The notes beneath the pieces were generated by a model, which had not been told where the DNA came from, did not search any database, and worked only from the letters and a program-made list of their open reading frames with translations. From Pseudooceanicola marinus (GTDB lineage: Bacteria; Pseudomonadota; Alphaproteobacteria; Rhodobacterales; Rhodobacteraceae), in assembly GCF_002786295.1 (NCBI RefSeq), contig NZ_PGTC01000013.1, positions 131,501 through 195,500 of the forward strand: a stretch of 64,000 nt of DNA. Direction: 5' to 3'. This document shows positions 1-64,000 of the stretch, one piece after another. Each line of letters opens with the position of its first letter. The stretch's first letter is position 1. Made by a program: the position numbers and the translations under genes.

Positions 1-53
1 GGGACGACCGGCCCCGTCCTTCGGTCCGGCGGCAAGAGGCAGAGAACCGGCGC

Positions 54-875
54 ATGTTTCAGCAAAGAACCCGGAAGACGCGACTGCAGTCGGCCATCGC
101 CATGTGCGAACTGATCTTCCACTCGACCGCGCACAACATCCGCAAGAGCCACAACAACGCGATCCTGTCGATCGTGAACAACCTGGTCCGCGTGGCGATC
201 ATGATGGCGGTCTTCTACGCCATGTTCGCCATCCTCGGCCTGCGCCGGACCGCGATTCGCGGCGACTTCCTGCTGTTCATGCTGTCGGGCGTCTTCATCT
301 ACATGACCCATGTGAAGACGGTGTCGTCGGTGATGGGCTCCGACGGGCCGTCCTCTCCGATGATGAAACACGCGCCGATGAACACGGTCATTGCGCTCGC
401 CGCCTCGGCGCTGTCGACGCTCTATCTTCAGGTGCTGACGCTTCTGCTGATCCTCTTCGTCTACCACGTCGCGGTGCGCCCCTACGAGATCTACGAACCC
501 GCCGCCGCCTTTGCCTGCATCCTGACGGCCTGGTTCTACGGCATCGCCGTGGGTGTCTGTTTCCTGGCGCTGAAGCCCTGGTTCCCGGAATTCACCGGGA
601 TCGCGGCGCAGCTTTACACCCGGGCCAACATGATCGCCTCGGGCAAGATGTTCGTGGCCAACCAGATCACGCCGCAGATGCGCAACCTCTTCGACTGGAA
701 CCCGCTGTACCATTCGATCGACCAGGCGCGCGGGCATACCTTCATCAACTACAACCCGCATTTCTCCTCGCTGGAATATGCGCTGTCGGTGGCGGTGGCC
801 CTGTTCTGTCTGGGCATGATCGGCGAGTTCTACACCCGCCGCCACGCCTCGCTGTCCTGGAACGCCCGGCGCTGA
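54..875 (+). CDS. ABC-2 type export permease (polysaccharide/lipid exporter family)
   Basis: This 273-residue protein looks like the membrane subunit of an ABC-2 exporter of the KpsM/Wzm kind, which moves capsule, O-antigen or similar glycans across the inner membrane. Hydrophobic segments are visible at about residues 45-67, 75-92, 110-140, 150-175 and 230-255, and the chain has no ATP-binding motifs, so it needs a separate ATPase. No ATPase gene lies downstream; any partner would be to the left of the window. The start ATG follows a purine-rich stretch. The substrate cannot be read from the sequence. Confidence 0.85.
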   Translation: MFQQRTRKTRLQSAIAMCELIFHSTAHNIRKSHNNAILSIVNNLVRVAIMMAVFYAMFAILGLRRTAIRGDFLLFMLSGVFIYMTHVKTVSSVMGSDGPSSPMMKHAPMNTVIALAASALSTLYLQVLTLLLILFVYHVAVRPYEIYEPAAAFACILTAWFYGIAVGVCFLALKPWFPEFTGIAAQLYTRANMIASGKMFVANQITPQMRNLFDWNPLYHSIDQARGHTFINYNPHFSSLEYALSVAVALFCLGMIGEFYTRRHASLSWNARR

Positions 876-997
876 CGCCCCGCAGCCGGCCCTGGCGCCG
901 GTCACCTGCATCGAAGGCGCGACGGGCGAAAGCTATGCCCTGCACGCAGGCTGCTGCCGGTTGCAGGCGGACGACCAGAGGCCCTGCCGGGGACGGG

Positions 998-1609
998 TCA
1001 GTCCACCACGCGACAGGTCAGGTTGATCCGCCCGCCCTGGGCCAGCAACGTGGACGACCCGAACCGGATCCGGTCCACCCCGTGATGCAGCAGCCGCGAC
1101 GGCCCCTGAAGGGTCAGCACGTCACCGCTTTTCAACCAGACGCTTTCAGTCTTGCCGCCCCGTTCCTCGTTGCCGATGCGGAAAAGCCCCTCGTCCCCCA
1201 AGGACACGGACATCACGGGCCAGGAGAAGTCGGCCTCGTCCCGGTCCTGGTGCAGGCCCATCTTCGCCCCCTCACCATAGAGGTTCACCAGGCAGCAATC
1301 GGGCTGCCGCTCCAGCCCGGTCAGCTCGGACCATAGGCGCAGCACGCTGTCGGGAATGGGCGGCCAGTCGACCCCGCTGGGGTGCTGCCGCTCATACCGG
1401 TAGCCGCGGCGGTCGGAATACCAGCCGTATTTCCCGGCCGAGGTCATGCGCACCGACATCTTCTTGCCCCAGCGGGTCTCGGGGGAAAACAGCGGCGCGG
1501 CGCGCTGCACGGCGCGCAGATCCTCCAGCAGCGCCTCCTGCGCGGGCCGGTCCAGCAAACCTTGCCAGATCTTGACGCCGCGCAGGGTCAGGGTCGGATC
1601 GGGGGACAT
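998..1609 (-). CDS. alkB: AlkB-type 2-oxoglutarate/Fe(II) DNA demethylase
   Basis: The 203-residue product matches the AlkB dioxygenases, which oxidatively remove methyl lesions such as 1-methyladenine and 3-methylcytosine from DNA and RNA. The iron ligands are visible as H120-Q-D122 and H176 (in LLHHGVDRI), and the 2-oxoglutarate-binding RxNxTxR pattern is at R194 to R200. The length is close to the E. coli enzyme. An AGAGAGG ribosome site precedes the ATG. The gene stands alone, divergent from dnaK, with a 20-bp palindrome about 35 bases upstream of its start. An adaptive-response partner (ada) is not present in the window. Confidence 0.93.
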   Translation of the reverse strand: MSPDPTLTLRGVKIWQGLLDRPAQEALLEDLRAVQRAAPLFSPETRWGKKMSVRMTSAGKYGWYSDRRGYRYERQHPSGVDWPPIPDSVLRLWSELTGLERQPDCCLVNLYGEGAKMGLHQDRDEADFSWPVMSVSLGDEGLFRIGNEERGGKTESVWLKSGDVLTLQGPSRLLHHGVDRIRFGSSTLLAQGGRINLTCRVVD

Positions 1610-1642
1610 GGGTCTACCTCTCTGCGGAACACTGACGGGTCT

Positions 1643-1662
1643 CTTCCCCTATGTAGGGGAAG
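1643..1662. promoter_or_regulatory. 20-bp palindrome upstream of alkB, possible operator
   Basis: The arms CTTCCCCTA (1643-1651) and TAGGGGAAG (1654-1662) are perfect inverted copies around a central TG. It lies 34 bases upstream of the alkB ATG, where a repressor or activator of alkB would bind. The cognate protein is not identified, and it could instead be a simple hairpin. Confidence 0.45.
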
Positions 1663-1816
1663 TTTCAGCGCCGAACACTACAGATTGCCCCCAACCATGC
1701 CACAGGCCCGGCCCGGCCAATTCACTGACATTGCAAGAATCCCGGGCATTCCTCGACGGGACGTTCACCAAGAGCGCAAAAGGCGAATTTTTTGCCGATC
1801 TCGCGCTTGTGACCGG

Positions 1817-1845
1817 CTTGCAGGGCCGAAACCCCCTCCTTATAT
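1817..1845 (+). promoter_or_regulatory. RpoH (sigma-32) type promoter of dnaK
   Basis: CTTG (1817-1820) is followed after 17 bases by CCTTATAT (1838-1845), matching the alphaproteobacterial RpoH pattern CTTG-N17/18-CCYTATnT at every fixed base. It predicts a start point near 1852 and a leader of about 110 bases. Heat-shock control of dnaKJ by RpoH, rather than HrcA/CIRCE, is the usual arrangement in this class. Confidence 0.75.
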
Positions 1846-1962
1846 AGCCTTCGAAGCCCGGCGGGCGGGGCCAAAACCCCCGCCGGACCGGGTCTTGGAA
1901 GGGCCGATGCCGGAATGGGTCGGACCGCCAGACCATCGCCTTAAGTAGAAGGGATACAAATC

Positions 1963-3885
1963 ATGGGTAAAGTGATCGGGATCGACCTCGGCACCACCAA
2001 CTCCTGCGTCGCCATCATGGACGGCGCCCAGCCGAAGGTCATCGAGAACTCCGAAGGCGCCCGCACCACGCCTTCGATCGTCGCCTTCACCGAAGAAGAG
2101 CGGCTGGTCGGCCAGAGCGCCAAGCGCCAGGCCGTCACCAACTCCACCAACACCATTTTCGGCGTGAAGCGCCTGATCGGTCGTCGCGCGACCGACCCGG
2201 CCCTGGCTGCGGATAAATCCAACCTCCCCTACGCCATTGTCGACGGCGGCAACGGTGACGCATGGGTCGAGTCCCGCGGCGAGAAATATTCGCCCTCGCA
2301 AATCTCCGCCTTCATCCTCGGCAAGATGAAGGAAACCGCCGAAAGCTACCTCGGCGAAGAAGTCGACCAGGCGGTCATCACCGTTCCGGCCTACTTCAAC
2401 GACGCCCAGCGTCAGGCCACCAAGGACGCCGGCAAGATCGCCGGCCTGGAAGTGCTGCGGATCATCAACGAACCGACCGCGGCGGCCCTGGCCTATGGCC
2501 TCGACAAGGAAGAAAGCCACACCATCGCGGTCTATGACCTTGGCGGCGGTACCTTCGACGTGACCATCCTGGAAATCGACGACGGCCTCTTCGAGGTGAA
2601 GTCGACCAACGGCGACACCCACCTGGGCGGCGAAGACTTCGACATGAAGATCGTCAACTACCTCGCCGAGGAGTTCAAGAAAGAGAACAACGTCGATCTG
2701 CGCCAGGACAAGATGGCCCTGCAGCGCCTGAAAGAGGCGGCTGAAAAGGCCAAGATCGAACTGTCCTCCAGCCAGTCGACCGAGATCAACCAGCCGTTCA
2801 TCTCGATGGGCTCCAACGGTCAGCCGCTGCACATGGTCATGAAGCTGACCCGTGCCAAGCTGGAAAGCCTGGTGTCCGACCTGATCAAGAACTCGATCAA
2901 GCCCTGCCAGGCCGCGCTGAAGGATGCCGGTCTGTCCACCTCCGACATCGACGAGGTCGTCCTGGTCGGCGGCATGACCCGCATGCCCCGCGTGGTCGAG
3001 GAAGTGACGAAGTTCTTCGGCAAGGAACCCCACAAGGGCGTGAACCCGGACGAAGTGGTCGCCATGGGCGCCGCCATCCAGGCCGGTGTTCTTCAGGGTG
3101 ACGTGAAGGACGTGGTCCTGCTGGACGTGACGCCGCTGTCGCTGGGCATCGAGACGCTGGGTGGTGTCTTCACCCGCCTGATCGACCGCAACACGACGAT
3201 CCCGACGAAGAAGTCCCAGGTCTTCTCGACCGCCGAGGACAACCAGGGCGCCGTGACGATCCGCGTGTTCCAGGGTGAGCGTGAGATGGCCGCCGACAAC
3301 AAGATGCTCGGCCAGTTCAACCTGGAAGACATCCCGCCGGCACCGCGCGGCATGCCCCAGATCGAGGTGACCTTCGACATCGACGCCAACGGCATCGTGT
3401 CGGTCTCCGCCAAGGACAAGGGCACCAACAAGGAACAGAAGATCACGATCCAGGCCTCCGGTGGTCTCAGCGACGACGACATCGAGAAGATGGTCAAGGA
3501 CGCCGAAGAGAACGCCGAAGCCGACAAGGCCCGCAAGGACCTGGTCGAAGCCAAGAACCAGGCCGAAAGCCTCATCCATTCGACCGAGAAATCGGTCGAG
3601 GAACACGGCGACAAGGTCGACCCCTCGACCGTCGAGGCGATCGAACTGGCCGTTGCCGCGCTCAAGGACGAGCTGGAGAACGACAACGCCGAGAAGATCC
3701 GCAGCGGCATCCAGAACGTGACCGAAGCGTCGATGCGTCTGGGCGAGGCGATCTACAAGTCGCAGCAGGAAGAAGGCTCGGATGAGCCCCAGGCCTCTGA
3801 CGACGGCGCGTCCAACGGTGGCTCCGACGATGACACCATCGTCGACGCTGACTTCGAGGATCTGGATGACAACAAGCGTGGCTGA
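1963..3885 (+). CDS. dnaK: Hsp70 chaperone DnaK
   Basis: The 640-residue protein is a full-length DnaK. The ATPase domain opens with the phosphate loop GIDLGTTNS at residues 6-14, and the second phosphate motif ([10 protein letters not shown]) is near residue 190. The substrate-binding domain and helical lid follow, and the chain ends in the acidic DADFEDLDD tail typical of DnaK. It binds exposed hydrophobic stretches of client proteins in the cytoplasm, with DnaJ and GrpE as co-chaperones. dnaJ lies 89 bases downstream, while grpE is separate at about 54.4 kb. The RpoH-type promoter upstream explains its heat induction. Confidence 0.99.
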
Positions 3886-3915
3886 TCTGATCAGCCCACG
3901 CTGAGGAACCTCTGG

Positions 3916-3944
3916 GGCCGGTCCTCCCTTCGGGCGGGCCGGCC
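3916..3944 (+). repeat. GC-rich hairpin between dnaK and dnaJ
   Basis: A 13-bp stem (3916-3928 with 3932-3944, a few G-U pairs) closes on a TTC loop. There is no T run after it, so it is probably not a full terminator. It may instead act as a 3' stabiliser for dnaK mRNA or a partial terminator that lowers dnaJ expression relative to dnaK. Confidence 0.55.
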
Positions 3945-3974
3945 TTCAACGTTCCAAGGAAGGGATAACCTACC

Positions 3975-5126
3975 GTGGCAAAACGTGATTACTACGAGGT
4001 CCTCGGCCTGAAGAAGGGCGCCTCTGCGGACGAGATCAAGAAGGCCTATCGCAAGAAGGCGAAGGAACTTCACCCCGACCGCAATGCCGACAACCCCCAG
4101 GCCGAAGACCAGTTCAAAGAAGTGAACGAGGCCTACGACTGCCTGAAGGATGCCGACCGCAAGGCGGCCTATGACCGCTACGGCCACGCGGCCTTCGAGG
4201 GCGGCATGGGCGGCGGCGGACGTCCCGGCGGCGGTGGCCCCGGCGGCAATGCCGACTTCGCCTCGGCCTTCTCCGATGTCTTCGACGATCTGTTCGGCGA
4301 CTTCATGGGCGGGCGTCAGCCCGGCGGGCGCCAGCGCGCCACCCGGGGCGCAGACCTGCGCTACAACCTGCGTGTCTCCCTCGAAGAGGCCCACACCGGC
4401 CTGCAGAAGACGATCAACGTGCCGACCTCGGTGCAATGTACCGTCTGCGAGGGGTCCGGCGCCGAGGGTGGCGCGGAACCCACCACCTGCCCCACCTGTT
4501 CCGGCATGGGCAAGGTGCGCGCGCAGCAGGGCTTCTTCACGGTCGAACGCACCTGTCCGACCTGTTCGGGCCTGGGCCAGATCATCCAGAACCCCTGCAA
4601 GGCCTGTGGCGGCCAGGGCCGTGTCGATCGCGACCGGCAGCTGTCGGTGAACATCCCCGCCGGTGTCGAAACCGGCACCCGCATTCGCCTGGGCGGCGAG
4701 GGCGAGGCCGGGATGCGTGGCGGTCCTTCCGGGGATCTCTACATCTTCATCGAGGTGGCCAAGCATCCGATCTTTGAACGCGAAGGGCCCAACCTCTTCT
4801 GCCGCGTGCCGGTGTCGATGGCCACGGCCGCACTCGGTGGCGACATCGAGGTGCCGACGATCGACGGCGGCCGAAGCCGCGTGAAGATCCCCGAAGGCTC
4901 GCAATCGGGTCGCCAGATGCGCCTGCGCGGTAAGGGCATGCCGGCCCTGCGCGGCGGCGGTTCGGGTGACATGTTCATCGAACTGGCGGTGGAGACCCCG
5001 GTCAACCTGACCAGCCGCCAGAAGGAGCTGCTGCGCGAGTTCGAGGATCTCTCGGAAGAGAACAATCCCGAAAGTGAAGGCTTCTTCAAGTCGGTGAAGA
5101 ACTTCTGGGATTCGATGAAGGGGTGA
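3975..5126 (+). CDS. dnaJ: Hsp40 co-chaperone DnaJ
   Basis: The 383-residue protein is a type I DnaJ. The J domain (about residues 1-70) carries the HPD signature at 33-35, which stimulates the DnaK ATPase. A Gly/Phe-rich linker covers about 75-115. The zinc-binding region has four CxxCxGxG repeats between about 155 and 215, and the peptide-binding C-terminal domains follow. The start may be GTG: GTGGCAAAACG follows AAGGAAGGGATAACC. It is probably co-transcribed with dnaK. Its stop codon is inside the first arm of a cloverleaf-like repeat, and a terminator follows. Confidence 0.98.
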
Positions 5127-5187
5127 ATTGCCGAACCGGGGCCTTTGGCCCCGGCAAAAGGTCCAGTGGACCCTTTGGGCAATTCAC
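5123..5187. repeat. Cloverleaf-like palindromic element after dnaJ
   Basis: The outer arms GTGAATTGCC (5123-5132) and GGCAATTCAC (5178-5187) are perfect inverted copies that include the dnaJ stop codon. Between them lie two further hairpins: CCGGGGCC/GGCCCCGG (5136-5143 with 5147-5154, loop TTT) and a 10-bp stem with one mismatch (5155-5164 with 5168-5177, loop AGT). The whole folds as a three-way junction. A 16-base string just after it (5186-5201) recurs at 44555-44570, which points to a dispersed element. Confidence 0.75.
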
Positions 5188-5221
5188 GGGCGGAGCCCCG
5201 GCCCCCATGCAATACCCGTAC

Positions 5222-5253
5222 AAAGGGCGGTCCCCCAGGGCCGCCCTTTCTCT
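5222..5253 (+). terminator. Intrinsic terminator of dnaKJ
   Basis: AAAGGGCGG (5222-5230) pairs with CCGCCCTTT (5241-5249). A second GGG/CCC pairing lies inside, and a pyrimidine stretch CTCTTT follows. It lies 95 bases after dnaJ and before radC. Confidence 0.75.
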
Positions 5254-5306
5254 TTGCCCCAAGCCCCTTAACCCAACGCTAACCATTGCGGGCACAGGCT
5301 GGTCCC

Positions 5307-6068
5307 ATGACCAGACCACCCGCCTTTTCCGACAGCTCCCCCTCGCTCTTCGACAGCGACGAGGCGCCAGTGCAGCCGCTGAAATTCGGCCGCCTGCCGT
5401 CCTATATCGGGGATCACCGCAAGCGCCTGCGCGAACGGTTCATGCAGGGCGGTCCCGCCGCCCTGCCCGACTACGAGATGCTGGAGCTGGTCCTCTTCCG
5501 CGCCAATGCGCGCCAGGACATGAAACCCCTGGCCCGCCGCCTGCTGCAACGGTTCGGGGATTTCAACGGTGTCATCAGCGCCCCGCGCGATCAGCTGCTG
5601 GAACAGCACGAGGTCGGCGAGGCCGTGGTGTGCGAGCTGAAGATCATCGAGGCCGCCGCGCAGCGCCTGGCCCGCGCCCGCATCATGCAGCGCCCCGTGG
5701 TCAGTTCCTGGGACGCCCTGCTGGACTACTGCCACACCGCCATGGCGCATCGCGAAACCGAACAGTTCCGCGTCCTCTACCTCGACCGGAAGAACGTGCT
5801 GATCGCGGATGAGGAACAGGGCAAGGGCACCGTCGACCATGTGCCCGTCTACCCGCGCGAGGTGGTGAAACGCGCGCTGCAGCTCAATGCCAGCGCTCTG
5901 ATCCTGGTGCACAACCACCCTTCGGGCGATCCCTCGCCCTCGCAGGCGGATATCGACATGACCGCCCAGATCGAAGCCGCGGCCGCAGCCCTGGGCCTGT
6001 CGCTGCACGACCACATCATCGTCGGCCGCTCGCGCGAGTTGTCCTTCCGCTCCGAAGGCTACCTCTAG
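5307..6068 (+). CDS. radC: RadC family JAB/MPN metalloprotein
   Basis: This is a RadC (YicR) family protein of 253 residues from the ATG at 5307; a TTG seven codons upstream is less likely. An N-terminal helix-hairpin-helix-like part is followed by the JAB1/MPN+ domain. Its metal-binding signature HNHPSGDPSPSQAD begins near residue 202, with a conserved upstream glutamate region. The family was once tied to DNA repair, but that role is now doubted and the biochemical function is unknown. The gene stands alone between the dnaJ terminator and the convergent glcG. Confidence 0.93.
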   Translation: MTRPPAFSDSSPSLFDSDEAPVQPLKFGRLPSYIGDHRKRLRERFMQGGPAALPDYEMLELVLFRANARQDMKPLARRLLQRFGDFNGVISAPRDQLLEQHEVGEAVVCELKIIEAAAQRLARARIMQRPVVSSWDALLDYCHTAMAHRETEQFRVLYLDRKNVLIADEEQGKGTVDHVPVYPREVVKRALQLNASALILVHNHPSGDPSPSQADIDMTAQIEAAAAALGLSLHDHIIVGRSRELSFRSEGYL

Positions 6069-6151
6069 CCCTCGCCCGCATAACCCTGGCCATGAACGAC
6101 AGACGGCCCCCGAAGGGGCCGCCCGATCCTCTCATCCTGTCCCCGATAGGG

Positions 6152-6574
6152 TCAGAGAGTCGCCTCAAAGGCCGCGATCCCGGCCTCGGCCACTTCGCGA
6201 TCCTGCCCTGGCGTGCCGGAGCTGATGCCGATGCCGCCGACACAGTCGCCGCCGGCCATCACCGGCAGACCGCCGGCGACGACCATCAGGCGCCCACCGA
6301 TGGCGGAGCCGATGCCATAGGCCGGTGCGCCGGGCTGCGAGGCGCTGCCGTAGTCATGGGTCGCCTTCTTCGCCCCCGAGGCGGTGAAGCTCTTGTCGAT
6401 GGCGATGGTGATCGAGGTCACCTTGCCGCCTTCCATCCGCTCGAACGCCAGCAGGTTGCCGCTTTCGTCGGTGATGGCGATACACATGGGCACGCCGATT
6501 TCCTCGGCCTTGGCCTTGGCGCCGTCCAGCAGCACGCGGGCATCGGCGAGGTCCAAGCGGGTCACCTGGATCAT
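6152..6574 (-). CDS. glcG: GlcG/HbpS-like protein (DUF336)
   Basis: The 140-residue protein belongs to the GlcG/HbpS family of small, often octameric proteins; some members bind haem and others lie in glycolate-utilisation operons without a fixed role. The Gly/Ala-rich fold with GGRLMVVAGGLPV near residues 92-104 and a conserved GGIGISSG near 112-119 is typical. Its ATG overlaps the malate synthase stop (ATGA), so the two are translationally coupled. That pairing recalls the E. coli glc operon, where glcG precedes glcB, and supports a link to glycolate or glyoxylate metabolism. Confidence 0.88.
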   Translation of the reverse strand: MIQVTRLDLADARVLLDGAKAKAEEIGVPMCIAITDESGNLLAFERMEGGKVTSITIAIDKSFTASGAKKATHDYGSASQPGAPAYGIGSAIGGRLMVVAGGLPVMAGGDCVGGIGISSGTPGQDREVAEAGIAAFEATL

Positions 6575-8724
6575 TGGGCCTTCTCCTTCGCTTCCCGACG
6601 GCGGGCATGCAGCACCGGTTCGGTATAGCCCGAAGGCTGCGCCACGCCGGTGAAGATCAGGTCCCGCGCGGCGGCAAATGCCACCCCGTCGAAATCGGGC
6701 GCCATGGGGGTATAGGCCGGGTCACCGGCATTCTGGGCGTCGACCTTGACGGCCATGCGGCGCAGGGCGTCCTCGACCTGGTCTTCGCTGACCAGGCCGT
6801 GCAACAGCCAGTTGGCCAGGTACTGGGACGAGATCCGCAGCGTCGCGCGGTCTTCCATCAGGCCCACGTCGTTGATGTCGGGCACCTTGGAACAGCCCAC
6901 GCCCTGGTCGATCCAGCGCACCACGTAGCCCAGGATGCCCTGGCAGTTGTTTTCCACCTCGCGGGTCACCTCCTCGTCCGTCAAGTTGCGCCCCGACAGC
7001 AGCGGCGGCGTCAGCAGCGCATCCAGCGAGGCGGCCTCACGGCCCTTCAGCTCATTCTGGCGGGCGAAGACATCGACCTGATGGTAGTGGGTGGCGTGCA
7101 GCGTGGCGGCCGTGGGCGACGGCACCCAGGCGCAGTTGGCGCCAGCCATCGGGTGGCCGATCTTGGCCTCCAGCATCTCCGCCATCTTGTCCGGCTTGGC
7201 CCACATGCCCTTGCCGATCTGCCCCTTGCCCTGCAGGCCCAGGGTCAGGCCGGTATCGACGTTGCCCTGTTCATAGGCGGCCAGCCAGCCGGCCTTGGCC
7301 ATGTCGGCCTTGGGCACGAAGGCGCCCGCCTGCATCGAGGTGTGGATCTCATCGCCCGTCCGGTCGAGGAAGCCGGTGTTGATGAAGACCACGCGGTCCT
7401 TCACCTGGCGCAGGCATTCGGAGAGGTTGACCGAAGTGCGGCGCTCCTCATCCATCACGCCCAGCTTCACCGTGTTCAGCGGCAGGCCCAGAACGGCCTC
7501 CACATCGGCATAAAGACGATCGGCAAAGGCCACTTCCTCCGGCCCGTGCATCTTGGGCTTCACCACGTAGACCGACCCGGTGCGGGAATTGCGCGGGCCC
7601 TCGGTCTTGGCCAGATCGTGCATGGCGCAGGTCACGGTGACCATGGCGTCCAGCATGCCCTCGGGCGTCTCCTCGCCCTCGAAGAGCACCGCATCGGTGG
7701 TCATCAGGTGCCCCACGTTGCGCACCAGCTGCAGCGACCGGCCCTGCAGCGACAGGTCACTGCCGTCAGGCGCGGTCAGCGCCATGTCGGGGGCCAGGAC
7801 GCGGGTCATCGTCTCGCCGCCCTTCTCGAAGGTCTCGCTGAGGTCGCCCTTCATCAGGCCCAGCCAGTTGGCATAGGCCAGAACCTTGTCCGCGGCATCG
7901 ACGCAGGCCACGCTGTCCTCGCAATCCTGGATCGCGGTCAGGGCCGATTCCAGCAGCACGTCGCGCAGACCCGCGGCGCTGTCGCGGCCCACCGGGTGCG
8001 AGGGGTCGATCAGCAGGCCGATGTGCAACCCGTTGTGGCGCAGCATGTAAGTGGCCGTGGCGCCCTCTTCGGCGTAGCCCACGAAGACATGCGGATCCTT
8101 GAAACCGTGCACGCCGGACGCCGAGCGCGCCATCAGCTCTTTGCCCTCGCGGAAATACTCGCTGACCTCGGTGTGCGAGATCGTCTTCAGCGGCACCGTG
8201 GTGTCCAGGAACTCCGCCGCCCAGGCCACCGCCTGCGCGCCGCGCTTGGGGTCGTATCCCTTGCCCTCGGGCGCACCCGGCAGGGCATCGGTGCCGTAAA
8301 GCGCGTCGTAGAGCGATCCCCAGCGGGCATTGGCGGCGTTCAGCGCAAAGCGGGCGTTGGTGATCGGCACCACCAGCTGCGGACCGGCGACACGGGCGAT
8401 CTCGTCATCGACGTTCTCGGTGCCGATGGAGAAATCCGGGCCCTCGGGAACGATATAGCCGATCTCCTCCAGGAAGGCGCGATAGGCGGTGCCATCCCAG
8501 GGCTGGCCCTTGCGGGCGGTCAGCCAGTCGTCGATCTGCGCCTGCATCGTCTCGCGCGTGTTCAGCAGGGCCAGGTTCTGCGGCACCAGGTCCCGCAGGA
8601 TGCCGGCGTAGCCGGCCCAGAACTCTTCCGCCCCCACGGGCAGGCCGGGCAGAACCTGCCCTTCGATCAGATCGGCCAGTTCGGTGGCCACGGACAGGCC
8701 GGCGCGGCGGACATAGTCGGTCAT
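6571..8724 (-). CDS. glcB: Malate synthase G
   Basis: This is malate synthase isoform G, which condenses glyoxylate with acetyl-CoA to give malate. The ATG at 8724 gives 717 residues, close to the E. coli enzyme (723), and has an AGGAGA ribosome site; longer in-frame starts lack support. The TIM-barrel core carries the family stretch GSVYVVKPKMHGP. An aceA (isocitrate lyase) gene is not in the window. glcG follows with a four-base overlap. A TTTCCA-type palindrome about 70 bases upstream is a likely operator. Confidence 0.98.
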   Translation of the reverse strand: MTDYVRRAGLSVATELADLIEGQVLPGLPVGAEEFWAGYAGILRDLVPQNLALLNTRETMQAQIDDWLTARKGQPWDGTAYRAFLEEIGYIVPEGPDFSIGTENVDDEIARVAGPQLVVPITNARFALNAANARWGSLYDALYGTDALPGAPEGKGYDPKRGAQAVAWAAEFLDTTVPLKTISHTEVSEYFREGKELMARSASGVHGFKDPHVFVGYAEEGATATYMLRHNGLHIGLLIDPSHPVGRDSAAGLRDVLLESALTAIQDCEDSVACVDAADKVLAYANWLGLMKGDLSETFEKGGETMTRVLAPDMALTAPDGSDLSLQGRSLQLVRNVGHLMTTDAVLFEGEETPEGMLDAMVTVTCAMHDLAKTEGPRNSRTGSVYVVKPKMHGPEEVAFADRLYADVEAVLGLPLNTVKLGVMDEERRTSVNLSECLRQVKDRVVFINTGFLDRTGDEIHTSMQAGAFVPKADMAKAGWLAAYEQGNVDTGLTLGLQGKGQIGKGMWAKPDKMAEMLEAKIGHPMAGANCAWVPSPTAATLHATHYHQVDVFARQNELKGREAASLDALLTPPLLSGRNLTDEEVTREVENNCQGILGYVVRWIDQGVGCSKVPDINDVGLMEDRATLRISSQYLANWLLHGLVSEDQVEDALRRMAVKVDAQNAGDPAYTPMAPDFDGVAFAAARDLIFTGVAQPSGYTEPVLHARRREAKEKAQ

Positions 8725-8779
8725 AACGATCTCCTGAAAGTGTTGCGTCAAGGATAGCGCCTGTGCGGTCACTGACGAC

Positions 8780-8811
8780 GGAAATTCCGCGCCTTTCCAC
8801 GATATGGAAAG
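8780..8811. promoter_or_regulatory. TTTCCA/TGGAAA palindromes upstream of glcB, candidate operator
   Basis: CTTTCCA (8793-8799) and TGGAAAG (8805-8811) form an inverted repeat with a 5-base centre, and GGAAATTCC (8780-8788) is a second small palindrome beside it. They lie 56-87 bases upstream of the glcB start. The TGGAAA half-site resembles that of IclR-type regulators, which often control glyoxylate genes; this assignment is inference. Confidence 0.45.
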
Positions 8812-8852
8812 CAGGGGTCGGAAAATGGAAAGCCCAGGCCCTGCGGGCCCGT

Positions 8853-10412
8853 TCAGCGCAGCCAGACCTCGACCCGGCGGTTCACCTGGCGGCCCCATTC
8901 GCTGTCATCGCAGGCCATGGGCATCGCCTCGCCGAAGGTGTCGATGCCCAGGGTCAGGCGCGACAGGTCGGCGGTTTCGGCCGCGGCCAGCACCGCGCGG
9001 CGCACCGTTTCGGCCCGTTCCGCCGACAGTCGCAGGTTCGCCTCCGCCGGGCCATCCCCGTCGGAGAAGCCGACCAGCAGAACCTCGCGCCCGTCGAACT
9101 GGCCGCTTTCCAGCGCCCGGGCCATCATCCGCACGTTCGACATGGACTGCGCGTCCAGTCGGGTGGATCCGGCGCGGAAGCGGAAGGAGATGGTCAGCCG
9201 CTTCATCCCCGTCAGGGTGGTCACCATGCGCTGCAATTCGGCCAGGGGCACCTCGTCGCCGGCCTGGGCGATGGCGTTGGCGAATCGGTCCCCCTGGTCG
9301 TCGATCGCGACCTCTTCGGGCAGCTGGTCGACGAATCCTGCACGTCGGATCACGTATTGCGCCTGGGGGTCGCGGGTATAGGCCAGGAAATCGCGCGCCA
9401 GCTTCGGCAGGCGCACGGCGGGCTGGTAGAGGAAGACCGGCGCGGTCATCGGGTAATCTTCGGTCTTGGCGTTGCGCCGCGTGGCCTGAAGGGTGAAGCC
9501 GCAGTCCCCCGACAGGGCCAGCCCCGCCGCCGCCCCCACTTCGGAGGCCGAGGACAGGCCAATGGCGAAGGGATCGGCCAACACCGCGCGCAGCAGGGCG
9601 TCGTCGGTGCCATGCTGCACCGCCCCCTCGGCCAGGCCGGCCCCGGCGGGGCGCAGCAGGCGATCCTGCACCACCTGCCCCAGGCCCGAGGTCAGATCCC
9701 GCAAGTGCGGCACGATGGGCGCATCCGCCCCGCCCAGCTCCTGCCAGTTGGTGATCCGCCCGGCGAAGACATCGGCCAACTGGGGCATGGTGATCCGCTG
9801 CACCGGGTTGTCCGGCGCCACGATGGGCACCAGGGCATCCAGCGCCAGCACCCGCGCCCGGCCCCGCTGGGTCAGATCGCCAAGGCCTGCCGCCCGGGCG
9901 GCCTCCAGCTCCTCCTCGCGGACCTCGCGCAGGGCCATGACCAGATCGGCGCCGGCCTCGATCAGCTCGTCGAAGCCGCTGTCGGTGGTCTGGCTGTGAA
10001 TGGTGAATTCCCCCGCGACGCGGCCACCGTCCCGTTCCGTCAGGATATACAGGACCTGCCCCGGCCCCAGGGCCTCGCGCCGCACGGCATAGCCCGCACG
10101 CAGGCCGAAGCCTTCGACGAGGGCGGGCATCAGCACCTCGCCCACGGTTTCGGCGCCGGAAATGGTGATGCGGGCAACATAGTCGGTCAGATCGGGACAA
10201 CCCGGCCCGTCGCACAGCACGCCGGATCCATCCAGCGTCAGCACGCCGAACTCGGTCTGCAGCCGGTAGAATTCGCCGTCGAACCCCAGCAGGTCGCCGG
10301 ACAGCTCGACATTGCCGTCGCGCGAGGTCAGCGTCACGTCCTGCGCGCGGACCAGTGTCGCGAGCGGCAAAAGGAAAAGTGCGGCGAAAATCGCCGCACG
10401 GAAGGATCGCAT
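8853..10412 (-). CDS. PstS-like substrate-binding domain fused to an OmpA peptidoglycan-binding domain
   Basis: The 519-residue protein starts with a signal peptide (about 1-23, ending ...LVRA-QD). Residues of about 80-350 resemble phosphate-type (PstS) periplasmic binding proteins, including the stretch FAGRITNWQELGG. The last 130 residues are an OmpA/MotB-like domain (FRFRAGSTRLD, then GFSDGDGPAEANLRLSAERA), which anchors proteins to peptidoglycan. A ligand-binding domain tied to the cell wall suggests a sensor or periplasmic scavenger rather than a classic ABC receptor; no pst genes are nearby. It lies 25 bases after a membrane-anchored gene and is probably co-transcribed with it. Confidence 0.85.
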   Translation of the reverse strand: MRSFRAAIFAALFLLPLATLVRAQDVTLTSRDGNVELSGDLLGFDGEFYRLQTEFGVLTLDGSGVLCDGPGCPDLTDYVARITISGAETVGEVLMPALVEGFGLRAGYAVRREALGPGQVLYILTERDGGRVAGEFTIHSQTTDSGFDELIEAGADLVMALREVREEELEAARAAGLGDLTQRGRARVLALDALVPIVAPDNPVQRITMPQLADVFAGRITNWQELGGADAPIVPHLRDLTSGLGQVVQDRLLRPAGAGLAEGAVQHGTDDALLRAVLADPFAIGLSSASEVGAAAGLALSGDCGFTLQATRRNAKTEDYPMTAPVFLYQPAVRLPKLARDFLAYTRDPQAQYVIRRAGFVDQLPEEVAIDDQGDRFANAIAQAGDEVPLAELQRMVTTLTGMKRLTISFRFRAGSTRLDAQSMSNVRMMARALESGQFDGREVLLVGFSDGDGPAEANLRLSAERAETVRRAVLAAAETADLSRLTLGIDTFGEAMPMACDDSEWGRQVNRRVEVWLR

Positions 10413-10437
10413 GCGCCTGACCTCGGGTTCCCGCAGG

Positions 10438-11499
10438 TTACTTGACGGCGATCTTCAGATCATCGAGCAGATTCTTCAACAGCAGATAATCCCCCGTCGC
10501 GTCGCAGGCGGGCATCGTGACATTCAGGTCATGGAAGCTGCCGAAGGTGCCTTCGCTGACGTGGATGACCTGGGCGGTGATCTCGCGGCCGCAATTGGCC
10601 TCGGTCACCTGGGCCTCCACCGACAGGTCTATGGTGCCGGCCTGGCGGGCGATGCCCAGCGGGAAGGAATAGACGTGCGCCAGGCGGGCCTGTGGCAGAT
10701 CGGCGTTACCCAGCACGGTCAGGAAGCCGCCCTCGCCCCGTGCTGCGACGCTGACGTCGCGGGGGGTTTCGGCCCAGACGTGGCCGCTGTCGTCGTAGTT
10801 CGCGCCATATTCCAGCGCGTGCAGCTCCAGCCCCGTCTCGCCCTGCCACTGCACGACCGAGCGGTCGTAGAAGGCCAGCGACGACACCTCGGCCTCGGCG
10901 CTGGCGCCTTCGCCATCCTGGAAGACGGCCACGAAGATCGCATATTCGGCCAGGGCCGGCACCGACAGGGTCAGCGCACCCTCGGCGTCGGTCAGCTCGG
11001 AAAAGACCATGCCCTCATGATGGAAGGCCACGCGATCCTCGGCGTAGCAGGGCGCATCCAGGGTCAGGGTCACCATGGCCGCGGCGGCGGGTTCGGCGGT
11101 CAGGGTCACGGGGCAGTCGTTTGCCACCTCCGCATCGGCCTCATCCTTGGGCGCGGTCGGGTCCGCGGCCTGGGCCTGAACCAACTGCGCCTCGGCGCCG
11201 AAGCCGCCGTGGGTGGGCTCGGCCTCGGGCAGGACCACGGGGGAGGAAGTCAGTTCGATGTCCTGAAGCGGCAAGGTCTCAGCCTCGGGCAGAGCCTGGG
11301 GCACCGGGGCAGCCGGGAGGGCGACAGCCTTGGCCTCCTGCACCGCGGGTTGCCGCGCCGGGGCGCTGGCCTCGGCGGCCTGTTCCGCGGCGACCTGTCG
11401 GCTGTGCCGTTCCATCAGCACGCCGCTGACGCCCGCAACGCAAAGCGTCGCCCCGGCAATGGCAACGCCCTTGATCAGTCTGGCCTTGGCGAGTGGCAT
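10438..11499 (-). CDS. Membrane-anchored periplasmic protein of unknown function
   Basis: I do not recognise a functional family for this 353-residue protein. One hydrophobic segment (about residues 9-28) acts as an N-terminal anchor or uncleaved signal. It is followed by an Ala/Pro/Glu-rich linker (about 35-110) and then a periplasmic domain with an Asp-Cys pattern (DAPCYAEDRV) that suggests a beta-sandwich. The gene is immediately upstream of the OmpA-fusion gene (25 bases), so both probably act in the envelope. It lies downstream of secA but is separated from it by a terminator, which argues against a role in Sec export. Confidence 0.75.
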   Translation of the reverse strand: MPLAKARLIKGVAIAGATLCVAGVSGVLMERHSRQVAAEQAAEASAPARQPAVQEAKAVALPAAPVPQALPEAETLPLQDIELTSSPVVLPEAEPTHGGFGAEAQLVQAQAADPTAPKDEADAEVANDCPVTLTAEPAAAAMVTLTLDAPCYAEDRVAFHHEGMVFSELTDAEGALTLSVPALAEYAIFVAVFQDGEGASAEAEVSSLAFYDRSVVQWQGETGLELHALEYGANYDDSGHVWAETPRDVSVAARGEGGFLTVLGNADLPQARLAHVYSFPLGIARQAGTIDLSVEAQVTEANCGREITAQVIHVSEGTFGSFHDLNVTMPACDATGDYLLLKNLLDDLKIAVK

Positions 11500-11601
11500 C
11501 GGATGTCCCTCCTGCGATTACCGCAAGATCGATGAGGATTCGGGCAGCGATGTGGCGCGGGCGGGGAGTCATTCGGGCCTCTCCCCCCGCTTGGGCCCAT
11601 G

Positions 11602-11630
11602 AAAAAAGGGCGGCGCCATCGGCACCGCCC
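11602..11630 (-). terminator. Intrinsic terminator of secA
   Basis: Read on the minus strand, a 10-bp stem (11621-11630 with 11608-11617, one G-U pair) and a GAT loop are followed by six Ts (11607-11602). It lies 27 bases after the secA stop and separates it from the next codirectional gene. Confidence 0.88.
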
Positions 11631-11656
11631 CTTCGCATCCTGTCGGCGGCCAGCGA

Positions 11657-14398
11657 TCAGACCAGCGCGCCGTGGCAATGCTTGAACTTCTTGCCCGAGC
11701 CGCAGGGGCAGAGCGCATTGCGGTTCGGACGGCCCCAGGTTTCGGGGTTCTCCGGATCGAAGCCCTCGACGTAGCCTTCGCCGTCGGGGTTCACACCTTC
11801 GGCCACCACCTCGCCCGAGGCGCGGGCCTCGGACTGCTGCACGGCGGCATCCACCTGGGCCTGCTGCGCCGCCATCTGCTGTTGCAGGGCGTTGATCTGG
11901 GCCTGGCGCTCTTCCTCGGTCATCGGGCGGACCCGCGACAGGGTCGCCGTCACCTCTTCGCGCAGGCTGTCCAGAAGCGTCTCGAACAGCTGGAAGCCCT
12001 CGTTCTTGTACTCGTTCAGCGGATCGCGCTGCGCATAGCCGCGGAAACCGACGACAGAGCGCAGATGCTCCATCCGCAGCAGGTGTTCGCGCCACTTGCC
12101 GTCGATGGTCTGCAGCAGGATCTGCTTTTCGATGACGCGCATGTGCTCGGGGCCGAAGGCGGCGGCCTTGGCGGCCATGGCCTCGTCCGACGCCTTCTCC
12201 AGCCGTTCGATCACCTGTTCGTCGTCCACGCCTTCCTCGGCGGCCCATTCGTCCACCGGCACGTCGATGCCCAGCTTCTCGATGCAGGCGGCGCGCAGGC
12301 CCTCGGTATCCCACTGATCGGCGTAGGTCTTGGGCGGCATGTACTGATCGACCAGATCCGCGATCACCTCATAGCGCATGTCCTGCACGATCTCGCTCAG
12401 GTCCTGCGCCTCCATGATCTCGCGGCGCTGACCGAAGATCAGCTTCCGCTGGTCGTTCATCACGTCGTCGAACTTCAACACGTTCTTGCGCATGTCGAAG
12501 TTGCGGCCCTCGACCTTGGCCTGGGCGCGTTCCAGCGACTTGTTCACCCAGGGGTGGATGATCGCCTCGCCTTCCTTCATGCCGAGACCCGACAGCACCT
12601 TCTCCAGCCGTTCAGAGCCGAAGATGCGCATCAGATCGTCTTCAAGGCTGAGGAAGAAGCTGGATTTGCCCGGGTCCCCCTGACGGCCCGACCGGCCCCG
12701 CAGCTGGTTGTCGATGCGACGGCTTTCGTGGCGTTCGGTCGCCAGCACGTAAAGACCGCCGGCATCCTTCACCGCCTGTTCGGCAGAGGCATGTTCGGCC
12801 TCGATCTTCTCGCGCACGGCGTCGGGATCGGCCTCGGGGTTGGCGGCCAGGGCATCCATCACCTTCATCTCGACGTTGCCGCCCAGCTTGATGTCGGTGC
12901 CGCGGCCAGCCATGTTCGTGGCGATGGTGATCGCGCCCAGCTTGCCGGCCTCGCCGACGATCTGCGCCTCCTGCTCATGGTGGCGGGCGTTCAGCACGTT
13001 GTGCTCCAGCCCGGCCTGGGTCAGCAGTTGCGACAGCAGTTCCGACTTCTCGATCGAGGTGGTGCCCACAAGGATAGGCTGACCCTTCTCGTGCGCCTTG
13101 CGGATCTCCTCGATGATCGCCTGGTACTTCTCTTCCTGGGTGCGGTAGATCGCGTCGTCGTTGTCGATCCGCGCGATCGGCTTGTTCGTCGGCACCTCGA
13201 CGACGCCCAGGCCATAGATTTCCTGGAATTCCTCGGCCTCGGTGGTGGCGGTGCCGGTCATGCCCGACAGCTTGTTGTAGAGGCGGAAGTAGTTCTGGAA
13301 GGTCACCTGCGCCAGGGTCACGTTCTCCGGCTGGATCTCGACCTTTTCCTTGGCCTCGATCGCCTGGTGCAGCCCCTCGGACAGGCGGCGACCCGGCATC
13401 ATGCGGCCGGTGAATTCGTCGATCAGAACCACGTCGCCGTTGCGCACGATGTAATGCTGGTCCTTGATGAACAGCTTGTGGGCGCGCAGGCCCTGGTTCA
13501 CGTGGTGCACGATCGTGGTGGATTCAGGGTCATAGAGCGTCGCCCCCTCTTCCAGCAGACCGGCCTCGTGCAGCAGGGTCTCCAGCTTCTCGTTGCCCGC
13601 CTCGGTGAAGGTGACGCTGCGCTGCTTCTCGTCGGTGGAATAATCCTCTTCGGTCAGCGAGGGGATCAGCGCGTCGATCGCGGTATAGAGATCGCTGCGG
13701 TCCTGCGCCGGGCCGGAAATGATCAGCGGCGTGCGCGCCTCGTCGATCAGGATGCTGTCCACCTCGTCGACGATCGCGAAGTTGTGCTCGCGCTGGTAGA
13801 GGTCCTTCAGCTCGGACTTCATGTTGTCGCGCAGGTAATCGAAGCCCAGCTCGTTGTTGGTCGCATAGGTGATGTCACAGAGGTAGGCCTCGCGTTTCTC
13901 CGCGTCCGGCTGGCTGGGATAGACGACACCGGTCGTCAGTCCGAGGAAGCCGTAGACCTTCGACATCCATTCCGCGTCACGCTTGGCCAGGTAGTCGTTC
14001 ACCGTGACCACGTGCACGCCCTTGCCCGTCAGCCCGTTCAGGTAGGCGGGGAAGGTGGCGACGAGGGTCTTGCCCTCGCCCGTCTTCATCTCGGCGATAT
14101 TGCCCTGATGCAGGAAGATGCCGCCCATCAACTGAACGTCGAAGGCCCGCAGGCCAATGGCGCGGCGGGCCCCTTCACGGCAGTTTGCAAAGGCTTCGGG
14201 CAGCAGATCGTCGAGTGTCTCGCCCTCGCCCAGCCGTTTCTTGAATTCCTCGGTCTTGGCGCGCAGGCCATCGTCCGACAGGGCCTTGTACTCTTCTTCC
14301 AGCGCGTTGATCTTCGCGATCAGCGGGCGTGTCGCCTTAACCTTGCGGTCATTCGGTGTGCCGAAGACCTTCTTGGCGAGTGTTCCGAAACCCAGCAT
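11657..14398 (-). CDS. secA: Preprotein translocase ATPase SecA
   Basis: The 913-residue SecA drives post-translational export of unfolded preproteins through SecYEG. The Walker A motif is MKTGEGKT, about residue 105-112, and the DEAD-like box is in [15 protein letters not shown] near 210-225. The preprotein cross-linking, helical-scaffold and linker regions follow. The C-terminal zinc motif is intact ([13 protein letters not shown] near 896-908), so it should bind SecB and lipids. An AGGAAGCGGAAG ribosome site precedes the ATG. The gene is transcribed alone, divergent from a parvulin gene. Confidence 0.99.
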
Positions 14399-14572
14399 GA
14401 TCTATCTTCCGCTTCCTGACGCCAACGTGTGAGGGGGCCGGTTGTGCGGTCGCCTTCGGGCCCGTAAACAGGGCCGGAACAGGCCGCCAAGCCCCTTTGC
14501 CATAAGGCGATGTAGTGGGCGGGCGGAAGAGTGTCAACGCCACGCCCCCCGTGGCAAACGGAAGGAAAATCC

Positions 14573-15481
14573 ATGTTGCACCGTCTCACCCTCGCCGCCC
14601 TGCTGGCCCTTTCGGTTCCGGCCCCCCTGCTGGCGCAGGACACTGCCGCAACGGAAACCACCGCCCCGGAGATGGAGACCTTCACCGTCGAAGGCCCGCT
14701 GGCCCTGGACACCGTGCTGGCCCGCGTCGGCGAGACCGAGATCACCCTGGGTCATGTCGTGGCAGCCCACATGGAGGCTCCGCAGCCTTATAACCAGATG
14801 CCCATGGCGCAGATCGCCGGCCCGCTGCTGCAACAGCTGATCCAGCAGGAAGAGCTGAGCCAGCAGTTCGAAGGCGAGACCCCCGCCGCCACGCGCTACA
14901 TGCTGGACAACACCGAACGCCGGATCGTGGCCACCGACGCCATGATGCAGCACCTGAACGAGACCCTGACGGATGAGCGCATTCAGGCCGCCTATGACGA
15001 GGCCTACCCCGATGATGCCTCCGGCCCCGTCGAATACCACGCTGCCCATATTCTGGTCGAAACCGAGGAAGAGGCTCAGGCCATCATCGAGCAGCTGGAC
15101 GGCGGCGCCGAGTTCGCCCAGCTGGCGCGCGACGAATCCACCGGCCCGTCGGGTCCCAACGGGGGCGACCTGGGCTGGTTCACCCCGGACCGCATGGTGG
15201 CCGAGTTCAGCCAGGCCGTCGAAGCGATGGAGCCGGGCGAAGTGTCCGCGCCGGTGCAGACCCAGTTCGGCTGGCACGTGATCAAGCTGGAGGAAACCCG
15301 CCAGCGCAAACCCTCGCTGGACGAGGTGCGCGAGGAACTCACCGCGGAACTTCAGCAGAGCGAAAGCGCGGCCTATCTTGACGAGCTGACCGCAAACTCC
15401 GATGCATCCATTGCCGAACTTGGCGATCTGGACCTGGGCAACCAGGCCATGATGCCGCTCTACATGGAAATGCAGGAGTAA
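14573..15481 (+). CDS. Periplasmic parvulin-type peptidyl-prolyl isomerase
   Basis: This 302-residue protein has a clear signal peptide (about residues 1-22, ending LLAQ) and one parvulin domain at about 160-260, with the motifs AHILVETEEEA and GGDLGWFTPDRMV. It resembles PrsA/PpiC-type foldases, which isomerise proline bonds in exported proteins. The ATG at 14573 is preferred over an upstream frame because it begins the signal peptide and has a GGAAGGAAAA ribosome site. argJ follows six bases downstream, so a ppiC-argJ-mutT operon is likely. Being divergent from secA fits a secretion theme. Confidence 0.92.
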   Translation: MLHRLTLAALLALSVPAPLLAQDTAATETTAPEMETFTVEGPLALDTVLARVGETEITLGHVVAAHMEAPQPYNQMPMAQIAGPLLQQLIQQEELSQQFEGETPAATRYMLDNTERRIVATDAMMQHLNETLTDERIQAAYDEAYPDDASGPVEYHAAHILVETEEEAQAIIEQLDGGAEFAQLARDESTGPSGPNGGDLGWFTPDRMVAEFSQAVEAMEPGEVSAPVQTQFGWHVIKLEETRQRKPSLDEVREELTAELQQSESAAYLDELTANSDASIAELGDLDLGNQAMMPLYMEMQE

Positions 15482-15487
15482 CACCGC

Positions 15488-16717
15488 ATGGCAGGCAAGT
15501 ATCCGACCTCCCCCCTGGCTCCGGCCGCCTTCCCCGCACTACCCGTCATCGACGGGGTGCGCTTTGCCACGGCAGCGGCGGGCGTGAAATACCAGGGGCG
15601 CACGGACGTGATGCTTGCCGCCCTCGACGCCGGCACCACGATGGCCGGCGTCTTCACCCGCTCGAAGACCCGTTCGGCCCCGGTGCTGGATTGCCAGGAC
15701 AAGATCGGCCAGGACGGCGACGGCCCGGCGGCCATCGTCGTCAACTCGGGCAACTCCAACGCCTTCACCGGCAAGAACGGCATCGAGGCGACCCGCGCGG
15801 TCACCTCTGCCGCGGCGAAGGCCCTGGGGCTGGAGGAGGCGCGCGTTTTCTCCTCCTCCACCGGCGTGATCGGGGAACCCCTGCCCCACGCCCGCATCAC
15901 CGCCAAACTGGATGAGCTGGCCGACGCTCTCTCGGCCACCGGGATCGAGGAAGCCGCCCGCGCCATCATGACCACCGACACCTTCCCCAAGGGCGCCTCG
16001 GCGGAGGTGATGGTGGACGGCAAGCCGGTGAAGATCGCGGGTATCGCCAAGGGCTCCGGCATGATCGCGCCGGACATGGCGACGATGCTGGTCTACATCT
16101 TCACCGATGCGAAGGTGGAACGGTCCGTGCTGCAGGACATGCTGTCGGCGCTGACCGACGTGACCTTCAACTGCATCACCGTGGACAGCGACACCTCCAC
16201 CTCCGACACGCTGCTGCTGGCCGCCACCGGCAAGAGCGGGGCCGAGGTCGGCCCGGAAAATACCGCCTTCATCGAGGCGCTGCGCGGCGTGATGCTGGAT
16301 CTGTCGCACCAGGTGGTGAAGGACGGCGAAGGAGCGACGAAGTTCGTCGAGATCCACGTCTCCGGCGCGGCCTCGGACGAGGACGCCAAGGTGCACGCCA
16401 TGGCCATCGCAAATTCGCCGCTGATCAAGACCGCCGTCGCCGGCGAGGACCCGAATTGGGGCCGTGTTGTCATGGCGATCGGCAAATCCGGCGCCGCGGC
16501 CGACCGCGACCTGCTGACCATCCGCTTCGGTGATGTCCTGGTGGCCGAAAACGGCTGGGTCTCGCCCGACTACCGCGAAGAACAGGGTGCCGCGATCATG
16601 AAGGAACAGGAGATCGCCATTTCGGTCGACCTGGGCCTTGGCGGCGGCACCGCCACCGTCTGGACCTGCGATCTGACCCACGGCTACATCTCGATCAACG
16701 CGGATTATCGGTCGTGA
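15488..16717 (+). CDS. argJ: Bifunctional ornithine acetyltransferase / N-acetylglutamate synthase
   Basis: This 409-residue ArgJ recycles acetyl groups in arginine synthesis by transferring them from N-acetylornithine to glutamate. The self-cleavage site is visible in DMATMLVY, where the nucleophile is T199; cutting there gives the alpha and beta chains. Oxyanion-hole residues lie in the STGVIGEPLP stretch near 125-134. argJ sits between a parvulin gene and mutT, with which it overlaps by GTGA, so it is regulated as part of that operon rather than with other arg genes. argG is elsewhere (42.8 kb). Confidence 0.97.
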   Translation: MAGKYPTSPLAPAAFPALPVIDGVRFATAAAGVKYQGRTDVMLAALDAGTTMAGVFTRSKTRSAPVLDCQDKIGQDGDGPAAIVVNSGNSNAFTGKNGIEATRAVTSAAAKALGLEEARVFSSSTGVIGEPLPHARITAKLDELADALSATGIEEAARAIMTTDTFPKGASAEVMVDGKPVKIAGIAKGSGMIAPDMATMLVYIFTDAKVERSVLQDMLSALTDVTFNCITVDSDTSTSDTLLLAATGKSGAEVGPENTAFIEALRGVMLDLSHQVVKDGEGATKFVEIHVSGAASDEDAKVHAMAIANSPLIKTAVAGEDPNWGRVVMAIGKSGAAADRDLLTIRFGDVLVAENGWVSPDYREEQGAAIMKEQEIAISVDLGLGGGTATVWTCDLTHGYISINADYRS

Positions 16718-17118
16718 CCAAGAAGATCATTCTCGTCTCCGCCGTCGCCCTGATCGACGTGGACGGCCGGGTGCTGCTGGCGCAGCGCCCGGAGGGCAAA
16801 TCCATGGCCGGCCTGTGGGAGTTCCCGGGCGGCAAGGTCGAGCCGGGCGAAAGCCCCGAGGCCGCGCTGATCCGCGAACTGAAGGAGGAGCTGGGGATCG
16901 AGACCTGGTCATCCTGCCTGGCACCGCTGACCTTTGCCAGCCACGCCTATGACGACTTCCACCTGCTGATGCCGCTCTTTGCCTGCCGACGCTGGGAGGG
17001 CACGCCGCAACCGCAGGAAGGCCAGACCCTGGCCTGGGCGCGTGGCAACGAGTTGCGCAACTACGAGATGCCCCCGGCGGATGTGCCCCTCCTGCCCATC
17101 CTGCGCGACTGGCTCTAG
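16714..17118 (+). CDS. mutT: MutT-type 8-oxo-dGTP pyrophosphatase
   Basis: The 134-residue protein carries a complete Nudix box at residues 40-62 (GG...E...REL.EE.G), with the three metal-binding glutamates present. It also has the MutT hallmark AQRPEGKSMAGLWEFPGGK, which recognises the oxidised base. MutT hydrolyses 8-oxo-dGTP and so prevents A:T to C:G mutations. It begins with GTG overlapping the argJ stop (GTGA), so it is coupled to that gene. The CTP-pyrophosphohydrolase NudG is a close alternative. Confidence 0.92.
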   Translation: MTKKIILVSAVALIDVDGRVLLAQRPEGKSMAGLWEFPGGKVEPGESPEAALIRELKEELGIETWSSCLAPLTFASHAYDDFHLLMPLFACRRWEGTPQPQEGQTLAWARGNELRNYEMPPADVPLLPILRDWL

Positions 17119-17430
17119 GCGAATCACCGCCGAGATCGGCGCTCTGTCGCCGACTCTCTCTATGCGTGTGCAAAATTTCCCAGAGCACCCATAAGGTTAG
17201 CTTCGCCCATTTCATAGACGAGTCAACGGTTCGTGCCGGTTTTCGGGGCGTATGACGCGTCCATACGCGCAAGCCATACTTCTGCGTCGCGGCGATATTT
17301 CCGCGACGCGGCGGAATATTGGACGAAAAGTGAGACAGTTTTGTTAACGAAGCGTAATTTTTAGATGATCTGAGAATGACGCATAAGGTATAAAGGGACC
17401 TACAACGTTTGTGGGGAAGGGGTTCCAACC
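17119..17430. other. 312-base region with two strong inverted repeats upstream of a small gene
   Basis: No open frame here looks real. It contains GCGTATG/CATACGC (17248-17254 with 17262-17268) and GCGTCGCGG/CCGCGACGC (17284-17292 with 17301-17309, 8-base loop), then an AT-rich stretch (17335-17395) with a TATAAA at 17389. The AT-rich part probably holds the promoter of the 46-residue gene. The hairpins could terminate mutT or form a structured RNA. Confidence 0.6.
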
Positions 17431-17571
17431 ATGCTGAAGACCATTACTCTTGGCACGTGCGTTTCCGTTCAGGGCACCTTCGTGCGCGCACTGCCGAACG
17501 GCAAGGTCGAAGTTCGCGTCGGCCAGCAACTGTTCACCGGGTCCCCGGTGAGCCAGGGCGCCGCCGCCTGA
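17431..17571 (+). CDS. Conserved 46-residue small protein
   Basis: This short frame encodes 46 residues beginning MLKTITLGTCVSVQGTF and including NGKVEVRVGQQLFTG. It has a strong ribosome site (GGGGAAGGGG, about 8 bases before ATG) and is followed within 35 bases by a perfect terminator, so it is very likely translated. The sequence is soluble and beta-rich, with one cysteine, no signal peptide and no membrane segment. I recall near-identical short proteins as common in Rhodobacteraceae, with no assigned role. It appears to be monocistronic. Function unknown. Confidence 0.85.
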   Translation: MLKTITLGTCVSVQGTFVRALPNGKVEVRVGQQLFTGSPVSQGAAA

Positions 17572-17604
17572 ACATCTTGGCACGGCCAAATTGAATAGCG
17601 TCAG

Positions 17605-17632
17605 GGCAGCCTTCGGGCTGCCTTTTCGTTTT
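17605..17632 (+). terminator. Intrinsic terminator of the 46-residue gene
   Basis: GGCAGCC (17605-17611), TTCG loop and GGCTGCC (17616-17622) make a perfect stem followed by TTTTCGTTTT. It is a textbook UUCG-capped terminator 34 bases after the stop. Confidence 0.92.
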
Positions 17633-17678
17633 CGGCGGCAAGGTCATCCCCCGGCCACTTGCCTCCCTCCCAGACAAC

Positions 17679-17708
17679 AAAAAAGGCCGGCCCTGCGAGG
17701 GACCGGCC
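17679..17708 (-). terminator. Intrinsic terminator of the rimP-nusA-ylxR-infB operon
   Basis: On the minus strand, a GGCCGG-rich stem (17699-17708 with 17685-17693) and a TCGCA loop are followed by six Ts (17684-17679). It lies 25 bases after the infB stop. Confidence 0.9.
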
Positions 17709-17732
17709 TTTCGTCTGTTCCGGGACGGGCGA

Positions 17733-20216
17733 TCAGAGCTTCCGCTCGACCTCCTCGCGCTCGAAGATCTCGATGACATCGCCGGGGCGGACGTCTTCGT
17801 AGTTCTCGAAGGCCATGCCGCATTCCTGGCCCGAGATGACTTCCGACACCTCGTCCTTGAAACGCTTCAGGGTCTTCAGCGTACCCTCGTGGATCACCAC
17901 GTCGTCGCGCAGCAGGCGGACGCCTGCGGAACGGCGGGCCACACCTTCGGTGACCAGGCAGCCAGCAACCTTGCCGACGTTGGACACCTTGAAGACATCC
18001 TTGATCGTGGCGTAGCCGATGAAGTTCTCGCGGATCTCGTTGGACAGCAGGCCAGAGGCCGCCGCTTTCACGTCATCCACCAGATCGTAGATCACCGAGT
18101 AGTAGCGGATCTCGACGCCCTTCTGGTTGGCCGAGTTCCGCGCCGGGGCGTTGGCCCGGACGTTGAACCCGATGACCGGGCAACCGGAGGCTTCGGCCAG
18201 GCCCACGTCGGTTTCGGTGATGGCACCGACACCGTAATGGATAACCCGCACGCGGACCTCGTCGTTGCCGACCTTTTCCAGCGCCTGAACGATGGCCTCG
18301 GCAGAGCCCTGCACGTCGGCCTTCACGATGACCGGCAGTTCGGACACATTCTCGTCCGCCTTGGCCTTCGCCATCAGCTGTTCCAGCGTGGTGCCGGCCC
18401 CGATGACCGCGGATTTCTCCTTGGCCACGTTGTGACGGTACTCGGCGATCTCGCGGGCCTGGGCCTCGGTCGAAACCACGTTCAGAACGTCACCCGCTTC
18501 GGGCGTGCCGTTCAGGCCCAGCACCTCGACGGGCACGGACGGGCCGGCCTCCTCGACGCGCTCGCCCTTGTCGTTCACCAGGGCGCGGACCTTGCCGTAC
18601 TGTTCGCCGACGACGAAGATGTCGCCGCGATGCAGGGTGCCCTTCTGGACCAGCACGGTGGCGACGGGGCCACGGCCCACGTCCAGCTGGGCCTCGATCA
18701 CGGCGCCTTCGGCGGCCCGGTTCGGGTTCGCCTTCAGTTCCAGGATCTCGGACTGCAGCGCGATGGCTTCCAGCAGTTCATCCAGGCCCTGGCCGGTAAG
18801 TGCCGAGACTTCCACGTCCTGCACGTCGCCAGACATTTTCTCGACGATCACCTCGTGCTGCAGCAGCTCGGCGCGCACCTTGTCGGCGTCTGCGGCGGGC
18901 TTGTCGCACTTGTTGATCGCCACGATCATCGGCACGCCGGCCGCTTTCGCGTGGTGGATGGCCTCGATGGTCTGCGGCATGACCGAATCATCCGCCGCCA
19001 CCACCAGCACCACGATGTCCGTCACCTGCGCCCCGCGGGAGCGCATGGAGGTGAAGGCCGCGTGGCCGGGCGTGTCGAGGAACGACAGGACAGCGCCGCT
19101 GTCGGTCGTCACCTGGTAGGCACCGATGTGCTGGGTGATGCCGCCGGCTTCGCCAGCCACCACCTTCGCGTTGCGGATCGCGTCCAGAAGCGAGGTCTTG
19201 CCGTGGTCGACGTGGCCCATGATCGTGATGACCGGGGGACGACCCTGCAGATCCTCTTCCTTGTCCTCTTCCGCGTGAATGACGTCTTCGACGTCCGCAT
19301 CGGAGACACGCTGCACCTTGTGGCCGAACTCTTCGATGATCAGTTCAGCGGTGTCCGCGTCGATGGTCTGGTTCTGCGTGACCATCATGCCCATGTTCAT
19401 CAGCGACTTCACGACGTCGGCGACGCGTTCGGCCATGCGGTTCGCCAGTTCCGAGACAACGATGGTTTCGGGCAGCTGCACGTCACGCACCACCTTCTCA
19501 CGGGAAACGTTGCCGCCCATGGCTTTCTGGCGGGCACGCTCCTGCTTCCGCTTCATCGCGGCCATGGATTTCTGACGGCCACCTTCGCCACCGCGAAGTG
19601 CTTGATTCAGCGTCAGTTTCCCGGAACGACGGCCATCATCGCGACCCTTGTTGCGGCCGCCGCGATCGTCGCGGTCGGTGCGTTCGGGGGTCGCGGTCTT
19701 GACGCGGCCCTTGGGCGCGCGACCGGCATCGTCGCCGGCCGGAGCAGCAGCCGGCGCGGAGGCAGCAGCGGCAGCGCGCTTGGCGGCCTCGGCCTCCTCG
19801 GTGCGCTTGCGCTCTTCTTCCGCGGCCTTGGCCTTGGCTTTTTCCTCGGCTTCGCGGGCCTCACGCTCTTTCTGCTCCGCCTCTTCACGGCGGCGCTGGC
19901 GCTCTTCCTCGCGTTCCTTTTCCTCGCGGGCGCGGCGTTCGGCGTCTTCAGCCTCACGCGCTTTGGCGGCGGCCACGGCCTTCAGGCGGCGTTCCATTTC
20001 GGCATCGGTGATGCCCTTTGGCCGCTTGTTGGGATCGCCCAGTGCCGGGTTGCCACCAGATTTGCCCGAGCCCGGCTTGGGCACGACAACGCGTTTGCGC
20101 TTCGTCACCACTTCGACGTTCTTGGTGCGGCCGTGGCTGAAGCTCTGCTTCACGTTCCCCGCACGGGGACCGCCGCCTCGAACACCCAGAGTCTTTTTAC
20201 CGTCGTTGTCGCTCAT
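17733..20216 (-). CDS. infB: Translation initiation factor IF-2
   Basis: IF-2 brings initiator tRNA to the ribosome and promotes subunit joining. From the ATG at 20216 (AGGAAG upstream) it has 827 residues; a TTG three codons earlier is too close to the ribosome site. The first 250 residues are a charged, Ala/Glu/Arg-rich coiled region. The GTPase domain has GHVDHGKT (G1), DTPGH (G3) and NKCD (G4), followed by the beta-barrel and C-terminal domains that bind fMet-tRNA. It is the last gene of the rimP-nusA-ylxR-infB operon, 44 bases after ylxR. Confidence 0.98.
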
Positions 20217-20260
20217 ATTGGCCAATCTTCCTTTCAGGCGGGACCCTCCCGCCTCATGCG

Positions 20261-20851
20261 TCAGGCACGCAGACCTCGCAGTCTTGCGGCCTCCTCTACA
20301 ACACGTTTGCTCAAACCGCCAGTTCCTAAGGCGGCGTGTATGACAGTTTCCCGTCCGAAGGCCAAGCCCAGCTCACTTGCGGTGAGCCAGCCGATGTATT
20401 TGCCCCGGTGGGGGGTCGACAGTTTGGTCTTGCCTCGGGTCGACCCGTCGCAGGCCTGGATGAGGGCGGTTGCCTCTTCCTTCGCCAGCATATCCTTCAC
20501 CTTCTCGTAGCCCGCGACCGCGTCACCGGACTTGCGCGCCAGAGCCAGAAGCTCGCACACGCGTTTCGCCAGAAGGGTTTCGACCATGTCCGACAGGTTG
20601 TCGGGCACGGTCACCTGTTGCTTGGCCGACCGCGAGAAGAGTTTCTTCTTCGCGGCCGTGTCGATCGCCTCGCGTTCCGAGGTGACCCAGATGCCCCGGC
20701 CCGGCAGCTTCTCCGCCACGTCCGGGACCACCTGGCCCTCGGGCCCGACGACGAAACGCATCAGCCCGGCCTTGGGCTGCACCTCGCCAGTGACGATGCA
20801 CTTGCGTTCCGGTCCGTCCTCGCGGGCCTTGGTCTTGCCACCACGGCTCAT
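20261..20851 (-). CDS. ylxR: YlxR/DUF448 RNA-binding protein with a ribosomal L7Ae-like C-terminal part
   Basis: The ATG at 20851, with GGAACGGAGA upstream, gives 196 residues. The N-terminal half is the YlxR domain ([20 protein letters not shown], then LPGRGIWV), a small RNA-binding fold. The second half resembles L7Ae/L30e proteins ([20 protein letters not shown]). In other bacteria YlxR-type genes always sit between nusA and infB, as here (22 bases after nusA, 44 before infB). The role is not firmly known; RNase P interaction and translation-linked roles have been suggested for homologues. Confidence 0.9.
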
Positions 20852-20873
20852 CAGCGCGTCTCCGTTCCCGGTC

Positions 20874-22487
20874 TCAGCCTTCGGCCTGTTCTTCGCCGTC
20901 CTCGATCTCTTCCTCGTCCGGTTCAAGCTCGGCCGGATCGACCCAGCCCAGCAGGACGCGGGCGGTCATCACCAGTTGCTGAGCCTCTTCGAGGGAGACG
21001 TCGAATTTCTCCAGAAGGCCGTCGTCCTTCTGGCGTTCGCCGTCGACGGTGGTCCAGCCGCCAGCCAGTTCCCAGTCGGCACAGGTGGCGAAATCTTCCA
21101 GCGTCTTGATGCCGTCTTCCGCCAGCACCTCCACCATCTGGGGGGTCAGGCCGTCGAATTCAATAAGGCTGTCCTCGGCGCCCATCTCGCGGGCGTGGTC
21201 CAGGGCCGCCTTGGCCTGGGCTTCCAGAACGTCGCGGGCCCGGGCCTGCAGTTCGTTGGCCGTATCCTCGTCCACCCCGTCGATCACCAGCAGTTCGTCG
21301 ATCTCGACGTAGGCGACCTCTTCGAGGTTGGTGAAGCCTTCGGACACCAGGAGTTGGGCAAAGAACTCGTCCAGGTCCAGCGTGTCCATGAACAGCTTGG
21401 TGCGATCCTCGAATTCCTTCTGACGGCGGGCGGATTCCTCCTCCTCCGTCATGATGTCGATGTCCAGGCCGGTCAGCTGCGAGGCCAGGCGCACGTTCTG
21501 ACCGCGACGGCCAATGGCCAGGGACAGCTGCTCCTCGGGCACCACGACCTCGATCCTCTCGGCTTCCTCGTCGAGAACGACCTTGGTCACCTCGGCCGGT
21601 TGCAGCGCGTTCACCAGGAAGGTGGGCATGTCTTCGGACCAGGGGATGATGTCGATCTTCTCGCCCTGCAGTTCGTTCACCACGGCCTGCACGCGCGACC
21701 CGCGCATACCGACACAGGCGCCGACGGGGTCGATGGAACCGTCATGCGAAATCACACCGATCTTGGCGCGCGAGCCGGGATCCCGGGCCACGGCCTTGAT
21801 CTCGATGATGCCGTCGTAGATCTCCGGCACTTCCATCTTGAACAGCTCGGCCATGAACTGCGGATCGGTGCGGGACAGGAAGATCTGCGGGCCACGGGTC
21901 TCGCGGCGCACATCCTTGATGTAGCAACGGATGCGGTCGTTCGGACGGTAGGCCTCGCGGCCGATCTTCTCGTTGCGGCGCAGGATGGCTTCGCCCCGGC
22001 CCACGTCGACGATGACGTTGCCGTATTCCTCGCGCTTGACCACGCCGTTGATGATCGTGCCGACGCGATCCTGGAATTCCTCGTACTGGCGATCCCGCTC
22101 CGCTTCGCGGACCTTCTGCAGGATCACCTGCTTGGCCGACTGGGCGGCGATCCGGCCCATCTCGACCGGCGGGATCTCCTCGACGTAGGTGTCCCCGATC
22201 TGCGGGTCGGCCATGTACTGCTTGGCCTGCTGGACGGTCATCTCGGCCTGGTAGTTCTCCAGGTCCTCGTCCTCGACCACGGTGCGCACGCGGGTGAAGG
22301 TGGCGCGGCCGGTCTTGCGGTCGATGGACACGCGGATGTCCATCTCCGAGCCGTAGCGGCTCTTGGCGGCCCGGGCCAGCGACTCTTCCATCGCCTCGAC
22401 CACGAGACCGGGGTCGATCATCTTCTCGCGCGCAACCGCCTCGGCGGTTTGCAGCAGTTCAAGCTGGTTGGCAGAGGTAATCGCCAT
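20874..22487 (-). CDS. nusA: Transcription termination/antitermination factor NusA
   Basis: The 537-residue NusA has the N-terminal RNA-polymerase-binding domain (about 1-130), an S1 domain (about 135-205) and two KH domains (about 230-350, with the [10 protein letters not shown] stretch). The acidic C-terminal helix-hairpin-helix repeats end in an Asp/Glu-rich tail. It modulates pausing, termination and rRNA antitermination. It starts two bases after the rimP stop. NusA is known to influence its own operon, and a terminator-like hairpin lies in the leader upstream of rimP. Confidence 0.98.
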
Positions 22488-22489
22488 AA

Positions 22490-23080
22490 TCAGTCCTCCT
22501 GGGAACCCGGATCGGTCTCGATCTCGTCGAAAGTCTCTTCGTTCAACACGCCGGCGGCTTTCCGGGCCTTCAGCATTTCCTTGACCAGCTCGTCGGTCAT
22601 GACCAGCTTGGCGTCCGCCAGCCAGTCATAGTTCAGACCCACGGTGATCTCTTCGCCCTGATCCTCGATGTTGATCAGCACGTCGTTGTCCTCGATCCCG
22701 GCCAGGATGCCGCGGAACCGCTTGCGGCCGTCGATCAGCTCGGCGGTTTCGACCTTGGCTTCGTAGCCTTCGTAGGCCTCGAAGTCCTTCAGCCGGGTCA
22801 GCGGCCGGTCGATACCGGGGGAGCTGACCTCGAGGTTGTACATGTCGGTGATCGGGTCCTCGACATCCAGCACGGCGGAGACCGCGTTGGAAATCTCGGC
22901 GCACTCATCCACCTCGATCCCGCCGTCAGGCCGTTCGGCCATGATCTGCACGGTCTTGGTGTTCTTGGTGCCACCCATCACGCGGATGCGCACCAGCTCG
23001 AAACCGAGGTCCTCGATCACGGGGCCCACGATCTCTGCCAGGCGGCGGTCGATGGCGGTTTTTGCGATTAGATCGGTCAT
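22490..23080 (-). CDS. rimP: Ribosome maturation factor RimP
   Basis: RimP helps assemble the 30S subunit. The chosen ATG at 23080 gives 196 residues beginning [16 protein letters not shown], as in relatives; an ATG two codons earlier is also possible. The N-terminal alpha/beta domain contains [11 protein letters not shown] near residues 86-96, the most conserved stretch of the family, and an SH3-like C-terminal domain follows. It is the first gene of the nusA-infB operon and starts about 50 bases after an intrinsic terminator hairpin. No initiator tRNA gene precedes it, unlike in enterobacteria. Confidence 0.96.
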
Positions 23081-23125
23081 ACTCATCCGGGTCGGGGCCG
23101 TCAGGCACGGGGGCCATCGGGGCAC

Positions 23126-23148
23126 AAAAAAACGGGCGCGCGGCCCGT
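23126..23148 (-). terminator. Terminator hairpin between pip and rimP, possible attenuator
   Basis: On the minus strand ACGGGC (23148-23143), a CGCGC loop and GCCCGT (23137-23132) are followed by a run of seven Ts. It may end pip transcription. A promoter-like sequence upstream of it (23204-23232), however, places it inside the rimP-operon leader, where it would act as an attenuator. Confidence 0.75.
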
Positions 23149-23203
23149 CGAAATTCCGGTGGAGTGTCGATCCCAGAGGGTCCGACGCGCCGCTGTTGAG
23201 GGG

Positions 23204-23232
23204 CATATACGCCTGAACGCGGCGAATCGCAA
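23204..23232 (-). promoter_or_regulatory. Candidate promoter of the rimP-nusA operon
   Basis: On the minus strand TTGCGA (23232-23227), 17 bases and TATATG (23209-23204) fit a sigma-70-type promoter. A start near 23197 would give a leader of about 117 bases that includes the terminator hairpin at 23126-23148. Confidence 0.45.
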
Positions 23233-23254
23233 GCCCCGCTGCGTTTCAGCCCGC

Positions 23255-24223
23255 TCAGCCCCGCGCCACGCGGTCCATCACCTGCACCAGTTTCGCGGTG
23301 ATCCCGGGCTCCGACAGGGCGTGCCCCGCGTTCGGAACCATGTGCAGATCCGCCTTGTCCCAGGCCCGCGCCACTGCCCAGGCCGTCCGCGGCGGACAGA
23401 TCATGTCCAGCCGCCCCTGCACGATGTCGCCGGGGATATGGGCGATGCGGCCAATGTCGCGCAGGATCTGTCCCTCTTCCATCCAGCCCAGGTGGGTGAA
23501 GTAGTGATTTTCCAGACGCGCGAAGGCCCGCGCATACTGCCCCGGGGGTTCCCCGCCGACGCCGTTGCTGGCAACCGAAGCCAGCGCATTCTCCCAAGAC
23601 GACCAGGCCTTGGCGAACCGCACCTCTTCCACCGGGTCGCCGGTGAACAGCCTGCGCGCATAGGCGGCGATCAGGTCGTCGCGTTCCTCCTCCGGGATCG
23701 GTTCGATGAAGCGGGCCCAGGTTTCCGGCCAGAAATGTCCGGCGCCACCGCCATAGAACCAGTCCAGCTCGGCCCGGGTCATGGTGAAGACCCCGCGCAG
23801 CGCCAGGTGCAGCACGCGGTCGGGGTGGGTTTCGGCGTAGATCAGCGCCAGCGTGGCGCCCCAGGATCCGCCGAAGACGCACCACTGGTCGATGCCCAGG
23901 GTTTCGCGGATTTTTTCGATGTCGCGCACCAGGTGCCAGGTGGTGTTGTGTTCCACGCTGGCGAAGGGGCGCGAACGGCCGCAGCCGCGCTGATCGAACA
24001 GGATGATGCGATAGCGGTCGGGATCGAAATAGCGCCGCATGGCGGGGGAACAGCCGCCCCCGGGTCCGCCGTGCAGGACGATGGCCGGAAGGCCCTTCGG
24101 GTTGCCGGATTGCTCGACATAGATGTCATGCCCCTCACCCACCGTCAGCATCCGCTGATCGAAGGGGTCCACGGGCGGGTACAACATCTGGCTTGCGCTC
24201 TTTTGACCCGAGTTTCTATCCAT
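23255..24223 (-). CDS. pip: Proline iminopeptidase
   Basis: This 322-residue alpha/beta-hydrolase releases N-terminal proline from peptides. The oxyanion-hole motif HGGPGGG is at residues 51-57 and the nucleophile elbow GGSWG has the catalytic serine S120. The catalytic aspartate and histidine lie near 270 and 298 (in GRLDMICPP and NAGHA). No signal peptide is seen, so it acts in the cytoplasm. It is divergent from ubiG, with only 51 bases between the starts, and precedes the rimP operon on the same strand with a terminator between them. Confidence 0.95.
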   Translation of the reverse strand: MDRNSGQKSASQMLYPPVDPFDQRMLTVGEGHDIYVEQSGNPKGLPAIVLHGGPGGGCSPAMRRYFDPDRYRIILFDQRGCGRSRPFASVEHNTTWHLVRDIEKIRETLGIDQWCVFGGSWGATLALIYAETHPDRVLHLALRGVFTMTRAELDWFYGGGAGHFWPETWARFIEPIPEEERDDLIAAYARRLFTGDPVEEVRFAKAWSSWENALASVASNGVGGEPPGQYARAFARLENHYFTHLGWMEEGQILRDIGRIAHIPGDIVQGRLDMICPPRTAWAVARAWDKADLHMVPNAGHALSEPGITAKLVQVMDRVARG

Positions 24224-24274
24224 CTCCGTCCCATATAAGAGGGGTTAAGCCACCATGACCCCAAGGAGCGCGGA

Positions 24275-25021
24275 ATGCAAACCGACAACACAACCGTGGA
24301 CGCCGCGGAAGTCGCCAAGTTCGAAGCCATGGCGGCCGAGTGGTGGGACCCCACTGGAAAGTTCAAACCGCTGCACATGATGAACCCGGTGCGGCTGGAC
24401 TACATCACCCGTCAGATCGCCGCGGAATTCGACCGTGACCTGAGCGGCGAAAAACCCTTTGCCGGCCTGCGGTTGCTGGACATCGGCTGTGGCGGCGGAC
24501 TGCTCTGCGAACCCATGGCGCGGCTTGGCGCCGAAGTGGTGGGCGTCGATGCCGCCCCGCGCAACATCCCCGTGGCCCAGACCCATGCCGAACAGTCGGG
24601 CCTGCAGATCGACTATCGCCACGACACCGCCGAGGCGATGGCGGCGGCCGGCGAGAAATTCGACGTGGTGCTGAACATGGAGGTCGTCGAACACGTCTCC
24701 GACCCGCTGGCCTATCTGACCGCCTGTCACGATCTGTTGAAGCCGGGCGGCCTGCACCTTTGCTCGACCATCAACCGCAATGCCAAAAGCTTCGCCATGG
24801 CCATCGTGGGCGCCGAATGGGTCATGCGATGGCTGCCCAAGGGCACCCATGAATGGTCGAAGTTCATCACCCCCGATGAGCTGTACGAGTTGATCCGCAA
24901 GGCCGGCATGACGCCCGTGGACCGCAAGGGCTACGTCTTCAATCCGGTCAGCTGGCAGTGGTCGATCTCCGCCCGGGATCTGTCGGTGAACTACGTCACC
25001 GCCGCGCTGCGACCGGAATAA
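24275..25021 (+). CDS. ubiG: Ubiquinone O-methyltransferase UbiG
   Basis: The 248-residue enzyme performs both O-methylations of ubiquinone synthesis using S-adenosylmethionine. The cofactor-binding motif [11 protein letters not shown] is at residues 67-77, and the family start [19 protein letters not shown] near residues 17-35 is diagnostic. Conserved LNMEVVEHV and KPGG stretches follow. A CAAGGAGCG ribosome site precedes the ATG. The next gene (a cation exchanger) is 81 bases downstream and is not obviously related. Confidence 0.97.
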
Positions 25022-25102
25022 GGGAACCGGCGGGCGCAGGGGGCGTTGAGGCTGCGATGACACAGTCCCGCCCCTGCCCCGCCACGCCGATCCTGGCCGC
25101 CG

Positions 25103-26152
25103 ATGTTCGCTGATCTTCCCCCAGCCGTCGTGCTGGCCCTCTTCGCCGGTTTTGCCGTGGTGATCGCCCTGGTGGGCGTGCGGATGACCGACTACGCCGA
25201 CCGGATCGCCGACCGCACCGGGCTGGGCGAGGCGATCGTGGGCGGCGTCATCCTGGGCGCCGCGACCTCCCTCTCGGGGACAATCGTGTCGATCTCCGCC
25301 GCGATGGAGGGACGCGCCTCGCTGGCCTTTTCCAACTCCATCGGGGGCATTGCGGCGCAGACCGCCTTCCTGGCGCTGGCCGACATGACGTTCCGCCGCG
25401 CCAACCTGGAACATGCCGCCGCCGAGCTGACCAACCTTTTCCAGGGTATCCTGCTGATCTTCCTGCTTCTTCTGCCACTCGGCGCGCTGGTCACGCCGGA
25501 GGTGACCTGGCTGTCGATCCACCCGGTCTCCTTCCTGATCCCCACGCTCTACATCGCGGGTCTCTTCGTCTCGAAGACGGTGCAGGAGACACCGATGTGG
25601 ACGCCGGTGCACACGCGCCACACCCGCACCGACGCCCCGGAGCAAGAGGACGAACAGACCGCGCGCAAATCGAACCTGCGTCTTTACGGCGAGTTCGGCG
25701 TGCTGATGGCCATCATGGGCGTGGCGGGCTACGGCATCGGGCAAACCGGCTCGGCCATCACCGACACGCTGGGTCTGTCGGCCTCGCTCGTGGGGGCGCT
25801 GATGACCGCCGTAGCGACCTCCCTGCCGGAACTGGTGACGACGCTGGCCGCCGTGCGGCGTGGCGCGCTGCAGCTGGCCGTGGGCGGGATCATCGGCGGC
25901 AACACCTTCGACACGCTGTTCCTGCCCCTGTCGGACATGGCCTATCGCGACGGGTCGCTCTACCACGCCGCCACCAACCAGGACTACTTCTGGGTGGTCA
26001 CCTCGTCGCTGATGACGGCGATCCTGATCGGCGGGCTGGTGGTGCGCGAACGGCGCGGACCGGCGGGTATCGGGTTCGACAGCTCGGCCCTGCTGCTGAT
26101 CTACGCCGGCGCCATCGCGGTGCAGGTCCTGGCCTTCGGCGGCGGCGGCTAA
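25103..26152 (+). CDS. CaCA-family sodium/calcium exchanger-like protein
   Basis: The 349-residue membrane protein has two halves of about five hydrophobic helices each, joined by a charged loop near 165-195. Each half has an alpha-repeat signature: GGVILGAATSLSGTIVSISA near residues 47-66, and GALMTAVATSLPELVTTLAA near 232-251 followed by GGIIGGNTFDT. These residues bind the ion in Na+/Ca2+ exchangers. The usual acidic residue of the first repeat is not evident (TSLSGT rather than TSLPE), so the ion may differ. Its end overlaps the convergent marR gene by four bases. Confidence 0.85.
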   Translation: MFADLPPAVVLALFAGFAVVIALVGVRMTDYADRIADRTGLGEAIVGGVILGAATSLSGTIVSISAAMEGRASLAFSNSIGGIAAQTAFLALADMTFRRANLEHAAAELTNLFQGILLIFLLLLPLGALVTPEVTWLSIHPVSFLIPTLYIAGLFVSKTVQETPMWTPVHTRHTRTDAPEQEDEQTARKSNLRLYGEFGVLMAIMGVAGYGIGQTGSAITDTLGLSASLVGALMTAVATSLPELVTTLAAVRRGALQLAVGGIIGGNTFDTLFLPLSDMAYRDGSLYHAATNQDYFWVVTSSLMTAILIGGLVVRERRGPAGIGFDSSALLLIYAGAIAVQVLAFGGGG

Positions 26153-26592
26153 CGCTCGTCGTCGAGCTTGCCGCGCAGTTCCCGCAGCAAGGGCAGCATA
26201 GCGCGCACCTTCTCCTCGGGGATCTCGTCCAGCATGCCGGCGAACAGCGGTGCCACCGCCGTCAGCGCCGCATCGCGGGCCTGGCGCCCGGCGGGGCTGA
26301 TCGCCACCATCTTGCGCCGCGCATCATCCCAGTCGGGCCGGATGTGCACGTAGCCCGCCCATTCCAGCTTCCCCAGGGTGTTGGTCATCGCGCCGCGCGT
26401 CACGTGAAACGTCTGCGCCAGCTGCGCCGGGCTGCGTTCCGTGCCGGTCCGCGCCAGGTGGTTCAGCACCGAGAAATGCGACAGCTCCATCCCCTTGGGC
26501 AACACCTTGGACAGGCGGTTGCGGATCATCTGATCCACCGCCAGGATCTCGGAGAACAGCGCGATGGCGAGGGAATTCCTGGGTCCGTCCAT
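26149..26592 (-). CDS. MarR-family transcription regulator
   Basis: This 147-residue protein has a MarR-type winged helix-turn-helix at about residues 35-105 (LNHLARTG...QTFHVTRGAMTNTLGKLE...VHIRPDWDDARRK). Such dimers repress genes for efflux, degradation or stress and often respond to phenolic ligands. It is the last gene of the comF-grxC-nitrilase-marR run, six bases after the nitrilase gene. Its targets are unknown; no palindrome is obvious in front of it. Confidence 0.9.
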   Translation of the reverse strand: MDGPRNSLAIALFSEILAVDQMIRNRLSKVLPKGMELSHFSVLNHLARTGTERSPAQLAQTFHVTRGAMTNTLGKLEWAGYVHIRPDWDDARRKMVAISPAGRQARDAALTAVAPLFAGMLDEIPEEKVRAMLPLLRELRGKLDDER

Positions 26593-26598
26593 GGGGCC

Positions 26599-27453
26599 TC
26601 AGAGCGCGGAAGTATCGAGGGAGAAGGGCCGGTCATGGCCCAGCGACGGAACCCGCTTGCGCGCACTGGTCACCGCGGCGGGGTCGATCTCGGCATAGCC
26701 GATGCCGGTCTCGGTGCCCATGTCCAGCAGGACCTCGCCCCAGGGCGCCACGACCATCGAATGGCCATGGGTGCGGCGTTCCTTCTGGTCCGGGCGGGTG
26801 TGCAGCCCGGTCTGCGCGGGCGCCAGCACGTAACAACCGGTCTCGATCGCCCGGGCGCGTTGCAGCGGTTCCCAATGGGCGGCGCCGGTGACAGGGCTGA
26901 AGGCGGCGGGCGCGGTCAGGATCGTCGCGCCGGCCTTGGCCAGTGCCCGATGCAAGTAGGGGAACCGCACGTCGTAGCAGATGGTCATCCCCACGGTGCC
27001 GAAGGGCGTTGCGGCCACCACCGCGCGGTCACCGGGGCGGTAGCCATCGGATTCGCGGTAGGTTTCATGGGCATCCACGTTCACGTCGAACATGTGGATC
27101 TTGTCGTACCAGGCGGCGATCCCGCCCTTTGGGTCGATCAGGAAGGAGCGGTTGGCGAACCGCCCGTCCGCCTCGCCCGTCTTCAGCCCTAGCGAGCCGA
27201 TCAGGAGCCAGATGCCCAGCTCCGCCGCCTGGGCGCGCAGGCCCGCCAAAACGGGGTCGTCGTCCTGCATGCACAGCACCTCGCGCTGGTGCGCGCGCGA
27301 GTTCGACAGGCAGTTCGACACCTCCGGCGTCAGCACAAACCCCGCACCCTGGCCGGCGGCCTCGGCCACCATGGCGCGGATCATGCCAAGGTTGCCCTCC
27401 GGCTGATCGGTCGAGGTGATCTGAAGAAGGGCGGCTTTGACGGGCGCGGTCAC
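26599..27453 (-). CDS. Nit2-type carbon-nitrogen hydrolase
   Basis: The 284-residue nitrilase-superfamily enzyme has the complete Glu-Lys-Cys triad: E44 (LTPEVSNCLSN), K118 (WYDKIHMFDV) and C159 (MTICYDVRFP). The sequence best fits the Nit1/Nit2 group, which hydrolyses deaminated glutathione or omega-amides such as alpha-ketoglutaramate. Being next to glutaredoxin (four bases away) fits a glutathione-repair role. A general amidase cannot be excluded. Confidence 0.92.
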   Translation of the reverse strand: MTAPVKAALLQITSTDQPEGNLGMIRAMVAEAAGQGAGFVLTPEVSNCLSNSRAHQREVLCMQDDDPVLAGLRAQAAELGIWLLIGSLGLKTGEADGRFANRSFLIDPKGGIAAWYDKIHMFDVNVDAHETYRESDGYRPGDRAVVAATPFGTVGMTICYDVRFPYLHRALAKAGATILTAPAAFSPVTGAAHWEPLQRARAIETGCYVLAPAQTGLHTRPDQKERRTHGHSMVVAPWGEVLLDMGTETGIGYAEIDPAAVTSARKRVPSLGHDRPFSLDTSAL

Positions 27454-27457
27454 GGGA

Positions 27458-27718
27458 TCACTCCATCGCCAGTAGGGGGTCGAGCTTACCGGCGCGTTCC
27501 AGCGCCATCAGCTCGTCACAGCCGCCGACATGGATGTCGCCCACGAAGATCTGCGGCACGGTGGACCCGCCCGAGGCGCGGCTGATCATCTCGCCCCGGC
27601 GTTCGGGGTGCTGGGCGATGTCGATCTCGGTGAATTCGGCGCCCTTGCTGGTCAGCAGGCGCTTGGCGGCATGGCAGAAGCCGCAGGTCGGCTTGGTATA
27701 GATTTCAATGGTCTGCAC
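27458..27718 (-). CDS. grxC: Glutaredoxin 3
   Basis: The 86-residue glutaredoxin reduces protein disulfides and glutathione mixed disulfides in the cytoplasm. Its active site is C12-G-F-C15 rather than the more common CPYC, which may alter redox potential. The cis-proline region STVPQIFVG and the GGCDEL stretch near 66-71 bind glutathione. The gene lies 32 bases after comF and four bases before the nitrilase gene, suggesting one transcript. Confidence 0.95.
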   Translation of the reverse strand: MQTIEIYTKPTCGFCHAAKRLLTSKGAEFTEIDIAQHPERRGEMISRASGGSTVPQIFVGDIHVGGCDELMALERAGKLDPLLAME

Positions 27719-27750
27719 GGGAGCCTCCGTTATCCGGTTCGGCCGCCAAC

Positions 27751-28470
27751 CTAAGGTGCTTTGCCCACCCGCGCCAGTGCCAGAACCGCAACCGTTGCGG
27801 CACCGGCGGCCTGGCAGGCCCGGGTTGCCGCCGAAAAGGTCGCCCCCGAGGTCAGGACATCGTCGACCAGAAGCACCGGTCGCCCCGCCAGCCTGTCGGC
27901 GTACCGGGGCGCGACCCGGATCGCGCCCTTCAGGATCGCGCGCCGCTCGGCCCGCTGCCGCCCGTCCAGCGAAGGCGTGGCGCGGGGGCGTTCCAGCAGG
28001 TCGGGCAGGTCCAGCACCGCATGCGCCGCCAGGGCGCGGGCCAGCCCACGCGACAGCAGGGCCGACTGGTTGTAGCCGCGTCGCACCCGTCGCCGCCAGT
28101 GCAGCGGGATCGGCGCGATGACGGCGCCGCGGGCCACGATCCCTTCCGCCGCCTCGGCCAGCCAGGCGGCCGACGGGGCCGCGATGTCATGCCGGTCGCC
28201 ATGCTTCAGCCCCAGCACAAGTTTCCGCCCCATCCCTTCATAGAGCATCACCGCCCGCCCCTGCGCCCAGGGCGGCGGATCGGCCAGGCAGCCGTCGCAG
28301 CGCGCCACCTCGCCCGGTCGCCCGCCGGGCAGCGGCAGCCCGCAGCCATCGCAGGCCAGGCCGCCGATGAAGGGCGTGTCGCGCCAGCACGGCCCGCACA
28401 GGCCGAAGTCGCTTTCGACCAGCCCGCCGCAGCCCAGGCAGCGCGGCGGATAGATCAGGCGCAGTGCCAT
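27751..28470 (-). CDS. comF: ComF-type phosphoribosyltransferase-like protein
   Basis: The ATG at 28470 gives 239 residues; a GTG two codons earlier is also possible. The N-terminal zinc-ribbon has CxxC pairs starting at C11 and C14. The C-terminal half is a type I phosphoribosyltransferase fold with the PRPP-binding stretch at 199-211 (VLLVDDVLTSGAT). ComF/GntX proteins are linked to DNA uptake in some bacteria, but their reaction is unknown. It heads the comF-grxC-nitrilase-marR operon and is divergent from the NDUFAF5-like gene, with 36 bases between. Confidence 0.93.
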   Translation of the reverse strand: MALRLIYPPRCLGCGGLVESDFGLCGPCWRDTPFIGGLACDGCGLPLPGGRPGEVARCDGCLADPPPWAQGRAVMLYEGMGRKLVLGLKHGDRHDIAAPSAAWLAEAAEGIVARGAVIAPIPLHWRRRVRRGYNQSALLSRGLARALAAHAVLDLPDLLERPRATPSLDGRQRAERRAILKGAIRVAPRYADRLAGRPVLLVDDVLTSGATFSAATRACQAAGAATVAVLALARVGKAP

Positions 28471-28506
28471 TTGCACAGCGCCGCCGAAGCTCCTATCTAA
28501 TCGCGC

Positions 28507-29334
28507 ATGACCCATCCGATCCTCACCGATACCGACGCCCTGGCCCGCAATCGGGCCCGCGCCACCGCAGACGCCCTTTTCCTGCACGAGCGCGCCGCGC
28601 TGGACCTTCAGGATCGGGTCGAGATGGTTAAGAGAGAGTTTACCGATCCCCTGCTGATCACCCCCTACCCCGACCACTGGCGCGCGCTGAGCGCGCCCTT
28701 CCCGGTCGCGCCGCGGATCATCCCCGCGGCGGAAGTGCTGGACGTGGAACCCGGATCCGCCGACCTGGTGATGCATGTCTTCGACCTGCACTGGTCCAAC
28801 GACCCGGTCGGCCAGCTGATCCAGTGCCGCCGCGCCCTGCGGCCCGACGGGCTGATGCTGGCGGTCTTCTTCGGCGGCCAGACCCTGACCGAGCTGCGCG
28901 CCTGCCTGGGCCAGGCCGAGGTCGAGGTGACGGGCGGGTTGTCGCCGCGCATCGCCCCGATGGGAGAGATCCGCGACATGGGCGGCCTGCTGCAACGGGC
29001 GGGGTTCGCCCTGCCAGTGGCCGACAGCGACGCGGTACAGGTCGACTATTCCTCGCCGCTGAAACTGCTGGCGGACTTGCGCGCCATGGGCGAGGGCAAC
29101 GCGCTGAACGACCGGCTGCGCCACCCGACGCGCCGGGCCGTCATGATGCGCGCGGTGGACCTTTACCTGCAGACCCACGGCGACGCCGAGGGCCGCGTAC
29201 CCGCCACCTTCGAGCTGGTCACCCTGACCGGCTGGGCCCCGCACGAAAGCCAGCAGAAACCGCTGCGTCCCGGCTCCGCCCGCGCCTCCCTGGCCGAGGC
29301 GCTGAGCACCACCGAGACGCCACTGAAATCCTGA
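28507..29334 (+). CDS. NDUFAF5/BioC-like methyltransferase-fold protein
   Basis: The 275-residue protein resembles the family of human NDUFAF5, a methyltransferase-fold protein now known to hydroxylate an arginine of complex I. The post-motif stretch DLVMHVFDLHWSNDPVGQL near residues 92-110 is characteristic. The usual glycine-rich SAM motif I is not evident where expected, where the sequence reads VKREFTDPLLITPYPDHW. The start pattern of alternating Ala/Arg (ARNRARATADALFLHE) is also family-like. It is divergent from comF and 90 bases upstream of hemH. BioC is an alternative name to avoid. Confidence 0.8.
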   Translation: MTHPILTDTDALARNRARATADALFLHERAALDLQDRVEMVKREFTDPLLITPYPDHWRALSAPFPVAPRIIPAAEVLDVEPGSADLVMHVFDLHWSNDPVGQLIQCRRALRPDGLMLAVFFGGQTLTELRACLGQAEVEVTGGLSPRIAPMGEIRDMGGLLQRAGFALPVADSDAVQVDYSSPLKLLADLRAMGEGNALNDRLRHPTRRAVMMRAVDLYLQTHGDAEGRVPATFELVTLTGWAPHESQQKPLRPGSARASLAEALSTTETPLKS

Positions 29335-29424
29335 CGGCGCGGCGGCCCGCGCCTGATGACGTGACGCATTGACCCGGGGCGTGAACCCTCTATCCCCGGG
29401 GACGACATTGCCAGGAGAGCCCCC

Positions 29425-30477
29425 ATGGACGACGCAACCCGCCCCGACCACGCCCCCGCCAGCCACCCGGCCATCCCGCGGGAGAAGGTGGGCGTGCTGC
29501 TGGCCAACCTCGGCACGCCGGACAACACCGACTACTGGTCCATGCGCCGCTACCTGTCCGAGTTCCTCAGCGATCAGCGCGTCATCGACTATCCGAAATG
29601 GAAATGGCAGCCGATCCTGCAGGGCATCGTCCTGTCGATCCGCCCGTTCAAATCCGGCGCGGCCTACCGCACGATCTGGAACACCGAAGACGACGAATCA
29701 CCCCTGATGACGATCACCAAGGCGCAGACCGCCGCGCTGACCGCCGCCCTGGCCGAACGCTATGGCGAAGAGGGGGTGATGGTCGATTTCTGCATGCGCT
29801 ACGGCAACCCCTCGACCCGCTCGAAGGTGCGCAAGATGGTCGAGGCGGGTTGCACCAAGATCCTGTTCTGCCCCCTCTACCCGCAGTACGCCGGCGCCAC
29901 GACGGCCACCGCCAACGACCAGTTCTTCCGCGCGCTGATGGAGGAGAAGTGGCAGCCGGCGACCCGCACCCTGCCCCCCTATTTCGACAGCCCCGCCTAT
30001 ATCGAGGCGCTGGCGGCTTCGGTTGAACGCAAGTACGCGGAGATGGAGGACAAGCCCGACATCCTGGTCTGTTCCTACCACGGCCTGCCCTTCCGCTACC
30101 TGACCGAAGGGGATCCCTACCATTGCCAGTGCGTGAAGACGACGCGCCTGCTGAAGGAACGGCTGGGCTGGGACGACGGGCAGATCACCACGACCTTCCA
30201 GTCGAAGTTCGGTCCCGAAGACTGGCTGCAACCCTACACGGTGGAAGAGGTCGCGCGCCTGGCCGAGGCGGGCAAGAAGAAGATCGCCGTGATCGCCCCC
30301 GCCTTCTCCGCCGACTGCATCGAGACGCTGGAGGAGATCAACGAGGAAATCCGCGAGAGCTTTGAACATGCGGGCGGCGAAAGCTTCACCTACGTGCCCT
30401 GCCTGAACGACGACGAGGAACACATCGCCGCGCTGGCCTTCGAGATCGAGCGCAACCTGCAGGGCTGGCTGGACTGA
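29425..30477 (+). CDS. hemH: Ferrochelatase
   Basis: HemH inserts ferrous iron into protoporphyrin IX, the last step of haem synthesis. The 350-residue protein has the family signature with the active-site histidine H219 in CSYHGLPFRY and the conserved TTFQSKFGPEDWLQPYT stretch near 253-269. The catalytic glutamate region lies in AFSADCIETLEEI near 292-304. The start has an AGGAGAGCCCCC ribosome site. A bidirectional terminator follows, shared with a small membrane-protein gene on the other strand. Confidence 0.98.
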   Translation: MDDATRPDHAPASHPAIPREKVGVLLANLGTPDNTDYWSMRRYLSEFLSDQRVIDYPKWKWQPILQGIVLSIRPFKSGAAYRTIWNTEDDESPLMTITKAQTAALTAALAERYGEEGVMVDFCMRYGNPSTRSKVRKMVEAGCTKILFCPLYPQYAGATTATANDQFFRALMEEKWQPATRTLPPYFDSPAYIEALAASVERKYAEMEDKPDILVCSYHGLPFRYLTEGDPYHCQCVKTTRLLKERLGWDDGQITTTFQSKFGPEDWLQPYTVEEVARLAEAGKKKIAVIAPAFSADCIETLEEINEEIRESFEHAGGESFTYVPCLNDDEEHIAALAFEIERNLQGWLD

Positions 30478-30550
30478 CGCGCCCCGGGCGGGCCTGTGGC
30501 GGCCTGCCCGACCCAGGCCCGGCGTCCTCGGATCTGGGCACCAGACATGA

Positions 30551-30586
30551 AAAAAGGCGGTGGATTGCTCCACCGCCTTCTTTTTT
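30551..30586. terminator. Bidirectional terminator between hemH and the small membrane-protein gene
   Basis: GGCGGTGGA (30556-30564), loop TTGC and TCCACCGCC (30569-30577) form a perfect 9-bp stem with AAAAA before and TTCTTTTTT after it. It can stop transcription from both strands: hemH (+) and the 59-residue gene (-). Confidence 0.92.
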
Positions 30587-30603
30587 GCTATGCGCCTGCC
30601 GAA

Positions 30604-30783
30604 TTAGTCGGCGATGGCTGCAGCAACCACGGCCAGCAGGATCAGCGGCAGGATGATGCCGGCGGACGAGCTGGTGGTTTCTTCGACGACAACCGGAGCT
30701 TCGATGACCGGCTCGGAGTAGGCGCCAGCGGAAGCGGTGGTTGCGGCTGCGGCCAGAGCGGCGGCGAGAACGAGTTTTTTCAT
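30604..30783 (-). CDS. Small envelope protein (59 residues)
   Basis: This short frame encodes 59 residues. A signal-like N-terminus (MKKLVLAAALAAAATTASAG) is followed by an acidic middle (EPVIEAPVVVEETTSSS) and one C-terminal membrane helix (GIILPLILLAVVAAAIAD). A GGAGGATAA ribosome site precedes the ATG, and a terminator follows within 50 bases. I recognise the type as a small protein common in Rhodobacteraceae, often found beside hemH and sometimes mislabelled as ferrochelatase. No function is known; it may be a single-helix inner-membrane protein with the acidic part in the periplasm. Confidence 0.88.
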   Translation of the reverse strand: MKKLVLAAALAAAATTASAGAYSEPVIEAPVVVEETTSSSAGIILPLILLAVVAAAIAD

Positions 30784-30929
30784 TTTATCCTCCAGATAAA
30801 GGCCGGCAGACGAATAGACATAAATCGACCGGCACCCAAGACTTACCTCGTGATTCCGTCATACGCGGGCCGGGGCGCAAAATGCAATTGGCAACATGCG
30901 TAAGGTCCAACCCGCACAAGGAAATGTCG

Positions 30930-31550
30930 TCAAATAAGCAACACTTGCGTGCCCACTTGCGACAGGTCGAACAACTCCAGGATGTGTTCATTGTACAGAC
31001 CGATGCAGCCGTTGGAGGACCGGCGGCCGATCTTGCGCGTGTCATGGGTGCCGTGGATTCGGTAGTAGGTCCAGCTGAGGTAAAGAGCGCGCACGCCCAA
31101 GGGGTTATCCGGTGCGCCGCCCTCGACCACGTCAGGCCACTCGGGGTTGCGTTGCTTCATCGAGGGCGTCGGGCGCCAGGTCGGGTTTTCCACCTTCTGC
31201 ACCACCGAGGTGCGGCCGCGCCGGGTCAGGTCCTCGGTCAGCGGCACCGAGGTGGGATACAGGCGATAAACCGACTGGTCCTCAGACCAGAAGTGCAGCG
31301 CACGGCTGTCGATATCCACCAGGATGGCACCTTTGCGGGTGTTGTCGAAATAGGGGCGCCAGTCGAGCGAACGGAAGGACGAGATATTGCGGCGCGCGGT
31401 TTCGTTCGGGTCACGCTCCACTTCCGTCGAGTTCTCGAAGGGGGTCGCATATTCGCCGCCGCCGACCACCTGGCCGAGGGCGGGACTGGCGAGGGCAGCG
31501 GCACCGCCGGCAAAGAAGGCACGCCGCGTGGGAAATTTGGGGAAAGTCAT
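30930..31550 (-). CDS. L,D-transpeptidase (YkuD fold), probable Tat export
   Basis: The ATG at 31550, with GGAG six bases upstream, gives 207 residues. The N-terminus PTRRAFFAGGAAALASPALG looks like a twin-arginine signal. The YkuD catalytic region has H166-G-x-H169 and the nucleophile C182 (SSNGCIGLYNEH). Such enzymes make 3-3 peptidoglycan crosslinks or attach proteins to the wall. A second L,D-transpeptidase lies 0.8 kb away, with a CAP-domain lipoprotein gene between them. Confidence 0.9.
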   Translation of the reverse strand: MTFPKFPTRRAFFAGGAAALASPALGQVVGGGEYATPFENSTEVERDPNETARRNISSFRSLDWRPYFDNTRKGAILVDIDSRALHFWSEDQSVYRLYPTSVPLTEDLTRRGRTSVVQKVENPTWRPTPSMKQRNPEWPDVVEGGAPDNPLGVRALYLSWTYYRIHGTHDTRKIGRRSSNGCIGLYNEHILELFDLSQVGTQVLLI

Positions 31551-31730
31551 CTTCATCTCCGTATCCGATCTGGCCAAATGGCGCCGGACCTGCGGCGGCA
31601 CCATATGGCGAAGTTGCCGCAGTCGCAATTCAAACGCATGTCATTGAACCGCCTCACGGGCATGTGCGTTTGAAAAGGTCACCCGGCCGCGCTAAGCGGT
31701 CTTAGCTTTACTTAACTCGGCGGAGCCCCA

Positions 31731-32279
31731 ATGCGTTTCATTCTACTTCTCCTGCCTGCCATGCTTTTCCTGTCCGGCTGTGTCAGCCCCGTGTCGCAGC
31801 AGCCCACGACGACCCTGGCCGCCGACGGCAAACCCCTGCCCAAGCTCTACCGGATCTCGGGCAATGCGCGGAACCGGATCCCCTACGAGGTCCTGGATTC
31901 GGTCAACACCCTGCGCAGCGCCGCCGGCGCCCCGCCGGTGCAGCTGAACCCGCAGCTGACCGCCGCCGCCGCCACCCATTCGCGCGACATGTCCAACCAG
32001 AACCGCCCCTGGCACTTCGGCTCTGACGGCTCCTCGCCCATCGACCGCGTGCAGCGCGTGGGCTACCCCGGCGGCCTGATCGGCGAGAACATCTCGGAGA
32101 CATACGAAACCGAGATGGAGACGATTTCCGCCTGGATGGACAAGGACGACACACGCCGCGTGCTGCTGTCCAAACGCGCCACCGACATGGGCTTTGCCTG
32201 GCATCAGGAAAACAACGGCAAGATCTGGTGGACCCTCATCATGGGCGCCCGCAGCCCCGAAATGGCGATGGCCCAGTAA
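31731..32279 (+). CDS. CAP-domain lipoprotein
   Basis: The 182-residue protein has a lipoprotein signal with the lipobox LSGC at C17. A CAP (SCP/PR1) domain covers about residues 55-175, with the family elements ATHSRDM and IGENISETYETEMETISAWM. Bacterial CAP proteins (YkwD-like) are secreted and of unclear biochemical role. It is divergent from the upstream L,D-transpeptidase and convergent with the next one, suggesting a shared cell-wall function. A 20-base palindromic terminator lies after it. Confidence 0.88.
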   Translation: MRFILLLLPAMLFLSGCVSPVSQQPTTTLAADGKPLPKLYRISGNARNRIPYEVLDSVNTLRSAAGAPPVQLNPQLTAAAATHSRDMSNQNRPWHFGSDGSSPIDRVQRVGYPGGLIGENISETYETEMETISAWMDKDDTRRVLLSKRATDMGFAWHQENNGKIWWTLIMGARSPEMAMAQ

Positions 32280-32289
32280 TCGCATCCCG

Positions 32290-32309
32290 TTAACCGCATA
32301 GGCGGTTAA
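32290..32309. repeat. Inverted repeat after the CAP-lipoprotein gene
   Basis: TTAACCGC (32290-32297), loop ATAG and GCGGTTAA (32302-32309) are perfect inverted copies. It sits ten bases after the stop codon and in front of the main terminator, so the two make a tandem hairpin. Confidence 0.6.
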
Positions 32310-32337
32310 TCCAAGACATATCAGACAGTTACGAAAA

Positions 32338-32362
32338 GGGCGGCCCGCGGGCCGCCCTTTTT
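32338..32362. terminator. Terminator between the CAP-lipoprotein and L,D-transpeptidase genes
   Basis: GGGCGGCCC (32338-32346), GC and GGGCCGCCC (32349-32357) form a perfect stem, with AAAA before and TTTTT after. It works for both convergent genes. Confidence 0.9.
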
Positions 32363-32396
32363 CATGTCGCATGACATGCCGCGATCCGACCGGGGG

Positions 32397-32885
32397 TCAG
32401 GGGTGGATGTAGATCGGGGTGCCGTTGCCCACCATGGCGTAGATCTCCTCCACCTCCTTGTCGGAGACGGAGATGCAGCCGGCCGTCCAGTCCTGCGGCG
32501 CGTTGCGGTACTTGCGCGGCTTGCCGTGGATGAAGATGTCGCCCCCCGGGCTGCGCCCCTGCTCCTCGGCGAAGGCCATGTCGGTCTCGTTTGGGTAGGA
32601 CACGCCGATCGACAGGTGGAACTGGGAGTTCGGGTTGCGGCGGTCGATGATATAGGCGCCCTCCGGGGTCTTGCCGTCGCCCTCGAACTGCTTGTGGCCC
32701 ACGGGCGCGAAGCCCAGGCCGATGTCGTAGGCCTTCAGCACCTCGTCGTGATGCATCAGGTACATCCGCCGCTGACCTTTCAGCACGTGGATGCGCGTGA
32801 CCTCCGGCCCGCGGTAGGTCTGGAACTTGGAACAGGCCGTGGCGACTGCCGCCAGGACCAGGGAAAGCACTGCCCGTCTTTTCAT
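32397..32885 (-). CDS. L,D-transpeptidase lipoprotein (YkuD fold)
   Basis: The ATG at 32885 gives 162 residues with a lipoprotein signal (VATAC, C18). The YkuD domain has the catalytic H120 (IFIHGKP) and C137 (WTAGCISVSD). It resembles the ErfK/YafK group. It lies 73 bases after an RNA methyltransferase gene on the same strand, and a terminator follows. With the neighbouring Tat-exported transpeptidase it suggests that 3-3 crosslinking or lipoprotein anchoring is active in this organism. Confidence 0.9.
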   Translation of the reverse strand: MKRRAVLSLVLAAVATACSKFQTYRGPEVTRIHVLKGQRRMYLMHHDEVLKAYDIGLGFAPVGHKQFEGDGKTPEGAYIIDRRNPNSQFHLSIGVSYPNETDMAFAEEQGRSPGGDIFIHGKPRKYRNAPQDWTAGCISVSDKEVEEIYAMVGNGTPIYIHP

Positions 32886-32958
32886 TGATCTGCTCGTTTT
32901 CGGGGTTTTCGCCAGTCTACCAGCCCGCATGGGGCCGCGAAAAGCGGCAAGGCGGCGA

Positions 32959-34191
32959 TCACGACTTGTTGAGCGAAAATCCGGCCACGACCTCCACATG
33001 GGGCGACCAGCGGAACTGATCCACCACCGTCACCGGGCCCATCCTGTAGCCGGCGGCCAGTAGGTGGCGCGCGTCACGGGCAAAGGTCACGGGGTTGCAG
33101 CTGACAGCGGCGATCACCGGCATGCGGGCCTCGGCCAGGGCGCGCACCTGCGCCTCGGCGCCCGCCCGCGGCGGGTCGATCACCACGGCCTGGATGCCCT
33201 TCAGGTCGTCGCCCTCCAGCGGATCGCGGAAGAGGTCGCGCTGCATCGCGCTGAGGGCGTGCAGCCCCCCGGCGCGGCGCCAGCCGTCTTCCAGCGCGGC
33301 GGTCATGGCGCGGTCGCCCTCGACCGCCAGCACCTCGGCCCGTTCCGACAACGGCAGGGCGAAGGTGCCGCAACCGGCGAAGAGGTCCGCGACCTTCTTG
33401 GCGCCCTTCACGATCTCCAGCACATGGGCCAGCAACGTGTCCTGCCCGTGCTGCGTGGCCTGCAGGAAGGCGCCGGGCGGCGGCACCACCTGGGCGCGGC
33501 CGAACCGCTGGAAGGGCGGGTTGCGGGTGACGATCAGCTCGCCCTCCCACGACAGCCGCGCCAGGTCGAGCTTCTGCGCCGCCTCGGTCAGCGTCAGCCG
33601 CAGGGGTTCGTCCAGTTCCTTGCCGCCCTTCACCGAGATGTCGAGCCCTGCTTCCGACAGGGTCGCCAGCACCGACAGCTCTCCCTTGCGGGCCCCGCCC
33701 GCCACGGCCAGCGCCTCGGCCACGGGGATGGCGCGCATCAGGTCGGGATGCAGCAGCTGGCAATCGGGCACCTCGACGATGGCGCCCGAGGCGCGCCCGT
33801 GGAAGCCGGCGATGGCCCCCGATTTCGTGCGCCGCGCCGACAGGGAGGCCCGGCGGCGGGACTGCGCGGGCGAGGTCTCGACGCCCGCGATCTCTGCCTC
33901 GATCCCCTGGCCTGCCAGGGCGGTTTCCACGATCCCGCGTTTCCAGGCCGCCACGTAACCGTCGCCCGCGTGCTGCACCGCGCAGCCCCCGCAGGAGCGG
34001 AAGTGCCGGCAGGGCGCCGCCACCCGTTCGGGGGCGGGTTCGAGGATCTTCACCCCTTCCAGCCGGTCGCCCGAAAGGGTGCCGGTCACCCGTTCCCCGG
34101 GCAGGGTCATGGGGGCGAAAATCGGGCCTGTGGGGCCTGCGGCGATCCCGTCGCCGTGGTGGCCCAGTCGCTGGATCTGAAACTCTTGCAT
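32959..34191 (-). CDS. RlmD/TrmA-type uracil-5 RNA methyltransferase
   Basis: The 410-residue enzyme has an N-terminal TRAM-like domain, an iron-sulfur cluster motif (C61, C67, C70 and a fourth Cys near 143) and a SAM domain with LFAGCGTFALPL. It ends with DPPRAG and the catalytic nucleophile C365 in SCNP, with the general base E400. It methylates U at C5 in 23S rRNA or tRNA; RlmD and TrmA cannot be separated here. The gene precedes the L,D-transpeptidase gene and is convergent with nothing nearby. Confidence 0.93.
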   Translation of the reverse strand: MQEFQIQRLGHHGDGIAAGPTGPIFAPMTLPGERVTGTLSGDRLEGVKILEPAPERVAAPCRHFRSCGGCAVQHAGDGYVAAWKRGIVETALAGQGIEAEIAGVETSPAQSRRRASLSARRTKSGAIAGFHGRASGAIVEVPDCQLLHPDLMRAIPVAEALAVAGGARKGELSVLATLSEAGLDISVKGGKELDEPLRLTLTEAAQKLDLARLSWEGELIVTRNPPFQRFGRAQVVPPPGAFLQATQHGQDTLLAHVLEIVKGAKKVADLFAGCGTFALPLSERAEVLAVEGDRAMTAALEDGWRRAGGLHALSAMQRDLFRDPLEGDDLKGIQAVVIDPPRAGAEAQVRALAEARMPVIAAVSCNPVTFARDARHLLAAGYRMGPVTVVDQFRWSPHVEVVAGFSLNKS

Positions 34192-34245
34192 GGCGCGGCT
34201 CCTACATGAGGCGCGGCGCTTCGCCTAGCCCTTTCGCAGCAGGGC

Positions 34246-36126
34246 TCACTCGGCGGCCGCGCCGCCCTGGGCCTCTTCCGCCTCGTCATCGTCCGTCACC
34301 AGGAAGCCGCCCGACTGCCGCGCCCAGTAGCGGGCGTAAAGGCCCTCCTGCGCCAACAACTCGCGGTGGCTGCCCAGCTCGGCGATTTCACCGTCATGCA
34401 GCACCACGATCCGGTCCATGTGGGAAATGGTCGACAGGCGGTGCGCGATGGCCAGCACCGTCTTGCCCTGCATGACGTTTTCCAGCGCCTCCTGGATCTG
34501 CGCCTCGACCTCGCTGTCCAGGGCGCTCGTGGCCTCGTCCAGTACCAGGATCGGCGCGTCCTTCAGAATGGCACGGGCCAGGGCGATGCGCTGCCGCTGT
34601 CCACCCGACAGCTTCACCCCCCGCTCGCCCAGCCGGGCGTCGTAGCCGGTGCGCCCCTCGAAATCGGACAGTTCTTCGATGAAGGCATGCGCCTCGGCCT
34701 TGTCGGTGGCCTCCATCAGCTCATCCTCGCTGGCGTCAGGACGGCCATAGAGGATGTTTTCCCGCGCCGAGCGGTTGAACATCGAGGTGTCCTGGGTGAC
34801 CAGCGCGATATTGCGGCGCAGACTGTCCTGGGTGACGCCCGCGATGTCCTGCCCGTCGATCAGGATGCGGCCCTTTTCGGCGTCGTAGAGGCGCAGCAGC
34901 AGCGAGACCAGCGTCGACTTGCCCGCCCCCGAGGCGCCCACGATGCCCAGCTTCTCGCCCGGGCGGATCACCAGGTCGAGGTCCTTCACGCCGCCCTTTT
35001 CCTGCCCGTAGGCAAAGCCCACGTGGTCAAACCGGATCTCGCCCTGGGGTACCACCAGGTCGGTCGCGCCGGGCTTGTCGTGCAGCCGCACCGGACGGCC
35101 CAGGGTGCGCATCCCATCCTCGACCTCGCCCACGCTGGCATAGATGCCCATCAGGGCGAAGCTGACCCAACCGGTCATCTGCGCCACCCGCACCGCCACG
35201 GCGCCCGCCGCCACGATGTCGCCCACGCTGGCCGTGCCCCGCGACCAGAAGATCAGCGTGCCACCGACCAGCAGCACGGGCAGCAGCCCGCCGATGATGG
35301 TCAGAAGCGCCCGGAAGGCGGTGGAGATGCGGCCGAAGGACAGCGCCGTCTGGCGGAAGTTCTCCAGCGCCCCAAGTGCCGCGCGGTCCTCATGTTCGGT
35401 GTGGGCGAACAGCTTCACCGTCTTGATGTTGGTGATCGTGTCCACGACCACGCCCGACACCATGGCCCGGGCCGAGGCCCGTTTGGCCGAGCGTTCGCGG
35501 ATACGCGGCATGAAGACACGGATCAGGGCGAAATAGCCCGCCAGCCAGAGGAGGAAGATCAGCCCCAGCCAGCCGTCGATCGAGATGATCAGCGCGATCG
35601 AGCCAGCCAGGGTGGCCAGGGCGAAGGCCACCACGTTGATGACCTCGAAAGCCACGTCGGTCATGGCGCGCGAGGTCTGCATCTGTTTCTGGCTGATGCG
35701 CCCGGCGAAATCGTTGTCGAAGTAGACGACCGACTGACCCATGGTCCAGCGATGCACGCGGCTGAGCACCAGCGAGAAGAGGTTCGGCTGCAGGATCATC
35801 GAGGTGGCCGCGGTCGACAGCCCCATGAACAGCGGCCGCGCGATCAGGAAGAAGCCGAGCGCGCCCAGCAGAAGCGCCAGGTTGGCGACGGAGAAGAACG
35901 CCTCGCGGCCCATGGTCTCGGCCCCGTCGACCACCGCCCCCAGGATCCAGGCGGTGCCCGCATCCGCCGCCCCCGACAGCGCGGCCAGGAATGCGCCCAG
36001 GGCAAGGCCCGGCCAGGCGCCGGACAGGCACCAGCCCATGAAGGCCAGCAATGTGTCGGGCGGCGCGCCCTTGGCCGGGCGATAGGGATCGACCAGTTTC
36101 GCAGGCCAGGTCTTGATATTGAGCAT
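34246..36126 (-). CDS. ABC exporter with fused membrane and ATPase domains
   Basis: The ATG at 36126 gives 626 residues. A six-helix membrane domain (about 35-340) is followed by an ATPase with Walker A GASGAGKST, signature LSGGQ and Walker B ILVLDEATSALDSE. It resembles MsbA and other lipid, peptide or drug exporters that work as homodimers. A Glu/Ala-rich tail closes the chain. The gene follows cca by 73 bases on the same strand. The substrate is unknown. Confidence 0.92.
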   Translation of the reverse strand: MLNIKTWPAKLVDPYRPAKGAPPDTLLAFMGWCLSGAWPGLALGAFLAALSGAADAGTAWILGAVVDGAETMGREAFFSVANLALLLGALGFFLIARPLFMGLSTAATSMILQPNLFSLVLSRVHRWTMGQSVVYFDNDFAGRISQKQMQTSRAMTDVAFEVINVVAFALATLAGSIALIISIDGWLGLIFLLWLAGYFALIRVFMPRIRERSAKRASARAMVSGVVVDTITNIKTVKLFAHTEHEDRAALGALENFRQTALSFGRISTAFRALLTIIGGLLPVLLVGGTLIFWSRGTASVGDIVAAGAVAVRVAQMTGWVSFALMGIYASVGEVEDGMRTLGRPVRLHDKPGATDLVVPQGEIRFDHVGFAYGQEKGGVKDLDLVIRPGEKLGIVGASGAGKSTLVSLLLRLYDAEKGRILIDGQDIAGVTQDSLRRNIALVTQDTSMFNRSARENILYGRPDASEDELMEATDKAEAHAFIEELSDFEGRTGYDARLGERGVKLSGGQRQRIALARAILKDAPILVLDEATSALDSEVEAQIQEALENVMQGKTVLAIAHRLSTISHMDRIVVLHDGEIAELGSHRELLAQEGLYARYWARQSGGFLVTDDDEAEEAQGGAAAE

Positions 36127-36199
36127 GTCGGGCCCCTTTCGCCTAGTTATCCCCGCGCGCATCGGGGGATTCAAGCGCCGGCGTGGGACAGGCGGAAAG

Positions 36200-37372
36200 C
36201 TAGAGCGCGGCCAGCAATCCGCCAGCGTCGAGGGTGAAATCGGAGGCGATCCACAGCGCCTCCGCCCGGCGCAGGGCCTCACCCAGCGCGCGCCCCTGGA
36301 ACCGGGGCTGCAGGTCCTTCGCGCTCAGCGGGAAGGTCTGCGCCGCGCCGAACCGCGCACGGGCCATGGCGTCGGGCGGCAGGGGCATCTCCAGCAGGGC
36401 CTCCCGCAGGAGCAGGATCGCCTGCGCCTCCTCCTCGCCGTGGCGCCAGCCCAGCTCTGCGGGGCCGCGGGTGCCGGTTGCCTCGTCGCGAAGCCGGGTG
36501 ATGCGCGCCGCATCCTTCTTGGGCAGCCGCAGGGCGGGGCCCGGGTCCTCTCCTCCCAGGGCGGCGAGGCGCAGCACCGGATCGGGGGCGCGACCCTGCG
36601 TGCCCTCCAGATGCACCAGCGGCCCCAGCGCCCGCAGGCCGGCACCGGGCAGGACGTGGCGCAGCACGCCGGTCTGATCCATGGCCGCCAGGGCGCGCAT
36701 CGGATCGGCGACCGACAGCAGTTTCACCAGTTCGGCCCCAACGCGTTCGCGCGACAGCCCGTCGATGCCGTCGGCATTGGCGGCGATGGCCGCCAGGGCC
36801 TCGGGGTCCATGCCGGCGTCAGGATCGCCGAACCGGGCGTGAAAGCGGAAATAGCGCAGGATGCGCAGGTAATCCTCGCGGATGCGCTGATCGGGATCGT
36901 CGATGAACCGCAGGCGACGCGCGCGCAGATCCCGCGCCCCCTGCCCCAACGGATCGGCCACGCGCCCTTCCGGATCGGCATAGAGCGCGTTCATGGTGAA
37001 GTCGCGGCGCCGCGCGTCCTCGTCCATCGTGTCGGCAAAGTCCACCACGGCGCGGCGGCCATCGGTTTCCACGTCGCGGCGCCAGGTCGTCACCTCATGC
37101 GGGATGCCGCCCGAGACCACGGTGATCGTGCCATGGTCGATCCCCGTCGGCAGCGCCTTCAGCCCGGCGGCCTGCGCCAGGGCCAGCGTCGTCTCGGGAC
37201 GCGCATCGGTGGAAATGTCGATGTCCCCGACCGGCACGCCCAGCAGCGCATCGCGCACGCAACCGCCGACGAACCAGGCCTGGTGCCCACCCTCGGTCAG
37301 CGCATCGCAGACCGCGCGCGTGGCGGGCGCCGTCAGCCAGTCGCCGGTGATCCGCGGGGCGTCCCCGGTCAT
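36200..37372 (-). CDS. CCA tRNA nucleotidyltransferase / poly(A) polymerase family
   Basis: The 390-residue protein has the class II nucleotidyltransferase active site: GGCVRD at residues 36-41 and the metal-binding D50-I-D52. The ERhxxExxxhh-like and RRDFTMNAL stretches follow. It adds or repairs the CCA end of tRNAs, or is a related poly(A) polymerase. The start overlaps the stop of the Nudix gene by four bases. It lies in the hslO-Nudix-cca-exporter run. Confidence 0.93.
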   Translation of the reverse strand: MTGDAPRITGDWLTAPATRAVCDALTEGGHQAWFVGGCVRDALLGVPVGDIDISTDARPETTLALAQAAGLKALPTGIDHGTITVVSGGIPHEVTTWRRDVETDGRRAVVDFADTMDEDARRRDFTMNALYADPEGRVADPLGQGARDLRARRLRFIDDPDQRIREDYLRILRYFRFHARFGDPDAGMDPEALAAIAANADGIDGLSRERVGAELVKLLSVADPMRALAAMDQTGVLRHVLPGAGLRALGPLVHLEGTQGRAPDPVLRLAALGGEDPGPALRLPKKDAARITRLRDEATGTRGPAELGWRHGEEEAQAILLLREALLEMPLPPDAMARARFGAAQTFPLSAKDLQPRFQGRALGEALRRAEALWIASDFTLDAGGLLAAL

Positions 37373-37998
37373 TGCCCGACCTCCACCGCCTCGGCCAGAA
37401 CCCGCAACATCCGCGCCGTGGCGCCCCAGATGTAATAGGGCCCCCAGGGGACGGTGAAGTAATGGCGCATGGAGTTCTGCCAGCGCCGCGACTGGATCGA
37501 ATAGTTGCGCCGGTCCAGCACATGGGCCAGGGGCACGCGGAAGATCTCCTCGACCTCGCCGGGTTCGGGGCGGGCCACGAAGGGGGCGGTGACGCAGGCA
37601 ATGACCGGGGTCACCTGAAAGGCGGTGACGGTGCGATGCTTGGGCAAGGTGCCCAGCACCTCGACATGCGAGGGCGGCAGGCCGATCTCCTCATCCGCCT
37701 CGCGCAGGGCGGCGGCAATCGGGTCGGCATCGCCCGGGTCCTGCTTGCCCCCCGGAAAGGCGATCTGGCCGGGGTGATGTTTCAGCCGGGAGGAGCGTTT
37801 CGTCAGGATCACATGGGGCACGCCGCCCAGATCCTCGACCGCACAAAGCACGCCCGCCGGCCGCGTCTTCACATTGGCCAGCAGATGCGCGTCATCATTC
37901 AGATCGAAATCCGACGATGGCTCCGTGGCGCGGGACAGCGCCACGGAGAGCAGGTCACGGGGATCGCGTGGATCAGTCCTTCGACACATCGTTGCCAA
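37369..37998 (-). CDS. CoA-pyrophosphatase-type Nudix hydrolase
   Basis: This Nudix enzyme has the NudL/CoAse profile: the stretch LTKRSSRLKHHPGQIAFPGG precedes the Nudix box, whose glutamates are present in READEEIG. Such enzymes cut CoA or short-chain acyl-CoA to phosphopantetheine. A TTG start at 37998 has AAGGA five bases upstream (209 residues), and an ATG at 37989 gives 206. It overlaps the end of hslO by about 26 bases and the start of cca by four, so the three are tightly coupled. Confidence 0.9.
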   Translation of the reverse strand: MATMCRRTDPRDPRDLLSVALSRATEPSSDFDLNDDAHLLANVKTRPAGVLCAVEDLGGVPHVILTKRSSRLKHHPGQIAFPGGKQDPGDADPIAAALREADEEIGLPPSHVEVLGTLPKHRTVTAFQVTPVIACVTAPFVARPEPGEVEEIFRVPLAHVLDRRNYSIQSRRWQNSMRHYFTVPWGPYYIWGATARMLRVLAEAVEVGQ

Positions 37999-38992
37999 GG
38001 GCGTCCTTCCCTTCAGCCTCGAACCCGACGGTGGCCGGATCCAGCACGTAATGGGCGCCGCAGAACTGGCAGTCTGCGGTCACGACGCCCTCTTCGGTGG
38101 TCATCGTCTCGATGTCCTTGGCCGAGTAGATCGACAGCGACTGCCGCACCTTGTCCTCGGAGCAGGAGCAGCCGAACTTCACCGGCTGGGAATCGAAGAC
38201 GCGCGGCACTTCCTCGTGGAACAGGCGCACCAGAAGGTCGGTCGGCGCCACGGAGGGGCCGATCAGCTCCAGCTGGTCGACCGTATCCAGGTGGAAGTTC
38301 ACCCGGTTCCAGTTCTCCGACTTCTCCTCGTCGCTCTCCACCAGGTCACTGGCGGTCAACAGGCCCTTTTCGCCGCTGCCTTCGCTGACGTGCATCCCGG
38401 CGCCCGGCATCATCTGAAGCATCACGCCCCCGGCGCGCCAATGTTCCTCGCCGCCCGCTTCGCGCGACAGGCCGTAGGACAGGTTGAACCGCGTGGCGAT
38501 CTGTTCCGACTGAGCAAAGTAGGCCTCGGCGCAGGCGCGCAGCGACCCCCCGGCCAGCGGGGAGATCCCCTGGTAGGGCTGCATGCCCTGGCCCTGGTCG
38601 ATCAGGATGGCGAAGTAGCCCTCATTGCCCAGCTGCGACCAGGGGTCGTCGCCGGTGACCTTGTCCTTGTCGTAAGAGGCATAGGCACGGATGCGCGCCG
38701 GCTCCCCCTCTTCGGTGGGGCCGTAGTAGTCGGTGGCGATCATGCGCACCGCGCCCCCCTTGGTCTGCACCTGCAGCGACAGTTTCCAGCGCAGCTTGAT
38801 CGTCTGGCCGATCAGCGCGGTCAGCAGCGCCATCTCGGCCACCAGGGCCTCGACCGCGCGCGGGTAATCGTGCTGCTTCAGGATGCCGTCCAGCACCCCG
38901 TCCAGCCGCGCCACGCGGCCGCGGATGTCGGCATTGTCCAGTTGGAACGGCAAAACGGTGTCGTCCCAGGCGATCTTGCTGCTGAGGGTCAT
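37973..38992 (-). CDS. hslO: Redox-regulated chaperone Hsp33
   Basis: The 339-residue protein is Hsp33, which is activated by oxidation and heat to hold unfolding proteins. The C-terminal redox switch is visible as CSCSEDK near 270 and CQFCGAHY near 300: the CxC and CxxC zinc-binding pairs. The N-terminal fold and linker match family length plus about 45 residues. It is the first gene of the hslO-Nudix-cca-exporter operon. Confidence 0.96.
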   Translation of the reverse strand: MTLSSKIAWDDTVLPFQLDNADIRGRVARLDGVLDGILKQHDYPRAVEALVAEMALLTALIGQTIKLRWKLSLQVQTKGGAVRMIATDYYGPTEEGEPARIRAYASYDKDKVTGDDPWSQLGNEGYFAILIDQGQGMQPYQGISPLAGGSLRACAEAYFAQSEQIATRFNLSYGLSREAGGEEHWRAGGVMLQMMPGAGMHVSEGSGEKGLLTASDLVESDEEKSENWNRVNFHLDTVDQLELIGPSVAPTDLLVRLFHEEVPRVFDSQPVKFGCSCSEDKVRQSLSIYSAKDIETMTTEEGVVTADCQFCGAHYVLDPATVGFEAEGKDALGNDVSKD

Positions 38993-39071
38993 GAAATGGG
39001 TCCTATCCGCTTGCTCTTGGCATAACCCGGTGCCACCTAAGGGGCAAGCGAGCCCGCTTCAAGGAGACATC

Positions 39072-39503
39072 ATGCGTCGCTACGGCAAGCCTCCCCTGTC
39101 CGACACGCAATACACCCTGCGGCCCGGGGCCTATGCGATCCTGCCACGCGACGGGAAACTGCTGCTGACCTACCAGGCCGAACCGGAGGCCGAGGTGCAG
39201 CTGCCCGGCGGCGGCATCGATCCCGGCGAAAGCCCGGTGCGCGCCCTGCACCGCGAGGTCTGGGAAGAAACCGGCTGGACCATCGCCGCACCGCGCCGGG
39301 TCGGCGTCTACCGCCGCTTCGTCTGGATGCCCGACTACGACATGTATGCCGAGAAGCTGTGCCACATCTACATGGCGCGCCCTATCATGGCCCGGTCCGA
39401 GCCGATTGAGCCGCATCACACTGCCCTTTGGATGGCGCCGGAGATCGCGGTGGACCTGCTGGGCAGCGAAGGCGACGCCGGCATCCTGCGCCAGCTGCTC
39501 TAG
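39072..39503 (+). CDS. Nudix hydrolase
   Basis: The ATG at 39072 follows a strong AAGGAGA ribosome site and gives 143 residues. The Nudix box is at about residues 46-68 (LPGGGIDPGES...REVWEETGW), with the catalytic glutamates intact. The substrate is not clear; ADP-ribose or dinucleoside polyphosphate enzymes have similar length. It is divergent from hslO (about 79 bases) and convergent with the response-regulator phosphatase gene. Confidence 0.9.
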   Translation: MRRYGKPPLSDTQYTLRPGAYAILPRDGKLLLTYQAEPEAEVQLPGGGIDPGESPVRALHREVWEETGWTIAAPRRVGVYRRFVWMPDYDMYAEKLCHIYMARPIMARSEPIEPHHTALWMAPEIAVDLLGSEGDAGILRQLL

Positions 39504-39513
39504 CACGGGCTGA

Positions 39514-40836
39514 CTACCCCGGCGCCGGCTGCGGGTATTCCAGCAGCACGGCGGAAATGTCATCGGGGAACTCCTCTTCGCCGCCGTAGTCCCCCAGCTG
39601 CCACAACATCCCCTCCAGAAAGGCGGTGCCAGAGGCGCCACGCAAGTCCTGCAGGATCCGGGCCAGCCCGTCGCTGTCCAGAAGCCGCCCTGTCGGATCG
39701 GGGCATTCGGTGATCCCGTCGGAGGTGACAAGCAGGCGATCCCCCGGGCGCAGGACCAGTTCGTATTCCTCGAACGCGACCTCGGGCAGCAGGCCCACGG
39801 GCACGCCGGGCCGCCCTACCTCCGCGATGTGGCCATCGGCGCGTTGCAACACGGGATGGGGATGGCCCGCCTGCACCAGCCGCACCCGCCCCGTGGTCAT
39901 CTGCACATGGGCCAGGATCATGGTGAAGTAGTGCTCGGTCGTCATCTCCCCCAGCACCAGGTCGTTGAGATGGGCCACCACCTCCGCCGGATCGCGCGGC
40001 GCATAGCCGCCCCCGGGCAGCGCGCGGATCGCCACGTTCTGTTCGGGCACGGCCGAGGACAGGTAGCCCGCCAGCCGCGCCGTCATCAAGGCCGAGCTGA
40101 TCCCGTGGCCCGACACGTCGATGGCGAAACAGCCGAAGGTCTGCTCGTCGATCGGGTAGAACCCCACCAGGTCGCCGCCGACGCGCCCGGCGGGGCGCAG
40201 CAACAGCGAGATCTGCATCGGCCCGAAGGCGCGGTGCCGGTCGCGCACCAGGCTCTGCTGCAGCTTGCGCGCCTCGATCAGATCTCTGTCGATCACGTCA
40301 TGGGCGGCCTGAAGCCGGCTGACGGTCTGGCGGATGATGCGGTTCTTCGCCGTCAGCTCCTCCTGCATGTCGAGGATACGTTCGCCGGCGTTCAGCCGCG
40401 CCCGCAGCTCTGCCTTGTTCACCGGCTTGGTCAGGAAATCGTCGGCCCCGGCATCCAGCCCTTCGGCGGCATGGACCTTCTCGTTCTTCGAGGTCAGCAG
40501 CAGGAAATAGCCATAGCTCTCCCGCTCCAGGGTGCGGAACTGCTTGCAGAAATCCAGCCCGTCCATGCCCGGCATCATCCAGTCGCTGATCACCAGGTCG
40601 GGCGGCCAGTCGCGGCAGACGGCCAGGGCGGCCTCCCCGCTGTCGGCCTCGCGCAGCTCATACCCCCAGCCCGACAGCGACGACAGCAGGATGCGCCGCT
40701 GCAACCGGCTGTCATCCACCACCAGCACGCGGCGCGCGGCCTGACCCGGGGCAGAGATCCCCTCCGCCCCGTCCTCCGGCAGCACGGGGCGCGCCCCTGC
40801 CCTCTGGTCGCTTTTCAACTGCACATCCAAGACCAC
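39514..40836 (-). CDS. Response regulator fused to a PP2C-type (RsbU-like) serine phosphatase
   Basis: The protein has a receiver domain (about residues 35-150, with VLVVDDSRLQRR and the phosphate-accepting Asp in VISDWMMPGMDG), a coiled linker, and a PP2C phosphatase domain (GGDLVGFYPI, FAIDVSGHG, PGDRLLVTSDGITE). This layout matches RsbU-like regulators that act on an anti-anti-sigma protein; RbaY of Rhodobacter capsulatus is a likely relative. The start is uncertain: GTG at 40836 gives 440 residues, and an earlier codon at 40893 is in frame. It is divergent from an HPt gene, with a CtrA-type box between. Confidence 0.92.
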   Translation of the reverse strand: MVLDVQLKSDQRAGARPVLPEDGAEGISAPGQAARRVLVVDDSRLQRRILLSSLSGWGYELREADSGEAALAVCRDWPPDLVISDWMMPGMDGLDFCKQFRTLERESYGYFLLLTSKNEKVHAAEGLDAGADDFLTKPVNKAELRARLNAGERILDMQEELTAKNRIIRQTVSRLQAAHDVIDRDLIEARKLQQSLVRDRHRAFGPMQISLLLRPAGRVGGDLVGFYPIDEQTFGCFAIDVSGHGISSALMTARLAGYLSSAVPEQNVAIRALPGGGYAPRDPAEVVAHLNDLVLGEMTTEHYFTMILAHVQMTTGRVRLVQAGHPHPVLQRADGHIAEVGRPGVPVGLLPEVAFEEYELVLRPGDRLLVTSDGITECPDPTGRLLDSDGLARILQDLRGASGTAFLEGMLWQLGDYGGEEEFPDDISAVLLEYPQPAPG

Positions 40837-40911
40837 TTGCCTGTTTCGCCCGTTTCGGTCGGCCCGCCGACGCGGGGCCGGTCCAAGCGCCACAGCCTTA
40901 GACAGCCGGAT

Positions 40912-40926
40912 TTAAGAGCCTCTTAA
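40912..40926. promoter_or_regulatory. CtrA-type box (TTAA-N7-TTAA) between the phosphatase and HPt genes
   Basis: TTAA (40912-40915), GAGCCTC, TTAA (40923-40926) matches the CtrA consensus exactly, and it sits inside the palindrome TTTAAGA-GCC-TCTTAAA (40911-40927). It is 76 bases from the phosphatase start and 89 from the HPt start, so it could control both. Binding has not been tested. Confidence 0.6.
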
Positions 40927-41014
40927 AGCTCGACTTGTCGCTAAACACCGCCCTGGCTTCAGCCCCGGTTAAACATCACGGCCTAGCGTCGGCCACGGAC
41001 AGGCGGAGGCTGTG

Positions 41015-41338
41015 ATGATTACCTGGTCCCAGGTCACCGAACTGCGCAACGATGTCGGCGCCGAGGATTTCGACGAGGTGGTCGAGATCTTCCTCGATGA
41101 GGTCGAGGAAACGCTGGCGGCGCTGGCCCATGGCCCGAGGCTGGAACAGGTGCTGCACGCGCTGAAGGGATCGGCATTGAACCTCGGGTTCACGCATTTT
41201 TCGGACCTATGCGCAGAGGGTGAGGCCCGGGCCGCGCGGGGCGAAGGGGCTGCCGTGGATCTGGAGGCGATCCGCGCCAGCTATGCCGAAAGCAAGGCCA
41301 TCTTCCTGGCCGAACTGCCCGAGCGGTTGGCGGCCTGA
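41015..41338 (+). CDS. Histidine phosphotransfer (HPt) domain protein
   Basis: The ATG at 41015, after an AGGCGGAGG ribosome site, gives 107 residues forming a single HPt four-helix domain. The phosphorylated histidine is H48 in VLHALKGSALNLGF. HPt proteins relay phosphate between receiver domains; the divergent neighbour has such a receiver, so the two may act together. A stand-alone HPt beside an RsbU-like phosphatase recalls the GTA and stationary-phase control locus of Rhodobacter, a link made from memory. Confidence 0.92.
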   Translation: MITWSQVTELRNDVGAEDFDEVVEIFLDEVEETLAALAHGPRLEQVLHALKGSALNLGFTHFSDLCAEGEARAARGEGAAVDLEAIRASYAESKAIFLAELPERLAA

Positions 41339-41439
41339 GCGTTGCGCCCCGGTGCCTTTTCAGCGACCACGCAGATCACACGGCCTGCACCGTTCCGCCG
41401 GAGGCCAACCTGCGGGTCGACGGGCAGCGCCGACCCAAG

Positions 41440-42675
41440 TCAGATCAGGAATTCCGACAGCACCGGATCGGTCGTAATGTCACGATAGGTAAAGCCCGCC
41501 GCGTCCATCCGCGCGTAAAGCGCATCCAGGTTCTCGGCCCGCTTGGTCTCGATCCCGATCAGCACGGAGCCGAAGTTGCGCGCGGATTTCTTCAGGTACT
41601 CGAACCGGCTGATGTCATCCTCCGGCCCCAGCATTTCCAGGAAATCGCGCAGGGCGCCGGGGCGCTGCGGCAGGCGGAGAATGAAGTACTTCTTCACGCC
41701 CGCATAGCGCTGCGCCCGTTCCTTCACCTCCGGCAGGCGTTCAAAATCGAAATTGCCGCCCGAGGTGACGCAGATCACCCGCTTGCCGGCGATCTGACCC
41801 TTCAGGTCCTCCAGCGCGTTGATCGACAGGGCGCCGGCAGGTTCCAGCACGACGCCCTCGACGTTCAGCATGTCCAGCATGGTGATGCAGATGCGATCCT
41901 CGGGCAGCGCCAGCACATGGGCCGGATCCACGTCGCGCAGCCGCTCGAAGGGCCGTGCGCCGATCTTCGCCACGGCGGCCCCATCGACGAAGTTGTCCGC
42001 GATCTTCACCGTCACCGGCTCACCCGCCGCAACGGCGGCGCGCAGGGAGGGCCCGCCCGCCGGTTCGACGAAACGATAGGCGATCCGATCGCCGAAATAG
42101 CTGCGCACACCGGACGATAGGCCGCCCCCGCCCACGGGCAAGACGATCATGTCGGCCAGGTCGGGCAGCTGTGCCTCGATCTCGGCGGCGACGGAGGCCT
42201 GGCCCTCGATCACGTCCACATCGTCGAAGGGCGCCAGGAAATGCCCGCCCACCTCGGCACAATGGCGCTGCGCCTCGGCCAGGGTGTCGTCGAAATAGTC
42301 CCCGACCAGGCGGATCTCGACAAACTCACCGCCGAAGATGCGCGTCTTGTCGATCTTCTGCTGCGGCGTGGTCACCGGCATGAAGACGACCCCGGGCACC
42401 TGGAAATGCCGACACATGAAGGCCATGCCCTGCGCGTGGTTGCCCGCGCTGGCACAGACGAAGGCGCTCACCTCCCGCTCCGCCAGCTCCTTGCGCATGG
42501 CGTTGAAGGCCCCGCGCAGCTTGTAGCTGCGCACCGGCGACAGGTCTTCACGCTTCAGCCAGATCTCGGCGCCGTACTTGGCCGAAAGGTGATCGTTGCG
42601 CATCAGGGGCGTGGCGGGGAAGACCTCGCGCATCGCCTCCATGGCGTCGCGGGCGGCCTGAACGAAGGTATCCAT
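41440..42675 (-). CDS. ilvA: Threonine ammonia-lyase (threonine dehydratase)
   Basis: The ATG at 42675 gives 411 residues. The PLP-lysine K52 is in [15 protein letters not shown], and the serine/glycine PLP-phosphate loop ([10 protein letters not shown]) is near 185-194. A single ACT-like regulatory domain (about 330-411, beginning [16 protein letters not shown]) indicates the shorter biosynthetic form that is regulated by isoleucine. It deaminates threonine to 2-oxobutanoate for isoleucine synthesis. Divergent from argG. Confidence 0.96.
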
Positions 42676-42746
42676 GGCGCCAGAGGTGCCGCACGGCGCG
42701 GCTTTTGGCAAGGGGCGGCGGGTCGAAAGCCCTTCGTACAAGGCGC

Positions 42747-42779
42747 TTTGCGGGGCTGTCGCTTGCCCTGCCCCGCAAA
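42747..42779. promoter_or_regulatory. 10-bp inverted repeat in the argG-ilvA gap
   Basis: TTTGCGGGGC (42747-42756) and GCCCCGCAAA (42770-42779) are perfect inverted copies 13 bases apart. A candidate argG promoter (TTGCCC at 42763, 17 bases, TATCGC at 42786) overlaps it, so it could be an operator or an RNA hairpin. Confidence 0.45.
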
Positions 42780-42820
42780 ACCCGCTATCGCCGCTCTCGC
42801 ATCCGCAAGAGGGAACAGAT

Positions 42821-44041
42821 ATGTCCGCGCCCAAGAAAGTCGTCCTGGCCTATTCCGGCGGCCTCGACACCTCGATCATCCTGAAATGGCTTCAGACCGA
42901 ATACGGTTGCGAAGTCGTCACCTTCACCGCCGACCTCGGTCAGGGCGAAGAGCTGGAACCGGCTCGTGCCAAGGCAGAGATGCTGGGCGTGAAGGAGATC
43001 TTCATCGAGGATGTCCGGGAAGAATTCGTGCGCGACTTCGTCTTCCCGATGTTCCGCGCCAACGCGGTCTACGAAGGCCTCTACCTGCTGGGCACCTCCA
43101 TCGCCCGCCCGCTGATTTCCAAGCGGCTGGTGGAAATCGCCGCCGAAACCGGCGCCGATGCCGTGGCCCATGGCGCCACCGGCAAGGGCAACGACCAGGT
43201 CCGGTTCGAGCTGGCCTGCTACGCCCTGAACCCCGAGATCAAGGTCATCGCCCCCTGGCGCGAATGGAACCTGAACTCGCGCACCTCGCTGCTGGACTTC
43301 GCCGAGAAGAACCAGATCCCGATCGCCAAGGACAAGCGCGGCGAGGCGCCCTTCTCGGTCGATGCCAACCTGCTGCACACCTCCTCCGAGGGCCGCGTGC
43401 TGGAAGACCCCGCCGTCGAGGCACCGGAATATGTCTACCAGCGGACCGACGATCCGGTCCTGTCGGCCCCGAATGAGCCGCAATACGTTGAAATCACTTT
43501 CGAAAAAGGCGACGCAGTTGCCATCGACGGTGAACAGATGTCGCCCGCCACGATCCTGACCAAGCTCAACGAGCTGGGCAAGAAACACGGCATCGGGCGC
43601 CTCGACTTCGTGGAAAACCGCTTCGTCGGCATGAAGTCCCGCGGCATCTACGAGACGCCGGGCGGGGAGATCCTGCTGGAGGCGCACCGTGGCATCGAGC
43701 AGATCACCCTCGACAGCGGCGCCGGCCACCTGAAGGATTCGATCATGCCACGCTACGCGGAACTGATCTACAACGGCTTCTGGTTCAGCCCCGAACGCGA
43801 GATGCTGCAGGCGCTGATCGACAAGTCCCAGGAGTTTGTCACCGGCACCGTGAAGCTGATGCTTTACAAGGGCTCGGCCCGTACCGTGGCGCGCTGGTCC
43901 GACTACTCGCTCTATTCGGAGGCCCATGTGACCTTCGAGGACGACGCCGGCGCCTACGATCAGAAGGACGCAGCCGGGTTCATCCAGCTGAACGCCCTGC
44001 GGCTGAAGCTGCTGGCGGCGCGCAACAAGCGCGTGAAGTAA
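42821..44041 (+). CDS. argG: Argininosuccinate synthase
   Basis: ArgG joins citrulline and aspartate with ATP in arginine synthesis. The ATG at 42821, after an AAGAGGGAAC ribosome site, gives 406 residues. The ATP-binding P-loop ([15 protein letters not shown], about residues 10-24) and the citrulline/aspartate-binding stretch [13 protein letters not shown] (about 119-131) are intact. It is divergent from ilvA and followed by a perfect terminator. argJ is at 15.5 kb, so the arg genes are scattered. Confidence 0.98.
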
Positions 44042-44082
44042 CCTCGTCCGTCGGGTCTGCGGACCTGTCGGATACCTCGTGG

Positions 44083-44107
44083 AAACGGCGCCTTCGGGCG
44101 CCGTTTT
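44083..44107 (+). terminator. Intrinsic terminator of argG
   Basis: AAACGGCGCC (44083-44092), TTCG loop and GGCGCCGTTT (44097-44106) make a perfect 10-bp stem with Ts at its foot and TTGCGTTT after. It lies 41 bases after the argG stop. Confidence 0.9.
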
Positions 44108-44135
44108 GCGTTTGTGCGCGCCGCCGCCCCCGTGC

Positions 44136-44154
44136 TGACGTTACGTTAACGTCA
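44136..44154. promoter_or_regulatory. 19-bp palindrome upstream of the SCP2 gene
   Basis: TGACGTTA (44136-44143), CGT and TAACGTCA (44147-44154) are perfect inverted copies. It lies 74 bases upstream of the SCP2 start. It resembles ACGTTNACGT-type sites of regulators of fatty-acid and branched-chain acid breakdown (for example LiuR), which would suit a lipid-binding protein; this is recall plus inference. Confidence 0.5.
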
Positions 44155-44227
44155 AGGCGCGCCACGTCACCCTTGGCAGCGCCCTGCCCCCGCCCTCAAC
44201 TGCCGGCGACCAGAGGGAGGGACAGTG

Positions 44228-44512
44228 ATGACCATGGAAGAGATTGCCGCGAAGATCGCCCGCGGGCTGGAGAAACGGCCCGTCGAGGACAGCTTCAAGT
44301 TCGACTGCGGTGCGGACGGCGCGATCACCATTCGCGACGGCGGCGTGGTGCTGGCGGATGAGCCCGCCGATTGCACCATCCACATCAGCCGCGCCAACCT
44401 CGTGAAGCTGATGGCGGGCGACCTGAACCCGATGACCGCCTTCGCCTTCGGCAAGATCAAGGTCTCGGGCGACATGGGTCTGGCGATGAAGCTGGGGAAG
44501 GTTCTGGGGTGA
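44228..44512 (+). CDS. SCP2 sterol-binding-domain protein
   Basis: The 94-residue protein is a single SCP2 domain, with the family motif of a C-terminal hydrophobic tunnel (MTAFAFGKIKVSGDMGLAMKLG near 66-87, first and last parts typical). SCP2 domains bind lipids or fatty acyl-CoA. The start is ATG at 44228 after GAGGGAGGGACA; a second ATG two codons on is also possible. It stands alone behind a 19-bp palindrome. Confidence 0.9.
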   Translation: MTMEEIAAKIARGLEKRPVEDSFKFDCGADGAITIRDGGVVLADEPADCTIHISRANLVKLMAGDLNPMTAFAFGKIKVSGDMGLAMKLGKVLG

Positions 44513-44540
44513 GGCCCGTCTTGGAAACTGTCCGGCGGCT

Positions 44541-44600
44541 AGTTTCAGAGCCGAACGGGCGGAGCCCCGGGCCTCGCAGCCCGGCCGCCCGCTGAAAACT
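44541..44600. repeat. Palindromic element downstream of the SCP2 gene
   Basis: The outer arms AGTTTCAG (44541-44548) and CTGAAAACT (44592-44600) and inner arms CGGGCGG (44556-44562) and CCGCCCG (44585-44591) enclose a further CCGGGC/GCCCGG pair. The string ACGGGCGGAGCCCCGG at 44555-44570 is identical to that at 5186-5201 after the dnaJ element, so the two probably belong to one repeat family. Confidence 0.65.
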
Positions 44601-44640
44601 TACCACCACGCCGCCCCCCGAATGCCGTCTGCGACGGCAG

Positions 44641-44663
44641 CCTCCGGCGGGAGTATTTTCAGC
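44641..44663 (+). repeat. Dispersed intergenic repeat, copy 1
   Basis: CCTCCGGCGGGAGTATTTTC (44641-44660) continues AGC. The stretch GGAGTATTTTCAGC (44650-44663) is repeated exactly at 54239-54252, and the CCTCCGGCGGG part recurs at 54305-54336 on the other strand. I recall similar CCTCCGGCGGGGATATTT elements as very common near gene ends in Rhodobacterales. Confidence 0.7.
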
Positions 44664-44974
44664 TGCCGGATGAAGCGACCCGGGCCCGGCTGCGAGGGGG
44701 CCGCGACGAATATTGGGGCCGCGCCCGCCGGGCGGGACATGATGCCAGGCGTGAGCATTGAAGTCGGGAGCCCCGTTCACCATAAAATCGAAGCTCCCAT
44801 CCCTACCTCAACTTTCCCTTGTGCGACTCGCCCAAGCGGCGTAGAGGTCGCGAGCTTACGTTTTTCTATTTCGACAGCTGTCTCCTCTAAACCGGCGCTC
44901 AGTCTTTCTCGATCCAGACCGACAACGCCACGCTGCCGCATCCTGCGGGCAGGTTTATTGAAGGAGACCACGAT

Positions 44975-45181
44975 ATGGCCAATGGCGTCGTGAAATGGTT
45001 CAACACCACTAAAGGCTTCGGCTTCATCGCACCGGAATCCGGCGGCAAGGACATCTTTGTCCACATCTCCGCCGTGGAACGCGCAGGCCTGACCGGCCTG
45101 GCCGACAACCAGCAAGTGACTTTCGACGTGGAATCCGGCCGTGACGGTCGCGAATCCGCATCGAACATCGCCCTGGCCTAA
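44975..45181 (+). CDS. Cold-shock protein (CspA family)
   Basis: The 68-residue protein is a single cold-shock domain with both RNA-binding motifs: RNP1 KGFGFI (13-18) and RNP2 DIFVHI (26-31). It binds single-stranded RNA or DNA and acts as an RNA chaperone. A strong AAGGAG ribosome site precedes the ATG, behind a leader typical of cold-shock mRNAs. A perfect terminator follows 24 bases after the stop, so it is monocistronic. Confidence 0.96.
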   Translation: MANGVVKWFNTTKGFGFIAPESGGKDIFVHISAVERAGLTGLADNQQVTFDVESGRDGRESASNIALA

Positions 45182-45204
45182 GCCAAAGCGATCTTCGCGA
45201 TCCG

Positions 45205-45233
45205 AAACGCGGTGCCTCCGGGCGCCGCGTTTT
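45205..45233 (+). terminator. Intrinsic terminator of the cold-shock gene
   Basis: AAACGCGGTGCC (45205-45216), TCCG loop and GGCGCCGCGTTT (45221-45232) pair over 12 bases with one G-U pair, followed by TTGCGTTT. Confidence 0.9.
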
Positions 45234-45289
45234 GCGTTTCAGGGGTCCGGGCATGCGGGTCCGCGACACCGCGCCCCTCTTGCCGTCCG

Positions 45290-45305
45290 CGTTTCACGTG
45301 ACACA
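45290..45305. other. Degenerate ParB-site-like sequence
   Basis: CGTTTCACGTGACACA differs from the 16-bp site TGTTTCACGTGAAACA at two positions. It lies between the cold-shock and methyltransferase genes. The mismatches make binding doubtful, so this is a weak candidate. Confidence 0.3.
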
Positions 45306-45333
45306 TTCACGGCAAGCGACAGGAGATCCCCCG

Positions 45334-45930
45334 ATGAACTGGAACGACCGTTTCGACACCCCCGATTACGTCTACGGCACCTCGCCCTCCCAGGTGCTGC
45401 GCACCCACACAGGCCTGCTGGTGCCGGGTCAGACGGCCCTGTCCATTGCCGATGGCGAGGGGCGCAATTCCGTCTTCATGGCCGAACGCGGCATGAAGGT
45501 GACCGCCTTCGACGGCGCGCCCAAGGCGGTCGAAAAGGCGCGCAAGCTGGCCGAGGACTGGCACGTGGAGGTCGAGACCTCCGTCGCCGACATCCTCGAC
45601 TACGACTGGGACGCGCAGCAATACGATCTGGTCGTCGGGATCTTCTTCCAGTTCCTCACCCCCGAGGAACGCGCGCAGGTCTTCGACGGCATGATCCGCG
45701 CCACGAAGCACGGCGGCACGATCCTGGTGCACGGCTACACGGTGGACCAGCTGGAGCACGGCACCGGCGGCCCCCGCGTCGCCGAACAGCTTTATACCGA
45801 GGCGATGCTGCGCGAGGCCTTTTCGGGCTGCGAGATCGTCGAGCTGACCAGCTACGAGAAGGTGCTGGAAGAGGGCGCGGGCCATTCCGGCCCCTCCGCC
45901 CTGGTGGACATGGTGGCGCGACGGCACTGA
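45334..45930 (+). CDS. SAM-dependent methyltransferase (TehB-like fold)
   Basis: The ATG at 45334, with AGGAGA upstream, gives 198 residues. A short form of the class I methyltransferase fold is visible: LSIADGEGRNSVFMAERG (about residues 35-52) is a motif-I variant in which the usual DxGxGxG reads ADGEGRNS, as in TehB/YciB-like proteins. VTAFDGAPKAVEKA follows as motif II. It methylates a small molecule, perhaps a thiol or oxyanion such as tellurite; the substrate is unknown. The 3' end is close to the convergent sulfotransferase-like gene. Confidence 0.85.
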   Translation: MNWNDRFDTPDYVYGTSPSQVLRTHTGLLVPGQTALSIADGEGRNSVFMAERGMKVTAFDGAPKAVEKARKLAEDWHVEVETSVADILDYDWDAQQYDLVVGIFFQFLTPEERAQVFDGMIRATKHGGTILVHGYTVDQLEHGTGGPRVAEQLYTEAMLREAFSGCEIVELTSYEKVLEEGAGHSGPSALVDMVARRH

Positions 45931-45958
45931 CGCGCCGCGCCTTGGGGTCCGGCCAAGA

Positions 45959-46672
45959 TCAGGGGCGCAACCGGCAGGACGCCAGCGCCTGATAGGCGGG
46001 CAGCGCGGCCTCGGCCAGCGTGGCCATCTCCCCGGTCAGCCTCGGCATCTCCCCCTCGGCCCCGGCAAACCCGGTCGAGCCGTGAACGGCATTGTACCAA
46101 TGCGCGGCCCAAACCCCGTCATGGGATTTCGGGCCCGCCTCCCAGGACAGCATCGCCGGATCCCAAGCCAGCCCCAGCCGGTCGCAGAGCGCGCGCAGCA
46201 TTCCCTCCGGGTCGGCGCGGATGTCCAGGCTGTCGATGACCACCGGATCATGGCCCTCCATCAGCACCTGCTCGAACAGCTCCGCCTGCTGGACGAAGCC
46301 GATCTCCGACAGTTCCGGATTGTCGTACTTGGCCGAGAAACTGGCCACGACGCGGGCCGGATGGCGGATCAGGAAGACATGCCGCATGTCCCCGAACCAG
46401 TCGCGCGGGATCTGCGGGATCATGTGTTGGGCCATATGCTTGTGATAGGCATGCGGCGTGGCATCGGGGGCTGTCAGCGTGGCGATCACCTCACCCGGGT
46501 CCTGCGGTTGCGCCGCCAGGATCTCCGCCTGCATCGGGTGCACTCGGCCCGTCAGCGCCAGGTAGGCAGCGTAGAAGGGTTCATCCACGGCGGAAAAATC
46601 TTCCCGGTTTCCAAAGGCATACATCATCGCGGTGGAGATATTGCGGGGGCCGGACCAGCAGGCGATCTTCAT
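45959..46672 (-). CDS. P-loop sulfotransferase-like protein
   Basis: The 237-residue protein resembles the sulfotransferase superfamily. WSGPRNISTAMMYAFGN (about residues 6-22) takes the place of the PAPS-phosphate-binding loop, and the RHPARVVASF stretch near residue 105 is the typical 3'-phosphate-binding region (RxPxxxxxS). Its ATG overlaps the stop of a class IV aminotransferase (ATGA), so the two are coupled. From memory, plants and some animals have a fused protein of this kind labelled aminotransferase-like. The substrate is unknown. Confidence 0.83.
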   Translation of the reverse strand: MKIACWSGPRNISTAMMYAFGNREDFSAVDEPFYAAYLALTGRVHPMQAEILAAQPQDPGEVIATLTAPDATPHAYHKHMAQHMIPQIPRDWFGDMRHVFLIRHPARVVASFSAKYDNPELSEIGFVQQAELFEQVLMEGHDPVVIDSLDIRADPEGMLRALCDRLGLAWDPAMLSWEAGPKSHDGVWAAHWYNAVHGSTGFAGAEGEMPRLTGEMATLAEAALPAYQALASCRLRP

Positions 46673-47586
46673 CGCGATGCCTCCCGCGCCACAAGATCCT
46701 TGTAAAGCGCGCGGATGCGTTCGGTGACAGGCCCCAGCGCGCCGGTGCCGATCTGCCGCCCGTCGATCTCCCCGACAGGCGTCTGGGCGCCAAAGGTGCC
46801 GGTCAGGAAGGCCTCGTCCGCGCCATAAGTATCGACGAGGGAGAAGTTGCGCTCGAACACCGGGATGCCCTCGGCGCGGCAGACATCGATCACCTTCTGC
46901 CGGGTGATCCCGTTCATGCAGTAGTCCCCCGTGGAGGTCCAAACCTCGCCCTTGCGGACGATGAAGAAGTTGCAGGAATTGGTGGTGTTGACGAAGCCAT
47001 GCACGTCCAGCATCAGCCCCTCGTCAGCGCCGGCCTTCTCGGCGGCGATGCAGGCCAGGATGCAATTCAGCTTGGAATGGGAATTCAGCTTGGGATCCTG
47101 GGTCATCGGCAGGCCGCGCAGATGCGGCACGGTGGCCAGGCGGATCGGACGGCCCAGGACCGGCTTGGAATGTTCCATGATGATCGCGACCGTGGGCCCC
47201 GACCGCGACAGCGAGGGATGCTGGAACGGGCGGTCCTTCACGCCGCGGGTGACCATCAGCCGGGCATGGGCGTCGGTTTCCATGCCGTTGGCGGCGCGCA
47301 GCTCCTCCAGCGCCACCTCGATCTCTCCCTTGGACAGCCCGATGTCCAGGTCGATGGCCAGGGCCGCCTCGAACAGCCGGTCCAGGTGTTCGTCCAGGAA
47401 GGCCCAGTGCCCGTCATACAGGCGCAGCCCCTCCCAGATGCCATCGCCCAGCATGAAGCCGCTGTCGTAGATCGACACGACGGCCTCGGCCTTGCCGACG
47501 ATCTTGCCGTTCAGCCAGAACTTCAGGTCATCGTTGCGGGCGTCATGTTCCGCATCATGGGCGGTCTGGTCCCGGGTATCGCTCAT
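46669..47586 (-). CDS. Class IV aminotransferase (branched-chain/D-amino-acid type), unusual active site
   Basis: The ATG at 47586 gives 305 residues of the fold-type IV PLP family (IlvE, DAAT, ADCL). The PLP lysine is K172 (NSHSKLNC), and the GDGIWEGLRLYDG stretch near 47-59 is typical. In the usual GFVxEGxxxN motif, the glutamate that contacts the pyridine nitrogen is replaced: this protein reads GFVNTTNSCNFF, with T201 at that position. It is coupled by a four-base overlap to a sulfotransferase-like gene. Reaction and substrate are uncertain. Confidence 0.9.
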   Translation of the reverse strand: MSDTRDQTAHDAEHDARNDDLKFWLNGKIVGKAEAVVSIYDSGFMLGDGIWEGLRLYDGHWAFLDEHLDRLFEAALAIDLDIGLSKGEIEVALEELRAANGMETDAHARLMVTRGVKDRPFQHPSLSRSGPTVAIIMEHSKPVLGRPIRLATVPHLRGLPMTQDPKLNSHSKLNCILACIAAEKAGADEGLMLDVHGFVNTTNSCNFFIVRKGEVWTSTGDYCMNGITRQKVIDVCRAEGIPVFERNFSLVDTYGADEAFLTGTFGAQTPVGEIDGRQIGTGALGPVTERIRALYKDLVAREASR

Positions 47587-47737
47587 CGTCACCTCCGTCT
47601 TTGGGGCGACGCTAGGAGGCTGGCGCCGGAAAGCCAATCGGCGGATCCGGAAAATCCGGACCCGCCGATCAAACTGGCCGAATTTCGCGGCCCCGATGGC
47701 AAGAGGGGAGCAAAGGCCCCCCTCCGCCGGCAGCCGA

Positions 47738-48148
47738 TCACTCTGCGGTGATGACCGACATCACCAGGTCACCACCGGGCTTGATCGGGCCGTCCTCGGT
47801 GGCGCCCAGGGTGTATTCGAACATGCCGGTGGTCATGCCACCCTCTTCGGAGTGGACCATCAGCATCAGCATGTCGCCGGGCATCACGTCTTCTTGCAGG
47901 ATGGCGGCCACATCCATGGTTTCGCCGACGCGCAGGGGTGCATAGCCGACGACCGGGCCGGGGGCCATTTCGGCATCGGTGCGGTGCACGACCAACCAGC
48001 CGTTTTCCGGGGCCACGACCTTGGTGGCGCTGACCACGCCGTTGGACACGTCCTGGTCCATGGCTTCGACCATGGGGGCCATGTGATCGTCGGCGAGGGC
48101 GACGGAGGCAACGAGGCTGAGGCCGGCGGCTGCGATAAGGGTCTTCAT
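47738..48148 (-). CDS. Secreted DUF7282-like protein
   Basis: The 136-residue protein has a signal peptide (about 1-19, ending VALA-DD) and a beta-rich domain with paired VVHRTDAEMAPGPVVGYAPL and a Met/Gly-rich stretch. This pattern resembles DUF7282 domains seen in haloarchaea and alphaproteobacteria, though the match is from memory. It is acidic and probably periplasmic. It lies alone on the minus strand, with a GGGAGAT ribosome site. No function is known. Confidence 0.78.
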   Translation of the reverse strand: MKTLIAAAGLSLVASVALADDHMAPMVEAMDQDVSNGVVSATKVVAPENGWLVVHRTDAEMAPGPVVGYAPLRVGETMDVAAILQEDVMPGDMLMLMVHSEEGGMTTGMFEYTLGATEDGPIKPGGDLVMSVITAE

Positions 48149-48306
48149 GTCATATCTCCCATTGTGATGTCAGGACCGTCCCCGTTTGGGGTCGGTTGCT
48201 TTGACTCACGGGCCGCCGCGCAGGGAGTTTCAGAAAAAGACGCCAAGGGGCATCACGAGACATGACAGGCCCGTGATGCAGCCCCGTATTGAAGCCCGTG
48301 ATCGGA

Positions 48307-49158
48307 TCACAGCTCGTCGCGTTTGGGGATCACGTCGGCCGTGCCCATGCGGGTGACCATCACCGCGGCCGCGCGCTGTGCCAGCTCGATCGCCTCGGCC
48401 ATCGCCAGCCCCTGTTCCAGCCCGGCCACCAGGTAGCCGGTGAAGGTGTCCCCGGCGCCGGTGGTATCCACGGGCCGAACCTTGGGCGCCTCGAAGCTGC
48501 GGTCGCCGTCGGCGCCGATCCAGCGCGCGCCCTTCGCCCCCAGGGTGATGACCACGTCACGAACAGGCAGCGCCTCGGGCGCCAGGCCCGTGGCCGTCTG
48601 CAGCTGCTCCGCCTCCACCTGGTTCATCACCAGCAGGTCCAAGAGCTCCAGCAGAGGCGCCACGGCCTCGGCGTCGAAGGGCGCGGCGGCATGGGCGAGC
48701 GGCAGGCCGCGCGCCTTGGCGGCCTGGGCGAAGTCGAGCAGCCCGTTCGTCTCGTTCTGGAACAGGGCCCAGTCGCCCTCCTCCGCCTCCGACAGGATCT
48801 CGTCAAAGCCCATTATGTCGATGCGCCGGTTGGTGCCGGGCAGGATGATGATGCGGTTCTCCCCCTCGTCATCCAGTTCGATCACCGCCTGTCCCGAGGG
48901 GCCGCGCATCTCGGCCAGGTGGGTGACCGACACGCCGTAGCCCGCCAGCCGGTCCTTCATCCAACCGCCATCCTCGCCCACGGCGCCGATATGTTCCACG
49001 CGGGACCCGGCACGCGTGGCGGCCACCGACATGTTGGCCCCCTTGCCGCCCAACCCGCGGGAGAAATCGGTGGCCGCCAGGGTTTCCCCCGGCGCCGGCA
49101 GATGCGGCACCCGGAACACGAGGTCCGCGTTGACCGAGCCGAGGGTCCAGATGGTCAT
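48307..49158 (-). CDS. rbsK: PfkB-type sugar kinase, probable ribokinase
   Basis: The 283-residue kinase has the PfkB signatures: GGKGANMSVAATRAG near residues 36-50 and DTTGAGDTFTGYLVAGL near 231-247, with the catalytic base in the second. Ribokinase is the best fit; its other sugars (fructose, adenosine) are possible. Only one base separates it from the upstream malic enzyme gene, so the pair is probably co-transcribed, although the metabolic link is not obvious. Confidence 0.88.
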   Translation of the reverse strand: MTIWTLGSVNADLVFRVPHLPAPGETLAATDFSRGLGGKGANMSVAATRAGSRVEHIGAVGEDGGWMKDRLAGYGVSVTHLAEMRGPSGQAVIELDDEGENRIIILPGTNRRIDIMGFDEILSEAEEGDWALFQNETNGLLDFAQAAKARGLPLAHAAAPFDAEAVAPLLELLDLLVMNQVEAEQLQTATGLAPEALPVRDVVITLGAKGARWIGADGDRSFEAPKVRPVDTTGAGDTFTGYLVAGLEQGLAMAEAIELAQRAAAVMVTRMGTADVIPKRDEL

Positions 49159-49159
49159 C

Positions 49160-51415
49160 TCACTTCACCTTGCAGGCGGCCATGACGGCCATGTTGAGGA
49201 TGTCGTTCACGGTGGACCCGGTCGAGCAGAGCTGCACCGGCTTGTCGACGCCCGAAAGGATCGGGCCGATGACGGTGGCGCCAGCCATTTCCTGCATCAG
49301 CTTGACTGAGATCGAGGCCGAGTGCCGCGCGGGCACCACCAGGATGTTGGCATTGTCGGTCAGCCGGGCGAAGGGGTAATGCGCGCGGGCGCGGGCGTTC
49401 AGCGCCACATCCACGGTCATCTCGCCCTCGAACTCGAAATCCACCCCGCGCTTTTCCAGCACCTTGGGCGCCAGGTGCATCTTCTCGGCGCGTTCCGACA
49501 CCGGGTAGCCGAAGGTGGAGAAGCTGACGAAGGCCACGCGCGGCTCCAGCCCCAGATCGCGGGCGACCTCGGCGCTGCGTTCGGCGATGTCGGCCAGGTC
49601 GTTCTCATCCGGCCATTCCTGCACCAGCGTATCGGCGATCAGCACGATGCGCCCGTTCATCAGCACGGCGGTGGTGCCCACGGCACCGTCCTTCGGCCCG
49701 GCGTCGAAGACGTGGTTGATCAGCTCCATCACATGGGCGGACTTGCGCGTCGCGCCGGTGATCATCGCGTCGCCATGGCCATGGGCCAGCATCAGCGCCG
49801 CGAAGACATGGCGATCGCGCGCCGCCAGGCGGTGCACGTCCTGCTGGTCCATCCCCTTGCGTTGCAGGCGGCTGTAGAGGAAGTCCTTGTATTCGCCCAG
49901 GTATTCGGTCTTGGCTGCGTTGACCACCTTCAGTTCCTCGACCGCGTCGCCCAGGCCCGCGGCCTCCAGCTTGGCCTTCACGTCGGCCTCACGACCCACG
50001 ACGATGGCCTCGCCCAGCGAGGAGCGTTGATAGGCCACGGCCGCACGCAGCACGCGGGGGTCGTCGCCCTCGGCGAAGATCATCCGCGCCTGGGCGTTCT
50101 TGGCCCGCGCATGCAGCGCCCGCAGGATCGAGGCGGTCGGGTCCAGACGCGCCTTCAGCGTCTGTTCATAGCCGTCCATGTCGACGATGGGGCGCCGCGC
50201 GGCGCCGGTTTCCATGCCGGCCTGGGCCACGGCGGGCGGGATCATGTAGATCAGCCGCGGGTCGAAGGGCGTCGGGATGATGTAATCCCGCCCGAAGGTC
50301 AGCGCCCGGCCATAGGCCATGGCGACCTCGTCCGGCACGTCCTCGCGCGCCAGCTTGGCCAGGGCCTCGGCGCAGGCGATCTTCATCTCGTCGTTGATCG
50401 CACGGGCGTGGATGTCCAGCGCTCCGCGGAACAGATAGGGGAAGCCCAGGACGTTGTTCACCTGGTTGGGGTAGTCAGACCGGCCGGTGGCGACGATCAC
50501 GTCTTCGCGTACCTCGTGCACCTCTTCCGGCGTCACCTCCGGGTCGGGGTTGGCCATGGCGAAGATGACGGCGTTCGGCGCCATGCTCTTCACCATGTCC
50601 TGGGTCACGGCGCCCTTCACCGAGACGCCGAGGAAGACATCGGCGCCGTCCATGGCCTCGGGCAGGGTGCGGGCATCGGTGGTGGCGGCATGGGCCGACT
50701 TCCACTGGTTCATGCCTTCCTTGCGGCCCTGGTAGATCACGCCCTTGGTGTCGCACATGATGCAGTTGTCATGACGCGCGCCCATGGCCTTGAGCAGTTC
50801 CAGGCAGGCGATGCCGGCGGCCCCTGCCCCGTTCAGCACGATCTTGCAGTCCTCGATCTTCTTGCCCGAGATGTGCAGCGCGTTGATCAGGCCCGCGGCA
50901 CAGATCACGGCGGTGCCGTGCTGGTCGTCGTGGAAGACGGGAATGTCGCAATCTTCCTTCAGGCGCTGTTCGATGATGAAACACTCGGGCGCCTTGATGT
51001 CTTCGAGGTTGATGCCCCCGAAGGTCGGTGCCATCAGCTTCACCGCCTTGATGATTTCCTCGGGGTCCTCGGTGTCCAGCTCGATGTCGATCGAGTTCAC
51101 GTCGGCGAAGCGTTTGAACAGGACCGATTTGCCCTCCATCACCGGCTTCGAGGCCAGCGCGCCCAGGTTGCCCAGGCCCAGCACGGCGGTGCCGTTGCTG
51201 ACCACCGCCACCAGGTTGCCCTTGTTGGTGTAGTCATAGGCGGTTTCCGGCGTCTGGGCGATTTCCTCGCAGGGCACGGCAACGCCCGGGGAGTAGGCCA
51301 GGGACAGATCCCGCTGGGTGGTCATCGGCACGGTGGCCTTGATCTCGAACTTGCCAGGACTGGGTTCGAGGTGAAACGCCAGCGCGTCTTCGCGACTGAT
51401 CCGGCTCTTGGACAT
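49160..51415 (-). CDS. maeB: NADP-type malic enzyme with phosphotransacetylase-like C-terminal domain
   Basis: The 751-residue protein is the MaeB type. The malic enzyme part (about 1-430) decarboxylates malate to pyruvate; it contains [20 protein letters not shown] (about 160-180) and the nucleotide-binding region after it. The C-terminal part (about 430-751) resembles phosphotransacetylase but in these fusions is thought to be regulatory. It supplies NADPH and pyruvate and works with malate synthase (8.7 kb). It leads an operon with rbsK and is divergent from mutS. Confidence 0.97.
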
Positions 51416-51538
51416 GATGCACTCCCTTCAAGGCTCTCGCGTCTTACACGAAGCGCGCACCGCCTGCCAACTCTCGCCGCTTTCGCCTTTCGTCACCGGG
51501 CGCGCGATTGTAGATTGCCCGAAAGACCCGGGGGCCCC

Positions 51539-54196
51539 ATGAACACGTCTGCCAACGTCACGCCGATGATGGCGCAATACCTTGAAATCAAGGAACAATA
51601 TCCGCACGCTCTGCTGTTCTACCGCATGGGCGACTTCTACGAGATGTTCTTTGCCGACGCCGAAGCCGCGGCAGCCGCGCTGGACATCGCCCTGACCAAG
51701 CGGGGCAAGCACCTGGGCGAAGACATCGCGATGTGCGGCGTGCCCGTGCATGCGGCGGAAAACTACCTGCTGACGCTGATCCGCAAGGGGTTCCGCGTGG
51801 CCGTCTGCGAACAGATGGAAGACCCCGCCGAGGCGAAGAAGCGTGGCTCGAAATCCGTGGTGCGCCGCGACGTGGTGCGCCTGGTCACCCCCGGCACCCT
51901 GACCGAGGACAGCCTTCTGGAGGCGCGGCGCCACAACTTCCTCGCGGCATTTGCAACCGTACGGGGTGAAAGCGCCCTGGCCTGGGTCGACATTTCGACC
52001 GGCGCGTTTCACGTGATGCCCATGGCGGCGGTGAAGCTGGGGCCGGAACTGGCCCGGCTGACGCCCTCCGAACTGCTGGTCAGCGAGGCCGAGGAGGCCG
52101 AGCTGCGCCCGCTGGTCGAGGAATTCGGCATCTCCCTCACGCCCCTGTCGCGGGGCAGTTTCGACAGCGCCGGCGCCCAGACGCGGCTGACGGATCTGTT
52201 CAAGGTGGGCACGCTGGAGAGCTTCGGCAGCTTCTCCCGGCCGGAGGTGTCGGCCATGGGCGCCGTGGTCGACTACCTGGAGATCACCCAGAAGGGCAAA
52301 CTGCCCCTGCTGCGCCCGCCGAACCGCGAGGCGCTGGACGGCAACGTGCAGATCGACGCGGCCACCCGCCGCAACCTGGAGATCACCCATTCCATGACCG
52401 GCGCCCGGGCCGGCTCGCTGCTGTCCTCCATCGACCGAACGGTGACCGCCGTGGGTGCCCGCCTGCTGGAACGGCGCCTCGCCTCGCCCTCCCGCGCGCT
52501 GCCGGTCATCACCGGGCGCCTGGACGCGGTGGATTTCGCCGTGGAACACACCCGCCTGTCGTCGGACCTGCGCGACGCCCTGCGCAAGGTGCCCGACCTG
52601 GACCGCGCCCTGTCGCGCCTGTCGCTGGATCGCGGCGGCCCCCGGGACCTGGCGGCGATCCGCAACGCGCTTGGTCAGGCCGGGGTGCTGTCGGCCCGGC
52701 TGTCGGATGCGCAGCTGCCACAGCTTCTGTCCGAGGCCGCGCGCGGCCTGTCGGGACTGGAAGAGCTGCTGGCGCTGCTGGACGTGGCCCTGGTGGCCGA
52801 GCCGCCCCTGCTGGCCCGTGACGGCGGCTTCATCGCCCCGGGCTATGACCAGGAGCTGGACGAGGTGCGCCGGCTGCGCGACGAAGGCCGCGGCGTGATC
52901 GCGGGCATGCAAAGCCAGTACGCCGAGGAAACCGGCATTTCCTCGCTGAAGATCAAGCATAACAACGTGCTAGGCTATTTCGTCGAGGTGACGGCGACCC
53001 ACGCCGACAAGATGCTGAACCCGCCTCATTCCGAGACGTTCAAGCATCGCCAGACCACGGCCAACCAGGTGCGGTTCACCACGCCCGAGCTGACCTCGCT
53101 GGAAACCCGCATCCTGAATGCCGCCGGCCAGGCCCAGGCGATCGAGACGCGCCTTTATGGCCAGCTGCGTCAGGCGATCCTCGACAAGGCGCCGGAGATC
53201 ACCCGCCTCAGCCAGTCGGTGGCGGAGTTCGACCTGGCCACGGCGCTGGCCGATCTCAGCCGCGCCGAGGACTGGGTGCGCCCCCGCGTCGACATGTCCC
53301 GCACGCTGGAGATCGAGGGCGGCCGCCACCCGGTGGTGGAACAGGCCCTGCGCCGCGAGGGCGCGCCCTTCATCGCCAACGACTGCCTGCTGTCGCCCGA
53401 AGGCGAGGACGCGTCGATCTGGCTGCTGACGGGCCCAAACATGGCCGGTAAATCGACCTTCCTGCGGCAGAACGCGCTGATCGCCCTGCTGGCCCAGATG
53501 GGCAGCCACGTGCCCGCTACCACGGCCCATGTGGGCCTGGTCAGCCAGATCTTCAGCCGTGTGGGGGCAAGCGACGACCTCGCGCGGGGCCGCTCGACCT
53601 TCATGGTGGAGATGGTGGAAACGGCGGCGATCCTGAACCAGGCCGATGACCGCGCGCTGGTGATCCTCGATGAGATCGGGCGTGGCACGGCCACCTACGA
53701 CGGGCTGTCGATCGCCTGGGCGACGATGGAACACCTGCACGAGGTGAACCGCACCCGGGCGCTTTTCGCGACCCACTACCACGAGATGACCGAGCTTTCG
53801 AAACGCCTCAGCGGGGTGGAAAACGCCACCGTCACCGTGCGCGAACACGAGGGCGAGGTGATCTTCCTGCACGAGGTGCGCATGGGGGCCGCCGACCGCA
53901 GCTACGGGGTTCAGGTGGCGAAACTGGCGGGCCTGCCCGACAGCGTCGTGGCCCGCGCGCGGGAGGTTCTGGCCTCGCTCGAAGACAACGCGCGCAAAGG
54001 CGGCAGCCCCAAGGCGGTGATCGACGACCTGCCCCTCTTTGCCGCCGCGCCCCCGCCGGCGCCTGCGGCCAGCGCCAAGATCCCGGAGGGGCTGCAGGCC
54101 TTGGGTGAGCTGGTCGAGGGCATGAACCCCGACGACCTGACCCCGCGCGAGGCGCTGGAGATGCTCTATCGGCTGAAGGACACCGCGCGGGGATAG
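51539..54196 (+). CDS. mutS: DNA mismatch repair protein MutS
   Basis: MutS recognises mismatches and small loops. The ATG at 51539 gives 885 residues; open sequence continues far upstream in this frame but belongs to the opposite strand of maeB. The mismatch-binding motif GDFYEMF is at residues 31-37, with F33 the stacking residue. The ATPase has Walker A at 632-640 (GPNMAGKST), followed by the Walker B and the helix-turn-helix dimer region. A C-terminal tail of about 60 residues follows. mutL is not in the window. A repeat element and shared terminator follow the gene. Confidence 0.99.
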
Positions 54197-54206
54197 ATCC
54201 TGTCAA

Positions 54207-54253
54207 AGGGGGGCTCTGCCCCCGCCTTCGGCTCCCCCGGAGTATTTTCAGCC
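54207..54253 (+). repeat. Dispersed intergenic repeat, copy 2, with a GGGGGC hairpin
   Basis: GGGGGC TCT GCCCCC (about 54209-54223) makes a small hairpin, and CCTTCGGCTCCCCCGGAGTATTTTCAGCC follows in shorter pieces (54225-54253). The string GGAGTATTTTCAGC at 54239-54252 is identical to that at 44650-44663. It sits 11 bases after the mutS stop. Confidence 0.7.
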
Positions 54254-54264
54254 ATTGTATGGGA

Positions 54265-54300
54265 AAAGGGCGCGCCACCGATCCCGGAGACGCGCCCTTT
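54265..54300. terminator. Shared terminator of mutS and grpE
   Basis: AAAGGGCGCG (54265-54274) pairs with CGCGCCCTTT (54291-54300) across a 16-base loop, and the pyrimidine stretch CTCTATTTCTT follows on the plus strand. On the minus strand it ends grpE. It is a plausible bidirectional terminator with a longer than usual loop. Confidence 0.7.
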
Positions 54301-54304
54301 CTCT

Positions 54305-54336
54305 ATTTCTTGGCCGGAAATATCCCCGCCGGAGGC
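54305..54336 (-). repeat. Dispersed intergenic repeat, copy 3
   Basis: On the minus strand, CCTCCGGCGGGGATATTTCC (54335-54316) and GGCCAAGAAAT follow. The CCTCCGGCGGG core matches copy 1 at 44641-44651. It lies just after the grpE stop. Confidence 0.7.
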
Positions 54337-54363
54337 CATCGGCCAAGGGCCGATTCCCGGCGA

Positions 54364-54921
54364 TCAGCCGGTGAAGCTGGACACGCCCACCTGAGCGGGG
54401 CGCAGCAGGCGGTCATGCAGCATGAAGCCCTCGGCCGAGACCTGGATGATCTCGCCCGCCTTGGTGCCGGGCACCGGGGCCTCGAACATCGCCTCGTGTT
54501 CGTTCGGATCGAACTTGTCGCCCACTTCCGGCGCGATCGGTTCGATGCCGTGCTTGCGGAAGGTGTTCAGCAGCTCCCGCATCGTCAGCTCCAGCCCTTC
54601 GATCAGGGCGGCGTTTTCCTCGGTCTTTTCGCCTGCGGCCTCGACGGCGCGCTTCAGGTTGTCGTAGACCGGCAGGATGTCCCGCGACAGCTTGGCGCCA
54701 CCGTAGTTCTCCGCCTCGCGACGCTGCTTGTCGGCGCGCTTGCGGGCGTTCTCCGCATCCGCCAGGGCGCGCATCCACTTGTCTTTCAGCTCATCCCGCT
54801 CGGCTTTCAGCGCGTCAACCTCCGCCGCGTCATCGTCGATCTCTTCCACTTCGACCTCATAGGTCTCGGCTTCGGCCTCATCGATGTCGTCCAGGAAATT
54901 CTCGTCCTTCGGCTCTGCCAT
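54364..54921 (-). CDS. grpE: Nucleotide exchange factor GrpE
   Basis: GrpE releases ADP from DnaK and acts as a thermosensor. The 185-residue protein has an acidic N-terminus, a long coiled-coil helix (about 35-100) and the C-terminal beta domain with the signature near residue 100-175 (DKFDPNEHEAMFEAPVPG). It is preceded by hrcA (18 bases after), in the classic heat-shock pair; dnaK and dnaJ are at 2-5 kb. Confidence 0.97.
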   Translation of the reverse strand: MAEPKDENFLDDIDEAEAETYEVEVEEIDDDAAEVDALKAERDELKDKWMRALADAENARKRADKQRREAENYGGAKLSRDILPVYDNLKRAVEAAGEKTEENAALIEGLELTMRELLNTFRKHGIEPIAPEVGDKFDPNEHEAMFEAPVPGTKAGEIIQVSAEGFMLHDRLLRPAQVGVSSFTG

Positions 54922-54939
54922 GTCTCACCTCATCTCGGC

Positions 54940-55995
54940 CTATCGCCGGTCCGTCAGCATCCGCCCGACCAGCTGCGCCGTGTAATCCACAATCGGAACG
55001 ATGCGCCCGTAGTTGAGCCGCGTGGGCCCGATCACACCGACCGCACCGATGATCTTCCGGTCAGCGTTCATATAAGGAGAGACCACCAGAGAGGAACCCG
55101 AAAGTGAGAAAAGTTTGTTCTCCGAGCCGATAAAAATGCGCACACCGTCGCCATCCTCGGTCAGTTCCAGGAACTCGGCAATGTCCCGCTTGCGTTCAAG
55201 ATCGTCGAAGAGGACGCGGATCCGATCCAGGTCCTCTTCCTGGCTGTCCAGCAGGTTGGCCCGGCCGCGCACGATCAGCCGTTCGTGGAAATCACCCTCG
55301 TCCTCCCAGACAGCCACGCCGCTTTCCACCAGCGCCCGGGCCAGCCCGTCGATCTGCTGACGGCGGGCGTCTATTTCACGTGAAACAGCCGACCGCGCCT
55401 CGCTCAGGGTCTTGCCCTCCAGCACGGCGTTGAGGAAATTCGCCGCCTCCCGCATTGAACTGGGCGTCTGGCCCGGCGGCGGGGTGAACAGCCGGTTTTC
55501 CACGTGGCCGTCGGCGGTGACCAGCACCACCAGCGCCCGTTCCGGCCCCAGCGACACGAACTCGATATGCTTGATCGGCGCCTCGTGTTTCGGGGTCAGC
55601 ACCAGGCTGGCGCCATGGGTCGCGAGGCTGAGCGCGGAGCCGATCCGGTCCATCATCGTGCCCACGTCACCGCCGTTGCCGATGGTGGCGTCGATCTTCT
55701 CGCGCTCGGTCGCGTCCAGGTCGCCCACTTCCAGCAGGCCGTCGACGAACATGCGCAGCCCCTGCTGCGTCGGCACGCGGCCGGCGCTGACATGGGGGCT
55801 GCCCAGCAGACCCATGAATTCCAGGTCCTGCATCACGTTGCGGATGGTGGCCGCCGAGACCTTCTCGTTCATCACCCGGGTCAGGCTGCGCGAACCCACG
55901 GGTTCGCCGGTGTCCAGATAGCCTTCGACCACGCGACGAAAGACCTCGCGCGAGCGGTCGTTCAGATCCTCAAGGGTCGAAGTTCTCTCGGCCAT
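54940..55995 (-). CDS. hrcA: Heat-shock repressor HrcA
   Basis: HrcA represses chaperone genes by binding CIRCE elements and needs GroEL to be active. From ATG at 55995 it has 351 residues (an ATG at 56022 gives 360). The winged helix-turn-helix with LNDRSREVFRRVVEGYLDTG opens the protein, and the GAF-like domain follows. No CIRCE site is seen near it or dnaK, so its target (probably groESL) lies elsewhere. The sequence from 55372 to 55387 inside the gene is a near-perfect ParB site. grpE is directly downstream. Confidence 0.95.
   Translation of the reverse strand: MAERTSTLEDLNDRSREVFRRVVEGYLDTGEPVGSRSLTRVMNEKVSAATIRNVMQDLEFMGLLGSPHVSAGRVPTQQGLRMFVDGLLEVGDLDATEREKIDATIGNGGDVGTMMDRIGSALSLATHGASLVLTPKHEAPIKHIEFVSLGPERALVVLVTADGHVENRLFTPPPGQTPSSMREAANFLNAVLEGKTLSEARSAVSREIDARRQQIDGLARALVESGVAVWEDEGDFHERLIVRGRANLLDSQEEDLDRIRVLFDDLERKRDIAEFLELTEDGDGVRIFIGSENKLFSLSGSSLVVSPYMNADRKIIGAVGVIGPTRLNYGRIVPIVDYTAQLVGRMLTDRR
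55372..55387. other. Near-perfect parS-like site inside hrcA
   Basis: TATTTCACGTGAAACA differs from the 16-bp consensus palindrome TGTTTCACGTGAAACA by one base (second position). It lies in the coding sequence of hrcA, about 4 kb from parB. A single mismatch is often tolerated by ParB, but binding strength here is unknown. Confidence 0.55.
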
Positions 55996-56053
55996 TCTCG
56001 TCTCGTCTGCCCTGATCGTCATTAAAGAGAGGCCCCCTGAAAGGTCAACGGGG

Positions 56054-56082
56054 TTGCCTTCGCACGCCGCCCCTGCCTATCA
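56054..56082 (+). promoter_or_regulatory. Candidate promoter of rph
   Basis: TTGCCT (56054-56059), a 17-base spacer and CTATCA (56077-56082) fit a weak sigma-70-type promoter, 25 bases before the rph start. Confidence 0.35.
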
Positions 56083-56106
56083 CGGCCCGAAGAAAGAGGG
56101 GAATTC

Positions 56107-56823
56107 ATGCGACCGTCTGGAAGAGATTTAAGCGAAATGCGCCCGGTTTCAATCGAGACCGGGGTCACGAAACACGCCGAAGGGTCCTGCCTGATCAAGG
56201 TGGGCGACACCCATGTGATGTGCACGGCCACCATCGAGCCCCGCGTGCCCCCCTTCATCAAGGGGTCCGGCCTGGGCTGGGTCACGGCGGAATACGGCAT
56301 GCTGCCCCGCTCCACCACCTCGCGCATGCGGCGCGAGGCGGCCATGGGTAAGCAGGGCGGAAGAACCATTGAAATTCAAAGGCTTATAGGTCGATCCCTG
56401 CGTGCAGGCGTCGATCGCGTGGCCCTGGGCGAACGCCAGATCACCATCGACTGCGACGTGATCCAGGCCGATGGCGGCACCCGCTGCGCCTCGATCACCG
56501 GGGGCTGGGTCGCGCTGAAGCTGGCGGTCAGCAAGCTGATGAAGGCCGGCGACGTGATCAGCGATCCGCTGACCGATCCGGTCGCCGCCGTCAGCTGTGG
56601 CATCTATGCCGGCCAGCCGGTGCTGGACCTCGACTACCCCGAGGACAGCGAGGCCGGCGTGGATGGCAACTTCATCATGACCGGCTCGAAAAAGCTGATC
56701 GAGGTGCAGATGTCGGCCGAGGGCAGCGTGTTTTCCCGCGACCAGATGAACCAGCTGATGGACCTCGCCGAAAAAGGCGTGGAAGAGTTGGCGGAGATCC
56801 AGAAGGCGGCCGTAAATGCGTAA
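56107..56823 (+). CDS. rph: Ribonuclease PH
   Basis: RNase PH trims the 3' ends of tRNAs by phosphorolysis. The 238-residue protein begins [19 protein letters not shown] and has the conserved phosphate-binding arginine regions, [10 protein letters not shown] near 137-146 and the [10 protein letters not shown] stretch near 178-187 (catalytic acids). A GAGGGGAATTC ribosome site precedes the ATG. It overlaps rdgB by eight bases and is divergent from hrcA. Confidence 0.97.
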
Positions 56824-57421
56824 GTTCGAAGGAAAACAGCTGGTCCTGGCCAGCCACAACAAGGGCAAGCTGCACGAGATCGCGGAGCTGCTGGCGCCTT
56901 ATGGCATCGAAGTCAGCTCTGCTGCCGATCACGGGCTGGAAGAGCCGGTGGAGGATCAGGATACCTTCATCGGCAACGCGCGCATCAAGGCGCATTACGC
57001 CGCCAAGGCAACCGGCCTGCCCGCCCTGTCGGACGACAGCGGTATCACCGTCGATGGCCTGGACGGCGCCCCGGGCGTCTATACCGCCGACTGGGCCGAA
57101 ACGCCCAATGGGCGCGACTTCCCCATGGCGATGAAGAAGACCTGGGACCTGCTGGAAGAGCGCAATGCGCCCTACCCCCGCACCGCGGCCTTCAACTGTA
57201 CCTTCTGCCTGGCCTGGCCCGATGGCCATGACGAGATCTTCGCCGGGATCTGCAAGGGCCGCGTCGAATGGCCCATGCGCGGCAGCGAAGGCCACGGGTA
57301 TGACCCGATCTTCGTCCCCGAGGGCTACGACATCACCTTCGGCGAGATGGACACCGCAGAGAAGAACCGCATCAGCCACCGCGCCGATGCCTTTGCAAAA
57401 CTCAAGGCCTGCTTTGAGTAA
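56816..57421 (+). CDS. rdgB: Non-canonical purine NTP pyrophosphatase (ITPase)
   Basis: The 201-residue RdgB/HAM1 enzyme hydrolyses dITP, ITP and XTP, keeping them out of DNA and RNA. The N-terminal [14 protein letters not shown] (about 12-25) and the substrate-recognition stretch [13 protein letters not shown] (about 70-82) are typical. The catalytic region [12 protein letters not shown] is near 162-173. It overlaps rph (8 bases) and the start of hemW, and the set rph-rdgB-hemW is common in alphaproteobacteria. Confidence 0.97.
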
Positions 57422-58580
57422 CGCGGATCAGGATTGGCAGAACGCGGGCTTCGGGATCTACATCCACTGGCCGTTCTGCCAATCCAAATGCCCCTACTGC
57501 GACTTCAACTCCCACGTCTGGGACAAGGTCGATCAGGCGCGCTGGCTGACACCCTACATCACCGAGCTGGAACGCTATGCGGCCCTCACACCGGGCCGTG
57601 TGGTGCAATCGGTGTTCTTCGGCGGCGGCACCCCGTCCCTGATGGAACCCGCCACCGTGGAGGGCATCCTGGACGCCATACGGCGGCTCTGGCCCCAGGC
57701 CAATGACACCGAGGTCACGCTGGAGGCCAACCCGACGTCCGTCGATGCGGGCCGCTTTGCCGGTTACGCCATGGCCGGGGTGAACCGCGTGTCGATGGGG
57801 TTCCAGGCAATGAACGACGAGGACCTGCGCCGCCTGGGCCGGTTGCATACCGTCGACGAGGCCCTGCGCGCCTTCGACATCGCCCGCAACCAGTTCGAGC
57901 GGGTCAGCTTCGACCTGATCTATGCCCGGCAGAAGCAGACCCTGTCCGCCTGGGAGGCGGAGCTGGACCGCGCCCTGTCCCTCGCCATCGACCACCTGTC
58001 GCTCTATCAGCTGACGATCGAGGACGGCACGGCCTTTGGCGACCGTTACAAGCGTGGCGGCTTGCGTGACCTGCCGGAGGAAGACCTGGCCGCCGATATG
58101 TGGGAGCTGACCCAGGAGGTCACCGCCGCCCACGGGTTCGAGAATTACGAGGTCAGCAACCACGCCCGCGACGGCGCCCGGTCGCGGCACAATGTCCTCT
58201 ACTGGCGCTACGGCGATTACATCGGCATCGGCCCCGGCGCCCATGGCCGGGTGACGCTGGACGGGCACCGCCATGCGACCGAGCAGCCGCGCGCGCCCGG
58301 CAAGTGGTTGCAGATGGCCGAGGCCGGAAATGCCGACAGCCTGGTGGATTCCTTAACTGGACAGGAACAGGCCGAGGAATACCTTCTGATGGGTCTTCGC
58401 CTGCGCGAAGGGATCTCTCTGGACCGGTTCGAGAAATTGAGCTCAGCGCCGCTCAACGGGTCCCAGGTCGAGGAGATGCGCGAGAGAGACCTGGTAAAAG
58501 TCGAAAACGGTCGAATTTTCGTTACAGATCAAGGACGTATACTTCTGAACGCGGTCATAAACAAACTGCTGGATTCGTAG
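57414..58580 (+). CDS. hemW: Radical SAM haem chaperone HemW
   Basis: HemW is a radical-SAM-related protein that transfers haem and lacks coproporphyrinogen oxidase activity. From the TTG at 57414 (AAGG six bases upstream) it has 388 residues; an ATG at 57387 (397) lacks a ribosome site. The cluster motif CxxxCxxC is at C22, C26 and C29 in HWPFCQSKCPYCDF. The SAM/GGGTP stretch follows (FFGGGTPSLM near 65-74). It overlaps rdgB, and DUF454 follows three bases later. Confidence 0.93.
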   Translation: MSNADQDWQNAGFGIYIHWPFCQSKCPYCDFNSHVWDKVDQARWLTPYITELERYAALTPGRVVQSVFFGGGTPSLMEPATVEGILDAIRRLWPQANDTEVTLEANPTSVDAGRFAGYAMAGVNRVSMGFQAMNDEDLRRLGRLHTVDEALRAFDIARNQFERVSFDLIYARQKQTLSAWEAELDRALSLAIDHLSLYQLTIEDGTAFGDRYKRGGLRDLPEEDLAADMWELTQEVTAAHGFENYEVSNHARDGARSRHNVLYWRYGDYIGIGPGAHGRVTLDGHRHATEQPRAPGKWLQMAEAGNADSLVDSLTGQEQAEEYLLMGLRLREGISLDRFEKLSSAPLNGSQVEEMRERDLVKVENGRIFVTDQGRILLNAVINKLLDS

Positions 58581-58583
58581 GAA

Positions 58584-58934
58584 ATGCGGGCCATCTGGCT
58601 GATTTCCGGGCTTCTGGCCATGGGTCTCGGCCTCGTGGGGGTTGTGCTGCCCCTTTTGCCCACGGTGCCCTTCATGTTGCTGGCAACCTTCTGTTTCGCC
58701 CGCTCGTCGGAGAGGCTGCACAGCTGGTTGACGCAGCACCCGACGTTCGGCCCCTCGATCGCCGACTGGCACGACCGCGGCGCGATCTCCCTCAAGGCAA
58801 AACGCCTCGCCACCGTGATGGTGGGAGGCGTTTTTCTTCTGTCTGTCCTGATGGGCCTGCGCCCGGCGATCCTGCTGATCCAGGGGCTGACCCTGACCTG
58901 CGTGATGATCTTCCTCTGGACGCGGCCCAGCTAG
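58584..58934 (+). CDS. DUF454 (YbaN-like) inner-membrane protein
   Basis: This 116-residue protein has hydrophobic helices near residues 3-35, 70-88 and 92-112. The family pattern LxGLGLVGVVLPLLPTVPFMLLA covers the first two turns (given here in part) and the short cytoplasmic loop carries ERLHSWL. The function of DUF454 is unknown. It is the last gene of the rph-rdgB-hemW run and converges on parB, with ten bases between stops. Confidence 0.88.
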   Translation: MRAIWLISGLLAMGLGLVGVVLPLLPTVPFMLLATFCFARSSERLHSWLTQHPTFGPSIADWHDRGAISLKAKRLATVMVGGVFLLSVLMGLRPAILLIQGLTLTCVMIFLWTRPS

Positions 58935-58944
58935 ACCGGGCCGA

Positions 58945-59856
58945 TCAGGTGCCGCTGCCGAGGATCTGCACGATATCGTCCAGCGCCTCCAGCGAGGGAT
59001 AGCTGATGGTGATCTTGCCGGACTCCTGCCCCGCCACATGGTCGATCTGCACCTTGTAGCCAAGCGCGGCGGACAGATCCGCCTCCAGCGCCTTGGTGTC
59101 CGCGTCCTTGTCGCCCAGGCTTTTCGGGGCGCTGCGGGTCACCTTGGGCGTCTCGCTGCCGGGCTTCGGCTTCTTCGCCAAGGCCTCGGTAGCGCGTACT
59201 GACAGCCCTTCGGAGACGACTTTCTTGGCCAGCGTTACCGGATCATCCGACGTAATCAGCGCCCGCGCATGGCCGGCCGACAGCTTGCCCTCTTCCAGGT
59301 ATTCGCGCACCTCATCCGGCAGCTGCAGCAGACGCATCAGGTTGGCGATATGCGAGCGGCTTTTGCCGAGCGCCTGGGCCAACTTTTCCTGGGTATGGCC
59401 GAACTTCTCCATCAGCTGCCGGAAACCGGCGGCCTCTTCGATGGGGTTCAGGTCAGCACGCTGAATGTTCTCGATGATCGCGACTTCGAGGACCTCGGTA
59501 TCGTCGAAATCACGCACGATGACGGGCAGTTCGTGCAGCTTGGCCCGCTGCGAGGCGCGCCAGCGACGTTCACCCGCGACGATTTCGAACTTGCCCTCGT
59601 CACCGGGTTTCGGCCGCACGATCAGGGGCTGGATGACGCCCTTTTCCTTGATCGAGGCGGTCAGCTCGTCCAGGTGATCCTCGGTGAAGGTCCGGCGCGG
59701 CTGATCGGGGTTCGGCACCACGTTCTCGATCGGCACCATCATGTCCGGACGGCGGACGCTGGTGCCGCTGGTGGTCGTTGCGGCCGGCTGTTCGTTCACA
59801 TCGGCCATCAGGGCGGACAGCCCCCGGCCCAGACCCCGGCTCTTTTTCTTTTCCAT
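58945..59856 (-). CDS. parB: Chromosome partition protein ParB
   Basis: The ATG at 59856, with GGAG seven bases upstream, gives 303 residues. The N-terminal box contains GLGRGLSALMAD, the CTP-binding motif is visible as AGERRWRASQRA near 100-111, and the helix-turn-helix is GKSRSHIANLMRLLQLP near 165-181. ParB binds parS and loads as a CTP-dependent clamp. Sites matching its 16-bp target are at 61249-61264, 63148-63163 and 55372-55387. It follows parA by 17 bases. Confidence 0.97.
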   Translation of the reverse strand: MEKKKSRGLGRGLSALMADVNEQPAATTTSGTSVRRPDMMVPIENVVPNPDQPRRTFTEDHLDELTASIKEKGVIQPLIVRPKPGDEGKFEIVAGERRWRASQRAKLHELPVIVRDFDDTEVLEVAIIENIQRADLNPIEEAAGFRQLMEKFGHTQEKLAQALGKSRSHIANLMRLLQLPDEVREYLEEGKLSAGHARALITSDDPVTLAKKVVSEGLSVRATEALAKKPKPGSETPKVTRSAPKSLGDKDADTKALEADLSAALGYKVQIDHVAGQESGKITISYPSLEALDDIVQILGSGT

Positions 59857-59873
59857 TCTGCTCTCCACTCGCC

Positions 59874-60683
59874 TCAGGCGGCGACGCTTTCGTGTTTTTG
59901 CAGCAGCTCAGAGGCCAGCGCGCGATAGGCCGCGGCCCCCTTCGACATCGTGTCGAACTCCAGCACCGGCACCGAGAAGGACGGCGCCTCGGATACCCGG
60001 ACGTTGCGCGGGATGATCGTGCGGAACACCAGGTCGCCCAGGTTCTCACGCGCGTCTTCCTCCACTTGCTGGCTGAGGTTGTTGCGGCTGTCGTACATCG
60101 TCAGCACGATCCCCTCGATCCGCAGATTGGGATTGGCCGACTGGCGCACCTCCCGGATCGTCAGCATCAGCTGCGACAGGCCTTCCAGGGCGAAAAACTC
60201 GCTCTGCAGCGGCACCAGCACCGAATGCGCGGCGACCATGGCGTTGACCGTCAACAAGTTCAGCGAGGGCGGACAATCAATCAGGATGTAATCGTAGTTC
60301 AGGTCGTTCATCGCCGGCTGACGCAGGGCATCATGCAGCAGGAAGGACCTTTTTTCATTGGCGATCAGCTCAATATCCGCCGAGGACAGGTCGACGGTGG
60401 CCGGCACGATGTCCAGGTTCTGCACGTCGCTCTGCATGATGATCTGGTCAAGTTGCGCATCGTCCAGCATCAATTCGTAACTGGTATAGGTGCGGTCATC
60501 GGGCTCGACACCCAACCCGGTAGAGGCGTTGCCCTGCGGATCGATGTCGATCAGGAGAACCCGCTGCCCCTGCTCCGCCAGTGCGGCACCGAGGTTGATC
60601 GCGGTCGTGGTCTTCCCCACCCCGCCTTTCTGGTTGGCGATGGCGACGATGCGGGGACCATGCGCCGAAAGCAGGTCAGACAC
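59874..60683 (-). CDS. parA: Chromosome partition ATPase ParA (Soj)
   Basis: The 269-residue ParA has the deviant Walker A (NQKGGVGKTTTAINLG near 17-32) and the switch region DIDPQGNAST near 46-56. It moves ParB-parS complexes during origin segregation. The start overlaps the end of rsmG by eight bases and parB follows closely, so the three belong to one transcript. The order mnmE-mnmG-rsmG-parA-parB is typical of alphaproteobacterial origin regions. Confidence 0.97.
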   Translation of the reverse strand: MSDLLSAHGPRIVAIANQKGGVGKTTTAINLGAALAEQGQRVLLIDIDPQGNASTGLGVEPDDRTYTSYELMLDDAQLDQIIMQSDVQNLDIVPATVDLSSADIELIANEKRSFLLHDALRQPAMNDLNYDYILIDCPPSLNLLTVNAMVAAHSVLVPLQSEFFALEGLSQLMLTIREVRQSANPNLRIEGIVLTMYDSRNNLSQQVEEDARENLGDLVFRTIIPRNVRVSEAPSFSVPVLEFDTMSKGAAAYRALASELLQKHESVAA

Positions 60684-61290
60684 GTTCGATTCCTCCGATT
60701 TTCAGGATCACAGCCTCGGGTTCGGTTGTACTCGGCACGGCCTCGCAGGAAAAGCGCCAATGGGCCTCTGCCGCGCGAACTTCCTCGCGCCAGCGTGCGC
60801 CCTTCTGGAAAAGCGCCGTTCCGTCGGCGGCCAGATGGCGCTCGGCAAAGCCCAGAAGCCCCTCCAACTGCGTCAGCGCCCTGGCAGAAAGCACATCGGC
60901 GCCCTGCTCCGGGGCAGATTCGATGCGTTTGGCCAGAATATCCACCCTCAGCCCGCATTCCCGCGCCACCGAACGCAGGAAGGCGCACTTCCTCTGGTCC
61001 GATTCGATCAGGGTGAAGCGCGCCTGCGGCTGCCGTTCCGCCGTCAGGATCGCCACGACGAGGCCGGGAAAGCCCCCGCCACTGCCAATATCGACCCATT
61101 TTTCATAGCTTTCGGGCGCCAGATCGGCCACCTGGATCGAATCCAGCAGGTGCCGGGTCCACAACTCCGGGATCGTGGATTTGGCCACCAGGTTGATCTT
61201 CGGATTCCAGCGCGTCAGCAGATCCGCGTAGGTGTCGAGCCGCTGCAATGTTTCACGTGAAACATTGGCGGCGATGTCATCCCTGCTCAC
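60676..61290 (-). CDS. rsmG: 16S rRNA (guanine-527-N7) methyltransferase RsmG
   Basis: RsmG methylates G527 of 16S rRNA. The 204-residue protein has the SAM motif [17 protein letters not shown] at about 65-80, and the family stretch SPEATWEKVVDVGSGAGLP-like is varied. Codons 10-15 (N-V-S-R-E-T) encode a 22-bp palindrome that includes a perfect ParB site (61246-61267). Its ATG overlaps the mnmG stop (ATGA) and its end overlaps parA by eight bases. Confidence 0.96.
61249..61264. other. Perfect parS-type site inside rsmG
   Basis: TGTTTCACGTGAAACA is a perfect 16-bp palindrome, extended to 22 bp by CAA/TTG on the flanks (61246-61267). It matches the ParB target known from other bacteria and lies about 1.4 kb from parB, next to the parA gene. 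Confidence 0.85.
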
Positions 61291-63164
61291 GCCGATTTTT
61301 CCCGTTTATCGCGGTTCAGACGCGACAGGATCAGCGCCAGCGCGGCCGGGGTCATGCCCTCGATCCGGCCCGCCTGCGCCAAATTCGACGGGCGGATGCG
61401 CACCAGTTTCGATTTCAGCTCATTCGACAGCCCATCGAGCCGATCATAGTCGAAATCACCAGGAATCCCGCGCGCCTCGTCTTTCTGCAGCGCCTGGGCA
61501 TCGTTCTGCTGGCGCTGGATATAGGTGGCGTAGAGCGCATCGCGCCGCAGCTGCTCCTGGGTTTCCTGATCCAGATCGGCCAGTTCGGGCGCCAGAAGCA
61601 CAAGATCTGCGACAGTTGTCTCTGGGAAGGCCAACACCTGGTAGAGCGTACGCTGCTTGCCGTCTTCCCCCACGCGAATGCCGGCGGCATTCAGCTGCTT
61701 CGGAGTCACCACGGTGTTATCCAACACGTCGCGCCCTGCCCCGATGCGGCCCATCTTTGCCTCGAAGGCGGTACGGCGCGTCTCGCCGACGAACCCGGCC
61801 TCTACGCCTTTTGGGGTCAGCCGCTGATCCGCATTATCGGCGCGCAGAGACAGCCGGTATTCGGCGCGCGAGGTGAACATGCGATAGGGTTCCGAGACCC
61901 CGCGCGTGGTCAGATCGTCGATCATCACCCCGATGTAGCTGTCAGACCGGCTGAACAACACAGGATCTTGTGCCAGTGCCTCTTTCGCGGCGTTCACGCC
62001 AGCGACCAGGCCCTGGGCCGCGGCCTCTTCATAGCCCGTGGTGCCATTGATCTGCCCCGCCAGATACAGGCCCGGCAGGTCGCGCAGAGACAGCCGCGTG
62101 TCCAGGGCGCGGGGATCGACGTAATCGTATTCGATGGCATAGCCCGGCTGCAGGATCTCGACGTTCTCGAGCCCCTTCATCGACCGGACATAGGCGTGCT
62201 GCACCTCCACGGGAAGCGAGGTGGAGATGCCATTGGGATAAACCGTATCGTCGTCCAGCCCCTCGGGTTCCAGGAAGACCTGGTGGCTGTCCTTGTCGGC
62301 AAAGCGCACCACCTTGTCCTCGATCGACGGGCAATAGCGCGGGCCGACCCCGTCAATGTGCCCGCCGTACATGGCCGAGCGTTCGAGGTTTTCGCGGATG
62401 ATCTCATGCGTGGCAGCGTTGGTGTGGGTGATGCCACAGGCGACCTGGCGAAGGTTTACGCCCTTGGACAGGAAGGAAAACAGCACCGGATCCTCGTCGC
62501 CCGGCTGATCCTCCAACTCCTCCCAGTCGATCGTCTTGCCGTTCAGCCGTGGCGGCGTGCCGGTTTTTAGCCGTCCCATCGGCAGATCAAGCGCACGCAG
62601 GCGGTCACCCAGGCGATCCGCAGCGCTGTCACCCATGCGACCGCCGCCATAACTGACGTCGCCGATATGGATGAGGCCCCTCAGGAAGGTGCCGGTGGTC
62701 AGAACCACGGCGCCGGCCGAGATCTCGGACCCGTCGCCAAGGATAACACCTGCAACCCGCTCGCCCTCCATGCGGAAGTCGGTCACCTCGCCTTCCAGCA
62801 CCGTCAGTCCCGGGGTATTCGTCATTTCCCGCAACATTTCAGTACGATAGACGGCGCGATCCGCCTGGGCGCGCGGCCCCTGCACGGCGGGACCCTTTCG
62901 ACGGTTCAGCAGCCGGAACTGGATGCCGGCCAGATCCGCCACGCGGCCCATGACCCCGTCCAGCGCGTCGATTTCACGCACCAGGTGGCCTTTACCCAAG
63001 CCCCCGATAGCCGGGTTGCAAGACATGACGCCAATGCCGGACAGCTTCAGCGTGACCAGCGCGGTGCGGGCGCCACACCGGGCGGCGGCAGCGGCAGCGT
63101 CGCAACCGGCGTGTCCACCGCCCACGACCACAACATCGAAATCAGAATGTTTCACGTGAAACAT
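61287..63164 (-). CDS. mnmG: tRNA uridine 5-carboxymethylaminomethyl modification enzyme MnmG
   Basis: MnmG works with MnmE to modify U34 of tRNAs. The ATG at 63164 gives 625 residues beginning [20 protein letters not shown], with the FAD-binding glycines at 15-20; a GTG at 63173 overlapping the mnmE stop is possible. The conserved [15 protein letters not shown] stretch is near 285-300. Its first codons encode a perfect ParB site, so the same DNA serves as protein start and partition site. The ATG stop overlap continues into rsmG. Confidence 0.97.
63148..63163. other. Perfect parS-type site at the mnmG start
   Basis: TGTTTCACGTGAAACA (63148-63163) is a perfect 16-bp palindrome, extended to 18 by A/T (63147-63164). 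It covers the mnmG start codon and the codons for MFHVKH. The site lies about 3.3 kb from parB. Confidence 0.85.
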
Positions 63165-63169
63165 CTCCC

Positions 63170-64000
63170 TCACTTACCGATGCAGAACGACGAGAAGATC
63201 TCGCCCAGCAGGGTCTCGACATCCACGATGCCTACCAGAGAATCGAGCGCCCTGATAGCGGAGCGCAGCTCTTCGGCGATCAGGTCTTCGCTATAGGCGG
63301 GATCACGCAGCAGGACGCGGGCCTGGGCCAGGTCATCCAACGCGCGCAGGATTGCGACGCGGTGGCGTTCGCGGGTCGCAGTGGCGACGAGCGCGCTGCG
63401 CTGGCTGAAAACATCGGTCAGCCGGGTAACCAGGCGGTCGATCCCCTGCCCCGTCGCACCGCTGATTCCCTCCGGATCGCCGGTCAGATCCGCTTTCCCT
63501 TGCAGGACGATGTCGTCCTCGCGCAGGTCGATTCGCGGATCCTCGCCCGGTTCCAGCAGGTAGATCCGCAGGTCGGCCTCCTCGGCCCGGGCCTTTGCCC
63601 GCGCAATGCCGATGGATTCGACCTCATCTTCGGTCTCGCGCAGCCCGGCGGTGTCCAGCAGGGTCACCGGCAGACCGTTCAGGTCCATCCGAACCTCGAT
63701 CACGTCGCGGGTGGTGCCGGCGACAGCGGAGGTGATGGCCGCCTCGCGCCCGGCCAGCGCGTTCAGAAGCGTAGATTTCCCGGCATTCGGTGCGCCCAGA
63801 ATGGCAACCTCGAACCCTTGGCGCACCCGTTCGGCCACTGCAGCGCCGCGCGCCTGGGTCTCCAGCGAGGCCGCAACCCCATCCAGCAGCTCATGCACCT
63901 CGGGGCGCACGTCGACGGGCACGTCTTCATCGGCAAAGTCGATCACCGCCTCCAGCAGCGCGGCGGCGCGAATCAGATCGTGGCGCCAGCCCTGAACCAC
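63170..64000 (-). CDS. mnmE: tRNA modification GTPase MnmE (C-terminal part, cut by the window)
   Basis: The last 276 residues of MnmE are present; the N-terminal third lies beyond the right edge. The GTPase domain has [14 protein letters not shown] (G1) and [17 protein letters not shown] (G3), and the chain ends with the FCIGK motif whose cysteine is needed for activity. It modifies U34 of tRNAs together with MnmG. The stop overlaps the possible GTG start of mnmG. Confidence 0.96.

Follow-up and report, generated by a model that had tools for sequence, protein, structure and literature searches.

The window, that is, the whole stretch of 64,000 nucleotides analyzed here, carries a pair of overlapping genes on its minus strand. 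The gene at 46669..47586 codes for a class IV aminotransferase-like protein of 305 amino acids (here called AT), recognized by a profile match, by alignment and by fold matches in the PDB. The gene at 45959..46672, on the same strand, codes for a Sulfotransfer_5 protein of 237 amino acids (ST), recognized by a profile match, by alignment and by a structural model, and containing the P-loop WSGPRNIST and the 3'-phosphate-type motif RHPARVVAS. The stop codon of AT and the start codon of ST share the sequence ATGA (46669..46672, minus strand). Both reading frames and their overlap had been described in an earlier note on this DNA, and both were present in the sequence. The families that it proposed were also recovered in profile searches: AT matched Aminotran_4 (PF01063; E value of 6.2e-39 and 134.6 bits, against a cut-off of 28.5), and ST matched Sulfotransfer_5 (PF19798; E value of 3.3e-83 and 279 bits). 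All 18 NCBIfam transaminase or lyase models that matched AT scored below their cut-offs (for TIGR01122, 189.9 versus 245.55). The genome to which the window belongs measures 4.5 Mb, with a completeness of 99.66%, and among the best 80 of 577 relatives of AT the nearest named one was from Pseudooceanicola marinus (99% identity). Directly upstream of the pair, and on the same strand, lies a gene for a small DUF7282 protein (window positions 47738-48148).

The active site of AT was examined by aligning it with the archaeal branched-chain aminotransferase (BCAT) 5mqz. Thr201 (codon 46984..46986, minus strand), which lies within the motif GFVNTTNSCNFF (residues 197-208), faced the glutamate of GYVSEGSGDNIF, in a part of the alignment free of gaps. 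The earlier note had placed a threonine where the glutamate contacting the ring nitrogen of pyridoxal phosphate (PLP) is normally found, and this held. A glutamate displaced to a neighboring position is not apparent from the sequence, since residues 195 to 208 include no Glu or Asp, the nearest acidic residue being D194. The note had also taken K172 for the catalytic lysine, and here the alignment contradicted it. Where fold-type IV transaminases carry their catalytic lysine (that of IKSLNYLN in 5mqz), AT has Asn168 of LNSHSKLN (codon 47083..47085, minus strand), while Lys172 (codon 47071..47073, minus strand) lies four residues further on and faces the Tyr of the 5mqz motif, a residue that we take to contact the ring hydroxyl of PLP. 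By contrast, R70, T228 and T264 of AT fall in elements (the Arg of EHxDR, GIT and TGT) that presumably bind the PLP phosphate.

As the alignment shows, AT lacks both the Schiff-base lysine and the ring-nitrogen glutamate, and, judged by these residues, it does not qualify as an ordinary transaminase. The suggestion of an altered PLP site stands with respect to the change at position 201; the picture of a working PLP-lysine site with a single odd residue does not, the lysine being gone as well. Similarly, a reaction departing from normal transamination had been proposed on account of Thr201, and normal transamination is indeed very unlikely, the reason now being the absence of the catalytic lysine itself. 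A model of AT built from its sequence and 34 of the 80 close AT sequences was weak (mean pLDDT of 74.6), falling below 50 across residues 157 to 170, the stretch holding N168, and the PDB fold matches report on the overall fold and not on the geometry at positions 168, 172 and 201. Because the model was poor at N168, the assignment of the site is founded on the sequence alignment together with two PDB deposits, the Variovorax paradoxus protein 7z79 and its N174K mutant, 9j32.

The conservation of these positions was studied in a set of 155 AT family members, comprising 80 close loci chosen as the best of 577 relatives, 68 divergent loci from samples of the phylum and of the class, six plasmid records and the window protein itself. 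The six records were taken from 129 plasmid matches, many of which were ordinary transaminases at about 33% identity. Position 168 was Asn in all 155 sequences, and it was still Asn in all of the remaining 80 when the 75 closest sequences were removed. Position 201, whose conservation the earlier note had proposed to check, was Thr in 136 members and Ser in 19, and position 172 was Lys in 135 and Arg in 20. Both positions varied together, with 135 sequences of the K/T type, 19 of the R/S type and a single R/T. The presumed phosphate-binding residues were kept across the family, R70 and T228 in every sequence and T264 as Thr in 152 and Ser in 3. Many polar residues were invariant, including N168, S171, N203, R109, H107, R114, Q122 and E138, and the N-terminal D15-x-R17-N18 was also kept (R17 in 154 of 155). 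This invariance across 155 sequences indicates strong constraint and not decay. None of the alignment columns was Lys in all 155 members, the closest being K117 (Lys in 151, Arg in 4). As a rule for the whole family, a Schiff-base lysine relocated to K172 or K117 was rejected, given the Arg found instead in 20 and 4 of the 155 sequences, respectively.

Four control proteins, namely, three further class IV proteins encoded in the window's genome and an ordinary BCAT (L153), were kept apart from the family set. All four had Glu at position 201. At position 168 two of them had Lys, the third (L002) being misaligned there and the fourth (L004) having a gap. In a tree of 89 rows, the AT family was split from two BCAT controls by a branch with support values of 100/99 and a length of 5.0, a distance that is only rough because both controls sit on long branches. 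At the sequence level, alignment and tree show AT to belong to a family that is strongly conserved and that groups apart from ordinary aminotransferases.

The association between AT and ST was analyzed in the same loci. ST was found downstream of AT, on the same strand, in all 80 closest loci (the best 80 of 577), with the two matches no more than 781 bases apart. When start codons were assigned by a simple rule, the two genes overlapped in 49 of these 80 loci (by 4 nucleotides in 24 and by 1 nucleotide in 25), and in 77 they lay no more than 100 bases apart. Of the 68 divergent loci, 44 had an adjoining ST gene, downstream in 37 and upstream in 7; in 12 others ST lay elsewhere in the genome, and the genomes of the last 12 gave no PF19798 match. 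The loci with ST upstream were spread over more than one part of the AT tree, and ST neighbors were present in the K/T and R/S subgroups alike. No AT-ST fusion was seen among the bacterial loci examined. A 656-amino-acid frame at the ST of genome G031 was considered as a candidate fusion and discarded, since by coordinates worked out by hand the AT match lies in another frame.

Both genes also occurred together at the level of whole genomes. AT was counted at an E value of 1e-45 or lower, and strong ST matches were those below 1e-50 in the phylum sample and below 1e-45 in the class sample; eight AT genomes were common to both samples. Among the 398 genomes of the phylum sample, 41 had AT and 37 had a strong ST, all 37 of the latter having both and four having AT only (Fisher P value of 5e-48, ignoring relatedness). 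In nine of these 37 genomes the two genes lay apart. With the window's own family left out, 14 genomes of this sample had both genes and four had AT only; 23 of the 27 own-family genomes listed in the sample carried AT. The 289 genomes of the class sample included 36 with AT and 27 with a strong ST, of which 26 had both, 10 had AT only and one had ST only (P value of 9e-28, relatedness again ignored). Genome G443 (87% complete, 5% contaminated) is a case of ST without AT, having an ST match at 7.7e-52 and AT matches solely in the range of ordinary transaminases, the best at 3.7e-24. Weak PF19798 matches were left uncounted; they comprised, in five genomes, a second match (E values from 2.4e-22 to 5.8e-14) and, in G344 and G630, the only match (1.5e-16 and 7.3e-7, respectively). 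In the latter two genomes no AT was found at 1e-45, only matches in the ordinary range. The conserved pairing that the earlier note had anticipated was thus borne out by adjacency in the close and divergent loci and by the presence of AT in every strong-ST genome of the phylum sample. These searches show that the presence of AT is tied to that of the Sulfotransfer_5 protein. The 12 divergent loci in genomes with no PF19798 match point, for their part, to a role of AT without ST.

ST was modeled from 44 of the 75 ST sequences that passed an E value of 1e-20 and had no stop codon, plus the window ST, and the model reached a pLDDT of 94.3. Its fold matched 5wrj (Z score of 14.5), 4gox (14.5) and 4gbm (14.3), with root mean square deviations of 3.8 to 4.1 over 212 to 221 residues. 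In the 45 aligned ST proteins, W6, S7, G8, P9, R10, N11 and S13 were invariant, as were R103, H104, P105, V108 and S111. We take the P-loop and the R103...S111 stretch to be the sulfotransferase P-loop and 3'-phosphate motifs.

The supply of 3'-phosphoadenosine 5'-phosphosulfate (PAPS) was also considered. APS kinase (PF01583) gave a strong match (E value below 1e-30) in 54 of the 58 strong-ST genomes. No match was obtained in the window's own genome (G000), nor in G032 and G427, and that of G401 was weak (2.9e-4). APS kinase was likewise unmatched in 3 of the 12 AT-only genomes (G434, G470 and G654). Within the genus, it was found in 20 of 22 genomes, being missing from G000 and from the one-contig genome G675 (93% complete), both of which carry ST; ST itself was present in 17 of the 22. 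A PF01507 gene, of the APS/PAPS-reductase type, was found in G000 and G675, and none was found in G427. The lack of an APS kinase match makes the PAPS supply of the window's own genome uncertain and speaks against ST being a simple PAPS enzyme. For G000, G675, G032 and G427, and for G401 with its weak match, all five with a strong Sulfotransfer_5 gene, the gap would reflect either a true loss accompanied by the use of another sulfo donor or gaps in the assemblies.

AT was also found in a different setting. An amino-acid ABC transporter operon lay beside AT in 9 of the 12 loci from genomes with no ST and in 4 of the 6 plasmid loci, and 11 of these 13 rows formed one clade (91/99). A GntR/FCD regulator gene was found beside the ABC operon of such loci, accompanied in some by a pyrroline-5-carboxylate-reductase-like gene and a ClC chloride channel gene and in one by an MmgE/PrpD gene. 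One locus of this type, L195, belongs to a genome (G390) with ST elsewhere, so the two contexts are not mutually exclusive. The ABC-transporter setting suggests that the ligand of AT may be amino-acid-like. In viral_contigs, no viral carrier was confirmed, and on plasmids ST was represented by four distant matches only (29 to 32% identity).

Neighboring genes were clustered from the open reading frames of 61 loci, using crude calling and removing presumed antisense-shadow clusters by eye; L205, a locus lacking AT, as well as L206 and L207 were left out of the neighbor listing. No conserved third gene emerged in the 61 loci: besides ST, the neighbors were mainly ABC-transporter genes, at loci with no adjoining ST. 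Other neighbors recurred in at most 10 loci, among them an M24 peptidase, named by its profile, and genes which from the starts of their sequences are presumably a dihydrolipoamide dehydrogenase and an acyl-CoA ligase. In four loci (L162, L165, L166 and L191) the AT-like gene lies in an amino-acid ABC operon and has a ClC chloride channel gene as a neighbor, and three of them also contain a pyrroline-5-carboxylate-reductase-like gene. A gene of the MmgE/PrpD family occurs near the AT-like gene in L163, from a Pantoea plasmid, and in L201, from a genome of the window's own family. In L176, a gene of the Porphyromonas-type peptidylarginine deiminase family (positions 6903-8015) directly follows the AT-like gene, and ST lies elsewhere in that genome.

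Most likely, AT and ST form a two-step or two-protein unit acting on one small amino-acid-like metabolite. With moderate confidence, we regard AT as a derivative of the BCAT/D-amino-acid aminotransferase fold that has lost the lysine and the glutamate, would no longer be a transaminase and would act as the partner of ST on that metabolite. In such a scheme, ST would sulfate the amino-acid-like metabolite, with PAPS or a closely related compound as the sulfo donor. Within its former cofactor pocket, AT would bind either the substrate or the product of sulfation, without a covalent bond. The phosphate cup would then accommodate a phosphate or sulfate on the ligand, which AT would either convert independently of PLP or select and pass on. 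In lineages with no ST, the same pocket might serve a related compound, perhaps imported by the amino-acid ABC transporter. What the data establish are the changed residues, the constraint and the coupling of the genes; the ligand, the sulfo donor and the order of the steps are inferred.

The kept phosphate cup also fits an enzyme that still uses its cofactor, binding pyridoxamine phosphate (PMP) or a preformed PLP-substrate aldimine non-covalently while another base carries out the cofactor chemistry. This is the case in the GDP-4-keto-6-deoxymannose 3-dehydratase ColD, which has His in place of the lysine, and a Thr or Ser at the PLP ring nitrogen would favor quinonoid-free reactions, as in fold-type II enzymes. 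To our knowledge, however, a lysine-less PLP/PMP enzyme has no precedent in fold-type IV. The E177S variant of D-amino-acid transaminase has been crystallized (1g2w), a point in favor of this reading, but in AT the Lys, Glu and Tyr places are all altered, well beyond the lysine alone, and we consider this possibility rather unlikely. Both a new phosphate- or sulfate-bearing ligand and non-covalent PLP or PMP are compatible with a kept cup and a rebuilt ring pocket, and we favor the former. A conventional transaminase whose Schiff-base lysine had moved to K172 or K117 would be in keeping with the Lys at these positions in most of the family; nevertheless, it is highly improbable in view of the Arg in the rest, of the coupled variation of 172 with 201, and of 7z79, which has Arg at the place of 172 and in which the depositors introduced a lysine by means of N174K.

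The loss of the catalytic residues and the coupling to ST would also suit a protein with no catalysis at all, serving as a scaffold, an allosteric partner or a sensor for ST or for the transporter. The many polar residues invariant in all 155 sequences exceed what a bare scaffold should need, however, and AT is found in two gene contexts, so that we judge such a pseudoenzyme improbable. It could finally be that AT and ST are brought together by chance or by shared regulation only and belong to separate pathways, as the 12 divergent loci with no ST in the genome and the other set of neighbors might indicate. Against this, a strong ST occurred without AT in none of 37 genomes of the phylum sample and in just 1 of 27 of the class sample, even where the genes are unlinked, and adjacency occurs in both gene orders; we would be surprised if this explanation were correct. 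Returning to AT as the non-transaminase partner of ST, a wider and quite tentative proposal, doubtful as a whole, is that a fold-type IV family exchanged its PLP-lysine chemistry for a pocket of Asn168, Lys/Arg172, Thr/Ser201 and Asn203 and, together with Sulfotransfer_5, serves in bacteria to make or recycle a sulfated, amino-acid-like compound not described so far, with a fused form retained in plants and possibly a sulfo donor other than PAPS in some lineages, including that of the window.

Absence of the lysine had already been implied by the public structures 7z79 and 9j32 and is therefore not seen here for the first time. Among open-access papers, none was found on either structure, and no mention was found there of the loss of both residues throughout the family, of the coupled change at 172 and 201 or of the tie to Sulfotransfer_5. 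PF19798 is listed in a table of one article (PMC11625862), and the word aminotransferase does not occur in the main text of another, on plant sulfotransferases (PMC12506393). Database entries label hits H1 and H2 as D-amino acid or branched-chain amino acid aminotransferases, and the records of Ruegeria pomeroyi and Dinoroseobacter shibae read aminotransferase class IV. The family is thus labeled with transaminase names, whereas the residues defining that chemistry are missing. The coupling to ST narrows the search for its function to a sulfated metabolite, and the named relatives of AT include those of marine bacteria that can be cultured, Phaeobacter and Leisingera among them.

The closest known system is the aminotransferase-like protein 7z79, with 44% identity to AT over 289 residues, a Z score of 30.0 and a root mean square deviation of 3.0. 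It has Asn at the lysine place (chain position 174, counted through alignment gaps, the one mutated in 9j32) and the closely similar motifs LNSHSRLN and GFVSSCNSTNFF. It differs from AT in having Arg for Lys172 and Ser for Thr201 and is thus of the R/S-subgroup type; the mark of this family, Asn at the lysine place with Ser or Thr at the glutamate place, is found in AT. The fold-type IV BCATs and D-amino-acid transaminases (5mqz, 5e25, 1daa and 1i1k) share with AT the PF01063 domain, the fold (Z scores of 25.7 to 27.5) and the phosphate cup. Unlike them, AT has Asn for the lysine, Thr or Ser for the ring glutamate and Lys or Arg for the Tyr four residues on, in addition to the family-kept D15, R17 and N18.

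ST, for its part, shares the fold of tyrosylprotein sulfotransferases (5wrj and 3ap3) and of the sulfotransferase domains of olefin synthase (4gox) and curacin synthase (4gbm), with Z scores of 14.5 to 14.2 and 12 to 16% identity over the aligned residues. Its R103...S111 stretch aligned with the 3'-phosphate-type motif of 4gox, a weak match by sequence (E value of 0.016). In contrast to those PAPS-dependent enzymes, ST has a transaminase-like partner, and its own genome gave no APS kinase match. In plants, the branched-chain-amino-acid aminotransferase-like proteins are probably fusions of a sulfotransferase-like and a class IV aminotransferase domain, with about the summed length of ST and AT. 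If this fusion is of the same kind, the present pair would bear also on plant proteins of unknown function.
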